DNA of 64,000 nt, taken from positions 3,038,001-3,102,000 of the forward strand of contig NC_014364.1 of assembly GCF_000143985.1 (NCBI RefSeq), given 5' to 3'. The translations under genes and the position numbers were made by a program. The notes under the pieces are model-generated. The model was given only the letters and a program-made list of their open reading frames with translations. It was not told the origin of the DNA and made no database searches. This document shows positions 1 through 64,000 of this stretch, one piece after another (within the stretch, counting starts at the first letter, position 1; every line of letters starts with the position of its first letter). Source of the stretch: Sediminispirochaeta smaragdinae DSM 11293. Lineage in GTDB: Bacteria; Spirochaetota; Spirochaetia; DSM-16054; Sediminispirochaetaceae.

Positions 1-388
1 CCACTCCGGTGGTGGGGAGAGCAATCAGGATCATCCCCCGATCGGCGGCAAGACGGCATGAGGCTTTAAGTTTCGCCGCTTCTGCGGTGGTGGAATTCAG
101 AACGGCAGCCCCCCACTTCTCCTCGTAGACAGAGAGACCTGCCTCGATATGCTCAAGATCGGGACAGTCAAAGGCAAGGGGAACCGAACATGCGGCCTGA
201 ATAATCTTAGAGGCCCAAAGGAGATCGGCTACTTCATCGCCTCTTCCCGCAAGGTTGATACCGACGGCAGAGGCGCCAAACTCAACCTGCCTTCGGGCAA
301 GCGATATCAGTGCTGCCTCATCCCGCCGGTCGAAGATGTCCCCTATCCCCTCGATGCCGACATTGATATCCCCACCGATGACCAGCAT
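1..388 (-). CDS. Pterin-binding methyltransferase, AcsE/MtrH-like (3' end cut by window)
   Basis: Only the first 129 codons are in the window. The translation begins MLVIGGDINVGIEGIGDIF and follows the start of the methyltetrahydrofolate:corrinoid methyltransferase (MeTr/AcsE) family, which shares the dihydropteroate-synthase TIM barrel. Visible landmarks are an N-terminal INVG segment, a conserved Asp in AFDCPD (MeTr has LDSTN), the IEAGL segment and an Asn in VLNST that matches the MeTr pterin-contact Asn. Such enzymes move a methyl group between a reduced pterin and a corrinoid protein. The start lies 5 bases after the mch stop, so the two genes are very likely co-transcribed. Which pterin is used (tetrahydrofolate or a tetrahydromethanopterin type) cannot be read from this fragment. 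The family call is firm; the substrate is inference. Confidence 0.8.
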   Translation of the reverse strand, partial: MLVIGGDINVGIEGIGDIFDRRDEAALISLARRQVEFGASAVGINLAGRGDEVADLLWASKIIQAACSVPLAFDCPDLEHIEAGLSVYEEKWGAAVLNSTTAEAAKLKASCRLAADRGMILIALPTTGV

Positions 389-393
389 CTTCG

Positions 394-1362
394 TTATCCC
401 CGAAGTCCGAAAGATTCCCGCAGCATATCAACCCGAATTTCTCCGGCCGAAAACTGGTTTCCGCTCGCATAGTTGACGATTTCATATCTGGCTACCGTGT
501 GAATATCCTTATCGACAAGATAGAAATCACGATGACCTTCTTCAAAGATATCGGCAAAACGCTCTCCATAACGTCGAGATGCGTTAAAGGGAACCTTATC
601 TATTACCGCTTCAATCTCTTCATCCTTGCAATTCACCACGTATCGTACCGTAACACCATAGAGTAAGGCCGTATTGACCCTATCCATGGCGATACACTCA
701 TCGGCTATCGGCGGAGCAATGGGACAGGTCCCCATACCGCTGATAATCTTGGAAATATCAAAGCCTTTCCGTTCAAGCCGCCAAATAGAAGCCTCGACGG
801 TTCTCGAACACACCTGTATACAGCCGGCAAGGCTGCCGGTCCTTGCTGCAAGGATATAGACGTTTTCGAGAGAGACACCGCAAGCCGCTGCAACATCCTC
901 TGCTACTGCCTCGTCGGGAAGGCGCTGGGTTTGAGCAGCAAATACCGTTTCGTGGTGATTATCCTTGTAGGACCATGCCTGCGAAAAGATATCATTCCTG
1001 GCAATCGCCCTAGCAGGACCTGATCCGATGGGATTGATACCCGAAGGTGCATCGTTAGCAGGAAGTTTCCATCCCGAAAACTGAGATGAGAGGCATGCCT
1101 CCTGGGGGTGGTCGATATAGACGTCAATAGAGGGGAGATCAAGCCCATCTTCCCGAAAGCGTCCGTAAACGGCGTGCCCCATGGCGCCGATGGTCGCCTT
1201 GATGAAAAGCAATGCGGCGGAATACCCCCCAGGTGCATCGACTCCCATGTCGACAACAGTGGCTCCGTTGGAAAGGATATGACACCGGCAATTGAGCTCT
1301 TCGGCTTGGGGAAGGATCTCCTCCTTTACAACCCGTACCGCCCGTTGATTGATACTGAACAT
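394..1362 (-). CDS. mch: Methenyltetrahydromethanopterin cyclohydrolase homologue
   Basis: This 322-residue protein has the full length of Mch, which interconverts N5,N10-methenyl- and N5-formyl-tetrahydromethanopterin. It carries the family segments VDAPGGYSA near residue 42, GSGPARA at 113-119, LPDEAVAE near 148, GMGTCPIAPP at 209-218 and the C-terminal ESFGL. The match runs end to end, so I call it Mch with confidence at family level. Mch is known from methanogens, methylotrophic proteobacteria and planctomycetes; it is unexpected in a spirochaete-like genome. It sits 16 bases after the GntR-family gene and 5 bases before the methyltransferase gene, in one apparent operon. Whether this organism makes a methanopterin-type cofactor, or the enzyme has moved to another pterin, cannot be decided here. 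Confidence 0.9.
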   Translation of the reverse strand: MFSINQRAVRVVKEEILPQAEELNCRCHILSNGATVVDMGVDAPGGYSAALLFIKATIGAMGHAVYGRFREDGLDLPSIDVYIDHPQEACLSSQFSGWKLPANDAPSGINPIGSGPARAIARNDIFSQAWSYKDNHHETVFAAQTQRLPDEAVAEDVAAACGVSLENVYILAARTGSLAGCIQVCSRTVEASIWRLERKGFDISKIISGMGTCPIAPPIADECIAMDRVNTALLYGVTVRYVVNCKDEEIEAVIDKVPFNASRRYGERFADIFEEGHRDFYLVDKDIHTVARYEIVNYASGNQFSAGEIRVDMLRESFGLRG

Positions 1363-1378
1363 GCACTCCTCCTAACGC

Positions 1379-2134
1379 TTAACGAAGTGAAAAATCTTCC
1401 CATGTTTTTCTTAGCATGGAAAGCTTCATGGAAACAGGATGAAACCAGGTAAGCGAATAACAGATAACCTCATCATAGATATTGTAGAATTGCTCTTTCC
1501 ATTCGATGATCGGGGTACCCTCCGGGATCCCGAAGCAGGAAGAGAGGTCGGTATCACACGATGTAGGTTCAAACCAGATCAGGGTGTGCTCCACCTCTTG
1601 GCCGCAATATTTGCGCAAAAACGCATAGACATTTTCTTCTCCGACATCCGTGGGCCGACTTGTAAGAAGTTTCTCAGGAACAAAAACCAGACAGTGGATA
1701 GCAGCTTCGCCGTCGGCAAAAAAGGTGCAACGAGTGGAAACATAACGTCCTGCATCAGATAGAGGCAGGGAAAAGGCCTTCCTGAGTTTTTCTTCATCCG
1801 TATCATCGGTAAGTGATCGAGAAGAGATGCTGTAGCCGGGACGCTTACCGCCGAGGGCTATCAATGAACCGAAGTCTCTGGTCCGATCGATACGATATCC
1901 CTGCTCAAGGGCACTGAAATGGATGAAATTCCCCAGTCCGTGCCGTTTCGTGATCACTCCTTCTTTATGGAGAGCAGCAAGGAGTTCCCGCATGGTGGTC
2001 CTGCTGACGTCAAGGTTACGCGCAAGCTCTTCTTCAGAAGGAAGTTTATTACCCTGAATGGGAATCTTTCCCTGTGTAAGCTCGTCCATAAAGAGCTCTT
2101 TTGCTTCCAAAAGAAGCGACCGGCGCCTCGACAT
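1379..2134 (-). CDS. GntR-family transcriptional regulator, HutC/UTRA type
   Basis: The 251-residue protein has an N-terminal winged helix (residues about 4-70) with the GntR signature LPSEEELARNLDVSRTTMRE, followed by a UTRA-type ligand-binding domain ending in a region with ITWFHP-like strands (YSLTWFHPVSM). HutC/UTRA regulators bind small metabolites and usually repress the operon they lead. I chose the ATG at 2134, preceded by GAGG at a 6-base spacing; a GTG four codons upstream (2146) is possible. It is the first gene of the mch operon, so it probably controls it in response to a one-carbon substrate or intermediate. The ligand is unknown. Confidence 0.9.
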   Translation of the reverse strand: MSRRRSLLLEAKELFMDELTQGKIPIQGNKLPSEEELARNLDVSRTTMRELLAALHKEGVITKRHGLGNFIHFSALEQGYRIDRTRDFGSLIALGGKRPGYSISSRSLTDDTDEEKLRKAFSLPLSDAGRYVSTRCTFFADGEAAIHCLVFVPEKLLTSRPTDVGEENVYAFLRKYCGQEVEHTLIWFEPTSCDTDLSSCFGIPEGTPIIEWKEQFYNIYDEVICYSLTWFHPVSMKLSMLRKTWEDFSLR

Positions 2135-2164
2135 ATCACACCTCACTCTTCATACGTCTTACCA

Positions 2165-2193
2165 ATAATAGCAGAGGGACAGATATTTTACAA
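2165..2193 (-). promoter_or_regulatory. Promoter of the gntR-mch operon
   Basis: Read on the minus strand there is a -35 box TTGTAA (2188-2193) and a -10 box TATTAT (2165-2170) separated by 17 bases, ending 31 bases before the gntR start. This is seen in the sequence; activity is inferred. Confidence 0.55.
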
Positions 2194-2202
2194 TCCCTCA
2201 TA

Positions 2203-2218
2203 TGGTATAATAGTATAC
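2203..2218 (+). promoter_or_regulatory. Extended -10 promoter with overlapping palindrome
   Basis: TGGTATAAT at 2203-2211 is a good extended -10 element for the downstream response-regulator kinase at 2265. It overlaps the inverted repeat GTATA-ATAG-TATAC (2205-2218), which resembles the short AT-rich dyads bound by GntR-family repressors. The dyad lies upstream of the gntR -35 box, so it could serve either direction. Operator function is inference. Confidence 0.4.
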
Positions 2219-2264
2219 TCCTGTTTGGCTTGCGGGCAGGGGAATGCTTGTTTAGGATATAAGT

Positions 2265-3350
2265 ATGACCAAAGTCCACGAGACGACGATCCTCCTTGTG
2301 GAAGACAGCAGGGCTGTACGAAAGAGCATAGCTGCTTTCTTGAATAATTATGGCTATATCGTCATAGAAGCTGAAAACGGGGAAGATGGAATCAAAATTT
2401 TTCACAGCCGCGAACCGGATGTCGTGATAACGGATATCATGATGCCGGGAATAAGCGGCCACGAGGTCGTTAAGACGGTTGTGCAAGAGGCTCCGGATAC
2501 CCCTATCATTGTTGTTTCGGGAACCGGGGACATCTCGGATGTCGTGAAGGCCATTCAACTTGGTACCTGGGATTACATTCTAAAACCGATAACCGATCTG
2601 CGCGTTCTCCTCTACAGCATACAAAGGGCCCTTGAAAAACGGAATCTGGTTCTTCAGAACCGACGCTATCAGCAGAATCTGGAAACGGAGATTGCGATAC
2701 GGACCGCTGAGCTGCAGGATTCCCTGCGGGAAAAAGAACAGCTTCTGAAGGAGGTACACCACAGGGTAAAAAACAATCTGCAGATCATAACAAGTCTCCT
2801 AAATCTTCAAATAGGAATCGAAACCTGTGAAGAGTGTACAACCCCGATGGAAAAGATGAAGAACAGGATAAACTCTATGGCGCTGGTACATGAACAGCTG
2901 TACAACACCGAAGACCTCAGCTCCATTCCCTTCGATCATTACATTGATGAGCTGACGGCAGAATTGAAAGAAAGCTATTATCTATTCAACGACCAGGCCT
3001 CTGCCGTGACCATAGAATCGGAGATCGACGATGCAACCTTCCCAATTGAAATCGCCGTTCCCCTTGGGCTCATCGTAAACGAATTGGTCACCAATAGTCT
3101 CCGCTATGCATTCGACGAGGCGAAATCAGGAAAAATATATATCACCCTTCATCATCGAAACGGAGAATTTCATCTTTCGGTCAGTGATAACGGGAAGGGT
3201 TTACCTGAAGGTGTCTTCCCTGAGGGCAGCGGAAAGACATTAGGATTTGTCCTCATATCAACCCTGACCGAACAGCTCGGCGGCAAACTAAGTATCTCAA
3301 GCAAAGACGGAACGAAGGTTTATATCGTTTTCCCTCAAAAAAAGTGGTAA
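2265..3350 (+). CDS. Response regulator-histidine kinase hybrid (REC-HisKA_2-HATPase)
   Basis: A 361-residue soluble protein. Residues 1-125 form a receiver domain with acidic pair E13/D14, phospho-acceptor D57 and K107. A helical linker follows, then a HisKA_2-type dimerisation box with HHRVKNNLQ at 165-173, and a HATPase domain from about 220 with an N-box (NELVTNSLRYA) and a DNGKGLP G1 box. This order, receiver first and HisKA_2 kinase after, suggests that phosphorylation or an upstream kinase tunes the autokinase. No sensor or membrane segment exists, so it probably works inside a phosphorelay, perhaps with the hybrid kinase that starts 19 bases downstream. There is no DNA-binding output domain in either gene. 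Confidence 0.93.
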   Translation: MTKVHETTILLVEDSRAVRKSIAAFLNNYGYIVIEAENGEDGIKIFHSREPDVVITDIMMPGISGHEVVKTVVQEAPDTPIIVVSGTGDISDVVKAIQLGTWDYILKPITDLRVLLYSIQRALEKRNLVLQNRRYQQNLETEIAIRTAELQDSLREKEQLLKEVHHRVKNNLQIITSLLNLQIGIETCEECTTPMEKMKNRINSMALVHEQLYNTEDLSSIPFDHYIDELTAELKESYYLFNDQASAVTIESEIDDATFPIEIAVPLGLIVNELVTNSLRYAFDEAKSGKIYITLHHRNGEFHLSVSDNGKGLPEGVFPEGSGKTLGFVLISTLTEQLGGKLSISSKDGTKVYIVFPQKKW

Positions 3351-3369
3351 CACCATTACCTTCCACCGG

Positions 3370-5685
3370 TTGTTTTCCCAAGCGTTTTTCTCTATGCTAT
3401 CCACAGTGAAAAATAGGTTATATGTGTTACTTATAGGTGATCCGGCCAAGGGATTAGTACAAAGAACCCTCAGCATGTGTCGTCGACTCGGCACCGATCC
3501 TCGTCTTACCTTCTCAAACATAAGCCAACTTCGTATCGCTTACCCCCAATTTTATTGTGAGCCCTCCTTCAGTGAGGAAGAACCGCCTATCATTCTTGCA
3601 GATATCGAGCTTCCCGGTCTTACCCAGATCATAGGAAGAGCGCTGCCGCCGGTCATTCTGTTCAGAGAGAAGCAACAATTCCCTGCAACGCCGCCGCCAG
3701 ACGCCTTTGCAATCATAGAATCGGACTTTTCACCGGAAGCCTTCTCCTCGATACTGCAGGCAGCAAGTCGTCACACAACGCTGCTTCAGAGTTTTATTCG
3801 GGAGCGGATGAACGGAAGAGAGATCATCAACAATCTGAATGATGTGGTATATACCATCGATCTGAAAGGGAATGTCGTCTATATCTCCTCCGCAGCAGAA
3901 CGCTACGGTTTCTTCCCGCGAAATATCATCGGAAAATCGGTATTTGACCTGATCGACAGAGAGGATCACGATTATCTGCGACAGCAAATGAATAAGCTGA
4001 TAAGCGAACGCCAGGCAACCTCTCTTCTCAGGGTAACCAATGCAGAGGGAAAAACCCGACAGGTCAGGACATCAAGCCGTATCGTTACCCAGCACGGAAT
4101 GCCGTTCTCCATTACCGGCCTTCTAACCGACCAAACAGATCAAAGTTTTCGGGAGCAGCAGATCCTGAAACTTACTCAAGCCGTAGAGCAGAGTGCCAAT
4201 GTCATCGTCATAACCGATCTCGAAGGCAATATGGAGTTCGTCAATAGGGCCTTTGAACGGTCTACTGGCTACGGCAGACAAGAGGCAATTGGCCAAAATC
4301 CGAGGATACTCAAAACAGACTACCTTTCCGAGGAGGTTTACAAGAATTTATGGGAGACAATAAGCTCGGGTAATGTTTGGGAAGGGAAGTTTCATAATAA
4401 ACGAAAAGACGGCTCCACCTACTGGGAAAAGGCCCTGATAAGCCCCATCAAGAACGACGCCGGAACCATCATCAATTTCGTTGCAGTCAAGGAAGATATA
4501 ACGAAAGAACTGGCTTATCAGCAGGAACTGGAACAGGCAAAAGAGGTAGCCGAAGAGGCAAGCAGATTGAAAAGTGAATTCTTGGCCAACATGAGCCATG
4601 AAATCAGAACCCCCCTTAATGTCATCCTTGGTTTTACCGATCTGCTTCTCGATGAGACGGAAGATGCCAAGAAACGGGACCATCTGCACCTTATCAAGGA
4701 CTCCGGAAAGAATCTACTCGAATTGATAAATGATATCCTTGATTTTTCCAAGATCGAAGCCAACAAACTCGATCTTGAGATTGATGTGTTTGACCCTAAG
4801 GCCCTGCTTCAAAATATCAAGGGGATGTTCTCCCTGGAAGCTAAGCGGAAAGGTCTTGATTTTACCGTTGAGCACGATGTTCCGCTACCCGAACTCCTCG
4901 GGGATCAATATCGAATACGCCAAATTCTCATGAATCTTTTAAGCAATGCCATGAAATTTACCGAAGTGGGTTCTGTATCCCTTCGGGCCCATTACGAAAA
5001 CACAGGGATCATGCGCTTCAGCGTCTCCGATACGGGAATAGGTATCCCGGAAGAATCCCGCAAACAGATTTTTCACCCCTTCGAACAGCTGGACGGCTCT
5101 GCCAAACGCAAATTCAGCGGTACAGGGCTTGGGCTATCAATTACGAGGAGATTGGTTCATCTTATGGGTGGAAATATCACCCTTGAGAGTAAAGCAGGAA
5201 GAGGATCGACCTTCACCATCGAACTGCCGCTGCCCACTACAACAAGGACATCTGCGATACACGGCCCCAGCCCTCGGCAAGCCTCCGTAAGTGGGGACAA
5301 GAGGGTACACTCATCCCCTTCATCTCCCAAAACGATTTTGGTAGCCGAAGACAACGGTTTGAACCAAGAGTTGATGAAACTATTAATCCGAAGCATGGGT
5401 CATCACTGTATCGTGGTCGGCAACGGTCTGGAGGCCATCACGCTTTTAGAAAAAGAAAAATTTGATCTGCTGCTTCTCGATATGCATATGCCGGTTATGG
5501 ACGGGCTGGAAACCATCGAGAACATACGAAAAAGTCCGGCACTCTCCGATCTGCCCGTTATTGCCCTAACAGCCAGTGCAATGAAGGGCGATGAAGAACG
5601 ATTTATCGAGGCAGGATGCAATGGCTATCTGTCCAAGCCCATCGACAGAAAACTACTGGCCGAGATGATAGAACGAATAGCTTAA
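3370..5685 (+). CDS. Hybrid sensor histidine kinase (pseudo-receiver, PAS, PAS, HisKA, HATPase, REC)
   Basis: A 771-residue soluble hybrid kinase. Residues 15-145 look like a degenerate receiver: strand LYVLLIGDP, an Asp at 78 in ILADIELPG, but the conserved Lys is missing. Two PAS domains follow (about 150-260 and 265-385, the second with a PAC-like end), then HisKA with H410 in NMSHEIRTPLN, HATPase with DTGIGIPE and GTGLGLSI, and a C-terminal receiver with D704 in LLLDMHMPVMDG. No transmembrane segment is visible, so the signal is cytoplasmic. The start is uncertain: neither the ATG at 3370 nor the one at 3394 has a clear ribosome site. It overlaps the convergent molybdoenzyme gene by 4 bases. 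Confidence 0.93.
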   Translation: MFSQAFFSMLSTVKNRLYVLLIGDPAKGLVQRTLSMCRRLGTDPRLTFSNISQLRIAYPQFYCEPSFSEEEPPIILADIELPGLTQIIGRALPPVILFREKQQFPATPPPDAFAIIESDFSPEAFSSILQAASRHTTLLQSFIRERMNGREIINNLNDVVYTIDLKGNVVYISSAAERYGFFPRNIIGKSVFDLIDREDHDYLRQQMNKLISERQATSLLRVTNAEGKTRQVRTSSRIVTQHGMPFSITGLLTDQTDQSFREQQILKLTQAVEQSANVIVITDLEGNMEFVNRAFERSTGYGRQEAIGQNPRILKTDYLSEEVYKNLWETISSGNVWEGKFHNKRKDGSTYWEKALISPIKNDAGTIINFVAVKEDITKELAYQQELEQAKEVAEEASRLKSEFLANMSHEIRTPLNVILGFTDLLLDETEDAKKRDHLHLIKDSGKNLLELINDILDFSKIEANKLDLEIDVFDPKALLQNIKGMFSLEAKRKGLDFTVEHDVPLPELLGDQYRIRQILMNLLSNAMKFTEVGSVSLRAHYENTGIMRFSVSDTGIGIPEESRKQIFHPFEQLDGSAKRKFSGTGLGLSITRRLVHLMGGNITLESKAGRGSTFTIELPLPTTTRTSAIHGPSPRQASVSGDKRVHSSPSSPKTILVAEDNGLNQELMKLLIRSMGHHCIVVGNGLEAITLLEKEKFDLLLLDMHMPVMDGLETIENIRKSPALSDLPVIALTASAMKGDEERFIEAGCNGYLSKPIDRKLLAEMIERIA

Positions 5686-7805
5686 TCAGGGAGCCAGGGT
5701 GAAACCTCGACAAAGACGGAATGGGTTCTCGAGCCTCGGCTCGGTAGGGTCGGCTCGGTTGAGGTCAAAACGTTGACATTTCCCGTCGGAAGCCCTGATT
5801 CAGCGTCAATCCGCGGCCAGGTACCCTGATTGGCCGAAACTACCCCCCGGGCAATATCATTGCTGATCGCCACCTGCATCACCATGGAGCCGACCTCATT
5901 TTTCACCACAACCTTATCCCCTTCTCCTATCCCACGCAAAAGCGCATCCTCCGGGTGCATCATCATCTTATCAAAACAGAGCCGACGGAAAACGGAGAGA
6001 TTATCAAATTGACTGTGAGTGCGATACCTCTCATGGGGGGTAATCAACATAAGAGGATAACCGTCAGGGGGCTCGGGAATGTGCGCGACGGGCCAAAGCG
6101 GTCCTCCTGCGGCCTCATAGGCCTGAGAAACAATCTCGATCTTTCCGGAAGGAGTCGACAATTTCTTGCCCTCGGGATCGGCAAAGAAACCAGCAAGAGT
6201 ACGACGCCGGTGCTCCTTCCCGAACCAGATACCGCAGTCACGAAACGCCTTTTGATCATCTACAACGCTTTCATCAAGGAACTTCTCGATCCATTGAGCC
6301 TCGCTCAAGCCGGCGGTGAATTCTTCGGCAAAGCCCAAACGTTCGGCCAAAAGTGAAAAAATCTCATAATCGTTTTTTGCCTCACCTTGGGGAGGAACCG
6401 CCTGAGCCGAATAAAACAGATAATTTCCCGGAACAAAACAGATATCTTCCCGCTCCAGAAACGTGGTTGCCGGCAAGACGATATCCGCCCAGGAGGCAGT
6501 TTCCGTGAGAAAATAGTCATGAACCACGGAAAACTCCGCCTTATCAAAGGCCCTACGACTTTTGTTAAGGTCACTTCCCTGGCCCAGATAGTTTCCCCCC
6601 ACACAGTAGATAAAAGAAGGAGAAGAGGGAAAGCCTCCGGCTCTTCCCTCAAGTATCGCATCGGGCCAAAGATAGACAGGAACGGAAACAACATCCCCCG
6701 TTTGAGGAACCGAGATCTTCCCACATCGCGGCTTTGGAAGCATATTCCATTGGCCACACCCAAGATTCCCCCCCGGAAGCCAGGCATTTCCGGAAACAAG
6801 CTGAAGTATCCCGGCAAGACGGTCCGCCTCCTCGCCGCCAAGAGTCCTTTGCACCGAGAGTCCAGATAGCAAGGCAAGAGGCTTAGTATCGGCAAAAAAA
6901 TCGGCAAGAAAGCGGATATCATCGGTGGAAAGCCCGCACAAGGGGGCCGCCCACTCAATATCTCTGACAACACCGTCGACTGCTCCGGAAAGATGCGCCT
7001 CCAAACGATCGAAACCGACAGTATAACGCTCCAGCAGACTCCGGTCGAAACGATCGCGGGCATCTCCGCATGCCAGATGATGGATTAATGCCGACAAAAG
7101 CACGCCATCGCTTCCCGGTCTTATTGGAAACCATTTTGCACCAAGCTTCCTCACCGATGCCGTCCGCCTCGGATCGATGACAATAAAGGGAATACCTCGC
7201 TTTGAAAGCGCAAGAAGAAACTGCTGAGTTTCAGAGCCGAATCGGGTATAGAAAGGATTAAAGCCCCAGAGCACAATGGCCCTGGCATCCTCCAACGATT
7301 CAACGTCAATTCCCACACGATCGGTTCCATACATAAAGGGTTTGACAAAATCACTAGCCTCGCTACTGTAATTGCCTGCAGTATCGGTGTAGCCTCCGAA
7401 AAGAGATAAAAAGCGGCTGGTAAGGCGCGCAGTATGGTGCAGAGCCCCCCTGCAAGAGCCCGAACCTCCTAGACGGATGATCGAATGCACGCCTTTTTTT
7501 GCCTTAACCTCTGTGAGTTTCTCCGCAATTAGGTCGAGAGCCTCGGACCAGGAAGCTTTACGAAAGGACGCACTCCCCCGCTTACCACAACGGACGAGAG
7601 GATGGAGGATACGATCGGGGTGATATAAGACGTCGGCCATACGATACCCCTTCAGACACCCCTGCATATAGTGAGGCCGATCCGGATTGTCCCTGATTCT
7701 TACCACCCTCCCGTTGGAGATTTCCGCTACGAGTGGGCATCCCCCACCACAATCTTTATTGCATGAGACTGGAATTGTCTGAAAAGAATCCGAAGGAAAG
7801 GTCAT
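5682..7805 (-). CDS. Molybdopterin oxidoreductase, DMSO reductase superfamily
   Basis: A 707-residue catalytic subunit. An N-terminal [4Fe-4S] motif is present as C15-x3-C19-x3-C23-x26-C50, followed by the molybdopterin domain and a C-terminal molydopterin-dinucleotide-binding domain (from about residue 585, LITPHERYRTHSQFDN). The segment AGNYSSEAS at 143-151 falls where DmsA-type enzymes have the Mo-ligating Ser, so Ser147 or Ser148 is the likely ligand; this is inference. There is no Tat signal peptide and no FeS or membrane-anchor subunit gene beside it, so it may be a soluble cytoplasmic enzyme. The substrate (an S- or N-oxide, or something else) cannot be told. Confidence 0.9.
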   Translation of the reverse strand: MTFPSDSFQTIPVSCNKDCGGGCPLVAEISNGRVVRIRDNPDRPHYMQGCLKGYRMADVLYHPDRILHPLVRCGKRGSASFRKASWSEALDLIAEKLTEVKAKKGVHSIIRLGGSGSCRGALHHTARLTSRFLSLFGGYTDTAGNYSSEASDFVKPFMYGTDRVGIDVESLEDARAIVLWGFNPFYTRFGSETQQFLLALSKRGIPFIVIDPRRTASVRKLGAKWFPIRPGSDGVLLSALIHHLACGDARDRFDRSLLERYTVGFDRLEAHLSGAVDGVVRDIEWAAPLCGLSTDDIRFLADFFADTKPLALLSGLSVQRTLGGEEADRLAGILQLVSGNAWLPGGNLGCGQWNMLPKPRCGKISVPQTGDVVSVPVYLWPDAILEGRAGGFPSSPSFIYCVGGNYLGQGSDLNKSRRAFDKAEFSVVHDYFLTETASWADIVLPATTFLEREDICFVPGNYLFYSAQAVPPQGEAKNDYEIFSLLAERLGFAEEFTAGLSEAQWIEKFLDESVVDDQKAFRDCGIWFGKEHRRRTLAGFFADPEGKKLSTPSGKIEIVSQAYEAAGGPLWPVAHIPEPPDGYPLMLITPHERYRTHSQFDNLSVFRRLCFDKMMMHPEDALLRGIGEGDKVVVKNEVGSMVMQVAISNDIARGVVSANQGTWPRIDAESGLPTGNVNVLTSTEPTLPSRGSRTHSVFVEVSPWLPD

Positions 7806-7874
7806 TGGTACCGTCCAAGGAAGAAGATAGGGTTATAGTACTCGGAAGTACGATAGGGGGCAACACGAACCTGC

Positions 7875-8066
7875 TGTCCGGAATCGTGGTGAACATGCTG
7901 GAACGGCTTGAGATCTACCGGACAGTAGGTTTTTCCTACGGGATCGGCCCATGAATCGGAGTGGAAGGGGGCTGTGGATCAGGTGCATTTCCCCGGCCTT
8001 ACGGTGGACGATTGACTATCTTCTTTCTTATGCATGGGCTTAAAAGCACCACCACGATTCCGAACA
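7875..8066. repeat. Inverted-repeat element, copy A
   Basis: The ends TGTCCGGAATCGTGGTG (7875-7891) and CACCACGATTCCGAACA (8050-8066) are inverted repeats matching at 16 of 17 positions, enclosing about 160 bases without an open frame that I recognise. The right end extends to TAGTGTTCGGAATCGTGGTGGT when read inward, the same end as the copies near 33.6, 40.6 and 51.8 kb. It fills most of the gap between the divergent molybdoenzyme and helicase genes and stops 4 bases before the helicase start. No transposase is present; it may be a MITE or a structured RNA/DNA repeat. Confidence 0.65.
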
Positions 8067-8070
8067 CTAC

Positions 8071-9780
8071 TTGCACATAAAAGGTGATATCGATACCCTT
8101 GTAAGGATGATAGCAGGAGAAACAGACCGCCCACTTATCGTCCAAAGCGACGGTAGCTTACTGATAGATGTACACAATCCGGGCTTTGAAGGTTGCAGAG
8201 AAGCCATAGCTCCCTTTGCCGAGCTAGAAAAATCTCCGGAACATATTCACACATATCGGATTACACCATTGAGTCTTTGGAACGCCGCTTCTGCCGGAAT
8301 CGGAAAAGACGATGTTCTCGATAGGTTGGAACGTTGGACCCGTTTTCCCGTACCGGACAATGTACGCTTTTTGATAGGCGACACAATAGAACGGTTTGGA
8401 AAACTGATTTTGCGTCCCTCGAAAAGCTCGGACACGCTTTTGCTTACCGTTGCGGATTCTACTATCCGGGCCGAACTTGCGGGACAGAAATCTCTCGAGC
8501 GCTACCTGATACCAACCGAAGACGCTTTCATTATCCGACTGGTAGATAGGGGAACGGTCAAACAGGCACTTATCAAACTTGGCTACCCGGTTAAGGACGA
8601 AGCCCCCCTTTCGAAGGGCGATCCCTTACCGATTAGCTTCAGAGAGAAAAGTCTTTCCGGCTACTCTTTTGTCGTACGCGACTACCAGAAAGAGGCGGCA
8701 AGGGCCTTGTACGGCGATGGTAAGGCGGGAAGCGGCTTCGGTACCATTGTTTTACCCTGTGGCTCGGGAAAAACGATCGTTGGTATGGAAGTGATGCGTT
8801 TGATGCAGACAAATACCCTTATTCTTACGACCAACGTGGCCGCCGTCCATCAATGGATAGATGAGTTGTTGGATAAAACATCTCTTACAGAGGAGCAAAT
8901 CGGGGAATATACCGGAGACCGAAAATTAATCTGCCCGGTTACCGTTGGAACATACCAGATTTTGACATGGCGTCCGGATAAAGAGGCTGATTTCCCCCAT
9001 TTTGATCTCCTCAGAAAGTATAAATGGGGATTGATCATATATGATGAGGTACACCTGCTGCCCGCACCGGTATTCAGGGTCACGGCGGAAATTCAGGCGC
9101 TGAGAAGAGTAGGATTAACGGCAACGTTGGTCAGGGAAGACGGACGGGAGGACGATGTGTTTTCCCTGGTCGGCCCCAAACGTTATGATGTCCCCTGGCG
9201 GGAGCTCGAACAGAAAGGGTGGATTGCCGAGGCACACTGTCATGAAATACGAGTTCCCCTTCCCGATTCACTCAAGATAGGGTATGCGGTTGCGGACAAA
9301 CGGGGCAAATATCGTATTGCATCGGAAAATCCTGTTAAGATAGAGATAACAAAAGAGTTGATCTTGAATCATACCGATGATCACATATTGATCATTGGTC
9401 AATATCTGAACCAACTCAAGGAGATTGCCGCTGCAATTTCGGCCCCTCTTATAACAGGGAAAACGCCGAATAAGGAACGAGAAGAAATTTATGAGTCCTT
9501 CAGAGAGGGGAAAACACGAGTCATTGTTGTCTCGAAGGTGGCCAACTTTGCTATAGATCTTCCGGATGCGAATGTTGCGATCCAAGTAAGCGGTACCTTT
9601 GGCAGCCGACAGGAAGAGGCGCAACGACTCGGGCGTATCCTCCGTCCCAAGGAAAGGGGCTCTACCTTTTATTCACTTGTCAGCAGATACACTACAGAAG
9701 AAGAGTTTGCGGCCAATAGGCAGAAGTTTCTCACCGAACAGGGGTATAAGTATCAGATTGAGCTATGGGAGGTCGATTAA
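8071..9780 (+). CDS. XPB/Ssl2-type DNA helicase (bacterial)
   Basis: A 569-residue superfamily 2 helicase. An N-terminal XPB-like domain covers about 1-190; then come Walker A LPCGSGKT (228-235), DEVH (325-328), TAT (350-352), the XPB-specific RED motif (355-357) and motif VI with QEEAQRLGRILRP near 515. XPB is a 3'-5' helicase of eukaryotic TFIIH; bacterial forms are thought to act in DNA repair, as inference from that homology. The only in-frame start after the stop at 8041 is the TTG at 8071, with no ribosome site, directly after inverted-repeat copy A; this suggests the element altered the 5' end. The stop is 3 bases before the partner gene. Confidence 0.92.
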   Translation: MHIKGDIDTLVRMIAGETDRPLIVQSDGSLLIDVHNPGFEGCREAIAPFAELEKSPEHIHTYRITPLSLWNAASAGIGKDDVLDRLERWTRFPVPDNVRFLIGDTIERFGKLILRPSKSSDTLLLTVADSTIRAELAGQKSLERYLIPTEDAFIIRLVDRGTVKQALIKLGYPVKDEAPLSKGDPLPISFREKSLSGYSFVVRDYQKEAARALYGDGKAGSGFGTIVLPCGSGKTIVGMEVMRLMQTNTLILTTNVAAVHQWIDELLDKTSLTEEQIGEYTGDRKLICPVTVGTYQILTWRPDKEADFPHFDLLRKYKWGLIIYDEVHLLPAPVFRVTAEIQALRRVGLTATLVREDGREDDVFSLVGPKRYDVPWRELEQKGWIAEAHCHEIRVPLPDSLKIGYAVADKRGKYRIASENPVKIEITKELILNHTDDHILIIGQYLNQLKEIAAAISAPLITGKTPNKEREEIYESFREGKTRVIVVSKVANFAIDLPDANVAIQVSGTFGSRQEEAQRLGRILRPKERGSTFYSLVSRYTTEEEFAANRQKFLTEQGYKYQIELWEVD

Positions 9781-9783
9781 ACG

Positions 9784-11814
9784 ATGAGCCCCTTGGATGA
9801 GTGGAAAAAAATCATGATCTCGCTACCCGACAAGGTTTTTTTCCCGATAGTAAAAAACTATCTTGGAAAACTCGAAACGCCCTTCCATAAACCGGCCCTC
9901 ATAGAATCTTTGGCGGGCTTTTTCGCCAGAGAAGAGACAATTGAAAGAATGCTCTCTCTCATCGACGAGGATGACGCCCTTGTCTTGACGGCCATTAAGA
10001 TCTTGGATGGTCCGCCTCCCAGGACTTTGCAAAAATTGCTGGAGTCTCGTTTCTCATATTTAGAGTTGCAGCATCTGCTTTTGAATCTTGAAGAGAGGTT
10101 ACTCATCTATCGAGACAGGGAAGAGCAAATTCAAATCAGCCCCCTTTTCCTCGAGATCATCGAAAAGCAAATCATCGACACAGAGCTTATATTTCCCTCG
10201 GCCCCTGCTCTGTCGAGACCTGTACCCGCTCCATGGCCTTCCGACCGGCTTTTGAGTGCTCTTATTGCCTTTGTAGTGGAACACCGAGGCCAGATACTTA
10301 AACAAGACGGAACTTTGCGGAAAAAGGTTCTCGAAGATATTACGGTCCGATTTCCGGGAATCTCACGAGAACACTTTCTCCTTTTTTTGAGGGCATCGGT
10401 TATTCTCGGTTGCCTGAAAAACGATTCTCAGTTTATTCTCTTTCCTGCGGAAGATAAGATTAATGCCTTTGCCGAGCTGGAAAGACAGGAGCGTGCGATC
10501 CTGCTTCAGGGTGCGGTTGCCTTGGCGGCCGACGGAGAGTTTCATGCCTCCATACATGAATGCAAGGCAATGGGTGAACGTGCCGTTCAATATGTATCGG
10601 TTCTTGATCCGGAAAGAAGCTACGACTCGGCAGCCCTTCGGGCTCTTTTCCTGAGTGTTGCCTTGAAAAACGGCTATTCTGAAGAAGAGCCCCTTAGACT
10701 GCCCGGCCTTCTCACGGAAACAGGTCTGCTTCTTCCTGAAAACTCCCGCTGGAGACGGGCAGCCTCGTCTCAAGAGGAGCTACCCCGTGAAGAAGGGCTC
10801 CTGCTCATTGTCCAGCCCGACTTTAGCATAACGATGCACCCGGGTCTGCCTCTCGATCTCATGGTAACAATAACGGCATTCCTCGAACTTAAGCGATTTG
10901 ATCTGTACACAAACTACGAATTGAACCGTGCCTCTTTTCAGCGGGGGTGTTCCCGTCTTCCCGGCGTCTCTTTGGCAACACTATTGGCGGAGCATTGCCC
11001 CATGTTACCCGGCAATATCATGACAATACTGGAAAACTGGGAAAATGAATTTCATAATGTCACCTTGACAAGAGGGATCATACTTGTGGTAGACGAAGAG
11101 CGTAGGCATCTGGTGGAACACAATCCCGAAGTGGCGGGTTTTCTGCATCGCCGTTATGCACCGGGAATCTACCTCCTCGACCCGGCACAGGAGCAGGAGT
11201 GGAGAAAAGCTCTTGAGCAAGCAGGAATCACTCCCCTTCCTCCAATCATGGAACTCTCCCGGGATCATGAAGAGGAAGAGACCCCTTTTAGTTTTCCCAG
11301 GCCGAAAGCGATAACAGAGATCCCTAGGCAACAAAACTATTTTCATAAAAAAGGTAGGCCCCATAATGGCTCGAGCCAGGGTACACGACTGGTGCAAAAG
11401 CTTGAACAGGAGTTGAAAAAAAACAGCTTTTCAGGGGAAGAGCAGGAAGAACTTTCTGCGAGGATTAATAAAAAGCTGATACTGTTCCCCGAACAATTGA
11501 TTCCCGGTATCGGTGAAAAAGAAAAAAACGAGGCAAAGGGACTCGACTACACCGGTAAGGTACGCTTAATAGAACGGGCCCTGTCGGAATCGAATGCCCT
11601 CCTGGAACTTGTCGAACGGACCAGAGGGGGCTCCCCGAGAAGGGTCCTTATGAAGCCGGAGGATCTTCGAAAGACAGGTACCGATTTGCTTTTGCTGGGG
11701 CGATCCCTCCCCGAAGAAGAGATGGTGACCGTTACCGTTCGCAGAATCTCCCTGGTACGCAAGCTTAAAAGTTCTCTCTATGCTCCGGATCTTTCGGATA
11801 CCGCAAACCGGTAA
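9784..11814 (+). CDS. XPB-associated protein (Helicase_C_3-like, WYL-like C-terminus)
   Basis: This 676-residue protein follows the XPB helicase after 3 bases, as in actinobacteria where a helicase-associated protein is paired with XPB. Residues 1-140 look like winged-helix repeats; the middle (about 340-500) with LLIVQPDFSITMHPGLPL resembles the XPB N-terminal/Helicase_C_3 domain. Residues about 575-665 resemble a WYL domain: a KVRLIERALSESN helix, a P-x-x-L segment, LLLLGRSL and the closing RISLVRKL. WYL domains bind nucleic acid or nucleotides in several repair and defence proteins. The last 50 bases overlap the convergent aroDE gene. The pairing is well supported; the biochemical role is not known to me. 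Confidence 0.75.
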   Translation: MSPLDEWKKIMISLPDKVFFPIVKNYLGKLETPFHKPALIESLAGFFAREETIERMLSLIDEDDALVLTAIKILDGPPPRTLQKLLESRFSYLELQHLLLNLEERLLIYRDREEQIQISPLFLEIIEKQIIDTELIFPSAPALSRPVPAPWPSDRLLSALIAFVVEHRGQILKQDGTLRKKVLEDITVRFPGISREHFLLFLRASVILGCLKNDSQFILFPAEDKINAFAELERQERAILLQGAVALAADGEFHASIHECKAMGERAVQYVSVLDPERSYDSAALRALFLSVALKNGYSEEEPLRLPGLLTETGLLLPENSRWRRAASSQEELPREEGLLLIVQPDFSITMHPGLPLDLMVTITAFLELKRFDLYTNYELNRASFQRGCSRLPGVSLATLLAEHCPMLPGNIMTILENWENEFHNVTLTRGIILVVDEERRHLVEHNPEVAGFLHRRYAPGIYLLDPAQEQEWRKALEQAGITPLPPIMELSRDHEEEETPFSFPRPKAITEIPRQQNYFHKKGRPHNGSSQGTRLVQKLEQELKKNSFSGEEQEELSARINKKLILFPEQLIPGIGEKEKNEAKGLDYTGKVRLIERALSESNALLELVERTRGGSPRRVLMKPEDLRKTGTDLLLLGRSLPEEEMVTVTVRRISLVRKLKSSLYAPDLSDTANR

Positions 11815-13243
11815 ATAGCTCAAACTGCCTTTCTGCCTGCCCAAGCAGCATCTCCTTGCCGCCGATGATATCGCAGCCGGAGGCTTCCGCACGCTGTAAA
11901 AAGTGTGTTTTTTCCGGTATATAGATGATATCGTAGACCAACTCATCTCCGGTAAAACAGTAGGATGGAAGCGGATCGTCATCGATATGCGGGCTCATTC
12001 CCACCGATGTCGTCTGAACGATCACCCGATAAGGCCCAAGGGAGCCTGCTTCCTCCGGCGAACAAACATGGCCCTTTTCACCTAAAAGCGCCTCACTCAG
12101 ACGCTGTGCCCGGGAGTGGGTGCGATTGGCAACAACAACAGAATCGAAAAGTGAACGAAGAGCAACCGCGACGCTCCGCGCGGCACCACCTGAACCAATC
12201 ATTAAGGCACGACCGCCCCTCTTTCCGAGTCGAATCTTGAGAGGCGCCAGAAAACCATCGTAATCGGTATTGGTTCCATGGAATTCATGACCGCGCCGAA
12301 ATACGGTATTGCAGGAGCCGATTGCACGAACATTTTCATCAACCTCATGAAGTCGTCCGATAATCTCCTCCTTGAAGGGGACCGTTACACTGAATCCGCC
12401 AATCTCCAGCAGCCGGGCAATTTCCATGAAAGCGACCGTATCGTCGGTCGGAAAGGGAAGATAGAGTCCGTCGAAGCCGATGGACCGAAAGGCGCTGTTA
12501 TGGATTTCGGGGGATCGCGTATGAAGTACAGGATTGCCGATGATTCCAAAGAGGCGGCTTTTATCGCTAATGCGAGAAAGAGCATAGGGGAAAGCGAGCG
12601 CCTCGGCCGAAAGCTGTCCAGGAGCGGCGATTTTCTCGGCGGGAGCACAAAAGGTGAGCATCGAACCAAAATGACGATACGCTATTCTGACGGGGACGCC
12701 GAAACTCCCCATTGCCACGAGGATGCGTTCCGCAGGCCGCTCTTTCAGCTTCAAGGCAGCACGCGTAAAGGCAAGCAAAGAGACGCTGCCGTCGATCATT
12801 ACTGCCGCTTTCGGAATGGCGCCCAAGCCTTCCGCCTCCTCCACCATGGAAAAAAGAGTGCGTTCATCGGTAAAGGAAGTAAAATCATGGAACGAGGCGA
12901 TAAGGCGCCCACCATAACCGGAGAGAAGCTCAACGAAACTTCGCAAAAGGGATCGCGGCTGATCCGCCTCCAGGTCGACAAAAGCAAAACCGCTTTCGGC
13001 TGCCTTGCGAAGGAGATCGATACGCTCTTCTTCTCCTTCCTTCCAAACGCCTCCGTCTTTCGGCAATCGGGCAGTGGCAATAAGGGGCAAATCACTGCAC
13101 GAGGGAAGAATCAAGGCCTTTTCCCGTTCTTCCGGCACAAGGTGGTCGAAACGGATTTCGGCACACTCCACTATGGATCGATATGTTGCAAGCAACGCTT
13201 TAGCTGCCTTAACGCTTTTTTCGGTTATAACAAGCGCCCGCAC
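11765..13243 (-). CDS. aroDE: Bifunctional 3-dehydroquinate dehydratase/shikimate dehydrogenase
   Basis: A 492-residue fusion catalysing steps 3 and 4 of the shikimate pathway. The N-terminal half (1-225) is a type I dehydroquinase with His119 in SFHDF and the Schiff-base Lys145 in IPKAAVM. The C-terminal half (from about 229) is shikimate dehydrogenase, with Lys291 in VTVPFKEE, Asp327 in NTDYDGF, the NADP-binding loop GSGGAAR (351-357) and Gln in GQAERQFELFTG. All catalytic residues are kept, so both halves should be active. Such AroD-AroE fusions are known from plants and chlamydiae. Its 3' end overlaps the convergent XPB-partner gene by 50 bases. Confidence 0.95.
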   Translation of the reverse strand: MRALVITEKSVKAAKALLATYRSIVECAEIRFDHLVPEEREKALILPSCSDLPLIATARLPKDGGVWKEGEEERIDLLRKAAESGFAFVDLEADQPRSLLRSFVELLSGYGGRLIASFHDFTSFTDERTLFSMVEEAEGLGAIPKAAVMIDGSVSLLAFTRAALKLKERPAERILVAMGSFGVPVRIAYRHFGSMLTFCAPAEKIAAPGQLSAEALAFPYALSRISDKSRLFGIIGNPVLHTRSPEIHNSAFRSIGFDGLYLPFPTDDTVAFMEIARLLEIGGFSVTVPFKEEIIGRLHEVDENVRAIGSCNTVFRRGHEFHGTNTDYDGFLAPLKIRLGKRGGRALMIGSGGAARSVAVALRSLFDSVVVANRTHSRAQRLSEALLGEKGHVCSPEEAGSLGPYRVIVQTTSVGMSPHIDDDPLPSYCFTGDELVYDIIYIPEKTHFLQRAEASGCDIIGGKEMLLGQAERQFELFTGLRYPKDPEHRENF

Positions 13244-13265
13244 TCTTTTTCTCCTTCCAATAGTC

Positions 13266-13787
13266 TCAATAGTCGGCTCGGTAGATGTAGATGTCGTTTA
13301 ATCCCTTCCCGTCGAAGAAAAAACGAATACGAACAGGATAACCTCGGTCGGGAAGCATATAGATCGTCGAATCCTCGTCCTCGGCAAAGGGAATCCCCAG
13401 CAGGTTACAGAGCGCCTCTTTCTCCATGCCGAAGGCAATGGCCGAGGGAAGGGAACAAGGCGGCTGAATGCGGACCTGCCACACGCGATTTTCGAAAAAG
13501 AAAAGTGAAACACCGTTTGTATAGGAACTGACCACATCATCCTGATCCTCAGATACCCCACGAAAGGGTTGAAGCAGATCGGGCATACCGGCCGATTCAA
13601 AGGCCTCTGCAGGAAACCGCCCTAAAAGGGTAAGAGCCGGTTCCATTGCTTGTAATACCCCTTTCCCGAACGCCGAGTTTTCGTCGATCCTTCCGGAAAT
13701 GGGGACTTCAGCGAATAAGGTTCCCCCCAGGCACAAGACAAGAGGCACAAGGGCCCTACACAAAGTTTTTTTGCACAGTAGATTCAT
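13266..13787 (-). CDS. Exported protein of unknown function
   Basis: The product of 173 residues starts with a signal peptide (MNLLCKKTLCRALVPLVLCL, cleavage probably after LFA) and has no motif that I recognise. I chose the ATG at 13787 because a GGAG lies 9 bases upstream and this start sits 1 base after the stop of the TPR lipoprotein gene; a longer reading frame would run into that gene. The mature part is rich in Phe and acidic residues and ends in a strand-rich segment. It probably belongs to one operon with the TPR lipoprotein upstream and aroDE downstream. Its role is unknown. Confidence 0.75.
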   Translation of the reverse strand: MNLLCKKTLCRALVPLVLCLGGTLFAEVPISGRIDENSAFGKGVLQAMEPALTLLGRFPAEAFESAGMPDLLQPFRGVSEDQDDVVSSYTNGVSLFFFENRVWQVRIQPPCSLPSAIAFGMEKEALCNLLGIPFAEDEDSTIYMLPDRGYPVRIRFFFDGKGLNDIYIYRADY

Positions 13788-13788
13788 G

Positions 13789-15555
13789 TTATTCTCCGAA
13801 ACGTAGCATACCGTAACCCACCGGACCATCCGCTTCCCCGAGCTTGGTCTCGACCTCTTCCAGTTCCCCGGCAACCGTCAGGTCTTCGGGCCGGAGCGCT
13901 GCAGCCTGACTGAAATAACGATAGGCCTTTTTCAGCTCCCCCCTTTCCCGATAGAGGCGTGCAATGGCAAGCAAGGCGTCAAAATTCTGAAGGTCCTCGA
14001 GAAGAGCAGAACGTAGAAGATCGAGCTTTTGCGACGGATTATCTGTCACCACGCTCTTTAAATACAGTAAGCGACTGCGATCTCCGGAATTAAGAGTACC
14101 CTCTTTTGCCAAAAGGGTTTCAATAAGTCCGGACGCCTCTCTCTGTTCTCCAGCCGTCCCGAAAGAGAGCAAGGATTGAGCCAATAACAGGCGATCGCCA
14201 ACTAGGGCATCATCCTTTGCGGAAAGTTCCCTAGCATAAGTGATTGCGACCGTACCCTTTCCCAATGCACTTGCAATCTGTACGCCGAAACGCAGATATT
14301 CGGCCTTCCGCCCGTTGGCACGAAACAATGCGGTAAGATAACCGTCGGCGGCTTGCCACTGTCCCTGCTCCATTGCCTGTTTAAGAAGAGCAACAAGGGC
14401 TGCAATAGAGGTTTGCCCTCCACGATTCTCATCAAGCAGCTGGCGAGCGGTGTCGGCACTTCCGCTTTCCAAAAGGGTCAGCTCATACATGGCATTGAAA
14501 AAGGGGTCTGTTCCATAGCGATCTTTCCCCTCCGCCAGAAGCTTAATGGCATCCTCGTTTTTGTTTCGCTGAAGAAGCAGGCGGGCCCTGGCAAGGAGAA
14601 GATCCTGGGTTTCTCCGTAACTTCGTTCCAAGGCATCGGCAAGGCGACTGGATTGTTCGTATCTGCCGTAGAGTTCCAACAAAAGGGGACGCTTACAAAC
14701 CACCACGGCATTATCGGGATAGCGACGAATCATATCCGCAAGCAGGATATCGGCATCTTCGACCATGCCCGCGGCAAGATAAGATTCAAGGGTTTGCAAT
14801 TCAAGGATCAACTGTCCGGGAAAGCGTTGCAAAAGATCCCTTCGATATCCCGCACTTATCTCATACTCTCCCCGGGAAAAAGCGATTCGACCGAGCGCCT
14901 CGGATGCCGGATAGCAACCGGCATCCTTTTCCAGGGTAGCCCGATAGTACGACTCCGCCTTGTCGAACTCCTTATTAGCCTCTTCATAACGCCCCAACAG
15001 ATAGCGAGGTAAAACCGTCTCACTATTCAACTTGATAAGCTGTTCGGCGGTTACGGCGGCACGCTCTCCTCCCTCGGGCATGGAACTATCCTGATAAGAT
15101 ACCGGGGCCTTCAACAGGGAAAGCGTCGAGACCATAAGAGAAATGAAAGAAGCATGCGCTTCATCGACTACTGGGTAGGCCCCCGATAGGGCCTCTGAAA
15201 AAAGCCGTGGAAAATCACTGTTTTCCGGTTCGGCGGGAAGCGATGCTTGCTGCTCCTCCATGGGATAGGCGGCGCGATACAGACGATCGGTGATATAAAA
15301 CAGCTCAACGCCTGCACTGCTTCGATCGAGCCCTTCTGTTCTGATGCGAGAGAGGACCGCGCGTAAAGAATCGGGAGAAGCGATTCGAACCTGCTGTCGC
15401 AGTTGATCAAGAAGCTCTTCCCTGCCATCGGGAGGAACAGAAGCAGTGTTTCTCACCGACGGAGAAGAACTCTGGCAGGAGACAACAAAAAGCAGCGGTA
15501 AAGATAGAACCGCCCAAAAGTAAAAACCGCTTTTTCCCAAAAGCCGTACGCGCAC
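13789..15555 (-). CDS. TPR-repeat lipoprotein
   Basis: A 588-residue lipoprotein: the signal peptide ends in the lipobox VVSC, with the lipidated Cys at about residue 27. The rest is a helical array of TPR-like repeats; typical pieces are YRATLEKDAGCYPASEALG, ALLAIARLYRERGELKKAY and AAALRPEDLTVAG. TPR lipoproteins usually act as scaffolds in envelope complexes; nothing here names the partner. The gene follows icd by 16 bases and is followed by a small exported protein after 1 base, so a shared envelope role of these two is plausible. No enzymatic motif is visible. Confidence 0.85.
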   Translation of the reverse strand: MRVRLLGKSGFYFWAVLSLPLLFVVSCQSSSPSVRNTASVPPDGREELLDQLRQQVRIASPDSLRAVLSRIRTEGLDRSSAGVELFYITDRLYRAAYPMEEQQASLPAEPENSDFPRLFSEALSGAYPVVDEAHASFISLMVSTLSLLKAPVSYQDSSMPEGGERAAVTAEQLIKLNSETVLPRYLLGRYEEANKEFDKAESYYRATLEKDAGCYPASEALGRIAFSRGEYEISAGYRRDLLQRFPGQLILELQTLESYLAAGMVEDADILLADMIRRYPDNAVVVCKRPLLLELYGRYEQSSRLADALERSYGETQDLLLARARLLLQRNKNEDAIKLLAEGKDRYGTDPFFNAMYELTLLESGSADTARQLLDENRGGQTSIAALVALLKQAMEQGQWQAADGYLTALFRANGRKAEYLRFGVQIASALGKGTVAITYARELSAKDDALVGDRLLLAQSLLSFGTAGEQREASGLIETLLAKEGTLNSGDRSRLLYLKSVVTDNPSQKLDLLRSALLEDLQNFDALLAIARLYRERGELKKAYRYFSQAAALRPEDLTVAGELEEVETKLGEADGPVGYGMLRFGE

Positions 15556-15571
15556 CCCTGTAGTCCCGAAC

Positions 15572-16786
15572 TTAGTCGTTCATATGCTTAATAACATTAT
15601 CGGCGAAAAGAGAGGTCGACACTTCGACGGCCCCTTCCATCAATCGTGCAAAATCGTATGTGACTGTTTTGGCCATGATGGCCCCTGTGATTCCCTTATC
15701 GATGAGTTCGGCAGCTTCTTTCCACCCCATATACTCAAACATCAGCTTACCGGAGAGCATGAGTGAACAGGGATTTACCTTATCCATGCCGGCATACTTG
15801 GGTGCCGTGCCGTGTGTTGCCTCAAAGACGGCATTACCGGTTTCGTAATTGATGTTTGCTCCCGGCGCAATCCCGATCCCTCCGACCTGAGCGGCAAGGG
15901 CATCCGACATATAATCACCGTTGAGGTTCATTGTGGCGATGACGTCGTATTCGGCCGGTCGCGTCAGGATTTGCTGGAGAAAAGCATCTGCAATAACATC
16001 CTTGACCAGTACCTTTCCTGCAGGGACCTTGCCGTCGGGGATATCATCCCAGGTGACAATACGATCCGCAAACTCTTCCCGAGCCAGCTCATAGCCCCAC
16101 TCACGAAAAGCTCCCTCGGTAAATTTCATGATGTTACCCTTGTGTACAAGGGTAACCGTCGGCAACCCCTGCTCCAGGGCATAGGTGATGGCAGCACGAA
16201 TGAGCCGTCTTGAACCCGTCTTGCTAATCGGTTTAATACCAATTCCAGAATCGCTACGAATATTCCAACCGTAATGCTCTTTCAAAAACGAAATCAGTTC
16301 GCTCGTTTTTTCTTCGCCCGCCTTCAACTCCAAACCGGCATATACATCTTCGGTGTTCTCGCGAAACACCACCATATCGATCAATTCGGGACGCTTTACG
16401 GGAGAAGGAATCCCCGGGAAATGTTTCACAGGACGAAGACAGACATAAAGATCAAGCCGCTGACGAATCGCTACGTTAAGACTACGGAAACCGCCCCCAA
16501 CAGGGGTGGTAAGGGGCCCCTTAATGCCTACAAGATACTCCCGCAATGCAGCCTCCGTCTCAGGAGGAAGCCACTGGCCGTTATTGTTAAAAGCCTTTTC
16601 TCCCGCAAGAACCTCTTTCCATATGACCGAACGTTTTGATCCATAGCTTTTTTCAACTGCAGCGTCGAACACACGGACCGAAGCCTTCCATATATCAGGA
16701 CCGATTCCATCTCCTTCGATAAAGGGAATAACAGGGAAATCGGGAACCTGCAATGTTCCATCGGACATAGTAATCTTTTCTTCCAT
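15572..16786 (-). CDS. icd: NADP-dependent isocitrate dehydrogenase
   Basis: A 404-residue enzyme that oxidatively decarboxylates isocitrate to 2-oxoglutarate. It has the E. coli-like substrate site [12 protein letters not shown], where the Ser is the regulatory phosphorylation site of the E. coli enzyme, and the metal-binding Asp residues around [12 protein letters not shown]. The cofactor segment [15 protein letters not shown] keeps the Lys-Tyr pair typical of NADP specificity. No kinase/phosphatase gene (aceK) is near. In a fermentative spirochaete it would supply 2-oxoglutarate and NADPH, which is inference. It appears to head the minus-strand run down to aroDE. Confidence 0.96.
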
Positions 16787-16873
16787 TCACGCCTCCAAGA
16801 ATTGTATCGACAAGTTTACCAGAAGCCCTGCGACTTGCAAACCCCGACTGGAACATGGTACCATTGTCCCGAA

Positions 16874-17986
16874 ATGAAAAGGCCGCTAGTTTTCCTAATT
16901 TCTGTCCTCATCATCGGCATTCCTACCGGCACGGTTTACGGCGATATTGTTTCCTCGCTCTTCCACAAACCTGCATGGTACCATTATCTGACAGGTTCCG
17001 AGGATCAGAAAGATGAACTGAAACAGTTGTTCACGGCATTGGAAGATGAAGAATCGCCGGAAAACAGATTCATTCTCATCCAGGAGATTGTTAAGGTGAT
17101 GAACAGTACCCCTCATCGGGAATTGCTCAACCTTTTTTTAACGACCTACGTCGAAAAACATCCCAAAGATCCCTTCAATGCTTACTATCTTCTTATTGTA
17201 GCACAACAGTATAAACAAAACGGGGCCACACCCTTTGCCGCCCACTATTATGAACGAATCCTCAGAAACTATTCCGATCTCCTGGTACGCGGAAAATCGG
17301 TCCACTACCTTTGCCTCACGAACCTGATCGAAATCGGCGGATCAGCCGATGCCATGGTATCCTATTATAAGGAGCTGCTCAGCAGATTTGAAAAAGAGAT
17401 CGATAAGGGCCCCATCTATTATTATTTGGCAAAGGCATATGAAGAGCTGGGAGAATGGGACCTCTCCATGCAGGCCTACCGCCAGTTTCTTCAATACCCG
17501 GAGAGTCAGGTTCCCGGTGTTCCCAATGCAATTGCAAAGGTCCGGCCCATCGTCGAATTTTACGAATACAAAAATAAGGATTGGACCGCAGAAACCCTGG
17601 ACGATTTGGTTGAAAAGGTGACCTACGCCATCAGGGTCCGTAATCCGAGGCTTCTTGCGAAATACAGGGCAAAGGTAGATTTTTTTGCCGTCAGCTGGGA
17701 GCAGGAAAAGGTTCCTGCCGATACAGAGTTTCTGGCGGGACTCGGCGGTTTTATGACGCAAAGAATACACTACGAAACAAAGCTTGACGCCGATTCAAAC
17801 AGTCAGGAGGCCTATCTCTGGACCAGCGGATGGTCTTATCGAATCCGAACCTGGTATCTTTACTTTCGCAAGATCCATTTTCCGGCCGATCCCGAAATTC
17901 ATGGCAGATGGGAATGGGCCGGAATTTATTTCGGCGATAAACCCTTTACGGGATCGGCGGTGCGGAATGATGATGGAACGGGATAA
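16874..17986 (+). CDS. Exported TPR-like protein
   Basis: I start this 370-residue protein at the ATG at 16874 because the residues after it form a signal peptide (MKRPLVFLISVLIIGIPTG, cleavage near VYG); the frame stays open back to 16802 but that part looks non-coding. The mature protein has TPR-like helices (YYLAKAYEELGEWDLSMQA) and ends in a strand-rich segment rich in Trp and Tyr that could be a small carbohydrate- or envelope-binding module. It overlaps the next gene, a lytic transglycosylase, by 20 bases, so the two are translationally linked and may act together at the cell wall. Confidence 0.8.
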   Translation: MKRPLVFLISVLIIGIPTGTVYGDIVSSLFHKPAWYHYLTGSEDQKDELKQLFTALEDEESPENRFILIQEIVKVMNSTPHRELLNLFLTTYVEKHPKDPFNAYYLLIVAQQYKQNGATPFAAHYYERILRNYSDLLVRGKSVHYLCLTNLIEIGGSADAMVSYYKELLSRFEKEIDKGPIYYYLAKAYEELGEWDLSMQAYRQFLQYPESQVPGVPNAIAKVRPIVEFYEYKNKDWTAETLDDLVEKVTYAIRVRNPRLLAKYRAKVDFFAVSWEQEKVPADTEFLAGLGGFMTQRIHYETKLDADSNSQEAYLWTSGWSYRIRTWYLYFRKIHFPADPEIHGRWEWAGIYFGDKPFTGSAVRNDDGTG

Positions 17987-19349
17987 AAACGGCGATTACC
18001 GGAGAAGGGGGCCAATTCCTCTTTTCCTCTTTCTTCTTCCTCCTTTTTTCCTTTCTTCTTTTGCATTTACGGCTGCAGAGGAAGCGCCCTTTCTTCCCCC
18101 GCGTAACGGTAAAATCAATGTCATTCAAAACATCGATGAAGCGAGGTCTCTCATCCCCCCGCCGCGTCAAGGGCACCGTTCAGAGGAATGTTTCACCCTG
18201 GATATCGGTAAGAGGAAACTAGTAGGAGAGTATATCGCCTATTACACAAAGGATGAGGGACGAGATTTTCTCAATCGGGTGCTGAATCGTGCCCTTCCCT
18301 TCCGGGCTCACATCGCAAAGAGAATAGAGGAAAAGGGTCTACCTCCCGAGTTGCTCTATCTGCCGGTTGTCGAATCGGCCTTCCGGGAAAGGGCCGTTAG
18401 TAGTTCCGGGGCCGTCGGCCTGTGGCAATTCATGCTCAACAGCATCGAGCCCTACCCTATCGTCGTAGACGAGTGGCGTGACGACCGGCGGGATTTCTGG
18501 AAAAGTACCGATGCGGCATTGGATAAGCTTAGCTATAACTATCGGATACTCGGTAATGACTGGCTCCTGGCCCTCGCCGCCTACAACTGCGGTTTAGGAA
18601 AGGTACAGCGAACCATTGCTGCGGCGGGAACCTCTGATTTTTGGGAACTATCCCGCCGGGGCCTGCTTCCGCGCCAAACAATCCGCTATGTACCGAAATT
18701 TCTTGCCGTGGCGGCGATCGCCTCGCATCCGGGTCGTTACGGTTTTCGAATTTCATGGGATGAACCGATAGAATGGAGTAAAGTACCTATCAGCGGCCAG
18801 ATTTCCCTCCCACTGCTTGCCGAAAGTACAGGGATAGAGCTGGATCTGCTTGAAAGGGGCAATGCCGAACTCCTTTATGGGGTGACACCCCCCTCTCGAG
18901 GAGATTATGCACTGAAGGTTCCGGCTGATCAGGCCGATATAGTAAAAAAGGCGCTGACCCGAAGGGATGCTGCGGAACTGATGCACTATACAGTGCTTAG
19001 CATCGGGGATGGAGACACACTCTATGCCATCTCCGCCCATTTCGGGATTCCAATTTCCGCCATCATAGCAAGCAATCCGGGGATTGTGCCCGAACGCCTT
19101 CGCATCGGTTCCCGCCTTATTGTTCCGGTAATACGGGAAACAGGGCCGTACAAAAGCAGCCGGTCAATGGTATCCGAAGAGGAACTGGCCGACTTTACCG
19201 GTGTCCATACCGTGGATCAGGGGGAAACGCTCTGGGCAATCGCAAAACGATACGGGACCACACCGGAGGCTATCGCGCAGAAGAACGGTATAGTGATGAC
19301 CGATACAATCTATCCCGGACACAGACTTCTTGTCCCCGAGATCAATTAA
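17967..19349 (+). CDS. Membrane-bound lytic transglycosylase, MltD-like, with two LysM domains
   Basis: The 460-residue protein has an N-terminal signal or anchor (hydrophobic from about residue 17), an SLT domain with the catalytic Glu in LPVVESAFRERAVSSSGAVG followed by GLWQFM and AAYNCGLGKV, and two C-terminal LysM repeats (starting YTVLSIGDGDTL and HTVDQGETLWAI) for peptidoglycan binding. It cleaves the MurNAc-GlcNAc bond to give 1,6-anhydro ends. The start is one of three consecutive ATG codons at 17967-17975 after a GC-rich GGATCGGCGG stretch; the frame is open upstream but overlaps the previous gene. The layout matches E. coli MltD. Confidence 0.92.
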   Translation: MMMERDKNGDYRRRGPIPLFLFLLPPFFLSSFAFTAAEEAPFLPPRNGKINVIQNIDEARSLIPPPRQGHRSEECFTLDIGKRKLVGEYIAYYTKDEGRDFLNRVLNRALPFRAHIAKRIEEKGLPPELLYLPVVESAFRERAVSSSGAVGLWQFMLNSIEPYPIVVDEWRDDRRDFWKSTDAALDKLSYNYRILGNDWLLALAAYNCGLGKVQRTIAAAGTSDFWELSRRGLLPRQTIRYVPKFLAVAAIASHPGRYGFRISWDEPIEWSKVPISGQISLPLLAESTGIELDLLERGNAELLYGVTPPSRGDYALKVPADQADIVKKALTRRDAAELMHYTVLSIGDGDTLYAISAHFGIPISAIIASNPGIVPERLRIGSRLIVPVIRETGPYKSSRSMVSEEELADFTGVHTVDQGETLWAIAKRYGTTPEAIAQKNGIVMTDTIYPGHRLLVPEIN

Positions 19350-19362
19350 GGAGTTGCAACAG

Positions 19363-20232
19363 GTGAGAGAACTGTTGATCAAGGCATTTCTATCCCTCTT
19401 GTGCATACTTCCCGTCTCGATTTTTGCGGCCCCCGTAACAAGCTCGGCTTCCTTTCCCGGCAGCTGGACCTTCACAAACGACTGGGGCCTTGGGATTCTT
19501 CAATGGAAAATCGAGCTGCCGATAGGTGAACAGGATCCCCTTCTTCCTTCAACAAGAAAACAGATGGAACGGGAAATAGACAGGGCCTTCCCCTCTATTT
19601 TTCTTGATACACTGCTTTCGATAACCATCGACAGCAGTACCACAATAGGGGATGCAATAGAAGAAAATCCCGGTTTGAGAAGTGAATTGACCGCACTGGC
19701 ACAAACAGCCGAACGGCAGGAAAGTCATTATACCACCGATCTCTCCTCATGGAGATGCAGTTTCGAGCTTCACGTATATCCCGAGATTGCAAGGCTTTTT
19801 ATCAACCACACTGTCGCCTATCCCCCGAATCGAAAAATAAGCCTCGATCCGGGCGCTCAATATACCGGAATTCTCATCTATGTTGAAGACAGGCTGCCGG
19901 TCCACGGGCTATTTACCGCATCAAGCCTCCGCAGAGGGCTCTTTCCAAGGATCTTCGACGAAGAGATGAACCCTGTCATCGATCGCTCGATGGTCGATCC
20001 CGGTATTCTTTCCACCCAGGGAATGGTGCTCTACCTTCCGCCCGAACGAATGAAAGAGGCCCAAAGCAGGGTCGGCCAGACCCCGTTGAGAATCACTGCA
20101 AGAGAGTTGTACGGCAGATATACGACGGATATGCTCGTTACCTCCGAGGCTTCGGGGCAAATACTTTCAAACGACCATAATATCGGCTTGATCGAAAAGG
20201 GAAGAATTGCCGTTATTTGCAACGAACATTGA
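19363..20232 (+). CDS. Exported protein of unknown function
   Basis: A 289-residue protein with a GTG start at 19363, chosen because AAGGAG lies 10 bases upstream, immediately after the stop of the transglycosylase gene. A signal peptide (LLIKAFLSLLCILPVSIFAA) is followed by a mature domain without a motif I can name. The C-terminal half contains LDPGAQYTGILIYVEDRLPV and ends with SNDHNIGLIEKGRIAVIC, suggesting a mixed alpha/beta fold. It lies inside a run of envelope genes and is probably a periplasmic or outer-membrane-associated spirochaete protein. I do not recognise the family. Confidence 0.8.
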   Translation: MRELLIKAFLSLLCILPVSIFAAPVTSSASFPGSWTFTNDWGLGILQWKIELPIGEQDPLLPSTRKQMEREIDRAFPSIFLDTLLSITIDSSTTIGDAIEENPGLRSELTALAQTAERQESHYTTDLSSWRCSFELHVYPEIARLFINHTVAYPPNRKISLDPGAQYTGILIYVEDRLPVHGLFTASSLRRGLFPRIFDEEMNPVIDRSMVDPGILSTQGMVLYLPPERMKEAQSRVGQTPLRITARELYGRYTTDMLVTSEASGQILSNDHNIGLIEKGRIAVICNEH

Positions 20233-20264
20233 CGTAAGCCCACTCTCCGTTTACTATCACCTGC

Positions 20265-21575
20265 ATGAGAAACTGTACGTTAAGAAAACGGGTCGTCATC
20301 GGTACGGCCCTTTCGTTCCTGTTCGCACTGCTCTTCTTGAGCGGGTGCGGAAGTAATTATATTGGTTATGGCGTTGTATATTGGAGTCCCGACGAAAGTC
20401 TGGTCCCGAACGGGAGCATGCTCCCCATTCTGAGACAATCAAACATCGAAAAGAGTTATACACTCGAAGTAGATGGACACAAGGAAGGATGGAGCACCGA
20501 CGAATGGCGAATCGGCTTTTTTGAGAAAAAAGATGAAGCCCTTGCCGAAGAAGGTCGTTACGAACCATTCATTCATCTCTTTGCCGTCAGTCAGCGGGAC
20601 AGACTTGCAATCAGACAGGAGCCGGATATCGAGTCGGAGAGGGCTTATGTACTTCGGTTGGGCCAGGAGATGAAAATCATCGATCAGGAGAATCAACAGG
20701 ATAGCGTGGGCCAGTACGAGGGCCACTGGTACAAGGTACTTACCGACGACGGCACCATGGGATACTGCTTCGACCATTATCTTGAGGCATACGACGGAAG
20801 AACGGGGCCGAGTCAGAAAGTGTCGCCGGAACTTGCCTTTGTAAAAGAAGCCCTTTCGAGAGCCTATCGTCCCGAGTATTTCAGGGAAATGATGAGAAGC
20901 AACAAAATTGTTCTCGAAAGATTTTCTCCCCGCTTCGGCTTTTTCCCGGATCTTGCCCAAAAGAGTATAGAAATGAGGCTTCCAAGCGGAAACAGAACAT
21001 TCTCCTATGAATCTATCGAATATACCGAAGGAGGTAGCTATGTCTTCACAGGAAGCGGCCTATCGGCCAACTTCTTTGGAGAGAATAGCTTTGCCGCTAC
21101 ATTCCCGGTTGACGGTAACAACAGCAGTGAACGTTTTGTCTTTATTCCGGAAGACGATATCACCACAGCCATAGAAAACGAACGACAGCGCAGAGCCGAT
21201 GAGGTCCTCCGTTTCGCCAAAGCAGAGTATCCGATTCAATATCGCAGTTCAGCCTATGGAACCCTCAAGTTTCATGAAGACTCGACCTTTGAATGGACGG
21301 GAAAGCAGCGCCTGAGTCCCGAAGTGATACCGGCAGACAGCGGTGACAAAGGGACCTTTTCCTTCGACTATTTCCTAGGATCTCAGGTGGCATCGAAGTA
21401 TGACGGCGTTATCAACCTCACCTTTGATCAGGGACAAAATCTGCTCTTTTTCTACACCCTCAATGAATCGGGGCTCAGACTTACCACCATCGACCAGCGA
21501 AGTGTAGAGAAAAACATCGTCCAAAAAGTCTCCTTCTCTCCGCTGGTGATGGCTTTTTTCAAGGAACAGGAGTAA
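20265..21575 (+). CDS. Lipoprotein with SH3-like domain
   Basis: A 436-residue lipoprotein with lipobox FLSGC (Cys at about 28). Residues about 105-180 resemble a bacterial SH3 domain: AIRQEPDIESERAYVLRLG, then GHWYKVLTDDGTMGYCFDHY. Such domains often bind cell-wall peptides. The C-terminal half is strand-rich and unknown. The gene follows the exported protein by 32 bases and ends 1 base before the ABC-F ATPase gene. A role in sensing or binding peptidoglycan would fit the neighbouring transglycosylase but is inference. Confidence 0.82.
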   Translation: MRNCTLRKRVVIGTALSFLFALLFLSGCGSNYIGYGVVYWSPDESLVPNGSMLPILRQSNIEKSYTLEVDGHKEGWSTDEWRIGFFEKKDEALAEEGRYEPFIHLFAVSQRDRLAIRQEPDIESERAYVLRLGQEMKIIDQENQQDSVGQYEGHWYKVLTDDGTMGYCFDHYLEAYDGRTGPSQKVSPELAFVKEALSRAYRPEYFREMMRSNKIVLERFSPRFGFFPDLAQKSIEMRLPSGNRTFSYESIEYTEGGSYVFTGSGLSANFFGENSFAATFPVDGNNSSERFVFIPEDDITTAIENERQRRADEVLRFAKAEYPIQYRSSAYGTLKFHEDSTFEWTGKQRLSPEVIPADSGDKGTFSFDYFLGSQVASKYDGVINLTFDQGQNLLFFYTLNESGLRLTTIDQRSVEKNIVQKVSFSPLVMAFFKEQE

Positions 21576-21576
21576 T

Positions 21577-23535
21577 ATGATTTCTCTTCAACTCTCGGAG
21601 ATATCCCTTGCCTTTGGCGATAGGGATATCCTTCGGGATGTGACTCTCACCCTCGACGGATACAGCCGTACCGCTCTTACGGGAGCGAACGGTAGCGGAA
21701 AGTCAACGCTCATGAAGATCATTTGCGGCGACATCACCCCAGACGGCGGTCGAGTCATTGCTTCAAGGGGCATGCGAATCGGCTATCTGCCGCAATCGGG
21801 GCTTCTCTATAAAGGAAGAAACCTTATCGATGAAGCGGAGACGGCCTTTGAACGTCATCTTGTTCAAATCCATCGAAAAGAAGAGCTGGAAGAACTCCTT
21901 GCCTCATCGGATGAGAGCGATCCCGGCCTGAAAACGATTTTGGAAGAGCACCACGCAATTGTCGAAGAACTTATCAGAGAAGATTACGACCGTCGTTTCG
22001 AAGCCATCGAGCGGGTCCTGATCGGTCTCGGATTTTCACGGGATCAGTTTGATGCGCCCTGCGAAACCTTTTCCGGCGGATGGCAGATGCGTATAGCCCT
22101 CGCGAAAGTGCTGCTCGGGCGTCCCCATATAGTACTTCTTGACGAGCCGACAAACTATCTGGACCTTGAAGCACGGGGATGGTTGGAGCAATTCCTGAAA
22201 GATTACCCAGGTGGAGTTCTTTTGGTCAGTCACGACCGCTATTTCCTTGATGCCACGGTCAAGGAGGTCGTAGAGGTGTTCGACGGAAGCTTAAAGCGTT
22301 ACCGAGGCAACTACAGCGAATACGAAACGGTCAGAAAGGAAGAGTTGGTATCGTTGATGGCTGCCTGGGAAAAGCAGCAAGAAGAGATTGCAAAGCTGGA
22401 AGAGTTTATCGCCAGGTTTCGCTACAATGCAAGCAAGGCGAAGTTGGTCCAGAGCCGCGTCAAGCAGCTTGAGAAAATTAACCGTATAACGATCCCGGAA
22501 ACCCTTAAAAAGATACATTTCTCCTTTCCCCCTCCTCCCCACTCGGGTAAGGAAATGTTACGGATCGGAGGGCTCAATAAGGGGTACGGAGAGCATCTTG
22601 TCGTTAAGCAACTCGATCTACTGCTTTTACGGGGAGAAAAGGTGGTCATCGCAGGTCCTAACGGAGCAGGAAAAAGTACGCTTTTGCGTATCCTTGCAGG
22701 GATCGACCACCATTACGAGGGATCGGTCGAGTACGGGACCGATGTAAGCATCGGTTATTTTGCCCAGGATCGCGAGGAATTTGCAGGGTCGACGGCCACG
22801 GTAATAGAAGAGATGGAGGCCAGCGCGCCTAGCCCCATCATTCCACAGCTACGAAATCTGTTGGGAGCCTTCCTTTTCCGGGGTGACGATATCTACAAAC
22901 GAATCGAGGTTCTTAGCGGCGGAGAAAAGAGCAGGCTCTCTCTCATGAAACTCCTACTGCAACCCCATAATCTGCTCATTCTCGACGAACCTACCAACCA
23001 TCTCGACCTTCATTCCAAAGATGTTCTTCTTGATGCCCTTAGGCAATATGAGGGAACGGTCATCTTCGTCTCTCACGACCGGGGATTTATCGAACACCTT
23101 GCAACAAGGGTCATCGAACTTTCAGCGGGAGAGCGTGCAAGGAATTTCCCAGGGGACTATGAATACTACCTCTGGCGTAAAGAGCAGGAAACTGCCGATG
23201 GGGAAACTGCCGCACAGCATGACGATTCTCCTCCGTTTTCTAAACAAGAAGAAGAGATTCCCCGGGAAGGAAAGCTGAGCTGGGAAGAGGAAAAACGCAT
23301 AAAAAATATGGTAAAGGAACTAAGAAGGGAAGAAGAGCGTCTTTTGTCCGAAATTGAAAGGCTTGAATCCAAGGCGGGAGAGCTGAAGTCCAGGCTGGAA
23401 CGCCCCGAAGTGTATAGCGACCCGGTCAGCGTGCGGGATGTCCAGGCTCTTATAGAAAAAAACGACCGGGAATTGCAGCTCTTCTCACAAAAATGGGAAG
23501 AGACGGCCGAAACGCTAAGTGTATATGAGCCCTGA
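21577..23535 (+). CDS. ABC-F family ATPase (Uup/YheS-like)
   Basis: A 652-residue soluble protein with two ABC domains and no membrane segments. Domain 1 has Walker A GANGSGKST, signature FSGGWQMR and DEPTNYLD; domain 2 has GPNGAGKST, LSGGEKSR and DEPTNHLD. The inter-domain linker (about 240-300) is the helical P-site motif region of ABC-F factors. The C-terminal 90 residues form a coiled coil (MVKELRREEERLLSEIERLE), like the Uup C-terminal DNA-binding tail. ABC-F proteins act on ribosomes to relieve stalling or confer antibiotic protection; which subgroup this is cannot be stated. Confidence 0.94.
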   Translation: MISLQLSEISLAFGDRDILRDVTLTLDGYSRTALTGANGSGKSTLMKIICGDITPDGGRVIASRGMRIGYLPQSGLLYKGRNLIDEAETAFERHLVQIHRKEELEELLASSDESDPGLKTILEEHHAIVEELIREDYDRRFEAIERVLIGLGFSRDQFDAPCETFSGGWQMRIALAKVLLGRPHIVLLDEPTNYLDLEARGWLEQFLKDYPGGVLLVSHDRYFLDATVKEVVEVFDGSLKRYRGNYSEYETVRKEELVSLMAAWEKQQEEIAKLEEFIARFRYNASKAKLVQSRVKQLEKINRITIPETLKKIHFSFPPPPHSGKEMLRIGGLNKGYGEHLVVKQLDLLLLRGEKVVIAGPNGAGKSTLLRILAGIDHHYEGSVEYGTDVSIGYFAQDREEFAGSTATVIEEMEASAPSPIIPQLRNLLGAFLFRGDDIYKRIEVLSGGEKSRLSLMKLLLQPHNLLILDEPTNHLDLHSKDVLLDALRQYEGTVIFVSHDRGFIEHLATRVIELSAGERARNFPGDYEYYLWRKEQETADGETAAQHDDSPPFSKQEEEIPREGKLSWEEEKRIKNMVKELRREEERLLSEIERLESKAGELKSRLERPEVYSDPVSVRDVQALIEKNDRELQLFSQKWEETAETLSVYEP

Positions 23536-23541
23536 ATAAAG

Positions 23542-23778
23542 ATGAAATTCAACAAAAAGAATGGTCCTGTTTTTGTAAAACTCCTGCTTTTCGCTGCTCT
23601 GGCCGGAACACTTTTCTGGGAACTATCCATGCGCTTTCTGAAGATCATGGGAATTGCCCTTGATCTGACGGCAGGCCCCATTGGTTTCGACGTGGGAGCT
23701 CTCCAGATGTGGCTCAGCATCAACCCGGGAACTTTCATAGGCTTGGCCATGGGATGGCTTCTTTTCAGTAAAATATAA
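23542..23778 (+). CDS. Small membrane protein, DUF4321-like
   Basis: A 78-residue protein with two predicted membrane helices: residues about 11-28 (VKLLLFAALAGTLFW) and 60-76 (TFIGLAMGWLLF). Its size, helix pair and position directly upstream of maf resemble the DUF4321 family, which I recall beside maf in clostridia; this is a weak family match. It sits 6 bases after the ABC-F gene and 12 bases before maf. Function unknown. Confidence 0.7.
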   Translation: MKFNKKNGPVFVKLLLFAALAGTLFWELSMRFLKIMGIALDLTAGPIGFDVGALQMWLSINPGTFIGLAMGWLLFSKI

Positions 23779-23790
23779 GGAGAAACATAG

Positions 23791-24396
23791 ATGCCCCCAA
23801 TTTCCCCCTCCAATTCCTCTCTTATTCTCGCCTCAGCCTCCCCCAGAAGAAAAGAGCTTCTCTCTCGTTTGGGCATTCCTTTTGAGGTAAAGGCCTTAGA
23901 TACCCCGGAACCGCTTGATCAATCCCCGCCGTCGGAGCAGGTCGTTCGACTGGCACTTGCAAAGCTGAAAGCCTTCCGCAGCGCATACCCGACAACGAAA
24001 CGCCCGATACTCTGCGCCGATACCTGTGTCGATATAGATGGCCGGATTCTCGGCAAGCCGTCGAACGAAGCAGAGGCGGAAAAGATGTTGTTCCAGCTCT
24101 CGGGAAGATGGCACAGGGTCATCACAGCCCTTGCTCTCGGCCTTGAGGGACAGTCGCCCATCATCAAAAGCGCTGTAACCGAGGTCCGCTTTGCCGAGCT
24201 CACAAAAGCAGAGGTCGATTGGTACATAAAGACCGGAGAATGGCAGGACGTTGCCGGGGCCTATCGCATCCAGGAGCAGGGGGCTCTTCTCATTGAAGAG
24301 ATCCGAGGCTGTTTCTATAATGTGATGGGCTTGCCTTTACGGCTTGTTTATGGCATGCTTCGTGATACGGTACCGGATGTATTTTCCAATCCGTAA
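23791..24396 (+). CDS. maf: Maf-family nucleotide pyrophosphatase
   Basis: A 201-residue Maf/HAM1-fold protein starting with the classic LILASASPRRKELLSRLGIPF nucleotide-binding loop. It also has ADTCVDIDGRILGKP, the LSGRWHRVITAL segment and the AGAYRIQEQGALLIEEIRG region. Maf proteins hydrolyse dTTP, UTP or modified nucleotides to monophosphates and were linked to septum formation. The start at 23791 has a GGAG 12 bases upstream. It closes the envelope gene run; a 77-base gap then separates it from rpsB. Confidence 0.94.
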   Translation: MPPISPSNSSLILASASPRRKELLSRLGIPFEVKALDTPEPLDQSPPSEQVVRLALAKLKAFRSAYPTTKRPILCADTCVDIDGRILGKPSNEAEAEKMLFQLSGRWHRVITALALGLEGQSPIIKSAVTEVRFAELTKAEVDWYIKTGEWQDVAGAYRIQEQGALLIEEIRGCFYNVMGLPLRLVYGMLRDTVPDVFSNP

Positions 24397-24402
24397 TTTC
24401 CG

Positions 24403-24456
24403 TTCCTTATTTCATAAGGAATGAGACATAAGAGAAGGCGCCGCAAACTCAGCGGC
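24403..24456 (+). promoter_or_regulatory. Leader hairpins upstream of rpsB
   Basis: Two dyads precede rpsB: TTCCTTAT-ttc-ATAAGGAA at 24403-24421 and GCCGC-aaactca-GCGGC at 24440-24456, the second ending 6 bases before the ribosome site. Neither is followed by a T run, so they are not simple terminators. They could be an S2-binding leader; this is a guess from position only. Confidence 0.3.
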
Positions 24457-24473
24457 AATGCAGGAGGAACACA

Positions 24474-25376
24474 TTGTCTGTAGTAAGCATGAAGAGTCTG
24501 CTTGAATCAGGTGTGCATTTCGGCCACCAGACCAAGCGCTGGGATCCCCGAATGAAGAAGTATATCTTTGCCGAACGAAACGGGATCCATATCATCGATC
24601 TTCAGAAGACCATTGTCAAAATTAAAGAGGCCTACGACATGGTTAGGGAACAGGTTAAAGAAGGCCGTTCCATCCTTTTTGTAGGCACGAAAAAGCAGGC
24701 CCAGCAGGCAATCGAAAGCGAGGCCAAGCGTTGCGGCATGTTCTATGTCAACAACCGTTGGCTCGGTGGTATGCTCACCAATTTTACCACCATAAAAAAA
24801 TCGATCCACCGTCTCAAGAAAATTGAAAAGATGGAGGTCGACGGCACCTTTGAAAGCCTCACAAAAAAAGAGATCGCAAAGTTAAATAAGGAACGCTCCC
24901 GCCTTGAAAAGAACCTCGGTGGAATCAAGGAAATGAAGGATCTTCCCGGTGCCATCTTTATCATCGACACGAGAAAAGAATCTATCGCCGTTGCGGAAGC
25001 CCGCAGAATGGGCATCCCCATCATAGCCGTGGTAGATACGAACTGTAATCCCGATGTAGTCGATTTTCCGATTCCCGGAAACGATGATGCCATCAGGGCC
25101 ATTACTCTTTTCACCAAAGTAATCTCCGATGCAGTCATCGATGCCGACAACGAAATTGGTATTGAAATCATTGATTCTCTCCAGGACGAAGAAGAGAATG
25201 GGGCAGCTGAAAAAGGTGAAGAAGCGGAAGAAACGGAAGAAGACGATGTAGCTGCCGAATATGACAGCGAAGCGGGCCTAGGAAACGTCGAAGTCGAAGA
25301 ATCGGCAGAAGAAAAAGAGGACGATGAAGAGGTCGCCTATTCTTCCGAGTATGGTATTGAAGATGAAGATGAGTAA
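24474..25376 (+). CDS. rpsB: 30S ribosomal protein S2 with long acidic tail
   Basis: The protein of 300 residues has the full S2 core, starting [19 protein letters not shown] and including [10 protein letters not shown] and the coiled-coil protrusion region. The start codon is TTG at 24474, 6 bases after GGAGG. From about residue 228 on it carries an extra tail of about 70 residues that is mostly Glu and Asp. E. coli S2 has 241 residues and no such tail. The tail is in frame and uninterrupted, so it is genuine. S2 begins the classic rpsB-tsf pair. Confidence 0.97.
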
Positions 25377-25387
25377 GGAGTAGCAGC

Positions 25388-26230
25388 GTGGAAATCAAAG
25401 CAGCCGATGTTAAGAAACTGAGAGACAAAACTGGTGCCGGCATGATGGACTGCAAAAAGGCACTTACCGAAAGCGGTGGCGATTTTGCCAAAGCAGAAAA
25501 ACATCTCAAAGAGCTTGGCCTTGCCGCAGCGGCAAAGCGAAGCGGCCGGGCAACCAACGAAGGTCGGGTATTTTCCAAGGTTGAGGATAAGCGAGCAGGG
25601 CTTCTCGAACTTGCCTGCGAAACCGACTTTGTCGCAAGAAATAAAGATTTCATCAAGCTTGGCGAGGAACTCCTGGGCCTTGTCATCAGCAAAGGCTATA
25701 CCGAAATCAACGCCGAGCTTGAAGAACGGGTAAAGGACACCATCAGCACCATCAAGGAAAACATGAGCATCAAGCGTTTCACAAGCCTTGAGATCGCCGA
25801 CAACGAAATGGTGACCGACTATATTCACGGAGAGGGCGGTATCGGTGTGCTGGTCAAATTAAGGGCTGAAAAGCCGGAGCTTCTCGGTGAGGATTCCGTA
25901 AAGACGTTTGCCTTTGATACGGCATTGCACATTGCAGCATTCAATCCCCTCTACCTCGATAGGGCGAAGGTTGATGAAGACTACCGAAAGGAGCAGGAAG
26001 AGATCTTCCGCAAACAGGCGGAGCATCTTGGAAAGCCCGAAAAGGTGCTTGCAGGTATCGTCCAGGGAAAGCTTAACAAGCACTATTCCGAGATCTGTCT
26101 ACTTGACCAGGGATTTGTAAAAGACGAAAAACAGAGCGTAAGCAAGGTTCTTGCCCAACTCTCAAAAGAGCTTGGCGGCAAGCTTGAGATTGTCGATTTT
26201 CGTTACTACCGAGTCGGCGACGAAAACTAA
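25388..26230 (+). CDS. tsf: Elongation factor Ts
   Basis: A 280-residue EF-Ts, the nucleotide exchange factor of EF-Tu. It starts with GTG at 25388 after TAAGGAG and shows the N-terminal UBA-like helix with KLRDKTGAGMMDCKKAL, then LACETDFVARN, where the TDFV motif contacts EF-Tu. The length matches the family. It lies 11 bases after rpsB; the pair is co-transcribed. A terminator-like hairpin follows the stop, before frr. Confidence 0.97.
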   Translation: MEIKAADVKKLRDKTGAGMMDCKKALTESGGDFAKAEKHLKELGLAAAAKRSGRATNEGRVFSKVEDKRAGLLELACETDFVARNKDFIKLGEELLGLVISKGYTEINAELEERVKDTISTIKENMSIKRFTSLEIADNEMVTDYIHGEGGIGVLVKLRAEKPELLGEDSVKTFAFDTALHIAAFNPLYLDRAKVDEDYRKEQEEIFRKQAEHLGKPEKVLAGIVQGKLNKHYSEICLLDQGFVKDEKQSVSKVLAQLSKELGGKLEIVDFRYYRVGDEN

Positions 26231-26240
26231 TCCGAAAGCA

Positions 26241-26273
26241 GGACCATTGCCTTAAAAAGGCAGTGGTCCTTTT
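26241..26273 (+). terminator. Hairpin terminator/attenuator between tsf and frr
   Basis: GGACCATTGCCTT and AAGGCAGTGGTCC form a 13-pair stem (one G-T wobble) with a 3-base loop, followed by TTTT. It is 10 bases after the tsf stop and 22 bases before the frr start, so it probably lowers read-through from rpsB-tsf into the frr operon. Confidence 0.75.
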
Positions 26274-26295
26274 CATGCTCCAGGAGGATAATGCC

Positions 26296-26850
26296 ATGGA
26301 TAAAGTATTGAAAGACGCTGAATCACGAATGAAGAAGAGTATTTCGGCCCTTGGCGATGATTTTAACGGTCTGAGAACAGGCCGCGCTTCGGCCGCCCTC
26401 TTCGATAAGATCAAGGTTGATTATTACGGCCAAAGCACTCCCCTCTCACAAGCCGCAACAATATCGGTACCCGAAGCCAGGTTGGTTGTTATTCAACCTT
26501 GGGACAAGGGACTTCTCGGAGAGATTGAGCGTGCGATCCAGAAATCGGAACTTTCGGTAAACCCCAATAACGATGGGAAAGTGATCAGAATTAACATTCC
26601 ACCGCTAACAGAGGAGCGGCGCAAGGAACTGGTCAAGGTTGCCAAGAATCAGGCCGAACAGTGTAAGGTTGCCATCAGAAACATCCGCAGGGATGCAAAT
26701 GAAGAGCTAAAAAAGATCCAGAAAAGCGGTGATATCAGCGAAGACGAAGAAAAGCGTGGTGCCGATGAAATCCAGAAGCTTACCGACAAACATGTTGAAG
26801 AGGCGGGAAAACTGCTTGAAGCAAAAGAGCAGGAGATCATGGAGGTATAG
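26296..26850 (+). CDS. frr: Ribosome recycling factor
   Basis: The product of 184 residues splits post-termination ribosomes together with EF-G. It has the RRF pattern GLRTGRASAALFDKIKVDYYG and the C-terminal helix ELKKIQKSGDISEDE. I start at the ATG at 26296, preceded by AGGAGG at 9 bases; two upstream in-frame ATG/GTG options lie inside the terminator hairpin and lack sites. In many bacteria pyrH sits between tsf and frr; here it is absent, as in Treponema. Confidence 0.97.
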   Translation: MDKVLKDAESRMKKSISALGDDFNGLRTGRASAALFDKIKVDYYGQSTPLSQAATISVPEARLVVIQPWDKGLLGEIERAIQKSELSVNPNNDGKVIRINIPPLTEERRKELVKVAKNQAEQCKVAIRNIRRDANEELKKIQKSGDISEDEEKRGADEIQKLTDKHVEEAGKLLEAKEQEIMEV

Positions 26851-27566
26851 TGGATCAGTTGCGTCCGATTCCCAAACATATTGGGATCATTATGGATGGG
26901 AACGGCCGATGGGCGGAACGTCGGGGTAAACCCCGCTCCTTCGGCCATAAGAGCGGAACAGATACCGCCAAAAAGGTCATAACAAGTGCCATTGAAATGG
27001 GAATCGAATGGCTCACCCTTTATGTTTTTTCCACCGAAAACTGGAAACGCCCGGAGCGCGAGGTTCGTTTTCTCATGGAACTTATTCGGCGATACATGAA
27101 GTCAGAGGCCCCCTTTTACCATAAAAACAAGATCCGTTTGCATCATCTGGGAGATCCCGAACGGCTCCCGGAAGAAATTCGTCGCGAAATTGTAGAAGCA
27201 AGTGAGGCAACCAGTCACTATGATCGCCTTCATCTCGCTCTTGCCATCAATTATGGAGGCAGAGACGAAATTCTTCGAAGCTTTCAACGTTGGGTTACGG
27301 CTACACTCGAAAAGGGAGAAACCATCTCGTCCGCTCCCACCTCCGAAGAGTTTTCCACCTATCTCGATCTGCCGGAGGCTCCTTCTCCCGATCTTATTAT
27401 CAGGACGGCAGGAGAACAGCGGATGAGCAATTTTTTGTTATGGGAAAGTGCCTATTCGGAATACTATTTCAGTGAGGTACTATGGCCCGATTTTGACGGA
27501 GAGGAGTTGTCGAAGGCCATCGAATTCTATCGCGGCAGAAAACGAAAATACGGCGGTGTCGGGTGA
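26850..27566 (+). CDS. uppS: Undecaprenyl (polyprenyl) diphosphate synthase
   Basis: A 238-residue cis-prenyltransferase that makes the lipid carrier for peptidoglycan. It has the signature GIIMDGNGRWAERRG with the catalytic Asp, the FSTENW segment and the C-terminal PDLIIRTAGEQRMSNFLLW. The GTG start at 26850 overlaps the last base of the frr stop codon, and a GGAGG is 5 bases upstream, so translation is coupled. The stop overlaps the cdsA start in GTGA. Confidence 0.96.
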   Translation: MDQLRPIPKHIGIIMDGNGRWAERRGKPRSFGHKSGTDTAKKVITSAIEMGIEWLTLYVFSTENWKRPEREVRFLMELIRRYMKSEAPFYHKNKIRLHHLGDPERLPEEIRREIVEASEATSHYDRLHLALAINYGGRDEILRSFQRWVTATLEKGETISSAPTSEEFSTYLDLPEAPSPDLIIRTAGEQRMSNFLLWESAYSEYYFSEVLWPDFDGEELSKAIEFYRGRKRKYGGVG

Positions 27567-28402
27567 ATAATTTCGTACAACGAGTGATCCTATTTTTCAT
27601 TGGGATTCCGGCGCTTTTGGCCTCGATTCTGCTTTTTCCGAATCAGCCGCTTCCGCTTTGGAACCTTCTTGTCGTTATTTTTTCCGGCCTTGCAGGAGCG
27701 GAAGCAGCCTTACTTTTTCGCTCCGATTTGAAAAAGCAAGAGGTAATCCTCTCTGGACTCACCATTGCCCTTTTGACGGCATCGGCTTTTTTTGAACTGA
27801 TTTTTCCGGCCTTCGAGTTCGTCATTCCCACGCTCATCGTCCTTCTGGTTTTTCTCCTTATCCCCGTTGCCTTAGCAGGCCTCAAAGACCTTCCATCATT
27901 GATTGCAGGAATAGTATCGAGGATCGCACTGTTGGCTTATCCCGGCATGTTTTTGACCTTTCTTGTTAAAATTTCCTCTCTACAATATCCACGATTGAAG
28001 ATTCTTCTCTTCCTCACCCTCATCTTTAGCAACGACACCTTCGCCTATCTTGCGGGCAGAAGCTTCGGCAAACGTTCCCGCCACCCATTTGCCGTCAGTC
28101 CAAATAAAACCGTCGCAGGTTTCATCGGCGGCTTCATCGGTTCGGCAGCAGCAGGTTCCCTATTCCTCTTCCTGGTGCCCGACTCCCTACCCTTTTCCCT
28201 TCCGGCTGCCCTGCCTTTTTTCTTCCTGATCGCGTGCACGGCAAATCTCGGTGATCTTGTCGAGTCCGCATGCAAGCGTGCGGCAGGCGTAAAAGATTCG
28301 GGACGTTTCATGCTTGGCAGAGGAGGCGTTCTCGACTCTACAGATTCCGTCCTTTTCAGTGCACCGTTTTTTTATTATATTGTCCTTCTATTCTGCCGCT
28401 GA
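27563..28402 (+). CDS. cdsA: Phosphatidate cytidylyltransferase
   Basis: A 279-residue integral membrane enzyme that makes CDP-diacylglycerol, with about seven hydrophobic helices. The GTG start at 27563 overlaps the uppS stop by 4 bases. The family signature near the C-terminus is recognisable but changed: SACKRAAGVKDSGRFMLGRG then GVLDSTD, where the PROSITE pattern has GHGG and DR-x-D. The His is replaced by Arg and the Arg by Ser. The rest of the pattern, including KR, KD and both Asp residues, is kept, so I expect an active enzyme but note the difference. Confidence 0.9.
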   Translation: MNNFVQRVILFFIGIPALLASILLFPNQPLPLWNLLVVIFSGLAGAEAALLFRSDLKKQEVILSGLTIALLTASAFFELIFPAFEFVIPTLIVLLVFLLIPVALAGLKDLPSLIAGIVSRIALLAYPGMFLTFLVKISSLQYPRLKILLFLTLIFSNDTFAYLAGRSFGKRSRHPFAVSPNKTVAGFIGGFIGSAAAGSLFLFLVPDSLPFSLPAALPFFFLIACTANLGDLVESACKRAAGVKDSGRFMLGRGGVLDSTDSVLFSAPFFYYIVLLFCR

Positions 28403-28412
28403 GGATTAACGT

Positions 28413-29573
28413 ATGCACACAAAAAAGGTTATGCTACTCGGAGCCACTGGATCGATTGGTTCCGCAACGCTCGATATTCTCCGATCACATCCCGATCTTT
28501 ATACCCTTGTCGCTGCTTCCGCACATAGTTCCGAGGCAGCTCTCGAGGCCGTGGTTCGTGAGTTCGGCCCGAAGGCAGCTACGCTTTCAGGCCCCGTTCG
28601 GAACCTCGACCTCTCCGAAAGCTTTCCAACCCTTCGTTTCTATCAAGGACGCGAAGGATTGTTCAAGATGATAGAAGAAGTCGATGCCGACATCGTGGTA
28701 AACGGAATTGCCGGGGCGGCGGGGCTCGAACCCTCCTGGCGTGCAATACGATCGGGAAAGGATCTTGCCCTTGCAAATAAGGAAACCATCGTCACCTCAG
28801 GTCCTTTGATCAGGCACGAGGCAAAGAAATTGCAGAGAAAAATCCTACCCGTCGATTCCGAGCATTCGGCCATCTTTCACCTCCTTGAGCACCAGAAGCC
28901 GGAATTTGTCGAGGAACTCGTTATCACAGCGAGTGGAGGGCCTTTCCTCCATCGTCCCCTGAAAACTTTTTCCTCCATACGTCCCGAGGAGGCCCTCAAA
29001 CACCCCACATGGAACATGGGTGGGAAAATCACCATCGACTCGGCAACCATGGCAAACAAGGGCCTTGAGTTTATAGAGGCTCACTACCTTTTCGACGTGG
29101 ATCCCGATCATATCAAGGTGGTCATCCATCCACAAAGCATGGTTCATTCATTGATACGGACCACAGACGGTTCGCTGTTCGCTCAAATCAGTAGGCCGGA
29201 CATGCGTATTCCAATTCAGAATGCACTCTCCTATCCCCAACTTATTTCTTGCCCATTCGGCAGGCTTGAGTTGGCAGGGACCAGTTTTTCGTTTCATGAG
29301 CCGCAAGAAAAGCGATATCCGTTGCTTTTCATCGCCATAGATGCGCTAAAGGCAGGAGGAGCTTATCCCATTGCATACAACGCGGCCGATGAACTTGCGG
29401 TGCAGGCCTTTGTAGAACATCAGATAGGCTATTGTGCAATCAGCGAGGTGGTACGACAGCTGCTCGAAAGGGATTGGAGCAGTAGCCCGGTATCTCTCGA
29501 GGAGGTTCTCGAAACGGACCAGCAGGCGAGAACTATTACCAGAGAGATTCTGAAAGATTTCGGAGGAAGATAA
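28413..29573 (+). CDS. dxr: 1-deoxy-D-xylulose 5-phosphate reductoisomerase
   Basis: A 386-residue enzyme of the MEP pathway that makes 2-C-methyl-D-erythritol 4-phosphate. It has the NADPH loop LLGATGSIGSATLDIL, LANKETIVTSG, the metal site with PVDSEHSAIF, the flexible-loop segment ASGGPFLH and TWNMGGKITIDSATMANKG. Full length and all motifs are present. dxs, the preceding step, is 12 kb downstream on the other strand. The stop overlaps the rseP start by 1 base. Confidence 0.97.
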   Translation: MHTKKVMLLGATGSIGSATLDILRSHPDLYTLVAASAHSSEAALEAVVREFGPKAATLSGPVRNLDLSESFPTLRFYQGREGLFKMIEEVDADIVVNGIAGAAGLEPSWRAIRSGKDLALANKETIVTSGPLIRHEAKKLQRKILPVDSEHSAIFHLLEHQKPEFVEELVITASGGPFLHRPLKTFSSIRPEEALKHPTWNMGGKITIDSATMANKGLEFIEAHYLFDVDPDHIKVVIHPQSMVHSLIRTTDGSLFAQISRPDMRIPIQNALSYPQLISCPFGRLELAGTSFSFHEPQEKRYPLLFIAIDALKAGGAYPIAYNAADELAVQAFVEHQIGYCAISEVVRQLLERDWSSSPVSLEEVLETDQQARTITREILKDFGGR

Positions 29574-30931
29574 TGGGTATACTACTAGGTCTCTTCGGCC
29601 TTGGTATCGTAGTGTTTGTCCACGAGCTAGGCCATTTTCTTGCGGCCAAAGCAGTTGGAGTCGAGGTGGAGGCATTTTCCATAGGCTGGGGACGCCCCTT
29701 AGTCGGAAAGAAAATAGGCAAAACAGAATACCGAATCGGTATCTTTCCGATCGGTGGTTATTGCAAGATGAAGGGAGAAGAGCCTTTCAAAAAAGCTCTT
29801 GAAGAGAAGGCAGATCGGATACCTACGGAAAAGGGTTCGCTCTTTTCCGTATCCCCGCTGCGGCGTATCATAACCTATGCAGCAGGCCCCTTGGCCAATC
29901 TCCTTTTTGCTATGATCGTTCTCTCAATTCTTTGGTATGCGGGATTTACGATCCATACCTTCAATAACAAAGTCATCATGCTTTCCGACTACCCCGCCTT
30001 CTTTCACAAGGGAGAAACGCCAGCGGAAAGGGCTGGGCTTCAAACCGGAGACCTTATTGTCGCAATTGGAGGAAGACCTGTTACCAACTACTCAGAACTA
30101 CAGGAAGCGGTTGCTCCCCTTGCAGGAGAAAAAACCTCCGTCACCGTTTTGCGAGAAGGTATCGAAAAGAGTATGCCGATCACCCCGGAGCTGGATAAGG
30201 CAAGCGGAATCGGTATGATCGGAGTTTCGGCTTGGATCGATCCCGTTGTGTCGGATGTTGCTCCGGAATCGAGTGCCTCTCTTGCAGGTCTGAGAGAGGG
30301 CGACACCATTACGGCCATCGACGGACAGCCGGTCCGCCATACCCTTGATCTGCTCAACGTTCTTGAAACCTCTCCCGGAAAAGTCACGCTCTCCTTTATT
30401 CGTGACGGACAGGATACAACAACCGTTCTTATCCCGTCCTACGACGAAAGCGGAAACGCCCACCTCGGCCTCGCCTTCTCCGGAATCACCGTACACTCTC
30501 CGAATTACTCTCCCATAGGGGCCATAAAAAAGGGATCGGGAGAGGCTATCTCAACCTTCTTTCTCACTATCAAAGGACTTAAGAGTCTTTTTTCCGGAGT
30601 ACGGGTCAGAGATGCCGTATCGGGCCCGGTACGTATCACCTATCTTGTGGGTGAGGTCGCGGGCAGAGGTTTCAGCGAGGGCTTTGCCACGGGAATCACC
30701 ACCCTATTCCGCTTTCTGAGTTTCATCAGTATCGCGCTCTGTTTTGGAAACCTTCTACCCATTCCAGCCCTTGATGGAGGCCTTATTCTCATCACTGCCG
30801 TTGAATTTTTCAAGGGAATTCATGTTTCTCCTCGCGCCTACTACAGGTATCAATCGATCGGTTTCGTGATTATCCTTATGATCCTGATTTTTGCAACGTT
30901 TGGTGATATCACCTTTTTGATGAAGGAGTAA
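29573..30931 (+). CDS. rseP: Site-2 protease RseP (M50 family)
   Basis: A 452-residue membrane metalloprotease. The zinc motif HELGH is at about 17-21 in the first helix, and the third ligand motif LLPIPALDGG is near 397-406. Two PDZ domains lie between (about 130-215 and 215-300), as in E. coli RseP, which cuts membrane anti-sigma factors after a first cleavage. It follows dxr with a 1-base overlap. No sigma factor or anti-sigma gene is nearby, so its substrate is not shown by context. Confidence 0.95.
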   Translation: MGILLGLFGLGIVVFVHELGHFLAAKAVGVEVEAFSIGWGRPLVGKKIGKTEYRIGIFPIGGYCKMKGEEPFKKALEEKADRIPTEKGSLFSVSPLRRIITYAAGPLANLLFAMIVLSILWYAGFTIHTFNNKVIMLSDYPAFFHKGETPAERAGLQTGDLIVAIGGRPVTNYSELQEAVAPLAGEKTSVTVLREGIEKSMPITPELDKASGIGMIGVSAWIDPVVSDVAPESSASLAGLREGDTITAIDGQPVRHTLDLLNVLETSPGKVTLSFIRDGQDTTTVLIPSYDESGNAHLGLAFSGITVHSPNYSPIGAIKKGSGEAISTFFLTIKGLKSLFSGVRVRDAVSGPVRITYLVGEVAGRGFSEGFATGITTLFRFLSFISIALCFGNLLPIPALDGGLILITAVEFFKGIHVSPRAYYRYQSIGFVIILMILIFATFGDITFLMKE

Positions 30932-30937
30932 AAGAGG

Positions 30938-31552
30938 ATGAAACGTTCATTGACTTGTCACTGTGAGCATATGTTTGAAGCCGATATTCCGGATAGCTAC
31001 GATATTTCTAGAACCAGCGATATCGAAGAGAGCATTCTAAACGGCAGTTTTTTGTCGATCCGATGCCCCAAGTGCGGAACGCTCTTAAAGCCCGAGTTTC
31101 CCGTCAGAATCATCGGTTTTTCCGCCAGCCGGTGCGGCTACACCGACATTCAGTTCGTTCCGGAGCTTGAACGTGATGCCTATCTATTGGGAAAGCGATC
31201 GTACTCGGGTGGCCGTATTGCCATCGGTATGGCAGAACTCATGGAAAAAGTTGCCTTGTACAAGGCGAAACTTGACGATCGTGCCGTTGAAGTCCTGAAA
31301 TATCTCCTTTTGGAGAAGATGGAAGCAACTGACGGTGTACGTATCTTTTTTTCCCAAACGGAAAAGGGAACGATCGAATTCCATATCCATGGCTTGAGAA
31401 GCGATAAAATCGGTATAAGCAAGATTCCCTGGGCCTTGTACCAAAAAGTCGAGGCCGATATTCCCAAGAGGTTGAAAGAGGACCCCTTTCGTGAAATACT
31501 AGAACCGCCATATGTGTCAGTAACGAAAATCAGCATGGAGGTGGCATCGTGA
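30938..31552 (+). CDS. CpXC-domain protein
   Basis: A 204-residue soluble protein with the CpXC layout: a CHC motif near the N-terminus (SLTCHCEHMFEADIPDSYD) and CPKC at about residue 45-48 (SIRCPKCGTLLKPEFP). These four Cys probably bind a metal. The remaining part is helical and unknown. It starts 6 bases after rseP and its last 4 bases overlap the WD40 gene start (GTGA), so it is co-translated with that exported protein. CpXC proteins have no established function. Confidence 0.82.
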   Translation: MKRSLTCHCEHMFEADIPDSYDISRTSDIEESILNGSFLSIRCPKCGTLLKPEFPVRIIGFSASRCGYTDIQFVPELERDAYLLGKRSYSGGRIAIGMAELMEKVALYKAKLDDRAVEVLKYLLLEKMEATDGVRIFFSQTEKGTIEFHIHGLRSDKIGISKIPWALYQKVEADIPKRLKEDPFREILEPPYVSVTKISMEVAS

Positions 31553-33558
31553 TCCGCAGAATATCCCCTTTTCTTTTCCTCACTCTTGTTCTCATCCTCG
31601 GATCGATCTTGCAGCTTCCTGCAGAAGTGACCGTTCGCAGCAGCCATACCGCCAGTATAAGCTCGATGGAGCGACGGATGGATGATAATCTTCTTGCCAC
31701 GGCGTCGGAAGACGGATCGGTCAAGATATGGAACACTCGTGAGGGGTTTTTGGTATCTTCCATCCAGGCAAGTCATCTGGCGATCCCAAAACTTGCCATC
31801 CATCCGAAGCTTCCGAGAGTTGCACTGGTGACGACCGATGGAATCAACACCTTCAGAGTAGAGTTGTGGGATTGGGAAACAAAGGAACAGATATTCTCAA
31901 AGAAAATCGAGGAGATCCCTCTGTTTATAGCATTCTCTCCCTCCGGTTCTCTTCTCATATATGCAGAAACCGATTGGCAAAGCCTTATCTTTCTCAACGC
32001 CGAAAAGGGGTTCGAAGAGCATAAAATCAAGGAAGGCTTCGGCATTGTCTCCGCCGTCTTTATAACGGCCTCGGAAAAAACGCTGCTTGCTTACACTCCC
32101 TCGGGAACCCTGCGATATTTTGATCTCTCTACAGGAGAGGCAAAGGCAAATCCCATAAGAACAAAAAGTGGGCTCAATCAGGTACAGTTCACCGACGATG
32201 GGCTCTTTCTCTTCGGCATAGAGGGAAATACCCTCTATGCTGTAAGCCTTGTAAACGGGTCGATTGTTTCAAAACAGGATATTAAGGGGCTTCTGTCGAT
32301 CTCCTATGATCCGGATAGTTCAAATATCGCGGTGCTTTCTCAGCAGGCAACGGAAACGGAGCTCAGCATTTTCAGTATTATCAGGGATAGTGGCTCACTC
32401 CGTTTTGAAAAGCGCAATCTGCCGATTAAAACGGGACGCTACATCCCCCACATCATCTCTTTTCGGGATGAGATGCTTTTCTCCGGTGATAACGAGGGAG
32501 AAATCCTGCTCCACCAGCTCTATTCGGGAGAAACCGTTGTCTTTGCGCGACCGAGAATCGCTGCCATAGCCGATTTCGATTTTTCAGAACGAGGAATGTT
32601 ACTAAGCCTTAAAAGCGGCGAAATGGTTCTTATCGAATCTGATCTTTTTTCAACAAACGGTAATCAGGCAAGTTTTTTCCGTACAAAGAGTTTTAACGCA
32701 CCCTACAACACAGCTGCCGGGGCCGTTGTCCTGAAGGACGGATCGTTTCTGGTCTTCCCAACCGCAAGCGCTCCGGCACCGCTTTTTCGCCTCGATCCCT
32801 CTCTCGGGACTTTTACCAGGATCGGAGAGGTGCAAAACCCCGTTGTCGAGGCGGGTAATGCCGATCAGGAAGGAAATATCATACTGGTGGAGGCGTCAGG
32901 GACAGTTTCCATTTTGTCTCCTTCAGGAAGAAAAAACCTTTCGCAAAGTTCCTTCGGAATACGATCGGCTGCAAAAGTATCTGATACAAATATCATTGCC
33001 GGCCGCAGCAATACCGGAACCCTCTCTTCTTCCCTTTTAAAAATCGACATGCAAACGGGGGAGACTGTTCCCGTTACAAACAGAGATATCCTTGTCTTTC
33101 GAACCACGTACAACGATATAACAAAGAGTCTCTACACATTAGGATATGAGGAACGACGGGGGCAACTTCGTACAGTGCTGAAAAGTCATGGCGGTCACGC
33201 CTTCGAGAGGGAATCCACCCTTCTTACCTATCCAGGAGAAGATCCCGATGCTTCCTTCGTAGCCGATCCCAACGGTACCGACCTTTACACGTCCCTCGGA
33301 TACTCAGGGGTCCTGCTGCTTAAGTGGGACGGTTTTACCTCTCTTGAACGAATCGAGCACATTCCCAGAAGGCTTGCCCTACATAAAAACCTACTTTTCT
33401 CCCTGAACCGAGATTACTCAATTTCGATGTGGTCAAAGAATGACGGCAGGGCACTTCTGACATTTTATCTCTTCGATGATAGTAATTGGGCTGCTGTTTA
33501 TGAAGATGGCGCCACCTTTTCATCGCCTGAAGCAAAGAAGCTTTTGCATACAAAGTAA
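31549..33558 (+). CDS. Exported WD40-repeat protein
   Basis: A 669-residue protein with a GTG start overlapping the previous stop, a signal peptide (FLFLTLVLILGSILQLPAE) and WD40-like repeats, the clearest being LLATASEDGSVKIWNTREG near residue 60. Further repeats are diverged but the strand pattern continues to the end (SMWSKNDGRALLTFYLFDD). It likely forms one or two beta-propellers in the periplasm and acts as a binding scaffold. No enzymatic motif is visible. A hairpin terminator follows. Confidence 0.85.
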   Translation: MIRRISPFLFLTLVLILGSILQLPAEVTVRSSHTASISSMERRMDDNLLATASEDGSVKIWNTREGFLVSSIQASHLAIPKLAIHPKLPRVALVTTDGINTFRVELWDWETKEQIFSKKIEEIPLFIAFSPSGSLLIYAETDWQSLIFLNAEKGFEEHKIKEGFGIVSAVFITASEKTLLAYTPSGTLRYFDLSTGEAKANPIRTKSGLNQVQFTDDGLFLFGIEGNTLYAVSLVNGSIVSKQDIKGLLSISYDPDSSNIAVLSQQATETELSIFSIIRDSGSLRFEKRNLPIKTGRYIPHIISFRDEMLFSGDNEGEILLHQLYSGETVVFARPRIAAIADFDFSERGMLLSLKSGEMVLIESDLFSTNGNQASFFRTKSFNAPYNTAAGAVVLKDGSFLVFPTASAPAPLFRLDPSLGTFTRIGEVQNPVVEAGNADQEGNIILVEASGTVSILSPSGRKNLSQSSFGIRSAAKVSDTNIIAGRSNTGTLSSSLLKIDMQTGETVPVTNRDILVFRTTYNDITKSLYTLGYEERRGQLRTVLKSHGGHAFERESTLLTYPGEDPDASFVADPNGTDLYTSLGYSGVLLLKWDGFTSLERIEHIPRRLALHKNLLFSLNRDYSISMWSKNDGRALLTFYLFDDSNWAAVYEDGATFSSPEAKKLLHTK

Positions 33559-33565
33559 TAAAAAA

Positions 33566-33609
33566 CCGCAACCAGTACGATATCGATTGACATGCCTGGT
33601 TGCGGCTTT
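33566..33609 (+). terminator. Terminator after the WD40 gene
   Basis: CCGCAACCAG (33566-33575) pairs with CTGGTTGCGG (33596-33605) over 10 bases, followed by CTTTT. It ends the long rpsB-to-WD40 run. Confidence 0.7.
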
Positions 33610-33617
33610 TCTTTGTA

Positions 33618-33688
33618 ACATGGTGTTAGGAATATTGGTGGTAAAAGGGCCACTATTCCCGATCCGATTCCACAATGCAACACCATGT
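33618..33688. repeat. Inverted-repeat element, copy D (short, degenerate)
   Basis: Ends ACATGGTGTT (33618-33627) and AACACCATGT (33679-33688) are perfect 10-base inverted repeats. Inside the left end, TGGTGTTAGGAATATTGGTG (33621-33640) matches the family end TAGTGTTCGGAATCCTGGTG at 16 of 20 positions, and the similarity continues into GTAAAAGG as in copy B. It lies between the convergent WD40 and comFB-like genes. Confidence 0.5.
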
Positions 33689-33699
33689 AAAAATACGTG

Positions 33700-33996
33700 T
33701 TAATCGTGAGATGGATTTGCCGAAATCCTTCGAATTGCCTCAAGAACACTCTTTTCGACATCACGGGAATAGTCGGTGTCGTCGACATTGTGGGCATAAA
33801 GCGTCCCCATAAGAGAAACACGGTAAAGAGGTCTGACATTATTTAAGGCGTAAGCTGCCATATCCAAAACACAATCCTGACATTTACACACCGAAGAAAA
33901 TTCTTCGCTGCTCAAATAGTACTCCAGCTTCTCAAGGACCAGCCGCTCGGCCTCATTCGCAAGATATTCAAAGTTGTATCGTTCTTTCAAACTCAT
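33700..33996 (-). CDS. ComFB-like protein
   Basis: A 98-residue protein similar to ComFB, with N-terminal EAERLVLEKLEYYLS, a Cys cluster CKCQDCVLDMAAYALN and a C-terminal R-P-x-Y plus Leu-rich part. The ATG at 33996 is 7 bases after AGGAGG. ComFB-domain proteins were reported as receptors of cyclic di-nucleotides in cyanobacteria and other bacteria; whether this one binds any is untested. The Cys cluster may bind zinc. It is the last gene of the rpsF-to-dnaB run, separated from dnaB by 30 bases. Confidence 0.82.
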   Translation of the reverse strand: MSLKERYNFEYLANEAERLVLEKLEYYLSSEEFSSVCKCQDCVLDMAAYALNNVRPLYRVSLMGTLYAHNVDDTDYSRDVEKSVLEAIRRISANPSHD

Positions 33997-34026
33997 CGGC
34001 AATCCTCCTAATTAACATAAAACGAA

Positions 34027-35361
34027 TCATTCCCTTGCAAGGGATTCAAATTTAGTATAATGGGGAATAAAAGCAATTTCGATAGTACCGACAGGTCCGT
34101 TTCGCTGTTTTGCAACAATAAGCTCGGTTTTGACACTGGTTTGCTGCTCTCCATCCTTGCCGCTTTCCCGTTCCCGGTGCAGAAACATAACGACATCGGC
34201 ATCCTGCTCTATTGAACCGGATTCGCGGAGATCGGCAAGGGTCGGAGCCTTTCCTTCTGACTGCCGCCCCACCTGGGAAAGAGAGATAATGGGAATATCG
34301 AGTTCCCGAGCCAGGGATTTGAGAGAACGAGAAATCTCAGCCACCTGTTCATGACGGGGAACATTTCCCTTGTTTTCCGGCTCAATCAGGCCAATGTAAT
34401 CGATAAAAAGTGCTTCAACACCTTCTTTGCTTCGCATTCTTCGCGCCTGAGCCCGTAGATCAAGCAACTTGATATTAGGTGTATCATCGATAAAAAGCGG
34501 AGCCTCATAGATTCGCCCGGCAGCCTCGGTAAGGTTATAGAAATCGGAAGGCTTGAGAAAACCGGTACGCAGGTTCCGGGAATTGATCCTTGCCTCACTC
34601 GAAACAAGGCGCTGCATAAGGGCCTGCGCCGACATCTCAAGGGTAAAAAAGCCGATGGGAACGCTTTTCTTTATGCTCATATTCGCCGCCATGGAAAGGG
34701 CAAAGGCGGTCTTTCCTACCGAGGGACGGGCCCCTATCACAATAAACTCGGCTCGTTGAAAGCCACTTGTCATATTATCAAGATCCGGAAATCCGCTGGG
34801 AATACCGGTATAGCTGTTTTTTGTGTGATAAAGTTTCTCAATTGCGGCAATCGTTTCGTTAATGATCTCATTGGCTCCGCGATAACTTCCTGTTTGCTGA
34901 TTATCGGTAATGTCGAAAATCTTTCGTTCGGCCTCTTCAATCAGTTCCCGGCTGTCTATCGATTCATCGTGGCTCTGAGAGGTAAGCTCGGCGGCAATCT
35001 TTAAAAGCGAGCGACGGATACTAGAATCCTTGACAATTTTCGCATAGTATTCGACGTTCGCACTGGTCGGAACCACTGAGGTAAGGGTTGTAGCATAGGA
35101 CGCCCCCCCACTTGCCTCAAGCTTCCCCGTGGCCCGAAGCTCATCGGTAAGGGTGATCAAATCAACCTCTTGCCCTTTATTAAAGAGCGAAAGGATTGCC
35201 GAGTAGATGTTACGATTATAGCCAGAATAAAAATCCTCCGGCCGTAAATGCCGGAGGACAATACCGACTGCCTCGGGATCAAGAAGCATTGCCCCGAGTG
35301 TAGCAGCCTCCGCCTCACTATTATGAGGCGGTACCTTATCTTTTAACGATGGAGAGTTCAT
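34027..35361 (-). CDS. dnaB: Replicative DNA helicase DnaB
   Basis: A 444-residue hexameric helicase that unwinds DNA at the replication fork. The N-terminal domain begins PPHNSEAEAATLGAMLLDPE; the RecA-like domain has Walker A GARPSVGKTAF, ALFIDYIGLI (Walker B) and ISLSQVGRQSEG. No intein is present. Its start overlaps the rplI stop in ATGA, and the order rplI-dnaB is common in bacteria. Confidence 0.97.
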   Translation of the reverse strand: MNSPSLKDKVPPHNSEAEAATLGAMLLDPEAVGIVLRHLRPEDFYSGYNRNIYSAILSLFNKGQEVDLITLTDELRATGKLEASGGASYATTLTSVVPTSANVEYYAKIVKDSSIRRSLLKIAAELTSQSHDESIDSRELIEEAERKIFDITDNQQTGSYRGANEIINETIAAIEKLYHTKNSYTGIPSGFPDLDNMTSGFQRAEFIVIGARPSVGKTAFALSMAANMSIKKSVPIGFFTLEMSAQALMQRLVSSEARINSRNLRTGFLKPSDFYNLTEAAGRIYEAPLFIDDTPNIKLLDLRAQARRMRSKEGVEALFIDYIGLIEPENKGNVPRHEQVAEISRSLKSLARELDIPIISLSQVGRQSEGKAPTLADLRESGSIEQDADVVMFLHRERESGKDGEQQTSVKTELIVAKQRNGPVGTIEIAFIPHYTKFESLARE

Positions 35362-35957
35362 TCTTCCTCGTCGGAAACTTCCTCTTCCTCATCAACTTCA
35401 TCTTCTACGCTGTCCTCATCTTCGATTTCGCTTTCCTCAAAGACTTCTTGAACAGCTTTCCGGGCGGCCGCCTCTTCTGCCTCGGCCTCCTCTTTCTTGG
35501 CATGAACATCTTTGACAGTCAACTTTACTTCGGCGACCTCATTTTCATAGAGCTTCACACGAATGGTATAGTCACCAAGCATCTTGATTGCACTGCTGGG
35601 AACCTCAACCTTTTTCTTTTCAACCTCAATTCCCATCTTTTTCAGCTCTTCCACCACCATGGTGTTGGTTACCGAACCAAAGAGCTTTCCGGAATCACCG
35701 GCAGTCATAGAAAGAACAATGCTGGCGCCCTCAAGCTGCCCCTTCAGGCCGAGAGCGCTCCGTCGTTTCTCTTCCTTTCGCTTCTCAATTGCCTCTCTGC
35801 GACTTTCAAAAATCGCTACCGTTTCTTTACTATAGGGAACGGCAAGCTTTTTGGGGATAAGGTAATTCCGGGCGTATCCCTTGGCAACTTCACAGACATC
35901 CCCCTCTTCTCCGAGGTTGTAGACATCTTGGTTCAGAATAACCTTTGTTCCGCTCAT
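35358..35957 (-). CDS. rplI: 50S ribosomal protein L9 with acidic tail
   Basis: The N-terminal part is standard L9 (VILNQDVYNLGEEGDVCEVA, then GYARNYLIPKKLA) with the long central helix and C-terminal domain up to about residue 150. It continues for about 45 residues rich in Glu, Asp and Ala, giving 199 residues against about 150 in E. coli. The tail parallels that on S2 in this window. The final 4 bases overlap dnaB. Confidence 0.96.
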   Translation of the reverse strand: MSGTKVILNQDVYNLGEEGDVCEVAKGYARNYLIPKKLAVPYSKETVAIFESRREAIEKRKEEKRRSALGLKGQLEGASIVLSMTAGDSGKLFGSVTNTMVVEELKKMGIEVEKKKVEVPSSAIKMLGDYTIRVKLYENEVAEVKLTVKDVHAKKEEAEAEEAAARKAVQEVFEESEIEDEDSVEDEVDEEEEVSDEEE

Positions 35958-35972
35958 ATTTTATTCTCCTTA

Positions 35973-36950
35973 CTAAACTTCTCGATACCGAACCCACAAC
36001 TCGGAAACTCCGAGGAGGGGGATCGCCAATAACGCGACAATGTTCGCCCCGGGCAGAAACAACAGCATCAGGAACAATACGGTCAGAAAAAACCTTGCTC
36101 TCCTAAGACGTGGAGAACGAAGCATTCGGTACCGAATGATCCCAAACCCCTGGAATGCATAGATCAGCAGCAGCACCGTAGCGGCATTCCAGAAAGGATA
36201 GGCCCAAAAGCCAATATCAACAAAAAGATCCAGGGCCACTATTGGCAAAACCACCAAAAGTCCCCAGATGCATCGATCCGGCACCCGAAAGGCAGCCACA
36301 TCAATAGGCGCTTCCCCAAGGAACCGGGCCCGTATTCCCCTGGCAACAGCATAACCAAAGACAAGTATTCCACAGTAAGCGGCAAGGGAAAATCTGAAGA
36401 AAAGGTCCTTCGTCGTTTCCACCATCGTCTGAGGATCCAGTTGCGCCATTAAAAGCGAAGATTCAAAGCTTCCGCTATCAGATAGGGGCTGGCGTAACAA
36501 CTCCGTTATTGCGATGATCTGTTCCCGAAGCAAGCCGGTAAAGCTCTGATTTGCCGCAACGGCAAGAATGACAGGAACACTTACGCAACCGGCCGCAACC
36601 GAAACAATCAAAAATCGTTTCAGGGCCCTTCCTTTCAACAAGAAAAAGCCGAGAATACCTGCGAGAAGGAATGAAGGGTAGGACAAATCAACCAACACAA
36701 GCAGTTTTCTGTCGATTCCCGGCACATCGATTCCCGCAGTCAGGACCATCGTTTGCACGAACAGCGCGGTCCACAAAAGCAACAGTACAAGTGCAGTTTT
36801 CTCCCAACTACGCCTCATACCGTATAAAAACGGTGGTATCAGAAAAAGGAAAAAAACGGCACGAAACTGAAACAGAACAAAAGAGACCACAAGCGTGATT
36901 GCTCCTTTTACTATGTCGCTTCTTACCGCTAAATACTTTTCCCGTACCAT
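35973..36950 (-). CDS. DUF2232-like (YybS) membrane protein
   Basis: A 325-residue integral membrane protein with about eight hydrophobic segments, beginning with VKGAITLVVSFVLFQFRAVF. Position between rpsR and rplI and the topology fit the YybS/DUF2232 family, which occupies the same slot in many Firmicutes and spirochaetes. Function unknown. It is 10 bases from rpsR and 15 from rplI, so co-transcribed with ribosomal and replication genes. Confidence 0.8.
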   Translation of the reverse strand: MVREKYLAVRSDIVKGAITLVVSFVLFQFRAVFFLFLIPPFLYGMRRSWEKTALVLLLLWTALFVQTMVLTAGIDVPGIDRKLLVLVDLSYPSFLLAGILGFFLLKGRALKRFLIVSVAAGCVSVPVILAVAANQSFTGLLREQIIAITELLRQPLSDSGSFESSLLMAQLDPQTMVETTKDLFFRFSLAAYCGILVFGYAVARGIRARFLGEAPIDVAAFRVPDRCIWGLLVVLPIVALDLFVDIGFWAYPFWNAATVLLLIYAFQGFGIIRYRMLRSPRLRRARFFLTVLFLMLLFLPGANIVALLAIPLLGVSELWVRYREV

Positions 36951-36960
36951 ATCCGACGTA

Positions 36961-37272
36961 TTATTTTTTCACAAAAGGAAGATAGGCAAGCACACGGGCC
37001 CGCTTTATCTCCTTCGCAAGAAGTCGTTGATGTTTGGCACATGTGCCGGTAATTCTTCTGGGAAGAATTTTTCCCCGTTCGGTTACAAAGCGACCGAGAG
37101 CATCGGGGTCCTTATAATCCGCCACCATATTACCGGTACAAAATCTGCACACTTTCTTCTTGAAAAAGGGACGTTTACCACCACGAAAGGAAGACCTACC
37201 GCCCCTGTTGCCGGAATCGCGGCTATCATCCCGATCCTTGGATCTATAATCTCTATTATTCTCGTCAGCCAT
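36961..37272 (-). CDS. rpsR: 30S ribosomal protein S18
   Basis: The 103-residue product has the S18 core from about residue 35 (VCRFCTGN, then [20 protein letters not shown] and the closing [11 protein letters not shown]). The N-terminus has an extra Arg/Asp/Ser/Gly-rich segment of about 35 residues before the usual start; E. coli S18 has 75 residues. The CRFC pair could bind zinc with other Cys such as that in TCAKHQ. S18 forms a dimer with S6. Confidence 0.97.
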
Positions 37273-37298
37273 GAACTATTCTCCTCGTTTCTAACAAC

Positions 37299-37733
37299 TT
37301 AAAAGGGTATATCGTCATCAAAATCTTCCGGCCCAGGACCTGAATTGTACTGCTCAAAAGGCTTTGTTCCCTGGCGAACAGATCCTCCTCCTGAAGGAGA
37401 AGACCCTCCCCCGCCCAAAAGCTCCAAATTCTGTGCAACGATTTCCACTTTACTTCTCGTCTGTCCGTCCTGCTCCCAGCGATTCTGACGCAGCTCTCCC
37501 TGTATGGCCACCTGTTTCCCTTTTACGAGATATTGATGAACCCCCTCTGCACTTTTCCCAAACAGGGTGATGTCAAAGAAATTCACCTCATCCGTCCACT
37601 GATCACCGGACCTCTTTCTTCGGTTCACAGCAACAGAGAATTTACAAATCGCCATACCACTATTGGTGTAACGCATCTCGGCATCCCGGGTAAGCCGCCC
37701 GACAAGAATTACTGAATTAATATCGTTGGCCAT
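37299..37733 (-). CDS. ssb: Single-stranded DNA-binding protein
   Basis: A 144-residue SSB: an OB fold starting NDINSVILVGRLTRDAEMRY, with FDITLFGKSAEG and the basic QNRWEQDGQTRSKVEIVAQ region, then a flexible Gly/Ser-rich linker and the acidic tip DDDIPF that recruits partner proteins. It sits between rpsF and rpsR as in most bacteria. Confidence 0.97.
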   Translation of the reverse strand: MANDINSVILVGRLTRDAEMRYTNSGMAICKFSVAVNRRKRSGDQWTDEVNFFDITLFGKSAEGVHQYLVKGKQVAIQGELRQNRWEQDGQTRSKVEIVAQNLELLGGGGSSPSGGGSVRQGTKPFEQYNSGPGPEDFDDDIPF

Positions 37734-37742
37734 GACAATCGC

Positions 37743-38024
37743 CTAAGATTCTTTTTTTACAAAGAGAAACTTCAGTACGGAATCGGAGAGCAAGAAAGCC
37801 CGCTCAAGATCAATAACCTTTGCGGGATTAAGTTCGGTTTCAAGATAGAGATATCTACCCCGCTTTTCTTTCTTAATGGGGTACGCAAACTCGCGAATGC
37901 CCTTGTCCTCCTGGCTTTTTATCGTGGCGCCAGCCTTTTCAAGCTCGGCGGACACAAATTCCTTGCCCTTGGAGAACTCCTCGTCCGACATTTTAAAGAT
38001 AGTAGTCAGCTCGTATGTTCTCAT
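37743..38024 (-). CDS. rpsF: 30S ribosomal protein S6
   Basis: A 93-residue S6, starting MRTYELTTIFKMSD and containing the YPIKKEKRGRYLYLE strand that contacts S18. The start at 38024 is preceded by AGGAGG at 6 bases. It leads the operon rpsF-ssb-rpsR-DUF2232-rplI-dnaB-comFB-like, behind a strong promoter and a structured leader. Confidence 0.97.
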   Translation of the reverse strand: MRTYELTTIFKMSDEEFSKGKEFVSAELEKAGATIKSQEDKGIREFAYPIKKEKRGRYLYLETELNPAKVIDLERAFLLSDSVLKFLFVKKES

Positions 38025-38047
38025 GTATCCTCCTTATGGACATACTG

Positions 38048-38076
38048 ATCCGTCTCTTCTCGGACGGATAAAGAGG
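38048..38076 (-). promoter_or_regulatory. Candidate S6:S18-type leader of rpsF
   Basis: On the minus strand the leader holds ATCCGTC-cgagaaga-GACGGAT (38048-38069) and, overlapping it, CTCTT/AAGAG with the loop holding CCGTCCGAG. The two stems exclude each other. The known S6:S18 leader motif uses a CCG-containing loop; a CCGA is present here. Assignment is tentative. Confidence 0.35.
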
Positions 38077-38083
38077 TCATGGG

Positions 38084-38112
38084 AGATTATCATAATGGCT
38101 ATCCGATGTCAA
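38084..38112 (-). promoter_or_regulatory. Promoter of the rpsF operon
   Basis: On the minus strand a perfect -35 TTGACA (38107-38112) and a -10 TAATCT (38084-38089) are separated by 17 bases. It is about 60 bases upstream of rpsF and is one of the best sigma-70-type promoters in the window. Confidence 0.75.
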
Positions 38113-38143
38113 GATAAGCCCTGATTCTGCCGAAGAGAGGAGT

Positions 38144-38596
38144 ATGGGACAATGGATCCACTATGAGGCAGACATTTTCTTTTTGATGGATACCATCCAT
38201 CTTTTGAAGCGAAACCTTGCACTTGAGGTTGACGCAGCCTATTTCTCCGAAAAGGTACTCGATGAGATACGGTTTCTCGATGAGCGGCTTTCGGGATTAT
38301 CTTCCGCTCTTCTTTCAAGTACCTTTCTCCTTGATCGAAATCGCTATATCCGATTCCTTTACAAGACCCAGATTGCCTTCTCGGAACTTGTGAATGCAAT
38401 TGCCGACGGCACGTTAGGTTCCCAAATAGGTTTATCCCCACACTCCGACTATTTTCAGGAACTCGGATTAAAAAAGAAAAATGAAGCTGCAGTGCTTCTT
38501 GCTTCCACGGATATCGTTCCGGAAGCCGACGGCGACGTGGACCAAATCAGCTCCGAGGAGTTTAAATACCTCTTTATGGAAAGTAACGATACATAG
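38144..38596 (+). CDS. Protein of unknown function
   Basis: A 150-residue, mainly helical protein without signal peptide. It has a Leu-rich start (ADIFFLMDTIHLLKRNLALE) and an acidic C-terminal third (DIVPEADGDVDQISSEE). AGAGGAG precedes the ATG at 38144. It precedes the UDP-sugar pyrophosphorylase by 12 bases and is probably co-transcribed with it. I do not recognise the family. Confidence 0.7.
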   Translation: MGQWIHYEADIFFLMDTIHLLKRNLALEVDAAYFSEKVLDEIRFLDERLSGLSSALLSSTFLLDRNRYIRFLYKTQIAFSELVNAIADGTLGSQIGLSPHSDYFQELGLKKKNEAAVLLASTDIVPEADGDVDQISSEEFKYLFMESNDT

Positions 38597-38608
38597 TATA
38601 CTTTTTGC

Positions 38609-40165
38609 ATGGAACAGCAATTCTCAAGCCGCATCGAAGAACAGTTTCGTATCCACTCCATAGATCGATCCCTTACTCTTTCCATTTTAGATGGGTTCAA
38701 TCGGGGCGATTTTGACCACTTCATCCCCGCAAAGGTCCGCTCCATTCCCGAACCGGATGGAAAGCGTATTGTCGATATGAGTGGAAAAGAGCATGTAAGT
38801 CTCTCCGTTCCTCGAAAAACAGCCGAAAAACGGCTGGAATCTCTCATAGGGCCTCGTTATAAGGAATATATTCCGGATAACGCAGACAGGAAGGGAATGC
38901 TTACCTTTTCTCGAGAAGAACTCGAGCGGATTGGGATCGTACTGTACGCCAAGAGTGCCTTTGGTGTTCTCAACGGAGGATCGGCCACAAGTTATGTTGA
39001 TGAAAACAAGAACCGGGACTTCGCTCCCTCCCTGTTTGAATGGTATCGCACCATCTTCGAAAGGATAGCCCCCAACGCCGCGGGCAAGGCTAAGGGGATA
39101 ACCCCCGCATTCATTCATCCGGACGGTAGCTCGGGTCCAAGTTTCATGGAATTGAAGATGCGGGCCTTGCTGCTCGGTGCCCGGGCCTACAGGCAAAGCA
39201 CAGGTGACAAACATGCAATCCCCTTGCCGCTTTTCCAGATGACAAGTAGATACAACAATGATCAGATTCTCGCCGCCTATGAGGAATATCGAAACAGTCC
39301 GTTTTTGACGTCGCTCATCGAGGAGACGGGAATAGACGGAACCAAGGCACTGTCGGGGATACAGCCGCTGATTGCCGCTTATACCCATAGTGATCAGGGC
39401 AGACCCAAGGGACTTTTCACCCAAGCCTTCGGAGAAAAGGATAGACTGCTCCCCCTTCCCGGTGGACATGGACAAAATTTTATTGCATTAAAAGAGGTGT
39501 ACAACTCCCTTCTGGCAAGGGGATACCGCTTTGCATGGCTTGGAAATGTCGATAACCTTGGTGCCAGTCCCGATCCTCTGCAACTCGGCTTCTTTGCTTT
39601 AAGCGATGCCCAGGCTGCCTTCGAATTCTCCTTCAAGACCGCCGTAGATGTCAAAGGCGGCATACTTATTCGTGATGAACAGGATCGGTTAAACTGTGCC
39701 GATATCGGGCCGGCGATATCACCCGCAGAGCTCCAAAGGGTGGAAGCTACGGGGAAACCAATACTATTCAACTGTGCCAGCGCCCTTTTCGACCTAAAGA
39801 GGCTTTGTTCCCGTCTGGACTCCATTATCAAAGAGCTTCCGCTACGCTTCTCCGACCAGAAGAAAGATGCGGGCTGCTATAGCCAGGCGGAGCAAGTAAC
39901 CTGGGAAGTAATCGGTATGCTCGATCATCCCTTGATTTTCGGAGTGAAAAAAAGCGAACGCTTTCTTGCGGCAAAGCTTCTCACCGAAAGTCTTCTTACC
40001 AGCGGGATTGGGTTAGATGATCCCAATTTTCCCGATATTTCAAAGGGGTCAAGCTCATTGAGAGAGCTTGGGAAGGTGCTGAATGCCGGGCTTTGCAGAG
40101 GCCTTTCATCAAACTATGGGCTTACACTGAAAAACGGCAGGTGGATACCGCAAGAGGAGACATAG
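38609..40165 (+). CDS. UTP-glucose-1-phosphate uridylyltransferase family protein
   Basis: A 518-residue UDPGP-family pyrophosphorylase. Signatures are the nucleotide loop [10 protein letters not shown], the GHGQNFIAL segment and [11 protein letters not shown] where the Asp binds metal. These enzymes join UTP to glucose-1-phosphate or N-acetylhexosamine-1-phosphate, giving a UDP-sugar for glycan synthesis. This eukaryotic-type family, not GalU, is also seen in other spirochaetes. The exact sugar cannot be read. hisI follows after 8 bases. Confidence 0.85.
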
Positions 40166-40173
40166 ACATCATT

Positions 40174-40548
40174 ATGGAAAAACAATACAACCCTAGGGAA
40201 TTTCATCCTCCCCTTTCGGGAGCAGGTCCAAAAGAAGCAATCGATTTCGAAAAGGGAGGCGGCTTAGTCCCGGCGGTCGTACAGGAATGGGGAACAGGGA
40301 TGGTGCTGATGCTTGCCTGGGTAAACAAAGAGGCCCTCTTTTTATCGATGGAAACGGGATATGCCCATTACTACTCGAGAAGCAGGAACAAGTTGTGGAA
40401 AAAGGGAGAAACAAGTGGTCATATCCAAAAAATCAGGGAAATTCTCATCGACTGCGATGGGGATACCATCCTCTACATAGTGGAACAGACGGGGCCGGCT
40501 TGTCATACCGGGGCAAAAAGCTGCTTTTTTCGAAGGCTTTCCAATTAA
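40174..40548 (+). CDS. hisI: Phosphoribosyl-AMP cyclohydrolase
   Basis: A 124-residue HisI, which opens the purine ring of phosphoribosyl-AMP in histidine synthesis. It has the metal-binding pattern [35 protein letters not shown] and [13 protein letters not shown]. The start is the ATG at 40174; the frame is open upstream but overlaps the sugar transferase gene. No hisE domain is fused and no other his gene is in the window, so it is isolated from its pathway. Confidence 0.93.
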
Positions 40549-40557
40549 ATTTAAATA

Positions 40558-40706
40558 TAGTGTTCGGAATCCTGGTGGTTAAAAGGAGACAATTCCTTTT
40601 CTCTCCGTCAATTGAAAGCCAAACCATGGGAAAACGTATGCACCGGCATAAAGGGAAGATATCTACCTGCTAAACGGCATGTGCATCACCAGGATTCCGA
40701 ACACTA
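40558..40706. repeat. Inverted-repeat element, copy B (perfect ends)
   Basis: TAGTGTTCGGAATCCTGGTG (40558-40577) and its exact reverse complement (40687-40706) bound a 149-base element. The interior has a small hairpin (AAAAGGA-TCCTTTT, 40581-40600) and no open frame. It lies 10 bases after the hisI stop and before the ferredoxin terminator, in a convergent gap. This is the best copy of the family. It has the look of a MITE, but no target duplication or transposase is evident. Confidence 0.75.
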
Positions 40707-40734
40707 AGAAAATAAAACTGCGACAACTAAAAAA

Positions 40735-40762
40735 GGGGTCTCTCTTCAGAGACCCCCCTTTT
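40735..40762. terminator. Bidirectional terminator after ferredoxin and hisI
   Basis: GGGGTCTCT and AGAGACCCC form a perfect 9-pair stem with a 4-base loop; runs of A on the left and T on the right let it work in both directions for the convergent hisI and ferredoxin genes. Confidence 0.8.
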
Positions 40763-40782
40763 CCCTTATCGAATCACGTCAA

Positions 40783-40953
40783 TTAGTCGGCGAGAATAGC
40801 CTCAACGGGGCAAACTTCCGCACAGGTGCCGCAACTCGTACACTGATCGGGATCAATCCAACGATGATCGTCCTTTTCGCTGATAGCTTCAACAGGACAT
40901 TCGGCTTCGCAAGCACCACAATTGGTGCAGTCATCGGTAATTTTGTAAGCCAT
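40783..40953 (-). CDS. 2[4Fe-4S] ferredoxin
   Basis: A 56-residue clostridial-type ferredoxin with two CxxCxxCxxxCP motifs: CTNCGACEAECP and CTSCGTCAEVCP. The ATG at 40953 follows AGGAGG at 6 bases. It carries low-potential electrons, for example to or from pyruvate:ferredoxin oxidoreductase or a hydrogenase, as expected in an anaerobe; the partner is not in the window. It has its own promoter and terminator, so is a single-gene unit. Confidence 0.95.
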   Translation of the reverse strand: MAYKITDDCTNCGACEAECPVEAISEKDDHRWIDPDQCTSCGTCAEVCPVEAILAD

Positions 40954-40981
40954 GACGTTCCTCCTTGTGAGTCTCTGGACT

Positions 40982-41011
40982 ACTATATACTATGAGAGGA
41001 ATGATAATCAA
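40982..41011 (-). promoter_or_regulatory. Ferredoxin promoter with Fur-like dyad
   Basis: On the minus strand, -35 TTGATT (41006-41011) and -10 TATAGT (40982-40987) with an 18-base spacer. ATGATAATCA (41001-41010, plus strand) overlaps the -35 and equals the core of the classical Fur box. Iron control is inference. Confidence 0.45.
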
Positions 41012-41029
41012 GTGAGAATTCACCGTTGT

Positions 41030-42991
41030 CTATTCCTTGCCTCGATAGCCCCAGCTTTCGGATTTACTGCCGAACGTCTCCCGTTCGGCGAGACAGAGTC
41101 GAACCCTTCCGGCTATTGCCTCGGCATCAAGGCCAACGGAAGTCAACAGTTCTTTCCGTGAGGCATGCGGCAGAAAACGATCGGGAACTCCAAAGTGGAA
41201 AAGATCAATATCGGTATGATATCTTGATATAAGCGCAATCAGGTACTCACCGATGCCTCCGATTGCTGAAGCCTCTTCTACAATAATGAGTGTACGATAG
41301 CCGGAGCAACTATCAAGTAGCCACTCTTCATCAATGGGCTTGGCAAAACGTATGTTACAAACATCGGCCCCAACCCCCTCTCGTTCCAGAAGATCGGCGG
41401 CTCCGACACACTGTGCACAGATCGCGCCGTAGGATAGAATAAGCACGTCTCCACCTTCCTCTCGCAGAAATACTCCGCGACCCTTTTCAATAGGACGGGA
41501 ACAGGCCTCTCCAAGAGGAAGACAGGCGTCTTTGGGGTACCGTATCATACAGGGGCCGTCAAGGGTGAGGGCATATGCAAGCATGTGAGGGAGTTCCTCC
41601 TTTCCTGCAGGGGCAAGGAGTGTCATCCCGGGAACCGAGAGAAAAAGCGAAAGGTCATAAAGCCCCTGATGAGTCTCACCGTCGGCACCTACAAGCCCCG
41701 ATCTATCGAGGCAGAAAAGCACAGGAAGTGAGGGGAGTGCTACGTCGTGGATCACCTGGTCCACGGCCCTTTGCATGAAGGTGGAATAGATGGCCACAAC
41801 AGGTCGCATTCCCGATGCTGCAAGTCCCGCTGCAAAGGTAACAGCATGCTGTTCACTGATTCCGACATCGAAAAAACGATCAGGATAGGTTTCACGAAAA
41901 GCAGAAAGCCCGGTTCCTTCAGACATGGCGGCTGTAATTGAGACAATTTCGGATCGTTGTTCAGCCTCACGCATCAAGGATTCGGCAAAAACCTCGGTGA
42001 AGGTCATAACGCTCTTTCGCTCGATCTTTCCGTCCACCGCAACCATGGGAGAGACCCCATGATAGGCCGTGGGATTTACCTCGGCAAGAGAGTGGCCCCG
42101 TCCTTTCTGCGTAATCACATGCACAATCACCGGCTTATGCAGATGACGAACAGCCTCAAAAACCTCGGTAAGCCTGCTGATCGAATGGCCATCTATGGGC
42201 CCAACATATTCAAAGCCGAGTTCGGAAAAAATCGTCTCTTTAAAGACAACAGCTTTTAAGGCTTTCTTAAACCGTATAAAAAGTTCGTAAAGCTTGTAGC
42301 CGAGAAAAGGGATTCCCCGTAATCCGCGGTCAATGTATTTGCGAAGGGACTGATAAAACCTTGTTGTCGTTAATTTGGAAACCAATGCGGATAGTTTACT
42401 GAGATTTGAATTAACCGAAAGGCCCCCGACATTAGGGCTGATCGACCAGTTGTTATCGTTAAAGATAACAATAAGATCTTTTGCAAGGTCCCCTGCGTGG
42501 TTCAGCGCCTCAAATGCCATGCCGCCGGTCATTGCACCGTCACCGATAACAGCAACAACCTTTCCTTCGGAATCACCGGAAAGCCGCATGCCGGTAAGGA
42601 TGCCTAAACCCGCCGAAATCGAGGTCGAGGAGTGGCCGGTATCCATGGCGTCGTGAATACTTTCACTCCGTTTTGGAAAACCGCTTAAACCATCCTTCTT
42701 CCGAATGGTATCGAAACGATCCTCACGGCCGGTAAGCAGCTTGTGAGTATAACATTGATGGCCGACATCCCAGATGATCTTATCCTTCGGTGTAGAAAAA
42801 ACCCTATGGAGGGCAATGGTCAACTCAACCACCCCAAGGTTGGATGCAAGATGGCCGCCGTTCTTCTGAACAACATGAATGATACGCTCACGGATTTCCT
42901 TTGCAAGAAAAGGAAGCGAACCCGAAGGCAGTCGTTTAAGATCGTCCGGCGAGTGAATAGTATGAAGATAGCCGTTTTGTTCGGCCCGCAT
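41030..42991 (-). CDS. dxs: 1-deoxy-D-xylulose-5-phosphate synthase
   Basis: A 653-residue thiamine-diphosphate enzyme making the first metabolite of the MEP pathway from pyruvate and glyceraldehyde-3-phosphate. It has VWDVGHQCYTHK-type motif (WDVGHQCY), the TPP motif GDGAMTGGMAFEALNHAG to NDNNWSISPNVG, the pyrimidine domain with FDVGISEQHAVTFAAG and DRSGLVGADGETHQG. I start at the ATG at 42991, 11 bases after AGGAGG. flgH lies 34 bases upstream on the same strand. Confidence 0.96.
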   Translation of the reverse strand: MRAEQNGYLHTIHSPDDLKRLPSGSLPFLAKEIRERIIHVVQKNGGHLASNLGVVELTIALHRVFSTPKDKIIWDVGHQCYTHKLLTGREDRFDTIRKKDGLSGFPKRSESIHDAMDTGHSSTSISAGLGILTGMRLSGDSEGKVVAVIGDGAMTGGMAFEALNHAGDLAKDLIVIFNDNNWSISPNVGGLSVNSNLSKLSALVSKLTTTRFYQSLRKYIDRGLRGIPFLGYKLYELFIRFKKALKAVVFKETIFSELGFEYVGPIDGHSISRLTEVFEAVRHLHKPVIVHVITQKGRGHSLAEVNPTAYHGVSPMVAVDGKIERKSVMTFTEVFAESLMREAEQRSEIVSITAAMSEGTGLSAFRETYPDRFFDVGISEQHAVTFAAGLAASGMRPVVAIYSTFMQRAVDQVIHDVALPSLPVLFCLDRSGLVGADGETHQGLYDLSLFLSVPGMTLLAPAGKEELPHMLAYALTLDGPCMIRYPKDACLPLGEACSRPIEKGRGVFLREEGGDVLILSYGAICAQCVGAADLLEREGVGADVCNIRFAKPIDEEWLLDSCSGYRTLIIVEEASAIGGIGEYLIALISRYHTDIDLFHFGVPDRFLPHASRKELLTSVGLDAEAIAGRVRLCLAERETFGSKSESWGYRGKE

Positions 42992-43025
42992 AAGGCAAAT
43001 AACCTCCTGAGAAAACAAAACAAAA

Positions 43026-43769
43026 TCAGGGAACAGAAGAGGGAGTGTCGACGGGGAAGAGAAGCTGCAGAAAACGGTTCATATATGCACGGAGAAGTTC
43101 TCTTTGCCGCTGCTGACTAAGGGCAGGACGGGAATTCTCACCAGAGACGGATTGATCCACCGCCCCTTGAGCCCCATCAGAAGGGACAACAGGAGGAACA
43201 GTGTCATATCGAAGATCATTCTCACCCAATACCTCTCCGGAAGGAAAAGCATTCGTGAGATAGACAAGCTTGGCATCGGCTATATCCTCGAATCGAACGA
43301 CCCCCTCTACGACTGCATCGGGAGCAACCGATCCTTCGATCGAAACCTCCTCCCTTGTGCCATTAATGAGTATCTGCCGTCGACCGCTGATCAGAAGCGC
43401 ACCACTATCATCCTTCCCGATAACCCTTGCTGCAAGGGAGGTTGAGAAGGAAAGATCATGCTTCGCCTCCACCGACCGATTCGATGAAGAATCGGCAGAC
43501 GGCAAAAACGAAGTAAGCTCTCCGGCGTCTCCGCCGGAAAAGCTCAGCTGCGTTGTATCGTCGGAAGTTTGAACCGAATTGAGAGAAAGTACGGTATCGG
43601 CATCCAGAAGAACCGAGATAAGGTCCCCCATCCCGTGACCGCCGCCAGCAGCGGCGTATCCGGGAAAACCGGGTTTCCAGAGAGACTCGGCACCAAGCAC
43701 CATCGGTCCAAACAAAAGTATGAGAATAAACCGATCAAAACTTGAACGTAATCTTCCGTACCCGGTCAC
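43026..43769 (-). CDS. flgH: Flagellar L-ring protein FlgH homologue
   Basis: A 247-residue exported protein. The signal peptide (ILILLFGPMVLGAES) is not a lipobox type. The FlgH pattern is visible: SLW near the start, GDLISVLLDADTVLSLNSVQ (FlgH has GD.I.V.l.e.t.a), then SLAARVIGKDDSGALLISGR and GSVAPDAVVEGVVRFEDIADAKLVY. It lacks the usual LysM-free Cys anchor and has a C-terminal extension of about 50 residues. In enterics FlgH forms the outer-membrane L ring; spirochaete flagella stay in the periplasm, so the role must differ. GTG start; site weak. Confidence 0.8.
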   Translation of the reverse strand: MTGYGRLRSSFDRFILILLFGPMVLGAESLWKPGFPGYAAAGGGHGMGDLISVLLDADTVLSLNSVQTSDDTTQLSFSGGDAGELTSFLPSADSSSNRSVEAKHDLSFSTSLAARVIGKDDSGALLISGRRQILINGTREEVSIEGSVAPDAVVEGVVRFEDIADAKLVYLTNAFPSGEVLGENDLRYDTVPPVVPSDGAQGAVDQSVSGENSRPALSQQRQRELLRAYMNRFLQLLFPVDTPSSVP

Positions 43770-43778
43770 GCCGTGTCC

Positions 43779-43868
43779 CTATTTTTTCTTATGCCGATTC
43801 TTGCGCAATTTCTTTTTGCGCTTATGGGTGGCGATTTTATGTCGTTTACGTTTTCTTCCGCAGGGCAC
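43779..43868 (-). CDS. 29-residue basic protein, AURKAIP1/COX24-like (small ribosomal)
   Basis: A very short gene whose product ends in KRHKIATHKRKKKLRKNRHK plus two residues; the first four are VPCG read from a GTG start at 43868. AAGGAG lies 9 bases upstream and the stop is 9 bases before flgH. The basic pattern, RHK-x3-HKRKKK-x-RKNRHKKK, matches the AURKAIP1/COX24 domain of mitochondrial small-subunit protein mS38 and small bacterial homologues. It probably binds the 30S subunit; this is inference from the pattern. Confidence 0.75.
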   Translation of the reverse strand: MPCGRKRKRHKIATHKRKKKLRKNRHKKK

Positions 43869-43978
43869 CTCGTCACACTCCTTTCCTGTAGTCCTTTGAC
43901 AATTATGACCATTGACTCCGAACTCGTCAAGGGGAGGCAACGCTTCATAACACGTTGCAATGGTTTAAAGCGTATCGT

Positions 43979-44941
43979 ATGATAGGACTGATGCAAGGGG
44001 CACCGGGGGAATTCACATTCGGCTGGGCCGATCCCCAGATAAACAACATGCTAAAAAGTATCTCATCGGAGGAAGTAGCTTACACGCTTCATTTCAACCA
44101 GAATGAAGAATTCTTTCTCAAGCTTCAAAGTCCTTTCAAGGTACCGCAATTTCCCATCCATCACGATGTCGACAATCCGGAGCCTTCGGATAGCTATAGG
44201 AATGCAGTGATTGGCCTTTTAGAACAGATTTTGCCGCTTTGCCCTTCGGTCTTTGAACATCTGAGTTATATCTTCGATCCTGCGGAGATTTTTCGTCCCC
44301 TGTTTTTTCAGATCTACCAAATAAAAAAGACATATTATCTCTACCTCGTCCAACTTGATCTTCGTTACCGCCCAAGTGAGTCCACCATTGTGGAACAGGG
44401 AGACAACGACCTAAGCCACTGCTTCCAGTCATGGAAACTTTTTCTGGAGTGTAACCTAATTCCCCTTTCCGGCTTGACAACAGAAGAGGGAAAGGTAGTC
44501 GGTTGTAGTATAGAGCAATCGGTCAGCCAAACATGGATAGGCGAAAGCGGCAGAGGCTACATCGTTCAAGGAATATGGATGGATCATGATCTTACGAAAT
44601 TCTTTTCCAAACTGATGCTTCCGAGCGGCAAAAAAAGTTATCCCTACTACCCTTTCAACTGCAAGCACCGATCGATCTGCCATTCCGTGCTCAATCTTTC
44701 ACCTGAGGGGAGAAAACGCCATCTTCACATCGCCGTTCAGGCAAGATCCTTTTTGACTCAACACATTGAGACGATGCAGGAAACCCTAAAACGAAAAACC
44801 TTTTCCGTTAACCTGCCGCAATTCAATCAGATTAAGGAGCAGATTCCGGAGTACTGGAACAAAATATGGGAACCCCTTATAGTAAAACCCTATCTTAATG
44901 AGCACGATATGAAGGAGTTCCTGGTTGAGTTCAATGACTGA
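43979..44941 (+). CDS. Protein of unknown function
   Basis: A protein of about 320 residues, no signal peptide and no motif that I recognise. Its composition is rich in aromatic residues, with a Cys/His group CKHRSICHS near residue 235 that might bind metal. The start is uncertain: the ATG at 43979 or 43991, neither with a clear ribosome site. Its end overlaps the murD start by 17 bases, so translation of the two is probably linked and a cell-wall or division role is possible, but this is guesswork. Confidence 0.7.
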   Translation: MIGLMQGAPGEFTFGWADPQINNMLKSISSEEVAYTLHFNQNEEFFLKLQSPFKVPQFPIHHDVDNPEPSDSYRNAVIGLLEQILPLCPSVFEHLSYIFDPAEIFRPLFFQIYQIKKTYYLYLVQLDLRYRPSESTIVEQGDNDLSHCFQSWKLFLECNLIPLSGLTTEEGKVVGCSIEQSVSQTWIGESGRGYIVQGIWMDHDLTKFFSKLMLPSGKKSYPYYPFNCKHRSICHSVLNLSPEGRKRHLHIAVQARSFLTQHIETMQETLKRKTFSVNLPQFNQIKEQIPEYWNKIWEPLIVKPYLNEHDMKEFLVEFND

Positions 44942-46304
44942 ATACGAGGGAATGAAGGTCACCATTATGGGACTTGGGCTCCACGGAGGAGGCCTTGCTT
45001 CAGCCCGATTTTTCATAGAGGAAGGGGCAGAGGTAACGGTCACAGACCTTCGGGACGAAAAAATTCTCGGCCCAAGTATCAGGAAGCTCGCCTCTTTCCC
45101 CGTTCGTTTTGTCCTTGGCCGACACGAAATGAGTGATTTCTCGAAAGCCGATATCGTTGTCAAAAATCCGGCTGTTCCTGCTTCGAGTCCCTACCTGAAA
45201 GCGGCGGCACGGGTGGAAAGCGATATTTCAATTTTCCTGCGCCACAACAATCGACCCATCATCGCGGTAACCGGCAGCAAGGGAAAATCGACGGTGGTCT
45301 CCGCAATGTTCCATGCCATACAGCTTCGTTATCCTGAGGCCCGGCTTGGCGGAAATATCACCGTCAGCCCCCTCACCTTTATCGACGAATGCAGAGCCGA
45401 AAGCGCCGCGCCTGTTATCCTTGAACTTTCGAGTTGGCAACTTGCAGATCTGCGGGGGAAGAGACTTTTGAAGCCCGCAGTTTCGCTCATCACCAATATC
45501 ATGCATGATCATCAAAACAGCTACGACAGCATGGAGGCCTATGTTGCCGACAAAAAGATCATCTATGCGGACCAGACCAAGGAGGCCTATACCGTAATAA
45601 ACGGAGACGACCCGTGGTCTGCAGAATTTGCTTCCGAAACCCCTGCAAAGTCAATCCCTTTTTTTCGAGACGAGGGCTCTGCAAGGGGAATCTCGGCCTG
45701 GCTTGCCGAAGACGGAAGCGGCTGGTACAGGGATGCATCGGGTGAAGAAGAGATTCTGCCTGCGCACATAGCCATTTGCGGGGAACACAACAGGCTAAAT
45801 CTTCTATCCGCGGCGTTGGTGCTGAAACTTTTCGGTACAGCAGGCAGCGATGTAAAGCAAAGGTTGGCAGATTTTCGGGGTATACCCCACAGGCTTGAAC
45901 TGCTTACGGAAAAGCGGCAGGTTCGGTGGTATAACGACAGCGCATCAACCATCCCCGAAGCCACGGCCGTGGCGGTGAAGAGCTTTTCCGCCCCCTTGAT
46001 CCTTATCACCGGGGGAACCGATAAAAACATCGATTTTTCTCCCCTCGAAAGCTATGCTGCCGTCCCGAAAAAGATGATCCTTTTGGAAGGAAGCGCCTCG
46101 GATAAGATGGCCGATATTCTAGAAAGCAGGAACCTACCCTTCTCAGGTCCCTTTGCTTCCCTCAAAGAGGCTGTCCAATGTGCCGAGAAAGAGGCCTCTC
46201 CCGGCGATATAGTACTATTTTCTCCGGGCGCAACCTCCTTCGGGATGTTTCTAAATGAATTTGACAGGGGAGATCAATTCAGGGCTCTTGTCGGCTCACT
46301 TTAG
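44925..46304 (+). CDS. murD: UDP-N-acetylmuramoylalanine-D-glutamate ligase
   Basis: A 459-residue Mur ligase adding D-Glu to UDP-MurNAc-L-Ala. It has an N-terminal UMAG-binding domain (GLGLHGGGLASARFF), the ATP loop ITGSKGKST-like AVTGSKGKSTVVS, NIMHDHQNSYDSMEAYVADK and the C-terminal DSASTIPEATAVA. A TTG at 44925 is the preferred start because AAGGAG is 7 bases upstream; the ATG at 44934 is 16 bases away. It follows the unknown protein with overlap. Confidence 0.94.
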   Translation: MSSMTEYEGMKVTIMGLGLHGGGLASARFFIEEGAEVTVTDLRDEKILGPSIRKLASFPVRFVLGRHEMSDFSKADIVVKNPAVPASSPYLKAAARVESDISIFLRHNNRPIIAVTGSKGKSTVVSAMFHAIQLRYPEARLGGNITVSPLTFIDECRAESAAPVILELSSWQLADLRGKRLLKPAVSLITNIMHDHQNSYDSMEAYVADKKIIYADQTKEAYTVINGDDPWSAEFASETPAKSIPFFRDEGSARGISAWLAEDGSGWYRDASGEEEILPAHIAICGEHNRLNLLSAALVLKLFGTAGSDVKQRLADFRGIPHRLELLTEKRQVRWYNDSASTIPEATAVAVKSFSAPLILITGGTDKNIDFSPLESYAAVPKKMILLEGSASDKMADILESRNLPFSGPFASLKEAVQCAEKEASPGDIVLFSPGATSFGMFLNEFDRGDQFRALVGSL

Positions 46305-46320
46305 ACAGCCGCTCTACGGC

Positions 46321-47355
46321 CTATTTTCGCTTTTTGTATTCAAGAAAATACCAGCGCCGAAGTCGTTCGAGACTTCGATACCCTCCGGCACGAATGGAGC
46401 GCAAAGGATAATCCCAGGGACCAAGGCGATGAAGGATTGTTCCTCCAAACCCGGTTTTAAAACGATAAAGGCCATGCATGGGATGAGAAGGATCGTCCGC
46501 AGGAGGGATTCCGAACAGGTCGTAACTGACACAGCCTGAGGCCTTTGCATCGGTCATTGCCCGCCACTGGAGGGCATATGCAGGCATGAGATTACGGTCT
46601 CTATTTGAGGAAGCCCCATAAAGATAGGTTGCTTTTCCGGCGAATCGAGAGACAATGATGCCGGCGATGGCCCGCCCCTCGGTCCGTGCCATGAGAAGCT
46701 CAAGCTCCACACCATCCTGGGGATGCTCCTTTACGAGGCGAAAGAGGCTTCGATAGTAGGACTCGGGATGGATGGCGATGCGGTCCCGCTCGGCTGTCTC
46801 CCGATAGAGATCGTACCAGGTGCTAAGGCCGCCTACCCCTTCGGAAGAAACCTCAACCCCCTTTCTGGAAGCAAGACGAACATTGTAGCGGGTCTTCGAC
46901 TTCATCTCGGATAAAAGCTGATCTTCATCCGGATGAAGATCGATAAGCACCGTATTCGGGGGCTGTATATCGACAGGAGCGGGAAGCAGCCCCTCTATTG
47001 CCGCCGATCCGGAGTCTGTATCCAGGGGCCAGGGGAGGTCCCAGCGAAGAAGGAGCGTGTCGTAAGGAAGATATTCCTTTAGGGCCCTGGAAAGCGGGGC
47101 CAACAACGCCCCTGATCCCGAAGGAAGGGAAGGATGCGGAGCGTAGGCGATTGCAGCTCCCGGCATAAAATGACGGTACAGCACAAGGATTGATACCGGA
47201 GCCTTCCATGAAACAGTTGTTACCCGGAATGTGAAAGCCTTCCATCCATAAAGGCCTTTAAGACGAGCCCAGAAACGGCTCTGCAAAAGCCGATCCCCCT
47301 CAAAGGAGTCAAGGGGGATCGGACGAACTTCTATAGTATCTGTGTTAACGGACAT
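46321..47355 (-). CDS. FemAB-family peptidoglycan interpeptide-bridge transferase
   Basis: A 344-residue GNAT-like protein of the FemAB/FmhB type, which uses aminoacyl-tRNA to add bridge residues to lipid II or to the stem peptide. Landmarks are FWARLKGLYGWKAF, SKTRYNVRLASRKGVEV, the central DLYRETAERDRIAI and PAYALQWRAMTDAKASGC then YDLFGIPP, which match the substrate-binding half of the family. It sits 5 bases downstream of metG on the same strand, close to murD and murE. The amino acid transferred is not clear. Confidence 0.85.
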   Translation of the reverse strand: MSVNTDTIEVRPIPLDSFEGDRLLQSRFWARLKGLYGWKAFTFRVTTVSWKAPVSILVLYRHFMPGAAIAYAPHPSLPSGSGALLAPLSRALKEYLPYDTLLLRWDLPWPLDTDSGSAAIEGLLPAPVDIQPPNTVLIDLHPDEDQLLSEMKSKTRYNVRLASRKGVEVSSEGVGGLSTWYDLYRETAERDRIAIHPESYYRSLFRLVKEHPQDGVELELLMARTEGRAIAGIIVSRFAGKATYLYGASSNRDRNLMPAYALQWRAMTDAKASGCVSYDLFGIPPADDPSHPMHGLYRFKTGFGGTILHRLGPWDYPLRSIRAGGYRSLERLRRWYFLEYKKRK

Positions 47356-47360
47356 AAAGA

Positions 47361-49571
47361 TCAGCCGACGCTTCCCTTTTTGACCTTATTCGTTTTGATT
47401 GCCTTTCCGGCAACTTCGAGATTCTTACCATCGACCTTGACGCTCCACTCTTCCACACCAATGGGCATGGAGAAAAAGGTATTGGCAGATATCCGTTTCG
47501 GGCCGTCACCTTCAGATGTGCCCAGGCCGGCAAGCGAAATCCGACTACCGGGCTCCGCCCAGTCGGCAAAAAGGACCTCGATGGAACGCTCTTCTTCGGG
47601 AGCAGTTTCATCATCGGCGGCAAGAAGCATTCCTTCGCTCTTCACTCCCCGCAGCTTTGCAGGCTTAAGGTTATAGACAAGAAGGATGTTATGGCCAAGA
47701 AGCTCCTCTTCCTTGTAGTACGGGACCAATCCGCTTACGATGGTACGCTGTTCGTAACCCAAATCGATCTTTTCAATATAGAGTTTGTCGGCCTCGGGAT
47801 GGCGTTCAATCTCGATAATCTTCGCCACTCTGATATCGACAGCCTCGGCAAATCGTTCGGCAAGAGGCTTCTCCTGCTCCGCTTTTTCTTCCATCTCTTT
47901 CTCCTTCTCCCGTGCTTCACGTTCTTTTTGACTTCCGGAAAAGCGCTCCCGCAAAGATGCGATACGCTCATCCTCCAACCGTTCGAAAAGAATCTCAGGC
48001 TTCTCAATGGAGCTAATGCCCTTAAAATCACCGAGGATTTCCCAATCGGCCTTGCCGATACCGAAAAAGGAGAGCATACGGCCACTCGTTTCAGGAATGA
48101 AGGGCTCCACCAACACGCCGAGATCCCGCACCAGATAAACAAGGGTAGAAAGGAGCGTAGCTGCCGCCTCTGGATTTTCCTTGCGAAGCTTCCAAGGCTC
48201 ACCCTCCTGGAATGCCTTGTTTCCATACGAAGAGAGAGCAAAGATCTTCCGAAATGCATCACGAAGTTCGGCCCGCTCAAAGTGCTCGGTAATTTCGGCC
48301 TCACGTTCACGTATCCAGGCTGCCATATCCGCATCTATTGCAGCCTCGGGAAGCTTCCCATCGTAAAAACGACTGACAAAGGTCAAGGTTCTGTTGACCA
48401 GGTTCCCCAGATTGCCAATCAATTCACCGTTCACCTTTTCCTGAAAATCACTCCAGGTAAAGAGAGCGTCTGACTTCTCCGGGCGGTTGTAAAAAATGTA
48501 GAAACGCCATACATCCGCAGGAATACCGGTATCCCGGGCATCGGTTCCGAATACGCCGATCCCCTTACTCTTGGAAAATTTTCCGCTCTCATAATTGAGA
48601 TATTCGGTACTGCTCATGTGGTGCAGAAGGGTCCAGTTGTCTCCACTGGCAATGAGTGATGAGGGAAAAATAACGGTATGAAAAGGGATATTGTCCTTTC
48701 CTATGAACTGAAACAGATCAACCTCATCGGGATTTTTCCACCACGTTTCCCACTCGTCGGTAAGGTTTGCGGTAATGGAGATATATCCGATAGGGGCATC
48801 GAACCAGACGTAAAAAACCTTTCCCTCGTAGCCGGGCTTCGGCACGGGAATTCCCCACTTCAGGTCACGAGTGATACAACGCTCCTTGAGGCCGTCCCGT
48901 ATCCAGCTGCGAGTCATCTGAATGGCATTACGGGCCCAAAAGCCCTCGACCGACGCCTTATCGATCCATTCCTCAAGTCTCGGCCTGATCTTCGGCAGAT
49001 CAAGATAGAGATGGCTGGTCGATCTGAGTTTCGGTGTCTGGCCGCATAAGCCGCAGCGTGGATCGATGAGGTCTGTGGGATCCAACAGCTTGCCGCAGTT
49101 TTCACACTGATCACCACGTGCATCTTCATAACCGCAATGGGGGCATGTTCCCCGGACAAAGCGATCGGCAAGAAACCGGTCGCAGGATTCACAGTAGAGC
49201 TGCTCGATGGTCTGTTCGGTAATATAGCCGGCGGCATCGACCTTTTTAAAAATATCCTGGACAATATCGGTCTGCCATTGGGTCGATGTCCTTCCAAAGT
49301 GATCGAAGGCAATATTAAACCAGGAATAGATCTCCGAATGGATTTTGTAATAACGGTCACAGAGCTCTTTCGGGGAAACACCCTCTTCAAGTGCTCTTGT
49401 TTCCGTAGCGGTCCCATATTCATCGGTACCGCAGACATAAAGGGTTTCATAGCCTTTTAAGCGGCAAAAACGCGAAAAAACATCTGCAGAGAGAACCTGA
49501 ATGAGGTTTCCAAGATGAGGAATATTGTTTACGTACGGGAGAGCCGAGGTAATCAGTCGTTTCTTCTTCAT
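47361..49571 (-). CDS. metG: Methionyl-tRNA synthetase with C-terminal tRNA-binding domain
   Basis: A 736-residue class I synthetase. The HIGH-like motif is HLGN within PYVNNIPHLGNLIQ, and KFSKSKG serves as KMSKS. A double zinc knuckle is present (CESCDRF, CPHCG, CENCG, CGLCG), so it is the two-zinc MetRS form. The last 110 residues are a dimerising EMAP/Trbp111-like OB fold (VDIRVAKIIEIERHPEADKLY). The start is the ATG at 49571; an upstream ATG at 49610 would add a poor segment. Confidence 0.96.
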   Translation of the reverse strand: MKKKRLITSALPYVNNIPHLGNLIQVLSADVFSRFCRLKGYETLYVCGTDEYGTATETRALEEGVSPKELCDRYYKIHSEIYSWFNIAFDHFGRTSTQWQTDIVQDIFKKVDAAGYITEQTIEQLYCESCDRFLADRFVRGTCPHCGYEDARGDQCENCGKLLDPTDLIDPRCGLCGQTPKLRSTSHLYLDLPKIRPRLEEWIDKASVEGFWARNAIQMTRSWIRDGLKERCITRDLKWGIPVPKPGYEGKVFYVWFDAPIGYISITANLTDEWETWWKNPDEVDLFQFIGKDNIPFHTVIFPSSLIASGDNWTLLHHMSSTEYLNYESGKFSKSKGIGVFGTDARDTGIPADVWRFYIFYNRPEKSDALFTWSDFQEKVNGELIGNLGNLVNRTLTFVSRFYDGKLPEAAIDADMAAWIREREAEITEHFERAELRDAFRKIFALSSYGNKAFQEGEPWKLRKENPEAAATLLSTLVYLVRDLGVLVEPFIPETSGRMLSFFGIGKADWEILGDFKGISSIEKPEILFERLEDERIASLRERFSGSQKEREAREKEKEMEEKAEQEKPLAERFAEAVDIRVAKIIEIERHPEADKLYIEKIDLGYEQRTIVSGLVPYYKEEELLGHNILLVYNLKPAKLRGVKSEGMLLAADDETAPEEERSIEVLFADWAEPGSRISLAGLGTSEGDGPKRISANTFFSMPIGVEEWSVKVDGKNLEVAGKAIKTNKVKKGSVG

Positions 49572-49651
49572 AGTAGCAAAACTATAGCGCGATGAAGGCA
49601 TGCTATGCAATATCGCCCAGGAAGGACAAACGCAATATTGCAGAGCTTTCC

Positions 49652-49680
49652 TTGACTATGACCTTATGAGAAGCTACCTT
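49652..49680 (+). promoter_or_regulatory. Candidate hflK promoter
   Basis: TTGACT (49652-49657) and TACCTT (49675-49680) are 17 bases apart, 33 bases before the hflK start. Good -35, weak -10. Confidence 0.4.
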
Positions 49681-49713
49681 GTAAAAAGGAATACTCTGAC
49701 CAAAGGAGGTAGT

Positions 49714-50697
49714 ATGCCAGAACGCGATGTTACGCCAGGCAAGGGGCCGCAAATCACTCTCAGTCCCCGTCTGGTGATTATTGCGATCATTGTGATCGCC
49801 GTTGTAGGCAGCGTTATGTCGAGCTTTTTCAAAGTCGACGGAAGCGAACAATCTGTCGTTTTAAGGCTCGGTAAATTTAATAGGATTGTAGGGCCGGGGC
49901 TCCAGTTTAAAATGCCTTTCGGAATCGAACATAACTATAATGTGCCGACCCAGGTTGTCCAGAAAAAAGAGTTCGGTTTCCGAACGCAGCGGTCGGGAAT
50001 CGATACAATCTATGCCTCTGGAGACTTTCCAGAAGAATCGATCATGCTTACCGGGGATCTTAACATCATCGATGTCGAATGGATCATCCAGTACCGCATT
50101 TCCGATCCCAAGGCGTGGCTGTTCAACGTAAACGATCAAAACCAGACGATTCGGGATATCAGTCAATCGATAATCAACCAGCTTGTGGGAGACCGAGCCA
50201 TCCTTGATGTCATCGGTTCGGAACGGAGTAATATCGAAATTCAGGCCCAAGAGCTGATGCAGCAGAAGTATGATCAGTACGGCCTCGGCATAACGGTGAC
50301 CACGGTCAAACTGCAAAATACCGTACCCCCGGAGGGAGAGGTTCAGGAAGCCTTTGAGGATGTGAATGCAGCGGTTCAGGACATGGAACGCTTTATCAAC
50401 GAAGGAAAAGAGCAGTACAACAAAGAGATTCCCAAGGCACGAGGCCAGGCACAGCGAATCACCCAGGAAGCCCACGGTTATGCGGCGGAACGCGAGAACC
50501 AGGCAAACGGTGATGTTGCCCGATTCCTCTCGGTAGAGCGTGAATACAGAAAGAGTCCTGAAATTACCAAACGGCGACTTTACATCGAAATGATGGAAGA
50601 TACCTTTGCCGATGCCGAGGGTACCGACCTGATTGATAAGCATCTCCAAAACTTCATTCCTTTAAAGAGCCTCCAGCAGGCGGGAGGTCAGCAGTGA
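49714..50697 (+). CDS. hflK: HflK, SPFH-domain membrane protein
   Basis: A 327-residue protein with a single N-terminal membrane helix (LVIIAIIVIAVVGSVMSSFF) and a Band-7/SPFH domain (FKVDGSEQSVVLRLGKFN, then IVGPGLQFKMPFG), followed by a coiled coil. HflK and HflC form a cage around the FtsH protease and modulate it. The ATG at 49714 lies 4 bases after AAAGGAGGT. The end overlaps hflC by 4 bases. Confidence 0.94.
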   Translation: MPERDVTPGKGPQITLSPRLVIIAIIVIAVVGSVMSSFFKVDGSEQSVVLRLGKFNRIVGPGLQFKMPFGIEHNYNVPTQVVQKKEFGFRTQRSGIDTIYASGDFPEESIMLTGDLNIIDVEWIIQYRISDPKAWLFNVNDQNQTIRDISQSIINQLVGDRAILDVIGSERSNIEIQAQELMQQKYDQYGLGITVTTVKLQNTVPPEGEVQEAFEDVNAAVQDMERFINEGKEQYNKEIPKARGQAQRITQEAHGYAAERENQANGDVARFLSVEREYRKSPEITKRRLYIEMMEDTFADAEGTDLIDKHLQNFIPLKSLQQAGGQQ

Positions 50698-51692
50698 AAA
50701 AGCTTGTAACAGTTTTGGTCGTCGTATTTATCGCCTTTATCATTTTCGTGCTCATCGGCCCCTTTTATGTGATCAACGAAGGGGAACAGGCTGTAGTCAC
50801 TCGATTCGGAGCCATTGTGGATGTGGAACAGAATGCGGGCCTGAAATTTAAGGTTCCTCTGATCGACACCGTGGTTAAGTATCCGAAACGAATACTTGGC
50901 TGGGATGGAGACGCACAGCGGATCCCCACAAAAGAGAATCAGTTTATTTGGGTCGACACCACCGCCCGATGGCGTATCAATGATCCCAAAAAATTCTACG
51001 AATCACTTTCCACCCTTGAGGGCGGATACTCCAGGCTTGACGGCATCATCGACTCCTCGGTACGTACCGTTATCAGTCAGAACAACCTACGGGAAGCTGT
51101 GCGAAACAGCAATATCATCAACGATATCGACCGCGTTCCCACTATTGGCCAGGGAGATAGTGCGGTCAGCCAGGATGAAGTTAACCTTGAAGAGTTGAAA
51201 AAACTTACCTTTACGAATCAAAATTACGATGAAGTAGGCCGGGGAAGAGAACAGCTCAGCCGGGATATGTTCAGTGCGACGGCGGAACTTATGCCTCAAT
51301 TCGGGATAGAGTTGATAGATGTGGTACTTCGTCAGATACGATATTCCGACGAGTTGACCAACAGCGTCTATGAACGAATGAAAAAAGAACGAAACCAGAT
51401 TGCCGAAGCCTACCGCTCCTACGGTGAAGGGCAGAAAGCGATCCTGCTGGGACGTCTTGAAAACGAGAAAAAACAGATCCTTTCCAAGGCCTACGAAGAG
51501 GCGGAGACCATTAAGGGTGCCGCAGACGCAACGGCAACGACGATCTATGCAGATGCTTATGAGACCGACCCTGATTTTTTTAATTTCTGGAGAAGCATCG
51601 AAAGCTATCGAAAGACCCTTCCGAAATTCAAGAAGACACTCAGCACAGATATGGAATACTTCAATTACCTTTACAACGAGGACGGACGATAG
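50694..51692 (+). CDS. hflC: HflC, SPFH-domain membrane protein
   Basis: A 332-residue partner of HflK with a membrane helix (residues about 5-25) and SPFH domain (YVINEGEQAVVTRFGAIVD). The coiled-coil part and the C-terminal region YADAYETDPDFFNFWRSIESYRKTL match HflC. GTG start in the GTGA overlap with hflK. A perfect terminator follows the stop. Confidence 0.95.
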   Translation: MKKLVTVLVVVFIAFIIFVLIGPFYVINEGEQAVVTRFGAIVDVEQNAGLKFKVPLIDTVVKYPKRILGWDGDAQRIPTKENQFIWVDTTARWRINDPKKFYESLSTLEGGYSRLDGIIDSSVRTVISQNNLREAVRNSNIINDIDRVPTIGQGDSAVSQDEVNLEELKKLTFTNQNYDEVGRGREQLSRDMFSATAELMPQFGIELIDVVLRQIRYSDELTNSVYERMKKERNQIAEAYRSYGEGQKAILLGRLENEKKQILSKAYEEAETIKGAADATATTIYADAYETDPDFFNFWRSIESYRKTLPKFKKTLSTDMEYFNYLYNEDGR

Positions 51693-51699
51693 AGTCGCT

Positions 51700-51775
51700 T
51701 TCGGAACACAGGGTAGAACCGGCGGCTTTTGCCGCCGGTTTTTTTGTGCTCCCCATAGTGTTCCGAATCCTGGTG
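51700..51775. repeat. Inverted-repeat element, copy C (around hflC terminator)
   Basis: TAGTGTTCCGAATCCTGGTG (51756-51775) matches the copy B end at 19 of 20 positions. The opposite end is short: TTCGGAACAC (51700-51709) pairs with GTGTTCCGAA. The hflC terminator sits between. It ends 1 base before the methylase stop codon, in a convergent gap. Confidence 0.55.
51717..51745 (+). terminator. Terminator of hflKC
   Basis: AACCGGCGGC and GCCGCCGGTT form a perfect 10-pair stem with a TTTT loop, followed by a run of T. It ends hflC transcription 25 bases after the stop. Confidence 0.9.
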
Positions 51776-51776
51776 A

Positions 51777-53456
51777 TCAGCCGGAGAACCGGCGATGGGC
51801 AAGAGCCTCGAGAGCCGAAAGCTCCCTCTCCAAGGAGGAAAAGCGAATCGGATCTTCGGCGATAAGCCCTTTTGTTTTGGCCACTTCCTCTTTCCAGAGC
51901 GCCCGATACTTTTTGTGTGCCATTTTTCTCAGGCAGGAAATAAGCCGGCGCTCATCTCCCCGTTTCGGCTGCTCACTAATCAGCCGACGGAGCACGCCCG
52001 CTTCTTCCGCCCTGTCTCTGCACCGAGCCGCATCCAGTCCTTTTGCTATCTGCCTCAGATCATCATCCGTAAGGCGGTCCAGCGTCTCACCGGGGAAAGA
52101 GGTGAAGCGGTAAAGACGATCGCTTTTCATCGAGAGCCCCGAACGCAGTTCCACCCGATCCAATGAAGTACGAAAACAGGAGATAAGCCGCTGAGGAACA
52201 AAAGCCTCGGACAATAGGGATTCGATCTTCCGGAGAAGAAGAAGACGTTGTAACAGTCTATGTCCTGAAGGGTGTTGAGATCCGCTTAAGCTTCGATCGA
52301 CGACAAAGAGGAGCTCGATATTTCGATTTGACTTTGTCGGACTTTGTCGCCCTCCCCTGTAAACGGTGTAATCGCTGCTGTAGACCGATACCGATCCATA
52401 TTGACTCAAGAGATCGAAGAGTTCTTCAAGGGGAAAAATTCCATCACTGCTGTAACTGAAAGCCATCAGACGGCCATGTGATAGTTCCATAAGTTCCCGA
52501 AAAGCCCCTGCCACCGTGGATTTCGAACAAAAGGCTGAACGGGTTGCCTTCCAGTCGGAACGGATTCCCGCCTTATGAATAAGATGCCCCGTTGCATCCA
52601 ACTCGTTTCCGATCGGGGGTTTATCCCAGAGGGCAATGGTATTGAGCAGATGATAGTTGCTTCCGTACTGATGTTGATTGTAGGGAGGGTCAATGTAGCA
52701 GAGATCAAAGGGATGTTCGGATAGAAGCCTTGCGGCATCACAGCGAAAGGCAGCCGAGCCGGAAGGGCCGTTGATAAGTGGGGGGACGGAGAGGCGTAAC
52801 GGAGAGGTAATACGCTTCAGGGCATCCCGGCCATGGCCTCCGAAACCCTTATGACACGCCTTAAACACCCCCGATGTATTGACCTTGGTAGCGGCCTCGT
52901 ACAAGAGCGGGGCAATCATCAGATCCTTGGCCAGACGTAGGTTTGGCTCGGTAGGATTGCCAGGGATCAGGGTTTCGATATGCTCGCGAACCCTATCGAT
53001 GAAAAGGGCGTTCTCTTTGGTATAGAAAAGCCGTTCGCGACGATAATCGGCATGTTCTGTCGACGCGGGAGCATAATAGCGGCTGATGTAGGGCTGCAAA
53101 GCAGGGCTTTCCTGTTCACCAATCCGCTGAAGCGTCGAGTATAATGAAAGTCCGCCGAAGGGGACAAGCACCTTTTCGGCCTCTTCAGGAGATGGGATTA
53201 CGGAGGCAGAAACGAGGAGCCTTGAATACTCCTCAAGATCGCCGGCAAAGACGCGGTAGCCCCTGCTTTTTGCAAGCCGGCTCACCGCTCCGCTACCGGC
53301 AAAGGGATCGAGAAAGTTCCTAATAGGGGTAAGCTCCTCGAGCTCTGCAAATACATCATTAAAAAAAGGAAGAAGGCGCCGTTTGTTTCCGATGTAGGCA
53401 ATAAGCTGATCTGTTACATAAGCCTCGTGCACACTCACTCCCCCATTCTTGCTCAA
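51777..53456 (-). CDS. Orphan DNA N6-adenine methyltransferase (D12/Dam class)
   Basis: A 559-residue alpha-class adenine methylase: YIGNKRRLL near residue 21, the AdoMet loop FAGSG (52-56) and the catalytic DPPY (256-259) followed by NQHQYGSNYHLLNTI. A conserved part up to about 390 contains the TRD; the last 170 residues are an extra, basic and Arg-rich extension with no known motif. No restriction endonuclease is beside it, so it looks like an orphan, possibly regulatory, methylase. The target sequence cannot be predicted. Confidence 0.88.
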   Translation of the reverse strand: MSKNGGVSVHEAYVTDQLIAYIGNKRRLLPFFNDVFAELEELTPIRNFLDPFAGSGAVSRLAKSRGYRVFAGDLEEYSRLLVSASVIPSPEEAEKVLVPFGGLSLYSTLQRIGEQESPALQPYISRYYAPASTEHADYRRERLFYTKENALFIDRVREHIETLIPGNPTEPNLRLAKDLMIAPLLYEAATKVNTSGVFKACHKGFGGHGRDALKRITSPLRLSVPPLINGPSGSAAFRCDAARLLSEHPFDLCYIDPPYNQHQYGSNYHLLNTIALWDKPPIGNELDATGHLIHKAGIRSDWKATRSAFCSKSTVAGAFRELMELSHGRLMAFSYSSDGIFPLEELFDLLSQYGSVSVYSSDYTVYRGGRQSPTKSNRNIELLFVVDRSLSGSQHPSGHRLLQRLLLLRKIESLLSEAFVPQRLISCFRTSLDRVELRSGLSMKSDRLYRFTSFPGETLDRLTDDDLRQIAKGLDAARCRDRAEEAGVLRRLISEQPKRGDERRLISCLRKMAHKKYRALWKEEVAKTKGLIAEDPIRFSSLERELSALEALAHRRFSG

Positions 53457-53483
53457 AGCACAAGCAGCTGATAGGATGCCGAT

Positions 53484-54998
53484 ATGGAAAAGAGCCTATC
53501 AGCAATCACAGGTGATATCAACATAGAAGCACGAAACGGTAAAACCGACGCCCTTATCAGCGGGCTGAGTTACGACAGCAGAACAACCTGCCGGGGAGAC
53601 CTTTACTTTGCCCTTCCCGGTCTGCATGCGGATGGTCATGCCTTTGTAGAACAGGCAATTGCCGCCGGGGCAAGGGCGGTGATCCATCAGGTTCCCCTTT
53701 CGCTCTACCACCCTGAAATCGCATATCTGCAGGTGACGAACAGCAGAATTTCTATGAGCCCGGTAGCGGCGGCCTTCTACGATCATCCGTCGAGGGTTCT
53801 AAAGGTGATTGGAGTTACCGGTACCGACGGAAAGAGTTCAACCGTCTCTTTTCTTCATCAACTCTTGACAGGCATGGGGCTGAAATGCGGGTTCCTGTCC
53901 ACGGTCCAGTTCAATACGGGGGGAGAATCGGTAAAGAACCATTTTCGGCAGTCGACTCCCGAGGCCACCGAGATCCACAAGACCCTCAGGGCCATGGTGG
54001 AGGCAGGCTGCAGCCACGCGGTCATTGAATCCACCAGCCACGGCCTTTCTCCGAAAAACAATCGCTTGGGCGACATCTGTTATGATGCGGCGGTGATCAC
54101 GAACATCAGCCATGAACACCTGGAATTTCACGGGACCATGGAACAATATATGGACGACAAGGCCAACCTTTTCCGCATGACGGGACAAAACCGGGGTATA
54201 GCCGTTATTAATATCGACGATAAAAACCACAATCTTTTTGCCGGGACTGCATCCGGCTGCAGGTCGATCTCCTTCTACAGCGCAACAGGAGCACAGAAGG
54301 CCGATTACAGGGCCCGTGGGATCGAAGAGACCCCGGCATCCATTGCCTTTACCCTTGACTCTCCGAAAGGCGAGGCACGAGTAGATCTCAACGTGGCGGG
54401 ACGGTTTAATGTGGACAACATTCTTGCGGCAAGCGCTGCCGTCTGCGAGCTGGAAGGGGTTGAGCCCAAAACACTGGAGCCGCTTTTTCCGGGACTCAAA
54501 GCGGTGAAAGGGCGAATGGTCCCGGTGGACGAGGGTCAAGCCTTTCAGGTCATCGTCGATTATGCCCATACACCAGGAGCATTTCGGCGCTTATTTCCAG
54601 CCATTCGGCCCCTTGTCAGGGGCCGACTCTTTGCCCTGTTCTCTTCGGCCGGAGAACGTGATCTGGAGAAGCGGCCCGTTCTCGGTTCCATAGCCGACGA
54701 ATACTGCGATGTCATCGTCCTGGCCGACGAAGATCCGAGGGGGGAAAATCCGATGGCACTTTTAGAGGAAGTTGCCTCGGGTTGCCGCAATAAAACGAAG
54801 GGCAAGAGCCTCTTTTTGATCGAGAATAGAAAAGAGGCGATGCGCCACGCCTTTTCCATGATGAAGAAGGATGACTGCATCCTTCTTCTGGGAAAGGGAC
54901 ATGAAGGCTCCATCATCTATGCCAATGGCCCGGTTCCCTGGGACGAGGAAGAAATGGCAAGAATACTCCTACGAGAGCTTACCGGGAAAAGAGAATAG
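53484..54998 (+). CDS. murE: UDP-MurNAc-L-Ala-D-Glu:diamino-acid ligase
   Basis: A 504-residue Mur ligase adding the third residue of the stem peptide. It has GVTGTDGKSS (P-loop), QSTPEATEIHKTL, FSSAGERDLEKRP and the specificity loop LADEDPRGENP. Meso-DAP enzymes have DNPR here; DDPRGE-like loops occur in Lys-type enzymes such as that of Thermotoga. Treponemes and spirochaetes have L-ornithine at this position, so this loop fits an Orn or Lys ligase. The start ATG at 53484 has a weak site (GATAGGATGCCGAT). Confidence 0.92.
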   Translation: MEKSLSAITGDINIEARNGKTDALISGLSYDSRTTCRGDLYFALPGLHADGHAFVEQAIAAGARAVIHQVPLSLYHPEIAYLQVTNSRISMSPVAAAFYDHPSRVLKVIGVTGTDGKSSTVSFLHQLLTGMGLKCGFLSTVQFNTGGESVKNHFRQSTPEATEIHKTLRAMVEAGCSHAVIESTSHGLSPKNNRLGDICYDAAVITNISHEHLEFHGTMEQYMDDKANLFRMTGQNRGIAVINIDDKNHNLFAGTASGCRSISFYSATGAQKADYRARGIEETPASIAFTLDSPKGEARVDLNVAGRFNVDNILAASAAVCELEGVEPKTLEPLFPGLKAVKGRMVPVDEGQAFQVIVDYAHTPGAFRRLFPAIRPLVRGRLFALFSSAGERDLEKRPVLGSIADEYCDVIVLADEDPRGENPMALLEEVASGCRNKTKGKSLFLIENRKEAMRHAFSMMKKDDCILLLGKGHEGSIIYANGPVPWDEEEMARILLRELTGKRE

Positions 54999-55003
54999 GC
55001 CGG

Positions 55004-56083
55004 TCATACGTTCTGTAAAGCCTCTTGGACATACCAAATCCAGAAACGTTTAAAAAAGACGACCAAAGGGATCGCAATCAGAATACCGACGACGCCGAGT
55101 AGGGTTCCACTAAGCAGAATCGCCAGGATGATGGCAAACCAGTTGAGCTTCATCCTGCTGCCCTGAATCTTCGGGCTCAGAACCCATCCTTCAAACTGAT
55201 TGACCGCCACGAGAACCAGCGTAACCTTTAAAAGCCCGATCAATCCACCGTGGCTGAGGCCAAGAATAAGAGAGGGTACTGCAGCCACAATGATCCCCAT
55301 ATATGGAATAAAATTGGTAAGAGCGGAAAGGAATCCAATAAACATCGCATAGGGGATCCCTACAAGAAGCATTCCCAGCCAGACGGCTACACCGACAAAA
55401 AGGGCGACAATCATCTGTCCTGCAATAAAATGACGGATATCCCCGTACACTTCGGAGAGGAAGGAGCGGGCACGCTCCCTACCCGAGGCGGGTAAAAAAC
55501 GCCAAAGGTTCTTCTTAAAAACCGGTAAGAGGGAGGTAAAGTAGGCTGCGGTAATGACGAAAATGATAAGCGAAGTTGAGATTCCCGGCAGGCGTTGAAA
55601 GATATCATTGACGATAATCACCCCAAACTCCGCGGTTTTCTGCATTAAGCTGGAAACAGCCTGTCGGATGCCGTCCATTAGCTCCTGGCCAAAGGGGTTT
55701 TGCCGAAGAGCATCAGGAACGGAAAGGGAGAGAAAAGAATCCCGAAGAACGGGAAAGAGCTTGCGCCCTTCATCAAGGATGATGGGAATAATCCCGCTTA
55801 TGCCGAAAATGAGAATCGAAAATATGATGACGGAAGAAAGGGTAATGGCAAGGCGGTAAGGGAAAATCTTGATCTTATACAATCCCCGGGCCGGTACCTC
55901 AATAATAAGGGAGAGGTACCACCCAAGGGTCAGAGCCCCGGTAATGGTCGGACTTAAGATATAGGCAAGACAGAAGAGAAGGAAGTAGGCTAAGATTGCC
56001 AAACCGGCAGGATCGAAAGCGGTTTTCGGTTTGGCCCTTCTTTTTTTTACACGAACTAGATAACGATCGGTTGGTTCAGCCAT
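55004..56083 (-). CDS. AI-2E/PerM family membrane protein
   Basis: A 359-residue protein with about eight membrane helices in the pattern of the AI-2E exporter-like (PerM/YdiK) family: GLAILAYFLLFCLAYI, then the conserved FIGFLSALTNFIPYMGIIVA and PKIQGSRMKLNWFAI segments. The family includes putative autoinducer-2 exporters and Na+/H+ antiporters; substrate here unknown. I start at the ATG at 56083 (AAGGGGG 4 bases upstream). It runs convergent to murE. Confidence 0.9.
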   Translation of the reverse strand: MAEPTDRYLVRVKKRRAKPKTAFDPAGLAILAYFLLFCLAYILSPTITGALTLGWYLSLIIEVPARGLYKIKIFPYRLAITLSSVIIFSILIFGISGIIPIILDEGRKLFPVLRDSFLSLSVPDALRQNPFGQELMDGIRQAVSSLMQKTAEFGVIIVNDIFQRLPGISTSLIIFVITAAYFTSLLPVFKKNLWRFLPASGRERARSFLSEVYGDIRHFIAGQMIVALFVGVAVWLGMLLVGIPYAMFIGFLSALTNFIPYMGIIVAAVPSLILGLSHGGLIGLLKVTLVLVAVNQFEGWVLSPKIQGSRMKLNWFAIILAILLSGTLLGVVGILIAIPLVVFFKRFWIWYVQEALQNV

Positions 56084-56155
56084 GCAGCCCCCTTGCTTTT
56101 TTTGACGATTCATCCTACCTAATAGTCATACACAAAGAAAAGGAATGTCAATGCC

Positions 56156-57247
56156 ATGAAAAGGATCAAAGTTGCGCTGCTGTTCGGTGGAAAATCGGGA
56201 GAACATGAGGTTTCCCTGGTATCGGCGGCATCGGTCTTCAAACATATAGATAAAGAACGGTTCGATGTGGCTCTCATTGCCGTGGACAAGGATGGGGCGT
56301 GGTTTCTCCAACCTCAGCCTCTGTATGACGAGAAAGAGGGCGGTTTCGTGGTAGAACGAAAAGAAGAAAACAGGGTATATGCCGTTCCCGCAGGCGGCCT
56401 TCGTACGATGGCGAAGCCGCTGGATATTGAGCTTGTCTTTCCTGTCCTACACGGGACCTTCGGAGAAGATGGAACCGTCCAGGGGCTTCTGGAACTCTGC
56501 GATCTTCCTTATGCGGGAGCGGGAGTGCTGGGAAGCAGTCTTTGTATGGATAAAGCCGCAGTCAAACGTATATGGATTCAGGCCGGCTTACCGGTGGTAC
56601 CCTTTGAAGAGCTGCGGGAGGTCAGCTGGAAGCGCTCGAAAGGTGCGGCAGCGTCCGTTCGCAGGGCCGTCGATCGATTCTCCTTTCCGCTTTTTGTCAA
56701 ACCCTCAAGGGCAGGCTCCTCGGTCGGGGTTTCCCGCTGCGAAACCGAAGAGGGTCTGTATGCAGCAATAGAAGACGCCTTCTCCTTCGACGACAAGCTT
56801 TTGATCGAACCGGCGGTGCAGGCGAAGGAGATTGAGTGTTCGGTTATCGGCAATCAGGAACTTACGACCTTTGCTCCGGGAGAGATTGTTCCGTCTCACG
56901 ACTTCTACGACTACGATGCCAAGTATATTGATCCGGACGGCGCAAACCTGCTCATTCCATCCTCTCTCAACGAGGAGCAGCAAAAAATGGTGAGGCAGAT
57001 TAGTGCACGGGCCTATCGGGTCGCGGAGGCCGAGGGCTTTGCACGGGTAGACTGCTTTTATGAAGAGGCAACAGGTAAGGTCCTTCTCAATGAGATCAAC
57101 ACCATACCAGGTTTTACGAAGATCAGCATGTTCCCCAAACTGTGTGAAAACGGGGGCGTTGCCTATGGAGAGTTACTGACAAAATTACTGGACCTTGCCG
57201 TCGATCGTCACAAGATACGAGGGGCAAAATCCTACCAGTGGTCGTAG
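56156..57247 (+). CDS. ddl: D-alanine-D-alanine ligase
   Basis: A 363-residue ATP-grasp enzyme forming the D-Ala-D-Ala dipeptide of the cell wall. It begins VALLFGGKSGEHEVSLVSAASV, has LHGTFGEDGTVQGLLEL, VKPSRAGSSVGVSR and NEINTIPGFTKISMFPKL with the Tyr/Phe that decide D-Ala over D-lactate. The full ligase triad segments are present. It is divergent from the AI-2E gene and overlaps the convergent nitroreductase by 16 bases. Confidence 0.96.
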   Translation: MKRIKVALLFGGKSGEHEVSLVSAASVFKHIDKERFDVALIAVDKDGAWFLQPQPLYDEKEGGFVVERKEENRVYAVPAGGLRTMAKPLDIELVFPVLHGTFGEDGTVQGLLELCDLPYAGAGVLGSSLCMDKAAVKRIWIQAGLPVVPFEELREVSWKRSKGAAASVRRAVDRFSFPLFVKPSRAGSSVGVSRCETEEGLYAAIEDAFSFDDKLLIEPAVQAKEIECSVIGNQELTTFAPGEIVPSHDFYDYDAKYIDPDGANLLIPSSLNEEQQKMVRQISARAYRVAEAEGFARVDCFYEEATGKVLLNEINTIPGFTKISMFPKLCENGGVAYGELLTKLLDLAVDRHKIRGAKSYQWS

Positions 57248-57741
57248 GCAACAATCTGCGACAGGGGCTTCCGCTCTCCGAGGGGGGGGCGGTGGCGACT
57301 CTTTCCCAGAAGCAAAAGAAGGGGCACCCGCATGGAATAGGGGACCGAAAGGATTTCCTTAACAAGGGTCTCATTGTAGGTCCCTAGAGCGTGGCTTCCC
57401 ACATTCTCGGCCTCGGCCTGAACCATCATGAACGACGCGGCAATGGCGATATCCATGGGATAGGAATCGTGGCCGTTGGGCATCCTGTAGTCTATATTGG
57501 TGGAACAGAGTGCGATAATAACCGGTGCCTCACCGACATGATCCTGCTGGTAGGCGGCATCGTAGAGCTTTTCCCGTACGGCTTGGGAACGTACGACAAT
57601 AAAACGCCACGGTTGCCGGTTTTTTGCTGATGGAGCCCGTCTGCCGGCTTCAAGGATTCTATCTATGGTCTCCTGATCCAGCACCTCATCAATAAAACCC
57701 GTTGTTGTCCGTCTTTCTGCGATTTCCCGCAACACCTGCAT
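57232..57741 (-). CDS. Nitroreductase-family flavoprotein
   Basis: A 169-residue FMN-dependent oxidoreductase, short like many anaerobe versions. It has the N-terminal FMN-binding RRTTTGFIDE, the APSAKNRQPWRFIVV loop, and IAASFMMVQAEAENVGSHALG. These proteins reduce nitro compounds or quinones with NAD(P)H. Substrate not known. Its 3' end overlaps ddl. Confidence 0.9.
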   Translation of the reverse strand: MQVLREIAERRTTTGFIDEVLDQETIDRILEAGRRAPSAKNRQPWRFIVVRSQAVREKLYDAAYQQDHVGEAPVIIALCSTNIDYRMPNGHDSYPMDIAIAASFMMVQAEAENVGSHALGTYNETLVKEILSVPYSMRVPLLLLLGKSRHRPPLGERKPLSQIVAYDHW

Positions 57742-57796
57742 ATCTTCTATCCTATCCGCTTGACCTCAAGGCATCAACCCCGTATGGTTAGAAAAA

Positions 57797-59986
57797 ATGA
57801 AAAGCAAGCAGCTTCTTTTGCCCTTTCTTTTTTTTCTCATCTCTTTTCCGGTGCAATCTTATCACATGTCAATCTTTCCGCGCTATGAAAATAGCGAAGG
57901 AGAAAAAAGGGCCGTCGCATCGCTGCTGGAGGTTCTCCGTAGCTACGGTACAGATCCGAAGTTGCTTATGCAGGAAGAGGGGCCTGTTGTTTCCCAAAGC
58001 GTTTCGATTTCGGTACATATCCAGGGAAATGAACCGCGACTGGGAACCGTTATTTTTCTTGTTCCCCTCAATCATCCCTATCGAGCAACGCAGGAACAAG
58101 ATTATTCCGCGGGTATAGAGGCGGGGCTGGCGATAGTGAAAGAAGCGGCATCGAAGCCCGGGGCAAAAAGTGTCGAGGTACTTTTTCTCGGAGGAGAGTT
58201 TCCTCCTCCTGATCTCCTTTCCGACCAGCTTTTCTTGCGGTCGGCCGAAGGGATAGAACCTGGCCCCGACGGGAAGGGATTCCTTCCTGCGGGTTCTCTG
58301 ACCTTTCTCGAAACCTTTTATCCAGAAGTTCCGGTCATGTTCGTCTACCTCTCCTTTCCCACGCCCCCGGCAACGCTGGCCGTTATACCGGCAGGCTCGG
58401 GGAAGCCTTCCCCCTCATGGCTGTATGCAAAGATCAAGAAGGCCCTGGATGATTCGGCTTCCTCCTGGTATTTTGCCGAGGCACAGACGAGACTCAACCG
58501 CCTCGACTTACAGGACGGGCCCTCCCCCATCGATCCCTATCTGCAGGCGGGTTACCCTGCCATCGAAATTCGGGGAAAGGGAACAGGGCGTTGGGAAGAG
58601 GGGAAAATAGCCCTTTTTCTCCGCTCTCTCATAGGGAAGGAGCCGATTCCTTCATATCAGGATAATCACTACCTCATACTCGGGAATCGTCATAAAAGCC
58701 TCATTATTTCGGAGCGAAACTATCTGCTCTTTCTCCTTGTTGTTTTTGCCGGTATTCTTACCTATCCCTTCATAGCGGTAGGCCGCTTCAAAAAGTATCT
58801 AAAAACCCTTTTGCGACATGTGTGGTCCATTCCTCTTTTGGTCGCCGCCCTGTTTGTATTTTTGCTTTTTTCAACGCTTCTTCTTGGAGTCGCAGGAATA
58901 GTTCGCGACAATGACCAGCTTTGGAGGGTTCATCCATCAGCCTTTCTCTGGTTTAAAATTTCGATCGCAAGCCTTTTGTTTTTTCTCAATCAACGCCTTT
59001 TTGGACGCTTGCCTTTTAGTCGAAGAGGAAGCTTTTATTCGGCATCGGCCCTTTTCTTTCTTCTGGCCGATATTATAATCATCTCATTCTTCGATATAGG
59101 CCTTACCTCCTTTATCATCTCAACCTTTGTCTGCGTCTTTTTCTTTACCATCGTCCGTCACAGAATGCTCAAACTCTGCTTTCTGCTGCTTTCGTTATTT
59201 CCCATGATCTGGGGACTCTACGGTATTTTTACGCTTCCAGCCTACAGGGCCGTACGGTTTCTTCTTCTCTCACCGCTTTTAGGAAATCTCATTATGGCGG
59301 TCCATCTTTTACCCTATCTGTTGATGACTATCAGGATACGTTACCTTTTTCATCATCCTTCACCCAAGATCACGAAAGCAATAACAATCGGTTTGGAACT
59401 TGTTGCAATGAGTTCCGCCGTTGCCTCCGGAATATACATTCTTAAGGCCTCGCCTCTTCCCAATAATAGTAAGCTACCCTTGAATATCGAACAGGACATC
59501 TTGCCGAACGAAGAACGGGCCGATTTCATCTTTACCAGCCCTATTCCCATACCCGCTTTTCAGATCGACGGCCATACCATCGAAGGAACTGAAGGTGTTA
59601 TTACACAATCGGTCGAAACCTTTCCCCTCGCCGTCGAGATCGAATCGGAGCCTTTCTTATCGAGAAAAAGCTATTCAATCGATATGAAGGGAGAGGGCCC
59701 GGCGGCCACATTGACAGCCGTTATTCGAAGCAAAGAACCATTTACGGTTCTCGATGCGTCCAGGCAGTGGTCAATGGCGGCCGACAGAAAATCGGTTCGT
59801 TTCCTTATAGAGAATTTTCCCTCTCTCCCTTTTACTCTTGATGTTACCCTTCCCAGAAATTTTGCGGGAACACTGGAGTTGGAACTTTACTATCCGGAAC
59901 CAAGACTCCCGCTTCCCGATTTTGATAGAAATGGCTTTGATGTTCACGCTTCGTCGATACTTCGACAGTCGGTGCCCCTCAAATGA
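57797..59986 (+). CDS. Large membrane protein of unknown function
   Basis: The 729-residue protein has a signal peptide (LLLPFLFFLISFPVQS), an N-terminal soluble domain of about 280 residues, about nine membrane helices (residues 305-560) and a C-terminal strand-rich domain of about 170 residues outside. The soluble domain carries GTVIFLVPLNHP and a region resembling M28-type peptidase folds, and the order fits that of ER Fxna-like M28 proteins, but I see no zinc-ligand set (HxD, E-E), so a catalytic role is doubtful. It overlaps dinB by 4 bases. Confidence 0.7.
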   Translation: MKSKQLLLPFLFFLISFPVQSYHMSIFPRYENSEGEKRAVASLLEVLRSYGTDPKLLMQEEGPVVSQSVSISVHIQGNEPRLGTVIFLVPLNHPYRATQEQDYSAGIEAGLAIVKEAASKPGAKSVEVLFLGGEFPPPDLLSDQLFLRSAEGIEPGPDGKGFLPAGSLTFLETFYPEVPVMFVYLSFPTPPATLAVIPAGSGKPSPSWLYAKIKKALDDSASSWYFAEAQTRLNRLDLQDGPSPIDPYLQAGYPAIEIRGKGTGRWEEGKIALFLRSLIGKEPIPSYQDNHYLILGNRHKSLIISERNYLLFLLVVFAGILTYPFIAVGRFKKYLKTLLRHVWSIPLLVAALFVFLLFSTLLLGVAGIVRDNDQLWRVHPSAFLWFKISIASLLFFLNQRLFGRLPFSRRGSFYSASALFFLLADIIIISFFDIGLTSFIISTFVCVFFFTIVRHRMLKLCFLLLSLFPMIWGLYGIFTLPAYRAVRFLLLSPLLGNLIMAVHLLPYLLMTIRIRYLFHHPSPKITKAITIGLELVAMSSAVASGIYILKASPLPNNSKLPLNIEQDILPNEERADFIFTSPIPIPAFQIDGHTIEGTEGVITQSVETFPLAVEIESEPFLSRKSYSIDMKGEGPAATLTAVIRSKEPFTVLDASRQWSMAADRKSVRFLIENFPSLPFTLDVTLPRNFAGTLELELYYPEPRLPLPDFDRNGFDVHASSILRQSVPLK

Positions 59987-61185
59987 GCAGGCGATGTGAA
60001 CCGATCTTTTTTCATGTTGATATGGATGCCTTCTACGCCTCGGTGGAACAGGCGGATAAGCCGGAGCTAAAGGGAAAGCCAGTAGTCATTGGAGCCGCTC
60101 CGGGTGGACGAGGGGTCGTTTCCGCCTGCTCTTACGAGGCCCGCCGTTTCGGTGTCCACTCCGCAATGCCCATCTCGGAAGCCTACCGCCGTTGTCCCAA
60201 GGCCCATTATCTACCGGTACGGATGAAACGTTATCAGGAGGTAAGCCGTACCATCATGGCCCTGTTTTCCCGATTCACACCGGAGATTCAACAAATCTCT
60301 GTCGATGAGGCTTTTCTCAATCTAACAGGTACCGAGCGGCTTTTCGGCCCCCCTGAGGTCGTGGCGCGCAGCATCAAGGAACTGGTACGGGAAACTACGG
60401 ATCTCACGATATCGATTGGTATTGCCCAGAACCGCTTCCTTGCGAAACTTGCTTCGGAAGCTGGGAAACCCGACGGCTTGGTACGGATTCTCCCCGGTGA
60501 TGAAGAGGCATTTATCGATACCCTCTCGCTGAGAGAGCTGTGGGGATTGGGGAAAAAAACCATGGAAAGGCTTAACGATTTGAATATCCGTTCAGTCAAA
60601 GAGCTTAGGAGTCTTTCGGAACAGAACCTGAAACGGCTTTTGGGGGATGGAACAGGAGCCTTTCTCTACCGTGCGTGTCGTGGAATTGATCCGGGAATCT
60701 TCACCGACGAACCCAAAAGCCGATCGATCAGCAACGAAACGACCTTCCCCCACGACACCCATGACAACGAACTCATCCACACGGTATTGCTGGATCTTTC
60801 CCATCAGGTTTTCTTTCGCCTGCTCTCCGAGAAGGGAAAGGCATACACAGCCTTTATCAAGGTGCGCTTTTCCGATTTTAAAACGACAACCGCACAAAAG
60901 ACCCTTAAACGATCACTCTCTTCGGCCGAGGAGCTCTTTGAATTGGCACAGCAACTTTTGCAGTGGCGATGGGACGGAACATCGGATATCCGATTGATAG
61001 GCATCGGCGTTTCCGGTCTAAGCGAGCATGGGGCAAACCAATCCGACCTTTTTGAAGATCCCTGGGAACGAAAAAAGCAGGTGGAAGAGGCGGTATTGAA
61101 TATCCGCAAGAAGGGAAACAAGATTATTAAGGCGCGTTTTCTTCGACCCGGTAAAGTTCAAGACGATGATCGAGAAAATCACTAA
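59983..61185 (+). CDS. dinB: DNA polymerase IV (Y family)
   Basis: A 400-residue translesion polymerase. It has FFHVDMDAFYASVEQ with the catalytic Asp, SYEARRFGVHSAMP, QQISVDEAFLNLTGT with the second Asp-Glu pair, and the HhH segment (LWGLGKKTMERLN). A C-terminal little-finger domain follows. The start overlaps the membrane protein in ATGA; the 3' end overlaps the YVTN gene by 59 bases. No LexA box was searched for. Confidence 0.96.
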   Translation: MSRRCEPIFFHVDMDAFYASVEQADKPELKGKPVVIGAAPGGRGVVSACSYEARRFGVHSAMPISEAYRRCPKAHYLPVRMKRYQEVSRTIMALFSRFTPEIQQISVDEAFLNLTGTERLFGPPEVVARSIKELVRETTDLTISIGIAQNRFLAKLASEAGKPDGLVRILPGDEEAFIDTLSLRELWGLGKKTMERLNDLNIRSVKELRSLSEQNLKRLLGDGTGAFLYRACRGIDPGIFTDEPKSRSISNETTFPHDTHDNELIHTVLLDLSHQVFFRLLSEKGKAYTAFIKVRFSDFKTTTAQKTLKRSLSSAEELFELAQQLLQWRWDGTSDIRLIGIGVSGLSEHGANQSDLFEDPWERKKQVEEAVLNIRKKGNKIIKARFLRPGKVQDDDRENH

Positions 61186-62410
61186 AGACAAGCAGGGATC
61201 CATCGGGTGAAAGGTCGAGTCCCGTGGGCTGATTTCCTCCCCACACCATGTCGAGAACCCTGCCCGATCGTGCATCAAGACGGACAAGAGATCCGAACTC
61301 ATCTCCAGCGTAGAGATAGCCTCGTGACCCGTTTTTTCCCCTAACAGAGGCGTACAAACAGCGTTCCTGCGGATCTAAGGCAATGGTATTTACATTCGAC
61401 CCGATTCTCCGTCGCCAGAGGAGCCGTTCCGTCCTCGTGTCGATGCTTCCGACGCTGCCGTGATACATATCGGAAAAATAGAGGCGCCGCCCGGCGGTAT
61501 CGATAACAAGATGGCGCATGGCGCCCGGTCCCGTTTCTATACTGTGCCCCTCCCCGGTGCGAAGATCGACGACCGCAATATTTCCATCGCTGAAATTTGC
61601 AATATAGAGCTTTTTTCCGTCAGGAGAGATCGCCATGCCACGGGGAATACCATCCACGGAAAAGGTGCGGAGGACCCTGCGGGTGGCAACATCAATTTCG
61701 GCAACGCTTTGGCCGATCCAATGAGAGACATAGACCCTACTATGGGAAGGATTGGTAATAAGGACCTTCGGCCAGCTGCCTCCGGCGGAAATCGATTGCT
61801 TGAAACGATAGGTCCCGGTTTCAAAGATGTGAATCTTTCCGGTCGTCATCTGTGAAACCCAAAGTTCACGACGTTCGGGTAGCTCCACCATCTCTACGAA
61901 ACCAAGTCGATCGGCATCGTTTAGGGCCGGAGACGAGGCGGCAACGGCTTCGAAGCTGGAGCTGTCGAAAACCTCTATTCCCGAACCATCCAAAAGGGCC
62001 GTGGCAATTCTACTCCCCCCCTCCACGAAAAGCACACTTTTCGGCTGACTCCCCGTCTGGATAAAACCCATAAAGCCAAGCGAAGAAGAACGAGGTTCCA
62101 ATTTGACCTCGAGATCCATTCGGGGACGCAACCTGCTAAGAGGACCGGAAAGCGAGGGATGGCGGAGCAGGCGATCACGATATCCCGGTGCGGAAAGTTT
62201 CAACACCGCGGGGAACTGTGTCGTGAAGCGATACAGCCTTACCGCCTCAGGCATTTCGATCGTAATAGGATAGACAGGTACATCGTCGGCAAGAAGAAGA
62301 GCATTTTTGGGAGCCAGTTTCAAGGAGAGGTCCCAATCTTGACCCGATAAAGAAATAAAGGAAAGCTCAAACAGCAGAACAACAAGGCAGTAACGCTTCA
62401 TCGGCGCCAT
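61127..62410 (-). CDS. Exported YVTN-type beta-propeller protein
   Basis: The 427-residue protein has an N-terminal signal peptide (YCLVVLLFELSFISLSGQ) and a seven-blade YVTN/YncE-like propeller from about residue 120 on; typical blades are KKLYIANFSDGNIAVVDLRTGEG and RRLYFSDMYHGSVGSIDT. It is likely a periplasmic binding protein or scaffold. No enzymatic residues are recognised. Its 3' end overlaps the dinB 3' end. Confidence 0.88.
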   Translation of the reverse strand: MAPMKRYCLVVLLFELSFISLSGQDWDLSLKLAPKNALLLADDVPVYPITIEMPEAVRLYRFTTQFPAVLKLSAPGYRDRLLRHPSLSGPLSRLRPRMDLEVKLEPRSSSLGFMGFIQTGSQPKSVLFVEGGSRIATALLDGSGIEVFDSSSFEAVAASSPALNDADRLGFVEMVELPERRELWVSQMTTGKIHIFETGTYRFKQSISAGGSWPKVLITNPSHSRVYVSHWIGQSVAEIDVATRRVLRTFSVDGIPRGMAISPDGKKLYIANFSDGNIAVVDLRTGEGHSIETGPGAMRHLVIDTAGRRLYFSDMYHGSVGSIDTRTERLLWRRRIGSNVNTIALDPQERCLYASVRGKNGSRGYLYAGDEFGSLVRLDARSGRVLDMVWGGNQPTGLDLSPDGSLLVFSDFLDHRLELYRVEENAP

Positions 62411-62445
62411 TGTATCATGGTGAAGAATTGTGGTATACAGAATTT

Positions 62446-62964
62446 ATGGACCGTTCGCGACACATCATGGTGGTAGTCGGACTTCTCATCTTCGCCGTAA
62501 TCATGATCATCATCGACTACCTGGTCCCAATCGAGATAACCTCGGATGCTCCTGCCGAAATACGAAGGGCGGCGGTGGAACAGGGACTCCCGCTGATCGG
62601 TACACCCTATCGTTTCGGAGCAAAGGGCCCTGTCGCCTTCGATTGCTCCGGCCTTATCGTCTATCTTTACACCAAGGCTGTGGAGGCATCGGAATTCAAA
62701 CTCCCCTTTGAGGATGCACATGCGCAGGAACTTGCCCACCAGTACTCCAGTCCCGTTTCCGATCCGATGCCCGGAGATCTTGCCTTCTTTCAGTCGGAAA
62801 CGGGGAAAATCACCCATGTCGCGCTTATTATCGCGGTAAGCGAACAAGAGTTTCTACTGCTCGAAGCAAGCGGCTACACTAATTCGGTGGAAAAACGCAA
62901 CGTGGAAAAAAACAGAAGCGACCTTTTCAGCGTGGCACGGCTGCGACTCGTGAAGCACTATTAA
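62446..62964 (+). CDS. NlpC/P60-family cell-wall endopeptidase
   Basis: A 172-residue protein with an N-terminal membrane helix (IMVVVGLLIFAVIMIIIDYL) and an NlpC/P60 domain. The catalytic Cys is in FDCSGLIVYLY, the His in KITHVALII and the third residue in EASGYTNSV. The PGDLAFFQ segment is also present. It cuts the peptide stem between residues 2 and 3 in other members. The start at 62446 is chosen since it begins with MDRSRHIM before the helix; an upstream GTG at 62410 is possible. Confidence 0.92.
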   Translation: MDRSRHIMVVVGLLIFAVIMIIIDYLVPIEITSDAPAEIRRAAVEQGLPLIGTPYRFGAKGPVAFDCSGLIVYLYTKAVEASEFKLPFEDAHAQELAHQYSSPVSDPMPGDLAFFQSETGKITHVALIIAVSEQEFLLLEASGYTNSVEKRNVEKNRSDLFSVARLRLVKHY

Positions 62965-62985
62965 CATAGAAAAACCGACAGCAAC

Positions 62986-63444
62986 CTAAAAGGTAACCAG
63001 GCGATCGGAATCTATCTCACGCACATAAATCCTGCGATAACGACCGGAGTGACTCGGCGGTTCTTTTTTGTCGGGAGGAGCTTTTCGGGAGAAGAAAAAG
63101 CAGAGATCCTCCATGTCGTGGATATTTTCGATAAGCGAATAACGAAAAAAGCAGGAATGGCCCTCGACAATTGCCTTTTGAATAGGGGCATCATCCAGGA
63201 GTGTGGGATCGATGTCCCGTCGCAGATGTTCCCGAATACCGCCATACCATGCCATCTGGAAAAAAACCTGCTTCAGAGTCCCTCCCGGCTCCCGGTAGTA
63301 GAGTTCATAGATCCCTGCCATGGAAGGAGCCGATCCTAAAATTGTATAGCGTTCGGCTTTGGTGAGGTGAGACCAGGCAATGGAAAAATAGACATCATCA
63401 TCCTTTTCCTGCTTCTTTACACGAAACCGCTTTATATCTTCCAT
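62986..63444 (-). CDS. Protein of unknown function
   Basis: A 152-residue soluble protein with no recognised domain. A segment SMAGIYELYYREPG and WYGGIREHLRRDIDP resembles the start of a GIY-YIG-like fold, but the catalytic Tyr/Arg pattern is not complete, so I do not assign it. It sits between the NlpC/P60 gene and trmL, on the opposite strand to both. Confidence 0.65.
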   Translation of the reverse strand: MEDIKRFRVKKQEKDDDVYFSIAWSHLTKAERYTILGSAPSMAGIYELYYREPGGTLKQVFFQMAWYGGIREHLRRDIDPTLLDDAPIQKAIVEGHSCFFRYSLIENIHDMEDLCFFFSRKAPPDKKEPPSHSGRYRRIYVREIDSDRLVTF

Positions 63445-63514
63445 GGCTTATAGTACCAACCGAAAAAGAAGAGGGCAATCGATTTCCTGGACGAAAGAAG
63501 CCCCGCTCGTTACA

Positions 63515-64000
63515 ATGAGCGACATGGATTTGCATATTGTCCTGGTGGAGCCGGAAATTCCACAAAATACAGGAAACATCGCCCGCACTTGTGGTGCTCT
63601 CGGGGCCGATCTTCATCTCGTTCATCCCCTTGGATTTTCCACATCGGACCGCTATCTCAAAAGGGCGGGACTCGATTACTGGCATCTTTTAAAGGTGCAT
63701 CATCACGACAGCCTCCAAGCCTTTCTCAACGACTATGGAAACGAAAACCTTTACTTTGTTTCAAAAAAGGCCCCCTTACGCTACGATCACATCAGCTATC
63801 CCGATCGACTCTTTCTTCTTTTCGGTAAAGAAACGGCAGGGCTGCCCGAAGAACTACTGAGGAAGCATCGGGACACAACAGTCAGGATCCCCATGGTAGC
63901 CGAGGCCCGATCACTCAACCTCTCAAACGCCGTCGCCATCATGGCCTATGAAGTCCATCGGCAACACGATTTTCCCGGCCTCATGGAAAAAGGAGGACTG
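63515..64000 (+). CDS. trmL: tRNA (cytidine/uridine-34-2'-O)-methyltransferase TrmL (3' end cut by window)
   Basis: At least 162 residues of a SPOUT methyltransferase that methylates the ribose of the wobble base. It has LVEPEIPQNTGNIARTCG, LLFGKETAGLPEELL and the knot segment RSLNLSNAVAIMAYE. The usual length is about 157, so only a few residues are missing beyond the end. Starts at 63515 (MSD) or 63524 (MDL) are in frame; neither has a clear ribosome site. It is divergent from the unknown gene. Confidence 0.93.
   Translation, partial: MSDMDLHIVLVEPEIPQNTGNIARTCGALGADLHLVHPLGFSTSDRYLKRAGLDYWHLLKVHHHDSLQAFLNDYGNENLYFVSKKAPLRYDHISYPDRLFLLFGKETAGLPEELLRKHRDTTVRIPMVAEARSLNLSNAVAIMAYEVHRQHDFPGLMEKGGL

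Follow-up and report, generated by a model that had tools for sequence, protein, structure and literature searches.

A divergent Mch-like enzyme at the edge of a conserved catabolic operon in Sediminispirochaeta smaragdinae, possibly for uptake and breakdown of a reduced pterin

Results

The Mch-like gene belongs to a 16-gene operon

The first three genes of the window, i.e. of the whole stretch of 64,000 nucleotides that was analysed (bases 3038001-3102000 of the closed S. smaragdinae genome G000, a single contig of 4,653,970 bp), form one end of a catabolic operon that is conserved and mobile and is built around a divergent subfamily of homologues of methenyl-tetrahydromethanopterin cyclohydrolase (Mch). 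The S. smaragdinae protein is distinct from the enzyme of methylotrophs and methanogens and is a member of a separate bacterial superclade. Judging from the encoded enzyme families, we tentatively propose, at less than even confidence, that the operon would serve the ligand-controlled import and breakdown of a small vitamin-like compound. The likeliest candidate is a reduced pterin of the folate type, whose methenyl bridge would be opened by the Mch-like enzyme.

All three genes lie on the minus strand. The operon is led by GntR1 (1379..2146, 255 aa; PF00392 and PF07702), a GntR-family regulator with a UTRA ligand domain, as the first-pass annotation had stated; an in-frame ATG at 2134 matches the gene end given there. 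Next come the Mch-like cyclohydrolase (394..1362, 322 aa; PF02289/TIGR03120), which falls into clade A of the superclade, and the N-terminal part of an AcsE/MtrH-like pterin-binding methyltransferase (1..388; PF00809, 34.2 bits). The latter gene starts at 388, 5 bases past the Mch stop at 394 as previously noted, and continues beyond the window to genome position 3037573, encoding 271 aa in the full genome. The expectation that the gene set runs past the window edge was likewise correct, as 13 more genes follow downstream to give 16 closely packed genes (genome positions 3025715-3040146) with intergenic gaps of -20 to 69 bp. After GntR1, Mch and the MtrH-like gene, their order is a second GntR gene (GntR2), Amidohydro_2 a (AH2a), a DAO flavoenzyme, EcfT, two ECF ATPases, the S component (EcfS), Amidohydro_2 b (AH2b), a TRZ/ATZ-type deaminase, an M20 amidohydrolase, a small 2Fe-2S protein, a SoxA-like FAD protein with a ferredoxin domain (HcnB), and a BFD-like protein. 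The names given to the two ECF ATPases and to both small Fe-S proteins come from reading the sequences.

Compared with the sister genome G376, all 16 genes show dN/dS values of 0.05-0.23 (0.10 for GntR1, 0.077 for Mch), indicating purifying selection. A promoter-like site with an 11/12 match precedes GntR2, although chance alone predicts such sites in the region, and no operator palindrome was found upstream of GntR1. The DNA had been judged spirochaete-like, and it indeed comes from a spirochaete: S. smaragdinae SEBR 4228T (formerly Spirochaeta) is a halophilic, strictly anaerobic fermenter and thiosulfate reducer (PMC3035371). A 707-aa molybdopterin oxidoreductase encoded near the operon (window 5682-7805) is possibly linked to the thiosulfate/sulfur reduction of the species.

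The Mch-like protein is part of a bacterial superclade

The protein is a full-length Mch homologue, as had been claimed, scoring 359.8 bits against PF02289 (cut-off 25) and 277.8 bits against TIGR03120 (cut-off 228.8; residues 3-319), with 34-40% identity to the solved enzymes. The residues R183 and E186 of the A. fulgidus enzyme, which we take to be the catalytic Arg/Glu pair, are kept as R187 and E190 and are invariant in 102/102 aligned Mch sequences. Likewise, the pocket residues that are invariant in canonical Mch (N5, D37, Q93, R113, R183, E186, N226) are retained in nearly all groups. Two positions behave differently: E140 and F280 (A. fulgidus numbering) occur in 74/74 canonical sequences (71 plus 3 from methylotrophs) and in 0/31 superclade members, all of which carry Gln and His instead (E140Q, F280H). 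Residues 140 and 280 thus divide canonical from superclade Mch cleanly. In addition, T225, nearly invariant in canonical Mch, is Val in the S. smaragdinae protein. Lys94 of the active-site segment was dropped as a diagnostic residue since it varies among canonical enzymes as well. The E140Q and F280H exchanges suggest another substrate, and the simplest reading of the superclade would be the same chemistry on an altered substrate.

In the phylogenetic tree, the 31 bacterial Mch-like sequences of the superclade, from four phyla, form one side of a branch with 100/99 support. On the other side are the archaeal, planctomycete, anammox and proteobacterial methylotroph enzymes. The methylotroph mch genes are clustered with RFAP synthase and MtdB in 3/3 cases and with Fae in 2/3, and neither Fae nor MtdB was recognised among the operon genes. 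A grouping of the S. smaragdinae Mch with methylotroph enzymes, named earlier as a refuting case, was therefore not found, and a methylotroph-type transfer is rejected by both tree and gene context. Contamination of the assembly, the other such case, is rejected too, because the genome is closed and all 16 genes recur in G376.

Related clusters occur in several phyla

PF02289 was detected in 2/393 sampled spirochaete genomes, both Sediminispirochaeta. A scan of genome contigs revealed close Mch relatives (59-67% identity) in four MAGs, one each from Spirochaetes and Clostridia and two from Acidimicrobiia. The Spirochaetes MAG (L009) has the order GntR2-DAO-EcfTAAS-AH2b-TRZ-M20-Mch-HcnA-HcnB-BFD, in which Mch is relocated to a site between M20 and the 2Fe-2S subunit, and MtrH and AH2a are missing. 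In a small Bacillota class, 8 of 10 species have Mch homologues, with up to 6 matches each (fragments counted). Two genomes of this class (G758, G757) harbour the contiguous run GntR1-MtrH-Mch-DAO-AH2a-AH2b-TRZ-EcfTAA-M20-EcfS, and a further one (G393) has the same genes scattered over several contigs. The M20 gene of the Bacillota clusters occupies the same slot but is of another subfamily (HmrA/dipeptidase-like), i.e. the same step appears to be done by a different enzyme. In L144, L146 and L149 a GntR gene leads the related cluster and an MtrH-like gene adjoins the clade A Mch, and the ECF transporter gene set is conserved in L009, L144, L146 and L157. Neighbours common to two phyla in such number cannot be chance. 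Two other spirochaetes (L105:8434-12191 and L106:8558-12373) retain only the ECF transporter, with fused ATPases, and AH2b, which suggests that AH2b acts directly on the imported compound. At yet another locus (L006) a clade A Mch has a GntR gene and an ABC transporter of the BMP type as neighbours.

A second cluster type, in which superclade Mch is associated with 2-oxoacid dehydrogenase E1/E2 and an SDR, was found in the Bacillota class, Chloroflexota and Acidimicrobiia. Its order SDR-Mch-E1 alpha-E1 beta-E2-second Mch is seen at L145:9469-15582, L147:9810-16137, L148:11969-17807, L150:9774-15242, L151:9647-15083 and L152:9910-15346; two divergent Mch paralogues flank E1/E2 in the Bacillota clusters of this type. 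A lipoate-ligase-like gene and an ABC transporter lie nearby in L150-L152. Most Chloroflexota and Acidimicrobiia loci also encode a protein with Mer as best model, below cut-off; this Mer-like LLM protein follows the Mch-like gene at L018:7501-9439, L021:4300-6392, L154:2863-5735 and L155:579-2491. Several carriers are MAGs from anoxic sediment, seep or vent, judged by their record titles.

Host genomes lack a recognisable H4MPT pathway

The first-pass annotation had proposed an undescribed one-carbon or methyl-transfer path under ligand control. An undescribed, probably ligand-controlled route with an Mch homologue is supported; a tetrahydromethanopterin (H4MPT) one-carbon path of the host is not. 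Beta-RFAP synthase (TIGR00144), which is required for H4MPT synthesis, had no match in 13 superclade genomes (G000, G376 and 11 others), with archaeal controls positive in four genomes; several of the 13 are MAGs, where single absences are weak, and G000 is closed. The genomes of L018 and L021, which pair the Mch-like and Mer-like proteins, were among those in which RFAP synthase was not detected. The suggested search for fhc genes ended similarly, as the formyltransferase FTR/FhcD (PF01913) was not found in G000, although the genomes behind L010 and L018 do encode it. With RFAP synthase and FTR not found, a host H4MPT pathway is unsupported, and S. smaragdinae does not appear to possess one.

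FolD, which normally carries methenyl-tetrahydrofolate (methenyl-H4F) cyclohydrolase activity, is present in 10/10 superclade genomes tested, so that Mch should be dispensable for ordinary hydrolysis of methenyl-H4F. FolK (PF01288) had no match in G000, G376 and 5/8 other carriers; folate auxotrophy, and with it a need for external folate, is probable for both S. smaragdinae and its sister. Such a need fits a folate-related importer, yet it speaks against wasteful destruction.

The other operon proteins resemble a system for importing and degrading one particular compound

Among the relatives of the DAO protein, archaeal proline dehydrogenase beta and the sarcosine/glycine oxidases are the nearest, and HcnB matches SoxA and the same archaeal proline dehydrogenase complex. 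These relatives suggest secondary-amine oxidation. The best solved relatives of the deaminase are MTA/SAH deaminases (4F0R, TM0936), its top scores being to nucleoside deaminases. Its metal-ligand motifs are kept, but the PxE glutamate (PIE in TM0936), presumably ribose-binding, is replaced by FPFA in 6/6 operon homologues, which speaks against a nucleoside substrate. The M20 enzyme belongs to the acyl-amino-acid amidohydrolase subfamily; its solved relatives include, at greater distance, the p-aminobenzoyl-glutamate utilisation protein. The ECF transporter is complete, with T, two ATPases and S in one cluster; transporters of this type carry mostly vitamins, as far as known. Its S component is distantly PF07155-like (34.6 bits) and has no solved relative by sequence. 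Taken together, the ECF importer, deaminase, amidase, hydrolases and amine dehydrogenase look more like machinery to take up and degrade one particular compound than like one-carbon energy metabolism.

The methyltransferase scores 177 bits against PRK07535, below the cut-off of 259. The Asp and Asn of its pterin site were correctly reported as kept: AcsE D75, N96, D160 and N199 correspond to D74, N98, D162 and N200 (4/4). Inspection of the genes beyond position 1, proposed as a check, showed no corrinoid protein or ATP-grasp gene in the operon. In G376, B12-binding_2 matches a single frame; with a length of 1175 aa and a match to the methyltransferase query as well, this frame is MetH-like. 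G000 has a MetH-like frame and one distant MtaC-like corrinoid protein. The latter goes with the only separate corrinoid set of G000, ~96 kb from the operon (L168:3266-10103; G000:C1 about 2939265-2946102), whose genes look by eye like RACo-type activator, PocR-like regulator, corrinoid protein, MtaA/UroD-type methyltransferase and CobW. By PF02607, G376 does not have the corrinoid protein of this set. The idea that the AcsE-like protein has its own corrinoid system is rejected, as none is in the operon and the G000 set is distant and missing in the sister genome. The Bacillota genome G393 is rich in corrinoid methyltransferases, with 18 B12-binding_2 matches and several AcsE-like matches.

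Discussion

In the proposed breakdown of a folate-type pterin, the ECF transporter would import the compound, and the two GntR proteins may sense it or a product. The Mch-like enzyme would convert the N5,N10-methenyl (imidazolinium) bridge into a formyl group via the conserved Arg/Glu pair, and the AcsE-like protein could strip an N5-methyl group. The M20 amidase may cleave the acyl-glutamate-type bond, the DAO/SoxA-like/2Fe-2S dehydrogenase would oxidise the secondary-amine bridge, the TRZ/ATZ-type deaminase would take off the ring amino group, and the two Amidohydro_2 enzymes might open or decarboxylate the leftover ring parts. This dismantling or remodelling is favoured because a plausible enzyme can be named for every part of a reduced folate: the one-carbon group, the glutamate amide, the C9-N10 amine bridge, the amino group on the ring and the ring itself. 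Moreover, Mch and AcsE represent known families of reduced-pterin binders with key residues kept, which supports a pterin. Several observations count against folate: none of the family models assigns any operon enzyme a folate substrate, the deaminase scores best with nucleoside deaminases, EcfS has no solved relative, and L009 lacks the methyltransferase. The destruction of an essential vitamin would also be odd for S. smaragdinae, which has no detected FolK, so that the operon may instead serve salvage or handle an unrelated pterin.

Among the other explanations, one-carbon dissimilation is somewhat unlikely. An N-methylated amine or amino-acid derivative would be imported, and the flavoenzyme and the AcsE-like protein would hand its one-carbon groups to host tetrahydrofolate, with Mch as a dedicated methenyl-H4F cyclohydrolase. 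The kinship of DAO and HcnB to proline dehydrogenase, sarcosine oxidase and SoxA, the AcsE-type methyltransferase in the operon, and the Mer-like neighbour of clade B mch genes agree with this scheme. The presence of FolD in every genome tested argues against it, as do the lack of a corrinoid protein in the operon and the MetH-like nature of the only such match in G376. It is also unlikely that the substrate is a non-pterin cyclic amidinium, e.g. an N-alkylated purine or imidazolium, which would be taken up by ECF or BMP systems, hydrolysed by Mch and finished off by deaminase, amidase and hydrolases. The BMP-type transporter beside the L006 gene would suit such a compound (these transporters carry nucleosides or B vitamins, as far as known), as would the E140Q and F280H changes and the purine-rich deaminase superfamily. 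Against this, the other canonical pocket residues are retained in nearly all groups, the recurrent AcsE-like neighbour is from a pterin-binding family, and the deaminase lacks the PxE glutamate of TM0936.

We regard it as improbable that archaeal H4MPT is scavenged from dead methanogens, with a captured Mch and methyltransferase stripping its one-carbon groups. The ancestry of Mch, its AcsE- or Mer-like partners and the anoxic origin of several carriers are in line with this idea, but both positions invariant in the 74 H4MPT-type enzymes are altered in every superclade member, and H4MPT is not known to contain an acyl-glutamate amide that the M20 enzyme could cut. By far the least probable is a canonical H4MPT pathway gained with a methylotroph module, or else a contaminated assembly. 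A score above the TIGR03120 equivalog cut-off would favour the canonical pathway; the undetected RFAP synthase and FTR and the separate clade of methylotroph Mch, embedded in fae/MtdB/RFAP clusters, contradict it, and the closed genome and the operon of G376 contradict contamination.

The presence of Mch is routinely taken to indicate H4MPT-linked C1 metabolism, i.e. methanogenesis or methylotrophy. Since superclade proteins pass the TIGR03120 equivalog cut-off (two members tested) in hosts where H4MPT synthesis is not detectable, annotations of this kind lead metagenome reconstructions astray. The literature search gave, among the matches listed, nothing relevant on Mch outside H4MPT organisms or on bacterial folate-breakdown operons. 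A plasmid search for annotated operon versions gave, among the matches listed, canonical methylotroph or haloarchaeal Mch and a stand-alone Amidohydro_2 (Chlorohelix) only. As far as this literature goes, we found no description of the operon or of the divergent Mch-like subfamily. It is conceivable, although we hold this more loosely than the folate-type reading itself, that the operon represents the first dedicated bacterial pathway for importing and dismantling reduced one-carbon pterins, either tetrahydrofolate or the tetrahydromethanopterin of archaea. An enzyme family of the H4MPT pathway would then have passed from C1 energy metabolism into the breakdown of cofactors, and a large, unrecognised Mch-like superclade would have related jobs elsewhere. 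S. smaragdinae offers a cultivable organism for finding the operon substrate.

Compared with archaeal and methylotroph Mch (PF02289, TIGR03120; 1QLM, 4GVQ), the S. smaragdinae protein shares the catalytic pair, most pocket residues and full-length homology, but differs in its bacterial superclade, the E140Q/F280H exchanges, the catabolic operon and hosts without detected RFAP synthase. The methyltransferase is of the same fold family as the AcsE/MtrH 5-methyl-H4F:corrinoid methyltransferases (PRK07535; 2E7F) and keeps the pterin-contact residues, whereas it stays below the model cut-off and has no corrinoid protein in its operon. The T, two-ATPase and S set equals that of energy-coupling-factor vitamin transporters, with a distant S component. 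With the MTA/SAH deaminase group of TRZ/ATZ amidohydrolases the deaminase has the metal motifs in common, FPFA taking the place of PxE. Finally, HcnABC and the dye-linked proline dehydrogenase (1Y56) have the same DAO subunit, SoxA-like FAD subunit and small 2Fe-2S subunits, whereas in the operon the SoxA-like subunit bears a ferredoxin domain and the DAO gene is separate from the rest.

Follow-up and report, generated by a model that had tools for sequence, protein, structure and literature searches.

A spirochaete gene pair encoding an XPB helicase and a candidate counterpart of the TFIIH subunit p52

Two adjacent, co-inherited genes of Sediminispirochaeta smaragdinae DSM 11293 encode an XPB helicase and a partner protein that shares homology and a predicted fold with TFIIH p52/Tfb2. 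They were found in a window of 64,000 nucleotides (NC_014364.1, positions 3,038,001 to 3,102,000). We consider it quite probable that the two genes encode the prokaryotic equivalent of TFIIH's XPB-p52 part, in which the partner serves as the clutch subunit. This likeness of the partner's body to p52/Tfb2, missed by the first-pass annotation, says more about its likely job than its WYL-like tail does.

The gene pair and its XPB helicase

Both open reading frames were found where the first-pass annotation had placed them (Table 1). They lie in one frame with a gap of three bases between them, and a GGAGG stands about 11 bases upstream of the partner's ATG, confirming that the tandem pair is real. 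XPB might instead start at an ATG at 8107.

Table 1. Features of the XPB-partner locus (positions in the window; residues of the respective protein)
Feature	Positions	Strand	Details
XPB gene	8071-9780	+	569 aa, TTG start
XPB N-terminal domain	8134-8508	+	PF13625 at residues 22-146, E 1.7e-29
XPB RecA1	8671-9132	+	PF04851; Walker A CGSGKT from residue 230, DEVH from 325
XPB RecA2	9205-9759	+	PF16203, E 1.4e-47
Partner gene, p52-like	9784-11814	+	676 aa; profile and fold matches to TFIIH p52/Tfb2
Partner winged-helix-repeat region	9784-10773	+	residues 1-330; AF2 model, pLDDT mostly 85-94
Partner clutch	10789-11055	+	residues 336-424; like XPB N-domain and p52 clutch
Partner p52-type C-terminal domain	11071-11235	+	residues 430-484; VIA p52 rows reach 479-484
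Partner linker with helices, mostly low-confidence	11236-11541	+	residues 485-586
Partner WYL-like barrel	11542-11793	+	residues 587-670; VIA fold matches

As previously proposed, the helicase is a bacterial XPB. It matched the full NCBIfam XPB equivalog (NF045503) with 856.1 bits against a cut-off of 610 (E 1.1e-257), carried the Pfam families PF16203, PF04851 and PF13625, and had yeast Rad25 (E 1.5e-83) and human XPB (E 2.3e-82) as relatives among PDB sequences. Judged by sequence, it is an SF2 helicase of the ERCC3/Rad25 type, and this family makes a role of the pair in DNA repair plausible. In human TFIIH, the XPB N-terminal domain docks on the p52 clutch, as described in the available text of PMC6422496. 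The N-domain of the spirochaete XPB is the counterpart of this domain and, by analogy, may dock on its partner in the same way.

The partner and TFIIH p52

When the AF2 model of the partner was compared with the PDB by Foldseek, 22 of the 23 matches at E<=0.001 were chains from TFIIH-containing entries or from p52 crystals (ranks 1-21 and 23, best E 1.5e-9, 305-542 alignment columns). VIA aligned 13 p52 rows to the model, 11 of which begin at residue 16-61 and end at 479-484. The rmsd of these superpositions was large (9-27 A), so that the agreement concerns the domains and their order, not a rigid arrangement.

The winged-helix repeats and the XPB-N-domain-like middle suggested for this protein are both borne out by the model, the former as helical repeats of winged-helix type over roughly residues 1-330. 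The clutch gave its best VIA score (Z 12.9, rmsd 1.9 over 88 residues) with 6ro4 chain A, which we take to be XPB. Pfam PF13625 matched the window's partner with E 0.044 and 25 of 27 spirochaete homologues at E<=1 (best 4e-13). Within the C-terminal domain, positions 11077-11235 were matched by the p8-like profile A6 (E 0.0065). The linker that follows is predicted with pLDDT <50 at residues 491-500 and 511-518.

Profile searches of PDB sequences point in the same direction. With the spirochaete partner profile A1, p52 ranked first (E 2.3e-5), narrowly ahead of the XPB N-domain (26.1 vs 24.2 bits). Profile A3 was built from 45 sequences of many phyla, namely the window's partner and 44 of 58 cross-phylum ORFs; overlong, truncated or near-duplicate ORFs were left out. 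Its first match was Tfb2 (6trs_A, E 1.5e-11), and below E 0.02 it found solely p52 and XPB. Since the A3 match covers p52 residues 90-328, the likeness to p52 extends outside the clutch. With the archaeal-only profile A4, nothing in the PDB reached significance, p52 included.

The near equality of the clutch scores against XPB and p52, together with the XPB N-domain as top single-domain VIA match, would also fit an adaptor derived from XPB itself, in which a duplicated XPB N-domain was joined to unrelated winged helices and the p52 likeness is due to the clutch only. We regard this origin as unlikely, because the A3 match lies outside the clutch, because partner and p52 have the order winged helices, clutch and C-terminal domain in common, and because in the Asgard set the Pfam Tfb2 model (PF03849) had matches at E<=0.01 in the partner and none in XPB.

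PF03849 did not match the window's partner at E<=1. It matched 2 of the 27 spirochaete partners at E<=1 (best 6.8e-5) and 6 of the 45 cross-phylum partners at E<=0.01 (best 9.5e-6), all well below its 34.5-bit cut-off; we therefore call the partner p52-like and do not file it as a member of TFIIH p52/Tfb2. In the reverse test, PF03849 was run over 195 genomes of the Thorarchaeota phylum. At E<=0.01 it matched 28 genomes; the match lay within the partner gene in 25 (best 6e-7) and in another gene in three, while none of 14 control genomes was matched. Neither these 195 genomes nor the window's own contained a match above the cut-off, and the single match at E<=1 in the latter was a different gene, not the partner.

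From profiles and the predicted fold, the most fitting interpretation of the partner is that of a bacterial counterpart of TFIIH p52/Tfb2 (GTF2H4). Foldseek, VIA and A3 agree on winged-helix repeats followed by a clutch homologous to the XPB N-domain and a p52-type C-terminal domain, and like p52 the partner is co-inherited with XPB. Unlike p52/Tfb2, it is prokaryotic, stays under Pfam's cut-off and has about 190 extra C-terminal residues, including the WYL-like barrel.

A dedicated partner of XPB is also known from archaea, where XPB works with Bax1 (available text of PMC7293015). Bax1 is a nuclease, and the N-domain is absent from most XPBs of archaea, including that of A. fulgidus, according to the accessible part of PMC3353954. 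It is very improbable that the partner described here is a Bax1-like nuclease, as no nuclease family appeared in the Pfam tables of the partner or the 27-member alignment and no nuclease was among the 50 listed Foldseek rows.

The WYL-like barrel and the neighbourhood

The C-terminus had been described as WYL-like, which holds for its predicted fold and not for its sequence. Residues 587-670 were modelled as a helix and a five-strand barrel whose best VIA rows were PafBC (9fnd_X, Z 11.4, rmsd 2.3 over 80 residues), BrxR (Z 10.7), DriD (Z 10.4) and CapW (Z 10.3). Overall, the best rows of WYL regulators had Z 9.9-11.4 with rmsd 2.3-2.9 over 77-80 residues, and additional DriD and CapW rows reached down to Z 8.5. 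The Pfam WYL family (PF13280) was found neither in the window's partner nor in the 27 spirochaete homologues at E<=1, a search limited by the HMMER filters, which remove most matches above 0.1. The W-Y-L residues of the motif are absent from the partner. Thus, the barrel shares the fold of PafBC, BrxR, DriD and CapW, but it lacks the Pfam match and the residues and is joined to a partner of XPB.

This tail is not constant in the partner family and is often missing elsewhere. Twelve of the 45 cross-phylum partners stop 4-26 residues past the clutch/C-terminal module, and PF13280 was found in two of the 45 at E<=0.01; in a Nonomuraea relative it passed the cut-off (34.1 vs 21.8 bits). Searched against the tails of other phyla, the spirochaete WYL profile gave weak Deinococcus matches alone (E 0.01-0.02). 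The probabilities in hhalign were low (16% for actinobacterial, 33% for Deinococcus and 6% for Bacillota-type tails), so that the partner tails may not all be one domain.

The WYL regulators PafBC and DriD respond to single-stranded DNA, as far as the available sources describe. Together with the predicted fold, this would agree with a partner that is mainly a WYL-type nucleic-acid sensor, and with a pair that forms a DNA-damage or phage-response module in which XPB is the effector. The rarity of Pfam WYL matches and the partners that end before any such tail argue against this sensor role, and so does the gene neighbourhood. PADLOC found nothing in the partner and helicase-domain matches alone in XPB (best PbeA, 64 bits), which lends no support to the phage-response module that had been suggested. 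Over ten neighbours, it returned a single receiver-domain match (E 4.7e-6) and, in the protein at 21577-23532, about 10 kb off, 13 matches of ATPase type, among them a strong one to mad3 (E 1.5e-51). This protein was rejected as a defence gene, as it is an ABC-F ATPase by NCBIfam. Other neighbours with Pfam matches were sensor kinases, a molybdopterin oxidoreductase, AroDE, TPR, isocitrate-dehydrogenase-type and similar genes. No defence gene was found beside the pair, either by PADLOC in ten neighbours or by Pfam in sixteen. Overall, we judge the reading as a sensor and response module to be unlikely, slightly more so than an XPB-derived adaptor.

Distribution, a p8-like protein and a proposed mechanism

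Among 60 genomes, those of the window and of 59 relatives, 49 matched the partner at E<=0.001, indicating a conserved gene and not a chance reading frame. In 38 of these 49, the matches to XPB and partner stood in tandem less than 1 kb apart. A first count gave 49 genomes with both genes, three with XPB only, none with the partner only and eight with neither. A more sensitive profile, then applied to the 11 exceptional genomes alone, brought to light a divergent adjacent partner in G036 (E 6e-20 with A1). The final count was 50 with both, two with XPB only, one with the partner only and seven with neither (Fisher p 7e-7, uncorrected for shared ancestry). Exceptions include XPB without a partner match in G024 and a partner-like gene without an XPB match in G012. 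The Asgard set behaved alike, with 41 genomes containing both, two the partner only, two XPB only and 150 neither (p 3e-37, likewise uncorrected).

At 43 of 80 cross-phylum XPB loci, the partner was within the fetched stretch. Among the remaining 37 genomes, 34 had a partner match outside XPB; these were identified by eye as matches whose frame differed from that of XPB, and several covered the clutch only. In the other three (G068, G083 and G084) XPB was alone, with no partner match. Partner matches were thus present in 77 of 80 genomes, a figure that is not a two-way test since these genomes were picked for having XPB.

In other phyla, a small relative of the partner's C-terminal domain, a protein of about 65-115 aa, is often encoded beside or between the two genes. 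In Planctomycetota the order is XPB, p8-like, p52-like, and the small gene also adjoins the pair in Deinococcus and others; the screen covered ORFs in loci fetched for XPB or partner, so that this nearness is partly built in. A search of Planctomycetota matched 48 of 199 genomes at E<=0.001, of which just the 12 strongest were counted as stand-alone p8-like genes, the weaker matches lying mostly in partner- or XPB-length frames. Two loci of the collection are repeats, L158 of L076 and L157 of L136.

The small protein resembles TFIIH p8/TFB5 (GTF2H5) in size and in having yeast TFB5 among its top PDB sequence neighbours, but this match was not significant (E 0.08-0.25). Three repetitive designed TIM barrels (with profile A5) or ribosomal uS15 (with profile A8) ranked above TFB5, and human p8 was unlisted in these profile searches. 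The Pfam family TFB5/p8 (PF06331) was above its cut-off in none of the 199 Planctomycetota genomes; seven matches were obtained at E<=0.1, none of them in the 12 genomes counted above. The fold was rejected as proof of p8 identity: no match fell below 1e-3, human p8 (1ydl) had rank 21 (E 0.19) and 7nvr_5, a chain of another p8-containing entry, rank 36 (TM 0.56); TFB5 (3dom_B), scored by Z, had rank 29 (Z 5.5 over 56 residues). The beta-alpha-beta-beta-alpha-beta fold does not discriminate, as it is small and resembles that of many unrelated small domains. No stand-alone p8-like gene was found in the 60 spirochaete genomes at E<=0.01; a third weak match, in G032 (E 0.0099), belonged to a 357-aa frame.

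We propose that XPB is the ATP-driven DNA translocase/helicase of the pair and that its N-domain would pair face to face with the homologous clutch of the partner. In position, the partner's C-terminal domain would correspond to the p8-binding domain of p52, and its winged helices could extend as an arm to contact DNA or other proteins. The partner may thereby keep the RecA lobes of XPB in a functional arrangement and determine its ATPase rate. In TFIIH, this role belongs to p52/p8, described in the available text of PMC7708078 as activator and speed limiter of the XPB ATPase. The WYL-like tail of the spirochaete partners might make such control depend on single-stranded DNA, for instance at a bubble caused by damage or stalled replication. 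The pair may have a role in opening DNA during repair. It seems somewhat more probable than not, in our view, that bacteria and some archaea possess a working XPB-p52 core of TFIIH without the rest, in many lineages XPB-p52-p8, that the spirochaete core is tuned to single-stranded DNA by its WYL-like tail, and that the eukaryotic subcomplex is a descendant of the prokaryotic module or shares an ancestor with it.

What XPB does in archaea and bacteria is still described as more elusive in the accessible text of a 2026 review (PMC13024598), and the part of PMC3353954 available to us reports a bacterial XPB that was active in vitro solely at high molar excess over DNA. A p52-like partner is a testable cofactor for such enzymes; the lack of a subunit could explain why they are poorly active by themselves. 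The accessible portion of a 2012 paper gives p52 homologues as absent from bacteria, and no report of one was found in the literature searched. Our results suggest that a p52-like control unit is not confined to eukaryotes. The pair bears on the origin of TFIIH's motor, and the control of XPB by p52/p8 could be studied in a system of two or three proteins. Proteins annotated by name only, as 'helicase-associated domain-containing protein' (PF13625), adjoin XPB in Actinomyces, Deinococcus and Paenibacillus plasmids, and by profile they belong to the same family as the partner.

The XPB partner and TFIIH p52

We read the 676-aa partner of XPB as a bacterial counterpart of TFIIH p52/Tfb2. The first-pass annotation had described the two genes as separated by 3 bases, and both were found as such (Table). 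Pfam gave a single, sub-threshold match to the partner (PF13625, residues 341-457), and no match was obtained in NCBIfam (E ≤ 1) or PADLOC (E ≤ 0.1).

The partner was modelled with AlphaFold2 using 27 spirochaete sequences (mean pLDDT 84.3, pTM 0.75). When the model was compared with the PDB by Foldseek, 22 of the 23 hits at E ≤ 0.001 were chains from p52 crystals or from entries that contain TFIIH, and the remaining one was PafBC. The p52/Tfb2 identity of 8ebt_D, 7o4i_2 and 6trs_A, among others, comes from the PDB search with the spirochaete profile; other chains were read as p52 from their entries. VIA-align returned 13 p52 rows (Z 10.1-12.2), 11 of them spanning the model from residue 16-61 to 479-484, with an rmsd of 9-27 Å because the domain arrangement differs. 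The predicted middle domain (336-423) superposes on chain A of 6ro4, taken to be the XPB N-domain (Z 12.9, rmsd 1.9 over 88), in agreement with the XPB-N-domain-like middle claimed at first pass.

Sequence profiles point to the same protein. The spirochaete profile placed p52 first (E 2.3e-5) and XPB next (8.8e-5) in the PDB. With a profile built from 45 partners of diverse phyla, Tfb2 ranked first (6trs_A, E 1.5e-11, p52 residues 90-328), followed by XPB (2e-9), and no protein besides these two scored below E 0.02. The Pfam Tfb2 model missed the partner of the window's own genome; among 195 Thorarchaeota-phylum genomes, it matched 28 at E ≤ 0.01, none above the model cut-off, and 25 of these matches lie within the partner gene. 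No prokaryotic p52 was reported in the mainly open-access literature searched on XPB, TFIIH p52/Tfb2, PF13625, WYL and Bax1, and one may have been described elsewhere before.

Table. Coordinates of the pair and of related features in other loci
Feature	Source	Position	Strand	Remark
XPB	window	8071-9780	+	full family member
Partner, 676 aa	window	9784-11814	+	three bases downstream of XPB
AroDE-type gene	window	11768-13243	-	convergent to pair
Shikimate-dehydrogenase-like ORF	L216	1-912		convergent, beside the divergent G036 pair; read by eye
Replication-factor-C-like clamp loader	L085	3240-4445	-	Thorarchaeota
Replication-factor-C-like clamp loader	L079	10114-11220	-	Thorarchaeota
Replication-factor-C-like clamp loader	L095	12161-13267	-	Thorarchaeota
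AddB-like PD-(D/E)XK nuclease gene	L053	9665-12805		after XPB, Hydrogenedentota
p52-like gene	L212	G012:C81:24378-26225		cyanobacterial resemblance
Partner with tandem second clutch	L054	7164-9554		Chloroflexota and Gemmata-type set
Partners with tandem second clutch	L061, L092, L100; L048, L049, L050			same set

Distribution and co-inheritance of the pair

Scanning GTDB contigs with an XPB alignment yielded at least 80 loci, in cyanobacteria, Planctomycetota, Chloroflexota, Bacillota, Actinomycetota, Fibrobacter-type bacteria, Hydrogenedentota, Thorarchaeota, Methanosarcinales and others. The partner was present within the fetched stretch at 43 of 80 loci, often abutting XPB, and of the 37 remaining genomes, 34 gave a partner-profile match outside XPB. 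Even the spirochaete-only profile detects partners from Thorarchaeota (three, E 7e-18, 7e-17, 2e-15) and Methanosarcinales (two, 2.6e-15, 1.5e-13). At three Thorarchaeota loci, a replication-factor-C-like clamp-loader gene separates XPB from the p52-like gene.

Both genes occur in 50 of 60 genomes (that of the window plus 59 relatives); two have XPB only (G003, 68% complete, and G024), one the partner only (G012) and seven neither. A first, less sensitive count gave 49, 3, 0 and 8, respectively. Of those 49 pairs, 38 are tandem (<1 kb apart), whereas in 11 the genes are more widely spaced or on other contigs; co-occurrence thus does not require adjacency. The 195 Thorarchaeota-phylum genomes (the Asgard set) comprise 41 with both, two with the partner only, two with XPB only and 150 with neither; one XPB-only genome (G356) has a distant XPB match without the N-domain part. 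Fisher values for both sets ignore shared ancestry. The p52-like gene of G012, a spirochaete-class genome without detectable XPB, resembles cyanobacterial ones.

The pair had also been proposed as a possible DNA-damage or phage-response module. A phage-response role found no backing in the neighbourhood: the scanned genes (histidine kinases, molybdopterin oxidoreductase, AroDE, TPR, isocitrate-dehydrogenase-type, LysM/SLT, ABC-F, Maf, ribosomal S2) include no repair or defence cluster. An unverified 'Bacteriophage sp.' record (L039, MT836665.1) carries XPB and partner beside ORFs of actinobacterial and chromosomal appearance and is probably not phage.

A p8-like small protein

The p52 C-terminal module and p8 have a common fold. 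Of 7080 small ORFs screened, 13 matched the partner profile across its C-terminal domain (E 6.6e-10 to 0.0035), and 14 after iteration. All adjoin XPB or a partner by coordinates and are mostly 65-115 aa long (two are longer as called). A set of 199 Planctomycetota genomes yielded 12 high-scoring copies (E ≤ 2.7e-13). At 10 of the 12 loci the fetched stretch contains all three genes (XPB, p8-like and p52-like), and at 8 the p8-like start overlaps the XPB end.

PDB searches with two p8-like profiles each listed five TFB5 sequences from yeast, at E 0.15-0.25 with A5 (ranks 4-9, interspersed with uS15) and at 0.083-0.14 with A8 (ranks 2-6), a suggestive, non-significant relation. The predicted fold agrees with p8/TFB5, yet this fold is common, and Pfam Tfb5 did not recognise the ORFs. 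In the 60 spirochaete genomes, the p8-like profile gave three hits at E ≤ 0.01: two are the partner's own C-terminal domain (window's genome and a congener) and the third is weak. The profile also matched frames of XPB length in Planctomycetota at about 1e-5 (e.g., G123:C82:1492-1650), as well as three XPB ORFs from the fetched loci, hinting that the XPB region after the N-domain may share the small fold.

In TFIIH, p8 is bound by the p52 C-terminal module (PMC6422496), and p52/p8 activate and cap the XPB ATPase there (PMC7708078). By homology, the partner clutch (residues 336-424) would pair with the XPB N-domain, and the partner would activate and cap the XPB ATPase.

The variable tail

The WYL-like C-terminus ascribed to the partner at first pass holds at the level of the predicted fold: residues 587-670 superpose on WYL domains (PafBC, Z 11.4), but Pfam finds PF13625 alone. 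A related Nonomuraea partner has a true Pfam WYL match. By analogy with PafBC and DriD, which respond to ssDNA, the tail could supply such sensing; bacterial Pif1 helicases that carry a WYL domain (cf. PMC9964779) offer a precedent for coupling it to a motor.

Between 4 and 257 residues follow the clutch module among the 45 partners. Chloroflexota and Gemmata-type partners have a second clutch module instead (hhalign probability 97% and 95%); a partial resemblance to one is also seen in the tails from Deinococcus (91%). The constant core thus consists of winged helices, clutch and C-terminal domain, and the tail is lineage-specific. At four Chloroflexota loci, two consecutive p52-like genes follow XPB.
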